Below are positions 1-15,212 of a stretch of DNA of 15,212 nucleotides, in pieces. The stretch lies in contig JAHJCU010000010.1 in assembly GCA_018812925.1 (NCBI GenBank), positions 1-15,212 of the forward strand. Reading direction: 5' to 3'. The notes under the pieces were generated by a model, which saw only the letters and a program-made list of their open reading frames with translations, did not search any database and was not told the DNA's origin. Origin of the DNA: Candidatus Omnitrophota bacterium. GTDB taxonomy: Bacteria > CAIJMQ01. A program made the position numbers and the translations under genes. Numbering within the stretch: the first letter of the stretch is position 1; the number at the start of each line of letters is the position of its first letter.

Positions 1-123
1 CATACCTTTAATTGACAATACTTTTGTTATTGCTGATGTTAGCGTCGTTTTGCCATGGTCTACGTGGCCTATCGTTCCTATATTTATATGCGGTTTCTTT
101 CTCTCGAATTTCTCTTTTGCCAT
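1..123 (-). CDS. tuf: Elongation factor Tu, N-terminal fragment (runs off the left edge)
   Basis: This is the first 41 codons of EF-Tu, the GTPase that delivers aminoacyl-tRNA to the ribosomal A site. It begins [20 protein letters not shown] and carries the P-loop GHVDHGKT (residues 19-26), which is diagnostic of EF-Tu. The ATG at 123-121 follows the fusA stop codon by only 3 nt. A very strong Shine-Dalgarno (GGGGGGAGG, plus-strand 132-140) lies inside the last codons of fusA, so translation is probably coupled to EF-G. The gene is cut by the window edge, not by a mutation. A separate EF-Tu C-terminal fragment sits at the right edge, so the genome probably has two tuf copies. Confidence 0.97.
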
Positions 124-126
124 TTC

Positions 127-2325
127 TTATTCCTCCCCCCTTATTTTCGAATCATTACTCTTATGGAGTAGCTTTTGTTCCTTTTGTTTTGAAACTTTTC
201 CGTATTTGAAAAACTCCATGATATAAGAACCGCGGCCTTTAGTCAAGGAGCGAATGGTTGTTGCATATCCAAACATTTCGGATAAAGCAGTTAAAGCCGT
301 AATTATAATAAGTCCTCCGCGATGCTTTATTTCACTAATTTCCGATTTTTTTACATTTAGATCAGCCAAAATTTCTCCCATATATTCTTCAGGAGCAACT
401 ACTTCTGTTTTCATCAAAGGTTCTAAAAGATATGGAGCTGCTTTCCTCATTGCTTCTTTAAAAGCCATTGAAGCCGCTATATGAAAAGCAACATCTGAAG
501 AATCTACTTCGTGGTAGGAACCGTCAAGCAATATGACTCTTACATCAATTACAGGATAACCGGCAAGCACTCCGTTTTTCATAGCTTCTTGAATACCTTT
601 TTCTATTGATGAAATAAAATTCCCCGGAATGGCTCCCTGTTTTATTTCGTTTATAAATTCAAAAGAGGGTTTTCTCTGCTTTGACTCTTGTCCTGCAATT
701 TGAGATGTTTTATCTGTTTTACTTTTTTTTGATACTCGTTTTTTATCATGCCTAATAGAAGATTCGCTGACAAGAGACATTGGTTCCACTCTCAATATCA
801 CATGACCGTACTGTCCTCTTCCACCGCTTTGACGAATAAATTTCCCTTCAGCTTTTGCGTCAGAATTAATGGTTTCCCTATAAGTTACTTGCGGTTTTCC
901 CACTGTTGCATTTATTTTGAACTCGTCCAAGATTCTGCTAGTAATTATCAAAAGATGGAACTCTCCCATCCCTGAAATTATCGTCTGCGAAGTTTCTTCG
1001 TCCTGAGAGACCTTAAATGTGGGATCTTCTTCTTCTAATTTTCTTAAAACTTGTTGAAGTTTTTCTCCCTCCTGTTTATTATTTGGTTCAATCTGAACAA
1101 AAATTACAGGCTCGGGGAAAGTTACTCCTTCAAGAATAATAGGATGATTTTCGTCGCAAATTGTATCTCCGGTAGCAGTGGACTGTAATCCTACAACAGC
1201 AATAATTTCACCGGCGGAAGCATATTCTCGTTCTTCTCTCTTATTTGCATGCATAATAAATATTCTTTGTATTTTTTCCGCTTTTTGTTTAGAAGAATTG
1301 TAAACTCGTTGACCTACTTTTATGTCTCCGGAATAAATTTTTATATAAGTAAACCGCCCAGTGAACGGGTCAGTTACTATTTTAAAAGCCAGCGCACAAA
1401 AAGGTTCTTTTTTATCCGGCTTTCTTTCTTCTTCTTGTCCGGATTTAGGGTTTTCACCCTTTATCGTTGGAACATCCAATGGAGACGGAAGATATTTTAC
1501 TACAGCATCAAGAAGAGGCTGGATAACTTTATTTTTTAAAGCTGACCCGCAAAAAATAGGAACCATTTTTTCTTTGATAGTCGCATGCCTTACGGCTTTA
1601 TGTATCAATTCCTCTTCTATCTTTTCTCCGTGAATAAATTTATGGAGGATTTCATCGTTTACTTCAGCCAATTTTTCTATTAAAAGTTCCCTGTATTTAA
1701 GCGCTTTTTCCTTGTTCTGTTCTGACAGCTCCGTGATTTTATAATCTACTCCGTTCTGGGCTTCGTATAAAAACTCTCTTAAACCAACTATGTCAATCGC
1801 GCCTACAAATTGCTCTCCAGAGCCAATAGGCAATTGCAAAGGTAAAACACGCGCATTAAGTTTTTTTTCCATTTCTTCAATAGCCGCTTCATAGTCAGCA
1901 CCTTCTCTATCCATTTTATTTATGAAAGCAATTCTAGGAACATTATATTTATTTGCTTGACGCCATACGGTTTCAGATTGTGGCTCCACTCCTTCTACAG
2001 CTCCAAATACGGTAACAGCTCCGTCTAAAACTCTTAAAGACCTTTCTACCTCGGCAGTAAAATCTACATGCCCCGGAGTATCAATTATGTTTACTCGATG
2101 GTCTTTCCAAACGCATGTAGTAGCCGCCGCAGTAATGGTAACACCTCTTTCTCTTTCCTGAGGCATCCAATCCATAGTAGCAGTGCCTTCGTGGACCTCT
2201 CCTAATCGGTGAATTTTTCCCGTATAAAAAAGTATTCTCTCGGTAACAGTAGTTTTACCTGCGTCAATATGCGCAAAAATACCTATATTTCTTACGTTTT
2301 GTAAAGCAATTTCTGTTTTTGCCAT
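127..2325 (-). CDS. fusA: Elongation factor G (732 aa), divergent, with domain IV insertion
   Basis: EF-G is the cytoplasmic GTPase that drives tRNA-mRNA translocation and, with RRF, ribosome recycling. G-domain motifs are intact: AHIDAGKT (18-25), DTPGH (82-86), NKMD (136-139) and a CGSAL G5 motif near 257. Domain IV keeps DGSYHEVDSSD, containing the tip histidine. At 732 residues it is slightly longer than usual (about 690-705), mostly because of a Lys/Ser-rich insertion at residues 516-554. Several normally constant positions differ: the domain III GELHL(D/E)I motif reads GEFHLLI (454-460) and the domain V N-x-RRG motif reads NVKKS (657-661). Its location after rpsL-rpsG and before tuf argues for the main translocase rather than a paralogue. 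The ATG at 2325 has only a weak upstream Shine-Dalgarno. The stop codon lies 3 nt before tuf. Confidence 0.97.
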   Translation of the reverse strand: MAKTEIALQNVRNIGIFAHIDAGKTTVTERILFYTGKIHRLGEVHEGTATMDWMPQERERGVTITAAATTCVWKDHRVNIIDTPGHVDFTAEVERSLRVLDGAVTVFGAVEGVEPQSETVWRQANKYNVPRIAFINKMDREGADYEAAIEEMEKKLNARVLPLQLPIGSGEQFVGAIDIVGLREFLYEAQNGVDYKITELSEQNKEKALKYRELLIEKLAEVNDEILHKFIHGEKIEEELIHKAVRHATIKEKMVPIFCGSALKNKVIQPLLDAVVKYLPSPLDVPTIKGENPKSGQEEERKPDKKEPFCALAFKIVTDPFTGRFTYIKIYSGDIKVGQRVYNSSKQKAEKIQRIFIMHANKREEREYASAGEIIAVVGLQSTATGDTICDENHPIILEGVTFPEPVIFVQIEPNNKQEGEKLQQVLRKLEEEDPTFKVSQDEETSQTIISGMGEFHLLIITSRILDEFKINATVGKPQVTYRETINSDAKAEGKFIRQSGGRGQYGHVILRVEPMSLVSESSIRHDKKRVSKKSKTDKTSQIAGQESKQRKPSFEFINEIKQGAIPGNFISSIEKGIQEAMKNGVLAGYPVIDVRVILLDGSYHEVDSSDVAFHIAASMAFKEAMRKAAPYLLEPLMKTEVVAPEEYMGEILADLNVKKSEISEIKHRGGLIIITALTALSEMFGYATTIRSLTKGRGSYIMEFFKYGKVSKQKEQKLLHKSNDSKIRGEE

Positions 2326-2524
2326 TTTAAATTCGTCGTTTTTATATTAATAATCTATTTACTATTTAATAAGCTACACAAAAAGGCAAAACGATCTCGT
2401 ATGTGCAATCATCGCTTTTTTTACTCTTACGAGACAGTTGCCACAAACCCCACTCCAATTATTTATAAAAGTGAGTTTTTATCCCGCAAAGAAACTTTTT
2501 AAAAACGGGACCAACAAGGGCGGA
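2326..2524 (-). promoter_or_regulatory. 199-nt structured fusA leader with three successive inverted repeats
   Basis: No gene is visible between rpsG and fusA. In RNA (minus-strand) order three stem-loops can be drawn. The first is TCCCG/CGGGA (plus 2506-2510 and 2482-2486). The second is AAACTCACT pairing with AGTGGGGTTT (2470-2478 with 2445-2454; about nine pairs with one wobble and one bulged G). The third is TCTCGTA/TACGAGA (2428-2434 with 2395-2401), followed by T-rich sequence. This could be an attenuator, a ribosomal-protein binding leader or an RNA-processing site. No convincing promoter was found. The structures are seen by eye; their function is inference. Confidence 0.4.
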
Positions 2525-2998
2525 TTACCACCGAAAGTGAGCAAAAGCTCTGTTAGCTTCTGCCATTTTATGCATATCTTCTCTTTTCTTCACACTAGAT
2601 CCTTCTTTTTTATGAGCTTGCATTATTTCCTCTGCTAATTTTGCCTCCATAGCTTTACCCTTCCTGCCTCTTGCATAATCAATAATCCATCTCATTCCTA
2701 AAGCAATGCTTCTATCGGGCCTAACTTCTATCGGGACCTGATAAGTAGCGCCTCCAATTCTTCGCGCCTTAAGTTCTACTTTAGGCTGGACATTCTTTAA
2801 AGCTTTTTTAAAAACTTCCAAAGGAGGTTCTTCTTTTACTTTCTGCTCAATTATGCTAAAAGCTCCATAAACTATATCTTCCGCTTTACTCTTTTTACCA
2901 TCAAACATTATTTTATTGATAAATTTTGCAATTAAAGTATTGCGGTATTTGGTATCTACCTGTGCTATTCTTTTCTTTGCCCCTTTTTTTCTACCCAT
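2525..2998 (-). CDS. rpsG: 30S ribosomal protein S7 (157 aa)
   Basis: S7 is a primary 16S rRNA binding protein that nucleates assembly of the 30S head and lies near the E site. The protein starts MGRKKGAKKR and contains the family hallmarks FINKIMFDGKKSKAE, GGATYQVPIEVRP and the C-terminal EANRAFAHFRW. Its length matches the usual 156 residues. The ATG at 2998 is preceded by GTGAGGACAT, which holds a reasonable Shine-Dalgarno. In E. coli S7 is the autogenous repressor of the str operon and acts in the rpsL-rpsG gap. Here that gap is almost entirely a palindromic repeat (3019-3088), so the control site, if kept, would have to lie in or overlap it. Confidence 0.98.
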   Translation of the reverse strand: MGRKKGAKKRIAQVDTKYRNTLIAKFINKIMFDGKKSKAEDIVYGAFSIIEQKVKEEPPLEVFKKALKNVQPKVELKARRIGGATYQVPIEVRPDRSIALGMRWIIDYARGRKGKAMEAKLAEEIMQAHKKEGSSVKKREDMHKMAEANRAFAHFRW

Positions 2999-3018
2999 AT
3001 GTCCTCACTTTGTTCGGA

Positions 3019-3088
3019 TAGCAGACAACAGATATCAAACGACAGAAATCAGATTTTCCGTCCTCTGTTCTCTGCCTTCTGTTTTCTG
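3019..3088 (-). repeat. 70-bp palindromic array of ten 7-bp units between rpsL and rpsG
   Basis: Read on the minus strand immediately after the rpsL TGA, the spacer divides exactly into ten heptads: CAGAAAA, CAGAAGG, CAGAGAA, CAGAGGA, CGGAAAA, then TCTGATT, TCTGTCG, TTTGATA, TCTGTTG, TCTGCTA. The first five are CAGANNN-like and the last five are TCTGNNN-like, so the two halves are inverted complements. Alternative foldings are possible: GACAGAAA (whose first two bases are the end of the rpsL stop) pairs perfectly with TTTCTGTC (3041-3048), or GCAGAGAACAGA pairs with TCTGTTGTCTGC with one mismatch. It leaves just 20 nt, including the Shine-Dalgarno, before the rpsG start. Confidence 0.8.
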
Positions 3089-3463
3089 TCATTTACTCTC
3101 TCTCTTAGTTCCATATTTTGAACGCGATTGCTTTCTATTTTCTGTGCCACCTGCGTCCAATACTCCTCGCACTATGTGATATCTTACGCCCGGCAAATCT
3201 TTAACTCTGCCGCCCCTAACAATCACGATGGAATGCTCCTGCAAATTATGTCCTTCCCCCGGTATATAAGCGGAAATTTCTTTGCCCGTAATTAAACGAA
3301 CTTTTGCAACCTTCCTCAATGCTGAATTGGGTTTCTTAGGAGTCATAGTAAAAACTCTTGTGCACACTCCCCTTTTTAGCGGAGAAAGTCCCAATGCCGG
3401 AGCTTTACTTTTTCTTTTAAGACGATTCCTACCTTTTTTTACTAGTTGATTAAGTGTCGGCAT
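3089..3463 (-). CDS. rpsL: 30S ribosomal protein S12 (124 aa)
   Basis: S12 sits at the 30S/50S interface beside the decoding centre and affects accuracy. The protein begins [12 protein letters not shown] and has [15 protein letters not shown] and [10 protein letters not shown], then [13 protein letters not shown]. The lysines equivalent to E. coli K42 and K87, whose mutation gives streptomycin resistance, are both present, so the streptomycin-sensitive form is expected. The aspartate that is methylthiolated in E. coli (in KDLPG) is also present. The ATG at 3463 lies inside rpoBC, giving a 14-nt overlap. A good Shine-Dalgarno (GAGGTGAT, plus 3469-3476) lies in the last codons of rpoBC, so S12 translation is probably coupled to the polymerase. 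The TGA stop merges into the heptad palindrome. Confidence 0.98.
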
Positions 3464-6400
3464 TTTTTATCACCTCAATTTCCCTGTATTTCTGCAAACC
3501 TGTTCCTGCAGGGATTAGTTTACCAATCATTAGGTTTTCTTTCAAGCCCTTAAGCTCATCTTTTCTTCCAAAAATTGCTGATCTGGTCAAGACTCTGGGC
3601 GTCTCCTGAAATGAAGCCGCAGATATAAACGAAGGAGAAGCCAACGAAGCCTTTGTAATCCCCAAAACAAGAGGACGTCCCTTTGCAGGCTTACCGCCTC
3701 CGGAAGAAACAACTCTCTCGTTTTCCTTCTGGAAATCTCCCTTTTCTATCTGTTCTCCCCAAAGGAAAGATGTGTCCCCTGGGTCTTCTATTTGAACTTT
3801 CATAAGCATCTGTCTGATAATAATTTCTATGTGCTTATCGTTTATTTTGACTCCTTGCAATCTATAAACTTCTTGTATTTCATTAAGAAGATATTGTTGC
3901 AACTTTCTTTCCCCTTCAATTCTCAAAATTTCCTGAGTTACAGCAGGACCATCAGTTAATTTCTGTCCGGCAGTAACCCAATCCCCAACATCTACTTCAA
4001 TATGCTTGCCATGTGGAACAGCATATCTTCTTGTTTCATTTGCCCCCTCGATAACAATATCTCTGACACTGCCTTCCATAACGATTTCTTTAACGTTTCC
4101 ATCTATTTCTGTCACAATAGCAGGATTCTTGGGTTTTCTGGCTTCAAATAATTCTGCTATTCTGGGCAGTCCCCCGGTAATATCCGTTGCTTTTACAACT
4201 TCACGAGGTGTTTTTGCAAGAAGAGTCCCAATTTCTATTTTCTCATCTACATTAACCGTTATATGCGCGTTTGTAGGCAAAGGATAATATCTAGCCTGAC
4301 CAGAATAATCATCCCCGCTTCGACTTACCGTCTTTGACGATGTGGGTCTTACTATTATCTGCGGATGTAACGCTCCGCGATGTTCAATAACAACCTTTTC
4401 TACGATATTGGTCTCTCGATTTAATTCTTCTTTCATCGTCAGACCTTTAATAAGGTCTTTGAACTCAACTTTTCCTTTTATTTCGGAAAGTAATGGACGA
4501 GTGTAGGGATCCCAACGAGCTATAACCTCTTTTGCTTTTACTTTCTGACCGTCGCTGACTTCGAGAAAACTTCCTACATTTATTGAATAATTTTCTATTT
4601 TATTGCCTTCTTCATCTTCTAATAAAATACTGCCATTTCTATTTAAAACCATCAATTTCCCATCGCTATTCTTTGTTACATTTAAGTTTTGAAATCTTAT
4701 AACACCATCTGCTTGGGCAGTATAATGCGTTTCTCCCACTATTCTTGAAGCTGTACCGCCTATATGGAAAGTTCTAAGCGTAAGCTGCGTTCCCGGCTCG
4801 CCGATAGATTGAGCCGCCATTATTCCAACTGCTTGCCCCAGAGCAACCTTTGTTCCGGTAGCCAAGTCTTTTCCGTAACACTTTGCACAGATACCTTCTT
4901 TACTTTGACATGTTAAAACCGAACGGATAGAAACTTCTTCTATGCCGGCCTCTTGGATTGCATCCGCAATTTCTTCGGTTATTTCATCGCCAGCCTTTGC
5001 AATAATTTCATCCAACAAAAGCAATTTTATATCGTCTATCGTTGTCCTTCCAATAATTCTTTCTTTGAGAGGAATGAAATTTCTTCCGCCTAATTCCAAT
5101 GGTTTTGCAATTATTCCATTTACCGTGCCACAATCTTCTTCTCTTACTATTACATTCTGAGCAACATCCACCAATCTTCTCGTCAAATAACCCGCTTGAG
5201 CTGTTTTCAAAGCAGTATCAGCCAAACCTTTTCTACCGCCGTGAGTCGATATGAAATATTCCAAAACAGATAGACCTTCCCTAAAGTTTGTAGTAATCGG
5301 GAATTCAATAATTTCTCCCACAGCTCCCGTCAATTGTTTACGCGGACGAGCTATTAACCCTCTCATTCCTCCCAATTGTCTTATCTGTTGAGCACTACCT
5401 CGCGCTTCAGATTCCATTATTAGAAGAACAGGATTAAAGGGATGCTTCTTCAATTCCGAAAACATATTTTGAGCGACTTCATCACCAACACGACTCCAAA
5501 CATCCAACAGCTTGTTGTATCTTTCTCCGTAGGTAATAATTCCTTCGTGATATTGTCTTTCAATTTTCCCTACTTCTTTGCGCGCTTTGTCAATCTTTAA
5601 CCACTTATCAGGCGGGACTAAAACATCGGTTATACCTATAGAAAGTCCACCTATCGTTGCATAATGAAAACCAATTTCTTTTAAGTTATCAAGTAACTCA
5701 CAAGTTGCTTCCTTGCCAAATTGTTTAATATATGAATCGACGAAAGAGGATAATTTACTCTTAGTCATCCCTTCATTCACGAATTCCAAACCATCAGGCA
5801 AGACTTCGTTAAAGATAGCTCTTCCCGTAGTGGTTTTCAATTTATTACTTTTTGTATGCAATCTAAAACGCTCGGGGATTCTTAATAGCATCGGAGTATG
5901 AAGTTTTATTTCTCCTAATTCATACGCGAACTTCGCTTCTTCTGTGCTGGAGAAAAATCTCAAATTCTCTTCCTTGATTGTTTGGCCTGCTTTGTCGGAA
6001 ACAACCGAGCTTGAATCCATCTTTGTCAGATAATATAAACCCCACACCATATCTTGAGACGGAAGTAATATTGGAGATCCGTCTGAAGGACGGAATAAAT
6101 TATTTGTCGACAGAATAAGCATTTCAGCCTCAAGAAGTGTCTCCATAAATAAAGGGACATGAACACTCATCGTGTCTCCGTCAAAGTCAGCGCCAAAAGC
6201 AGCGCACACCATCGGATGCAATTTTATCGCTTTACTCTCGGTAAGTTGGGGTCTAAAAGCTTGAATTCCCAATCTATGCAAAGTAGGCGCGCGATTTAAA
6301 AGCACAAAATGATTCTTCACTACTTCCGACAACGCTTCCCAGACTTCTACGGTGCGTCTTTCCATTAATTTTTTGCCTGCTTTTATGGTATGGAAATAAC

Positions 6401-9400
6401 CCTTTTCTTTTAAATATCTTATTATGAAAGGTTGGAATAATTCCAAAGCCATTTCTTTGGGAATACCGCATTCGTCTAACTTCAGTTTTGGATCCACAAC
6501 AATTACAGACCTACCTGAATAATCAACTCTCTTACCAAGTAGATTTTGACGGAAACGTCCCTGCTTACCTCCAAGTGTATCAGCCAAAGATTTTAGAGGT
6601 CTTCCTTGAGTTCCACCTACAACAACTCTGCCCCTCCTACCATTATCAAAAAGCGCATCAATAGCTTCCTGCAACATTCTCTTTTCATTTCTTAAAATTA
6701 TTTCGGGTGCATCAAGTTCTATTAATCTCTTTAGTCGATTATTTCTATTGATGACTCTGCGATATAAATCGTTTAAATCTGAGCTTGCAAATCCGCCCTT
6801 ATCCAGAGGAACAAGAGGTCTTAAGTTCGGAGGAATAACGGGTATTCGGTCTAAAATCATCCAATCCGGAGAATTACCCGAAGTCATAAACGCTTCTACT
6901 ATTTTTCTTCTCTTGTTTATTTTTCTTCTCGCCACTTGAGATGAAGTGCCCTTCTCTTTTTTCTGCAACCCGTCGCGTAATTTTTCCAAATTCAATTCCT
7001 GCAATAAACGTTTTACAGCCGGGGCCCCCATTCCCACTTCAAAAGTATCTCCGTATTTTTGTCTATATTCTTCAAGTTCCGAATCGGTTAAAATTTGTTG
7101 TCTTGCCAAAGAAGTTTTTCCCGGCTCAAAAACAACCCAAGAATCATAATAAATAAGTTTTTCCAAGTTGGGCAGAGTCATATCCAAAAGCGTTCCCATA
7201 ACAGAAGGAATAACCCTAAACATCCATATATGCGCTACAGGAGCAACAAGTTCTATGTGCCCCATCCTATCGCGCCTTACACTGGATTCTGTAACTTCAA
7301 CGCCACATCTGTCGCAGACAACTCCTTTATGTTTTATTTTCTTATATTTGCCGCAATAACATTCCCAATCTTTAGTTGGACCAAATATTTTTTCGCAGAA
7401 AAGTCCGCCTTTTTCGGCTCTGAAAGTGCGATAATTTACAGTTTCGGGCTTTTTTACTTCTCCTTTTGACCAAGACCTTATTAATTGAGGCGAAGCCAAT
7501 CCCAATCCAATACTTTTTATTTCGGAAGCCTCATTTTTTCTTTCTTTATTTAACCACTGCCAATTACTGCTATCCCATGTTGATTCCTTATCCTTTTCTA
7601 TTTTAAAATCAAGACAAAGACCTTGCAGTTCTTTTACTAAAACATTAAAAGACTCCGGGATTCCCGAAGTTAAAGTATTCTCGCCTTTGACAATTGCTTC
7701 ATAAGTTCTAGTCCTTCCTTCTATGTCATCACTTTTTACTGTTAACATCTCTTGAAGAATATGCGCGGCTCCATAGGCTTCTAAAGCCCAAACTTCCATC
7801 TCTCCAAATCTTTGTCCTCCCATCCGAGCTTTACCACCTAACGGCTGTTGTGTAACCAAGGAATAAGGGCCAATAGATCTGGCGTGAATTTTATCTTCAA
7901 CCAAATGGTCAAGTTTAAGCAAGTATATATAACCGACTGTTATCCTATGGTTGAACGGTTCGCCTGTTCTCCCGTCAAATAAAACAGCTTTACCATCTTC
8001 CGGTAAACTGGCTTCTTTCAAACAGTTCTGTATTTCTTCTTCTGTTGCTCCATTAAATACAGGAGTTATAGCTTCAAAACCCAAAGCTTTTGCCGCCCAT
8101 CCAAGGTGTGTTTCAAGGATTTGCCCCAAATTCATTCTGGAAGGAACACCTAAAGGATTTAGAACAACATCTACTGGCGTTCCATCGGAAAGATACGGCA
8201 TATCTTCTTCAGGAAGAACCTTAGCGATTACTCCCTTATTCCCGTGACGTCCAGAAAGTTTATCTCCTTCTTGAAGTTCTCTTTTGCTGGCTACATATAC
8301 CTTTACTAATTTAATAACTCCAGGAGATAATTCTTCTACCTGAATATAATCTTTTATTTCTTGCGTAGCTTCTTTTTCTATAGCTTTCTTTCTTTCTGAA
8401 AACTCCTCTAAACAATCACCCAGTTTTTCGTTTGTTTTAGCATCTTTTACTTTTATACTCTTTAATGTTTTAAAGTCGAGTTGGTTTAACAAGTTTGCCG
8501 ATAAGATTCCTCCAGCTTTTATTTGCAGCCCTTTGTCACTTTTCGGGGAATCCGTTTTATTAGCAGGTTTAATTTTAATTGCCTTCTGACTTTTTTTATC
8601 CTTAATAATTTCCCTGATTTTACTCAACGCTCCCATCTCTAAACTTTCCAACAAAGCGTCTTTTTTTCTTTTAATGGATTGCACCTCTGAGGAACTGTCC
8701 TTTAATCGCTTCTTATCTTCTTCTTCTCTGGAAAAGATTTTAGTATCTATTACGACGCCTTCAGTGCCAGGCGGGATTTTCATAGAAGTGTTAAGCACAT
8801 CACCAGCTTTTTCTCCAAAGATAGCTCTAAGCAATTTCTCTTCAGAAGTAAGCACAGACTCGCCTTTTGGCGTAACCTTGCCCACAAGAATATCACCAGC
8901 CTTTACATAGGCACCTGTTCTTATTACACCATCGCTGTCTAAATCCTTTAAAGCCTCTTCGGAAACATTGGGTATATCCGGAGTAATTTCTTCTCTACCT
9001 AATTTCGTTTCCCTACATTCAACCTCAAATTCTTCTATGTGAATTGATGTATAGGCATCTTCCTTAATTATTTTCTCCGAAACTAAAATAGCATCTTCAA
9101 AGTTATATCCTTCCCAAGGCATGAAAGCTACCAACACATTTCTGCCCAAAGATAATTTCCCATTTTTTATAGCAGGACCATCAGCTAAAATATCTCCTTT
9201 TTTCACTTTTTGCCCCAATTTAACTATGGGTCTTTGATGAACACATGTGGATTGATTTGACCTTATAAAATTTTTCAAAGGATAGTAATCCGTCTCATCT
9301 AAAAGCAAATCTTCGGATTTAGCACCAGAAACTACTTTTACTATTATGCTATCGCCAGAAACACTATCTATGATACCGTCTCTCTTTGCTAAAACTGTTG

Positions 9401-11417
9401 TTCCCGATTCCTTCGCCACTACCTGCTCCATTCCCGTCTGAACCAAAGGAGGTTCAGGATTCATAAGAGGAACAGCTTGCCTCTGCATATTGGAACCCAT
9501 TAAAGCTCTGTTGGAATCATCGTGTTCTAAAAACGGGATTAAACAAGCAGATATGGAAAGTGTTTGAATCGGATCTACATCCATGTAGTTAACATCTGCG
9601 CTAGGCATAAAATGATAATCGCTTTTATATCTTACCAATGCTCTATCGGTCGCTAAATATCCTTTCTTATCAACCTGCGCATTCGCCTGAGCTATAATAA
9701 ATTTGTCTTCTTCATCGGCCGTAAGATAATCAACATTATTCGTAACCTTTTTGTTCTCCACTTTTCTGTAAGGCGCTTCCAATAAGCCCAAACTATTTAT
9801 GCGAGCATAAGTAGCCAAAGATGTTATCAATCCAATGTTTTGGCCTTCAGGAGTTTCTATTGGACAAATACGACCATAATGAGTAGGATGAACGTCTCTT
9901 ACTTCTATTCCGGCTCTTTCCCTAGTTAAACCTTCAGGACCTAAGGCAGACAATCTTCTTTTATGAGTCAATTCAGCCAACGGATTGGTTTGATCCATGA
10001 ATTGAGAAAGTTGGGATGAAATGAAAAATTCCATTAAAGAACTATTTATGAGTCGGGGATTTATTAATGTATGAGGCATTAAATCTTCCGCTTTGCCCAT
10101 AAGCAATCTTTCGTGAATTGAGCGAGTAAGTTTAATAAACGAGGGGCGAAGTTGATTCTCCATTAACTCCCCGATACTTCTAACTCTACGATTACCGAGA
10201 CGGTCGATGTCATCTACATTAGATTTACCCATTTGTAAATTAATCAACTCTTTTACTACAGCAACTATATCGGTAATAGTCAAGACTCTCTTGGATAGAG
10301 GAACATCTAAGTTTAATCTTGTATTTAATCTATGTCTTCCAATCTTGCCCAAATCAAATCTTGTCTTATCAAACAAAATCCCTCGCAAATAAGTTTCAGC
10401 AGTATTTGATTCGAAAGGTGTACCTGATCGTATACGAGAATAAATTTGAGTTAACGCTTCTTCTTTGCTCTGCGTGCGATCTTTCCTAAGAGTATTTATT
10501 ATCAACGCAGTAGCGTCTTTATCTTTTATAATTTTTATTTTGTGCATACCAAAAGAAGAAAGAGTTTTAAGCAAAAGTAGAGAAATTTCTTGTTTACTTT
10601 CGGCTATTTTTTGTCCCGTTTTTGCGTCAACTACATCTTCCGCCAATATTTGCCCTATTAACTTTTTATCAAAACCCTTTTTAGTTAAATTTATTTCCTC
10701 TATTTCACAGAAAAGCTTTATTATATCTGCATCTTTTGGATAGCCTAAAGCCCTAAAAATCACCGTGCCCAACATCCTTCTACGCGGACCTATTACACCA
10801 TATAAGAGATCGTTATTGTCGGTCTCAAATTCCATCCAAGTGCCTCTGTCCGGAACTATTCTCGCAACAAAAATTTCTTTGCCTTTCTTCTGCCCACCAG
10901 ACTCAAAAAATGCTCCAGGAGAACGATGTAATTGACAAGCAATAACCCTTTCTATGCCATTTATAATAAAAGTTCCTCTCTGCGTCATAACAGGAAAATC
11001 ACAAAGATAAACTTCCTCTTCTCTAATGCTTTCTACTTCTAATCCTTTCTTAACTTCGCCGCGCTCCACAGACTTACGTCTGGTAGATATAGGAACAGGA
11101 TTTTTATAAATACTAAGCTTTAATTTTAACTTCAGAGGGAAAGAATAGGTAATGCCTCTTCTTATGCATTCTGTAACACTATAACGAGGACTACCCATAG
11201 TGTAACTTCCAAACTCGAGAGAAAATTTCCCATTACTGGCAATAATCGGAGACAATTCATTAAGGAGAGATTGCAATCCTTCATTCTTTCTTTTTAAAGG
11301 GAGCGCATCAGATTGAAGAAAAGAATTAAAAGATTGATTCTGTATCTCCACTAAATTGGGTAATCCCATCACTAAAGGGATCTTTTTAAAATTTCTTACA
11401 TTAGTAGATGTAAGCAT
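3450..11417 (-). CDS. rpoBC: Fused RNA polymerase beta-beta' subunit (about 2655 aa)
   Basis: One uninterrupted frame encodes both large catalytic subunits of RNA polymerase. Residues 1 to about 1274 are RpoB: the rifampicin cluster with D475, H485 and S490 (E. coli D516, H526, S531) in the sensitive state, [13 protein letters not shown], and [12 protein letters not shown]. About 28 polar residues (1275-1302) form the linker. RpoC begins at IGLGLASP (1303). It has the Zn1 cysteines C1353, C1355, C1368 and C1371 with E. coli spacing; the Mg-binding D1744, D1746 and D1748; and Zn2 cysteines C2096, C2170, C2177 and C2180. The trigger loop is QLTLRTFH (His at 2218), followed by an SI3-like region. 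The catalytic loop reads GADFDGD, not NADFDGD. I chose the ATG at 11417 because AGGGAGGA (11428-11435) precedes it. The frame stays open to a TTG at 11516, but that would translate a palindromic repeat. The stop overlaps rpsL by 14 nt. Confidence 0.97.
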
Positions 11418-11440
11418 ACGCGCTTTTTCCTCCCTTTTTA

Positions 11441-11466
11441 CCTGCTCGCCTCGCAAGCAGGCGGGT
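11441..11466. repeat. GC-rich palindromic intergenic repeat, copy 1
   Basis: The plus strand reads CCTGCTCGCCTCGC followed by AAGCAGGCGGGT. CCTGCT pairs with AGCAGG as a 6-bp stem. About 22 of the first 25 bases match copy 2 at 11535-11560. It lies 24 bp upstream of the rpoBC start and stands out as GC-rich in AT-rich surroundings. The shared 15-base core TCGCAAGCAGGCGGG is identical in both copies, which suggests a dispersed repeat family rather than chance. Confidence 0.7.
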
Positions 11467-11534
11467 TTGATTAAAAAATCAATATCACGCCAAATTCCCT
11501 TTAAATTAAAAACCAAGGGGAAACGTTAAGGACA

Positions 11535-11560
11535 CCTGCCCACTTCGCAAGCAGGCGGGA
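11535..11560. repeat. GC-rich palindromic intergenic repeat, copy 2
   Basis: The plus strand reads CCTGCCCACTTCGC followed by AAGCAGGCGGGA. It differs from copy 1 at three positions near the left end (6, 8 and 10). CCTGCC can pair with GGCGGG (one T-G wobble) or CCTGC with GCAGG, so it can form a hairpin. It lies 17 bp beyond the rplL stop codon, in the rplL-rpoBC gap. Confidence 0.7.
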
Positions 11561-11577
11561 ATGTGATAATTATTTAT

Positions 11578-12033
11578 CTACTTAATTTCTACTACCGCAC
11601 CAACAGCTTCCAACTTTTTCTTCATATCTTCTGCTTCTTCTTTGGAGACATTTTCTTTTACAGTTTTTGGTGCACTTTCTACCAAATCCTTAGCTTCCTT
11701 CAATCCAAGATTAGTGAAACTTCTGATTTCTTTTATTACTTGGATTTTTTTATCTCCTGTAGAAGAAAGTATTACGGTGAAGGATGTTTTTTCTTCTTCA
11801 GCAGCCTGCTGTTGACCTGATTGAGAACCAGCTGAAGCGACAACTTGAGGAACAGCTTGAATTGCAGAAACTCCGAATTCACTTTCCAAATTCTTTACTA
11901 ATTCGGAAAGTTCTATAACGGTCAAATTCTTGATTCCTTCTATAATTTCCTCTCTACTCAATTTGACCTTCGTAGACTTTGATTGTTCTTTGGGTTTTAC
12001 CTGTTGTTCTTTATCTGCTTCCTTCTTAGACAT
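11578..12033 (-). CDS. rplL: 50S ribosomal protein L7/L12 (151 aa), with N-terminal extension
   Basis: L12 dimers form the mobile stalk that recruits and activates translational GTPases such as EF-Tu and EF-G. The N-terminal dimerisation domain ([19 protein letters not shown]) is followed by an Ala/Gln-rich hinge near residues 60-80 and the globular factor-binding domain with [11 protein letters not shown] and the terminal GAVVEIK. At 151 residues it is longer than the usual 120-130, because about 22 Lys/Gln/Glu-rich residues precede the dimerisation domain. The motif usually read as TGLGLKEAK is TNLGLKEAK here. I chose the ATG at 12033 because a strong GGAGGG (12041-12046) lies correctly upstream. 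The frame also offers a start at 12048, but that would place the Shine-Dalgarno inside the gene. It overlaps the rplJ end by 8 nt. Confidence 0.96.
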
Positions 12034-12580
12034 CTTTGTTCCCTCCATCTTGAACGTTCTGATTATTGTCAGAACTATTTTTAATTGAATTTATCACACT
12101 TACCAGACTGAAAATCATCTGGTGCAAGTAACTAACTAAATTTGCCACTGGGGCATTTAAATTGCCAACAACACTGGTCAACAACTGCGTTTTACTTGGA
12201 AGAGCTGCGATTTTCTTTAAATTCTCATCGCTAACTATTTCGCCCTCTATTATGCCACCTTTCAATATCAAAGCTTGATGCTCTTTTGAAAAAGATACGA
12301 ATGCTTTCACAAGCGACATCGGGTCTTCCGGTAAAAATGCAATTGCACAAGGGCCTGAAATAAATTGGTTAATTCCCTCTCTACCACTTTTGTCAATAGC
12401 TTTGAGAGTTATAGTATTTTTTACTACTTTATATTCTCCATTTCCTTCTCTTGCTAATTGTTGAATATTCGACATCTCTTGAGCGCTTAAACCTTTGAAA
12501 TTTGTAAATACTATGGATTTTAAGTTGCTCAATCTATCAACTAAAAAATCTAAATTCTCTTGTTTTGCTTTTTTATCCAT
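12026..12580 (-). CDS. rplJ: 50S ribosomal protein L10 (184 aa)
   Basis: L10 anchors the L12 dimers to 23S rRNA next to L11. The N-terminal rRNA-binding domain is recognisable ([36 protein letters not shown]). It is followed by the C-terminal helix ([20 protein letters not shown]) that docks the L12 dimers. At 184 residues it is somewhat longer than E. coli L10 (165), ending in an Asn/Gln/Asp-rich tail. The ATG at 12580 lies 7 nt after the rplA stop. The frame continues upstream to a non-ATG start at 12625 within rplA, which I reject because family homology starts at [13 protein letters not shown]. No strong Shine-Dalgarno is seen, so coupling to rplA is likely. Its 3' end contains the rplL Shine-Dalgarno. 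Confidence 0.95.
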
Positions 12581-12587
12581 GAGATTC

Positions 12588-13295
12588 TTACAATTTAGGA
12601 ATATCTGCAAATTGTTTAGTATCAATTCTTATCGAAGGCCCCATTGAAGTAGATATGTAAGCTTTGTTTATATAAGAGCCCTTGGAACTGTGAGGTTTTT
12701 CTTTTAATATTGCTTTTATCAAAGCAGCTATATTTTCCATCAAATCAGAAGCAGAAAAAGAACTTTTTCCAATAACAAGATGCAAATTCCCAAACTTGTC
12801 ATTGCGAAATTCCACTCTGCCTAATTTCATCTCTTTAATAATTTTCCCCAAATCATTAGACACTGTTCCTGTTTTTGGCGAAGGCATTAAACCTCGAGGG
12901 CCCAAAACCTTGCCCGCCTTAGCCAATTTTTTCATCATGTCGGGAGTAGTAACCACAGAATCAAAATCCATCCAACCTTTTTGTATCTTTTCTATTAATT
13001 CATCTCCTCCAACAAAATCTGCCCCTTCTTTTTTTGCATCACTTGCTTCTTTGCTTTCGGCAATGGCCAAAATTCTAATCTTTTTGCCTATACCCTTTGG
13101 CAACGTTACAGCTCCTCTGACTTGCATATTTTGATTACTCGCGTCAATACCCAGCTTAATAGCCAAATTCACTGTTTCGTTAAACTTAACTTTTGGTGTT
13201 TCTTTGATTATGCCAATGGCTTCGTCAAGAGAATACAGTTTGTCTGCATCAATTTTTTGATTTATCTCTTTATACCTTTTACTTCTCTTCTTCAT
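12588..13295 (-). CDS. rplA: 50S ribosomal protein L1 (235 aa)
   Basis: L1 binds 23S rRNA to form the L1 stalk, which moves deacylated tRNA through the E site. In many bacteria it also represses its own mRNA. Recognisable segments are MKKRSKRYKEI at the start, VKFNETVNLAIKLGID, VRGAVTLPKGIGK, GKVLGPRGLMPSPKTGTV, and the terminal GPSIRIDT. The length is the family norm (E. coli 234). I chose the ATG at 13295 because GGTGATGAG (plus 13302-13310) precedes it at suitable spacing. The frame is open back to a TTG at 13322, but no homology lies there. It is 115 nt downstream of rplK, a larger gap than elsewhere in this cluster, and 7 nt upstream of rplJ. Confidence 0.97.
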   Translation of the reverse strand: MKKRSKRYKEINQKIDADKLYSLDEAIGIIKETPKVKFNETVNLAIKLGIDASNQNMQVRGAVTLPKGIGKKIRILAIAESKEASDAKKEGADFVGGDELIEKIQKGWMDFDSVVTTPDMMKKLAKAGKVLGPRGLMPSPKTGTVSNDLGKIIKEMKLGRVEFRNDKFGNLHLVIGKSSFSASDLMENIAALIKAILKEKPHSSKGSYINKAYISTSMGPSIRIDTKQFADIPKL

Positions 13296-13354
13296 AAAAT
13301 TCTCATCACCTATATTAATCAAGTCTGATTGGATCTGCGAATTTCAAAATCGTG

Positions 13355-13384
13355 ATTATATATGTTTTTCTAAAATTTTGCCAG
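13355..13384 (-). promoter_or_regulatory. Candidate promoter between rplK and rplA
   Basis: On the minus strand a perfect -10 box TATAAT (plus 13355-13360) lies 18 nt after CTGGCA (plus 13379-13384), which matches four of six -35 positions. It would start transcription upstream of rplA-rplJ-rplL-rpoBC inside the 115-nt gap after rplK. AT-rich sequence gives frequent chance matches, so this is only a candidate. Confidence 0.35.
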
Positions 13385-13410
13385 CTTTTTTATTTCTATT
13401 TTCTTTTCCA

Positions 13411-13848
13411 CTAAGAAGAACTGTCAGCTTCCACTTCTATTCCCATATTCCTAGCAGTGCCTTCTATTATTTTTACTGCTTTAGAAATATCAGGAGCGTT
13501 CAAGTCCTTCATTTTTATTTTTGCAATTTCTTCCAATTGTTTTCTCGTAACTTTCCCAACTTTATTTTTATTAGGTTCAGAGGACGCCTTAGCTATCCCA
13601 ACTGCTTTTTTAAGCAAAACCGCTGCCGGAGACGACTTTGTAATAAAAGTAAAAGACCTGTCTTCATATATTGTAATTACAACAGGAATTATAAATCCAT
13701 CTTTGCCTTGAGTTTCTTTGTTAAACTGCTGACAAAATTGCATAATATTAACTCCGTGTTGCCCCAATGCAGGACCAACAGGAGGAGAAGGATTTGCCGC
13801 TCCCGCCGAAATTTGCAATTTTACCTTAGTTGTAATTTTTTTAGCCAT
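13411..13848 (-). CDS. rplK: 50S ribosomal protein L11 (145 aa)
   Basis: L11 binds the GTPase-associated region of 23S rRNA with L10-L12 and takes part in factor-dependent GTP hydrolysis and, in many bacteria, RelA activation. The N-terminal domain has [20 protein letters not shown], which includes the proline-rich segment that contributes to thiostrepton binding. The C-terminal rRNA-binding domain has [35 protein letters not shown] and the terminal [10 protein letters not shown]. The length is typical (about 142). The ATG at 13848 has GAGG (13855-13858) upstream. It is separated from nusG by 52 nt that contain a short CCCC/GGGG inverted repeat. Confidence 0.98.
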
Positions 13849-13870
13849 AATATTCCTCGTAAAATTTATC

Positions 13871-13884
13871 CCCCGAATTAGGGG
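13871..13884 (-). other. Small hairpin in the nusG-rplK gap
   Basis: The plus strand reads CCCCGAATTAGGGG, a 4-bp G-C stem with a 6-nt loop. In RNA sense it lies between the nusG stop and the rplK Shine-Dalgarno and is not followed by a uridine run, so it does not look like an efficient intrinsic terminator. It may be an RNA-processing or ribosomal-protein recognition element, or chance. Confidence 0.3.
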
Positions 13885-13900
13885 TTTAGAAAACTTTCAA

Positions 13901-14428
13901 TTAAACTCTTTCTAATTGCCAATATTCCAACTCTACCGGCGTCGCCCTTCCAAAAATGGAAACCATAACAATAGCTCTGCCTTTTTCAGATTTGAGTTTT
14001 TCTATATAACCCGTAAAATTGGCAAAAGCACCTTCAACTATCTTTACATTTTCACCTTCTTCAAATATAACTTTAGGCTGAGGTTTAGCTTTTCTTTTTT
14101 CCATTTCGCCGCGGATTTTTTCAACTTCTTTATCGGACACAGGGATAGGTTCATCTCCGGAAGAAATAAAGCCTGTAACACCATTAGTTGTTCTAATAAT
14201 ATGCCACAACTTGGGATCATACTCCATATTCACCATGATATATCCCGGGAAAAATGTTCTTGTCATAACTTTTTTAGCTCCGCCTTTTACTTCCACCACA
14301 TCTTCGGTTGGAACAAATATTTCCCCCATGCTATCTGTCAGACCTTGAAGTTCCAATGTATTCTTTATACGGTCTGCAACTTTATTCTCTTGACCGGAAA
14401 AAACGTGAATTATATACCACTTTTTCAT
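13901..14428 (-). CDS. nusG: Transcription elongation/antitermination factor NusG (175 aa)
   Basis: NusG binds the RNA polymerase clamp and, through its KOW domain, links to ribosomal protein S10 or Rho. The NGN domain is clear (KKWYIIHVFSGQENKVADRI, FFPGYIMVNM, TNGVTGFISSGDEPIPV). The C-terminal KOW domain follows (EGENVKIVEGAFANFTGYIE, IFGRATPVELEYWQLE). KOW usually has GPFA at the position that reads GAFA here. The length is close to the family norm of 175-185. I chose the ATG at 14428. The frame also begins at a TTG three codons earlier (14437), but the usual NusG N-terminus is near KKWY. It lies 26 nt after secE, the usual neighbour. Confidence 0.97.
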   Translation of the reverse strand: MKKWYIIHVFSGQENKVADRIKNTLELQGLTDSMGEIFVPTEDVVEVKGGAKKVMTRTFFPGYIMVNMEYDPKLWHIIRTTNGVTGFISSGDEPIPVSDKEVEKIRGEMEKRKAKPQPKVIFEEGENVKIVEGAFANFTGYIEKLKSEKGRAIVMVSIFGRATPVELEYWQLERV

Positions 14429-14454
14429 TTTCAGCAATTGTTATGTTACTTGTT

Positions 14455-14640
14455 TTACTTTAGGATATTACTAAGTATGGTGGAAAACAACAGGTCTACT
14501 AACCCTATATAGACAGCGGAAACACCCGACAATATCAACACCAAAATAGTAGAATTCCAAACCATTCTTCTATCACTCCAAGAAACTTTTTTTAGTTCCT
14601 TTTTTACATCCTGAATATATTTTTTAAACTTATTCAACAT
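14455..14640 (-). CDS. secE: Preprotein translocase subunit SecE (61 aa)
   Basis: SecE is the essential small clamp of the SecYEG channel in the cytoplasmic membrane. At 61 residues it is the short single-membrane-span form found in most bacteria, unlike the three-span E. coli protein. It has a charged amphipathic N-terminal helix (KKYIQDVKKELKKVSW) and the KKVxW signature followed by SDRRMVWNST. Usually Trp is followed by Pro; here it is Ser. One hydrophobic segment follows at about residues 31-55 (ILVLILSGVSAVYIGLVDLL). The ATG at 14640 lies 32 nt after the tRNA-Trp 3' end with a weak GGAT upstream. Position between tRNA-Trp and nusG supports the call. Confidence 0.95.
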   Translation of the reverse strand: MLNKFKKYIQDVKKELKKVSWSDRRMVWNSTILVLILSGVSAVYIGLVDLLFSTILSNILK

Positions 14641-14672
14641 AACTTTTATCCATTCAAATTGTCAAAATCCAG

Positions 14673-14746
14673 CAGGTGAGGCAGGACTTGAACCCGCAAC
14701 CCTCGGATTTGGAATCCGATGCTCTAGCCAATTGAGCTACTCACCT
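14673..14746 (-). tRNA. trnW: tRNA-Trp (CCA anticodon)
   Basis: In transcript sense the acceptor stem AGGTGAG pairs fully with CTCACCT, with discriminator G. The D arm has AGCTC...GAGC, the anticodon stem TCGGA/TCCGA encloses the loop TTCCAAA with anticodon CCA (plus 14710-14712), and the T arm has GCGGGTTCAAGTCCTGC (one G-T pair). The 3' CCA is not encoded: after the discriminator the sequence reads CTG. A tRNA nucleotidyltransferase is therefore needed. It lies between rpmG and secE, a placement shared by many bacteria. Confidence 0.97.
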
Positions 14747-14748
14747 AA

Positions 14749-14787
14749 TTATTACAAATTCGGATTACAGATTCCCTCTACAAATCC
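14749..14787 (-). repeat. Three degenerate 13-bp tandem units just upstream of tRNA-Trp
   Basis: On the minus strand the sequence before the tRNA divides into GGATTTGTAGAGG, GAATCTGTAATCC and GAATTTGTAATAA. The last two match at 10 of 13 positions; the first shares the G-AT-TGTA core. GGATT and AATCC in the same region, extended by AATTC and GAATT with a 3-nt bulge (plus 14757-14766 and 14783-14795), could also form a hairpin. The function is unknown. The rest of the 140-nt rpmG-tRNA gap (14747-14886) holds no gene. Confidence 0.45.
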
Positions 14788-14876
14788 AAAGAATTCATAA
14801 AGGCGGATTTCAGGTTTTTATTCTTTTGCAACTATCAATCCCATTCTACCGATCTTAACAGATAAACAAAACCTAT

Positions 14877-14907
14877 ATTATACTATTTATTTAGTTTCTT
14901 TGTGCAA
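14877..14907 (-). promoter_or_regulatory. Weak candidate promoter upstream of tRNA-Trp-secE-nusG
   Basis: A perfect minus-strand -10 box TATAAT (plus 14877-14882) overlaps the region just after the rpmG stop. The only -35-like hexamer, TTGCAC (plus 14902-14907), matches three of six positions with a long 19-nt spacer and lies inside rpmG. The call rests mainly on the -10 box. Confidence 0.22.
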
Positions 14908-15036
14908 AGAATGTTTCCTGCAAAACCTGCAAAACTTTTTTAACGCCAACTTGTTTTCACGTTGCTCTTTACTTCTGCTGGTGGCATAGTTTCTGTTTTT
15001 ACAAAATTCGCAAACTAAAGTAATAAACTCTCTCAA
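14887..15036 (-). CDS. rpmG: 50S ribosomal protein L33 (49 aa), TTG start
   Basis: L33 is a small zinc-ribbon protein of the 50S subunit near the E site. The translation begins (M)REFITLVCEFCKNRNY and ends FCRFCRKHSLHKETK. Four cysteines in two CxxC pairs (CEFC at 9-12 and CRFC near 36-39) mark it as the zinc-binding type. The length of 49 is the family norm. No ATG is available in frame at the N-terminus. TTG at 15036 fits both homology and the upstream GCGAGGG ribosome-binding sequence. It follows the tuf stop by 35 nt. The order tuf-rpmG-(tRNA-Trp)-secE-nusG is common in bacteria. Confidence 0.93.
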   Translation of the reverse strand: MREFITLVCEFCKNRNYATSRSKEQRENKLALKKFCRFCRKHSLHKETK

Positions 15037-15071
15037 TATACCCTCGCTTCAATAGAAAATCTGATTTTAAA

Positions 15072-15212
15072 TTATTTAATCACTTCACTAACAACACCTG
15101 CACCTACAGTATGACCGCCTTCTCTTATAGCAAATCTAAGTCCCTTCTCCATAGCTATAGGAGCTATCAGTTTTATATCCATTGTAATATTATCTCCGGG
15201 CATTACCATCTC
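15072..15212 (-). CDS. tuf: Elongation factor Tu, C-terminal fragment (runs off the right edge)
   Basis: This is the last 46 codons of an EF-Tu gene, ending with TAA at 15074-15072. The sequence reads [20 protein letters not shown], then [21 protein letters not shown], the standard domain III ending. The start of the gene is outside the window. It cannot be the same copy as the EF-Tu N-terminus at the left edge unless the molecule is a tiny circle, so two tuf genes probably flank this block. It is co-directional with rpmG, 35 nt upstream of its TTG. Confidence 0.97.

Follow-up and report, generated by a model that had tools for sequence, protein, structure and literature searches.

A dispersed, small palindromic repeat occupies the spacer between the ribosomal protein genes rpsL and rpsG, as one copy among many. 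Its units are degenerate heptads, WCAGANN for the 5' arm and the complement for the 3' arm. The repeat class to which the element belongs is real, although little is understood about it, and a ribosomal-protein switch is not supported. A dispersed palindromic intergenic element had been one proposal of an earlier note on this DNA, and many copies have indeed been found in the same genome, in its congeners and in other phyla.

The heptad palindrome between rpsL and rpsG

The stretch of 15,212 nucleotides that was analysed, hereafter the window, contains the following features at this locus:

3089..3463, minus strand: rpsL (ribosomal protein S12), the upstream gene
3089..3091, minus strand: TGA stop codon of rpsL, abutting the first CAGA unit
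3019..3088, minus strand: heptad palindrome of ten in-phase 7-nt units (TRF, inverted-repeat search, shuffles and direct reading)
3054..3088, minus strand: purine-rich 5' arm, in sense direction CAGAAAA CAGAAGG CAGAGAA CAGAGGA CGGAAAA
3019..3053, minus strand: pyrimidine-rich 3' arm, in sense direction TCTGATT TCTGTCG TTTGATA TCTGTTG TCTGCTA
3003..3017, minus strand: CCGAACAAAGTGAGG, putative Shine-Dalgarno cassette (GAGG) just past the 3' arm, found behind other heptad elements of the genus as well
2525..2998, minus strand: rpsG (ribosomal protein S7), the downstream gene (sequence and gene order)

The spacer comprises 90 bases (2999-3088) and both flanking genes are located on the minus strand. 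On the plus strand, positions 3019-3088 divide exactly into ten heptads, five NNNCAGA followed by five NNNTCTG; two of the units (CAAA and TCCG, plus strand) each deviate from the core at a single base. The claim that five CAGA-type and five TCTG-type heptads occupy 70 of the 90 spacer bases was confirmed by 38 matches at the 40 core positions, while the best of 20,000 mononucleotide-shuffled spacers reached 24. Moreover, TRF and inverted-repeat searches independently recovered the same arms, and in the transcript the array begins right after the rpsL stop codon, as the earlier note had stated. The predicted fold of the element's RNA is a single long hairpin interrupted by internal mismatches (-28.9 kcal/mol, z -3.3). 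No Rfam family matched the element at the gathering threshold. The C-terminus of the rpsL product is KRESK in this genome vs KKG in both congeners.

Further upstream in the window (3450-11516, minus strand), rpoB and rpoC appear as a single continuous ORF of 2688 amino acids, which would encode a fused beta-beta' subunit. In the spacer upstream of this ORF (11418-11577), a GC-rich sequence is present in two similar versions, CCCGCCTGCTTGCGAAGTGGGCAGG and CCCGCCTGCTTGCGAGGCGAGCAGG, and the orthologous spacer of one congener (G002) lacks both copies in that form.

Dispersal and turnover of heptad arrays

This genome (G000) was compared with two congeners (G001 and G002), a family relative (G003), class relatives including G004 and G005, and an acidobacterium (G045). 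With the spacer and its flanks as nucleotide query, eight further places were detected in G000 at E<=0.001. In the search for heptad arrays that the earlier note had suggested, the pattern CAGANNNCAGANNNCAGA, which stands for three CAGANNN units, gave 108 matches in G000, 155 in G001 and 147 in G002, overlapping matches being counted several times, as compared to 3 in the family relative and 0-1 in each of three class relatives. In the class relatives, TAGACNN arrays occur in place of CAGA. In G004 and G005, the matches to such TAGACNN heptads number in the hundreds (L120-L124), and heptads of the TACTNN type lie nearby.

A catalogue of the genus, made from the stretches that were read, contains 62 arrays, of which 23 have two arms and 39 one arm, and the CAGA arm comes first in every two-arm element. 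CAGA is not the sole motif. Many heptad motifs are present in the spacers of G000, because intergenic spacers without a CAGA pair show an excess of self-matches at lags 7, 14 and 21 (0.33, 0.32 and 0.32 vs about 0.285) and the coding sequence shows none at these lags; counts of the non-CAGA motif families rest on stretches and not on the whole genome.

Eighteen of the 62 catalogued arrays fall in ORFs. The clearest case is a carB gene of G000 and G001, which encodes 21 additional residues relative to the G003 orthologue (63 nt, corresponding to nine heptads, without a stop codon), and the inserted peptides read QITDFSQQ...PLSSE in G000 and QITDSRQQ...PLSSD in G001. G000 has two carB genes, one of them split (L102 1729-3450, L103 1267-4578), and the second likewise contains a heptad array, so that both are affected in the oligomerisation-domain region. 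In a class-I tRNA synthetase, the position of the arrays is shared by G000 and G001, and further arrays were found in genes for a radical-SAM UPF0004 protein (MiaB-like), a glutamine amidotransferase and the C-terminus of ribosomal protein L17. No functional theme emerged among the sampled neighbour genes of the elements.

The arrays turn over between close relatives. The rpsL identity to the congeners is 93-98% (98% for the G001 protein), and G001 and G000 are 82-98% identical in aligned gene blocks and about 95% in one large region. Comparison of the rpsL-rpsG spacer between close relatives, which had also been proposed, revealed no conservation, the congeners having other heptad motifs at this site: a repeat pattern of the AAATTC / GGATTT type in G001 and an AGTAGNN palindrome in G002. 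The spacer measures 38 nt in G003 and 13-17 nt in the class relatives. The element is not tied to the rpsL-rpsG locus. When 30 orthologous spacers were compared between G000 and G001, several element-free ones proved to be 0.83-0.94 identical, and others have been replaced outright, for instance 29 nt vs a 103-nt AGACC palindrome, 2 nt vs 119 nt, and a GTAATTN palindrome vs a CAGA palindrome of G001 with a second palindrome in its loop (orthologue of L105 7491). Presence/absence pairs thus exist between the congeners, with flanks too diverged to place exact ends; among the copies compared, neither target-site duplications nor fixed element ends were found.

Two other kinds of palindrome were observed in G001. 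One, located in the spacers orthologous to L260 740-754, L105 2949-3089 and L105 7491-7574, consists of GAAATACAATG-like units of roughly 11 nt and is nested inside a CAGA palindrome in two cases. The other, GTCATTGCGAG...CTCGCAATGACA, is present in G001 (orthologue of L264 2749-2751) and absent from G000; it resembles palindromes known from other bacteria.

Period, polarity and folding of the arrays

In about 1.34 Mb of stretches, most of which were fetched because they hold heptad arrays, 163 palindromic arrays with period 7 were counted, as compared to 3, 9, 8 and 3 with periods 5, 6, 8 and 9 and none with periods 10-12. Non-CAGA motifs make up 46 of the 163. GTDB contigs contain at least 119 stretches that have palindromes with the CAGA arm first, the groups represented being Acidobacteria, Omnitrophota, Nitrospirae, Planctomycetes, Chloroflexi, Deltaproteobacteria and further ones. 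Across 11 genomes, 332 CAGA-first matches (which overlap within elements) stand against no TCTG-first match, and the reversed-pattern control in the same genomes gave 17 AGAC-first and no GTCT-first matches. Viral-labelled contigs, a collection not chosen for heptad arrays, yielded 38 CAGA-first and two TCTG-first stretches; the corresponding counts were five for period 8 and zero for period 6. Moreover, all 19 non-CAGA period-7 palindromes with a clear difference in purine content between the arms are purine-first. The polarity was also considered as a property of any hairpin; however, ordinary hairpins lean the same way at 48:21, which is far weaker than in the heptad arrays, and this explanation was rejected.

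Copies lie in spacers between co-directional genes, just past stop codons. In the genus, the elements start at a median of 5 nt past the upstream stop and end at a median of 12 nt before the next start, and the median start after the stop codon is 3-5 nt across the sets measured. Intergenic elements with differing arms are in sense orientation in 15 of 17 two-arm cases (15:2) and in 14 of 16 one-arm cases (14:2), as counted with a simple ORF caller and with arm classes defined from the same data. Arm composition was also tabulated by transcription direction, which is independent of the arm classes. The arms are much alike at two of the three variable positions, and the third has A88:T9 in the 5' arm vs A38:T48 (complemented) in the 3' arm (Fisher p 9e-12).

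Because of this asymmetry at one position, the arms of a genus element are less complementary to each other than arms swapped between elements (0.33 vs 0.40, in 1000 of 1000 shuffles), and the MFE is -23.5 for own arms vs -27.0 for swapped ones. The compensatory changes that the earlier note had recommended looking for, assessed here as arm-to-arm complementarity, were thus not borne out, and a hairpin maintained by covariation was rejected, the arm pairing in the genus being the opposite of compensatory. The hairpins of the genus are nevertheless far more stable than shuffled sequence (median folding z about -5, mononucleotide shuffles). In the acidobacterium (40 elements), own arms are more complementary than swapped ones (0.77 vs 0.62) and the loops look unrelated to one another; therefore, it is the arms and not the loops that recur. 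Across phyla the comparison of own and swapped arms provides no valid evidence, unit usage differing by genome.

The cassette CCGARCRAAGYGAGG, probably a Shine-Dalgarno sequence, follows several genus elements and also heptad arrays of other motifs. The idea that the 3' arm serves to provide stop codons in all three frames was dropped, such stops being present in only 6 of 40 intergenic elements.

Related repeats and possible explanations

Heptamer repeats are already known, and five-heptad sites that lie on opposite strands and have CTGA as their core were reported in 2009 for one Geobacter genome. According to the passages of that source dealing with them, the "class 3 global regulator binding sites" of G. 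metallireducens are 16 sequences with five tandem heptanucleotides each and the consensus MTYCTGA (PMC2700814). They resemble the elements in that they are dispersed, are drawn as switching strands and have about five tandem heptads per arm, with arms on opposite strands (five plus five in the window copy). The consensus has the CTG core in common with NNNTCTG; a tentative correspondence beyond this core, judged from the consensus, is seen at YCTG(A), where the 3' arm has TCTG(A/T). However, these passages interpret them as regulator sites and describe neither turnover nor a polarity rule nor in-frame insertion. The cyanobacterial STRR and the TAACTGA repeats of Beggiatoaceae likewise have 7-nt units and are dispersed, mostly intergenic and in part close to ribosomal-protein genes (PMC4679880; PMC2408588). 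The elements share with STRR sequences the degenerate tandem 7-nt units and the dispersed, mainly intergenic location, but STRR and TAACTGA are mainly direct repeats, located in Beggiatoaceae just upstream of starts, whereas inverted arms just past stops are found here. Rickettsia palindromic elements are also small palindromic repeats, some of them in-frame inside genes (PMC10969869), as are the copies in carB, the class-I tRNA synthetase and the MiaB-like gene. In contrast, they form families of about 150 bp with a conserved peptide, whereas here the loops and NNN positions vary and there is no whole-element consensus. REP, BIME and REPIN sequences are dispersed intergenic palindromes with high copy number as well; however, REP/REPIN are palindromes of 20-40 bp with a GTAG/CGTC tag and an associated Y1 (RAYT) transposase, whereas the arrays described here span 70-100 bp, have no tag and occur in a carrier, G000, without a match to this transposase. 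In the open-licence PMC texts consulted, there is no description of four features: occurrence in many phyla, polarity with the purine arm first, exchange of motifs at the same site between close relatives, and in-frame copies in core genes. Descriptions may exist elsewhere.

We consider it somewhat more probable than not that the element is a recurrently arising, near-neutral small palindromic repeat, which would be tolerated thanks to the folding of its RNA between stop and start. Turnover, in-frame copies and the lack of a gene theme are better explained by such a repeat than by regulation at this operon. Most copies would be near-neutral or selfish. The hairpin would tuck away the extra 70-100 nt without masking the ribosome-binding site downstream, and the copies might then be trimmed by selection on the mRNA such that the stem is not too perfect and the purine arm is kept away from the next start codon. 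They may originate when a purine-rich nascent strand slips and is then copied by folding back, or alternatively by some mobility system. Two points count against the near-neutral repeat: without fixed ends and with loops that are not conserved between copies, the elements are unlike the products of copy-and-paste, and a conserved function could underlie rules that hold almost universally across phyla.

An S7 autoregulatory site or a multi-register RNA switch specific to this spacer, as the earlier note had envisaged, is scarcely credible. The control region for S7 lies in the rpsL-rpsG spacer of E. coli and several registers of the palindrome can pair, but the spacer is unconserved in the congeners and the family, the same element lies beside many unrelated genes and Rfam gave no match at the gathering threshold; the comparison of spacers largely refutes this idea, which was rejected. 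Mobility of a MITE or REP-like type, driven by a transposase of which the Y1 (RAYT) enzyme is an example, would account for dispersed palindromes and for empty sites between congeners, and is nonetheless very improbable: the units are degenerate and neither fixed ends nor duplications were seen. Moreover, Y1 (PF01797), the only transposase family searched, had no match in G000 (92% complete), with E. coli as positive control, so dependence on RAYT was rejected for this genome; G001 has four matches and G002 two.

The inverted heptads could also form a protein-binding array, one of the options of the earlier note, to which a global regulator would bind cooperatively on DNA or RNA. This agrees with the almost absolute polarity, with the inverted pairs of about five heptads in the class 3 description (PMC2700814, the passages cited above) and with the binding of S1, Csp or Csr that was proposed for TAACTGA repeats in Beggiatoaceae (MacGregor 2015, PMC4679880). 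It is, however, unlikely, given that several unrelated motif families with the same period and polarity in one genus speak against one specific binder, that one site can hold different motifs in different congeners, that copies are in-frame in carB and a tRNA synthetase, and that the neighbouring genes have no theme. Distinctly less probable still is a purely local origin, by 7-nt replication slippage in place and fold-back template switching without dispersal. Loops that differ between copies, the one-armed state of 39 of the 62 genus arrays, the mutual match of own arms in the acidobacterium and the report, as relayed in PMC4679880, that heptads are the commonest class of long simple repeats in most genomes and are tied to polymerase slippage (Mrazek 2007) are in line with it, but slippage alone leaves unexplained the same CAGA core at dozens of sites per genome and in many phyla, as well as a palindrome inside the loop of another.

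Finally, the common length of seven and the purine-first polarity of unrelated motifs across phyla may, as a tentative suggestion, point to one unrecognised generating process or to a ubiquitous nucleic-acid-binding machine that makes or keeps the arrays, including those inside core genes. If both rules hold, they would provide a testable handle on why heptamers are the favoured repeat length of bacteria, and a large class of small elements would be replacing operon spacers and extending core proteins between close species.
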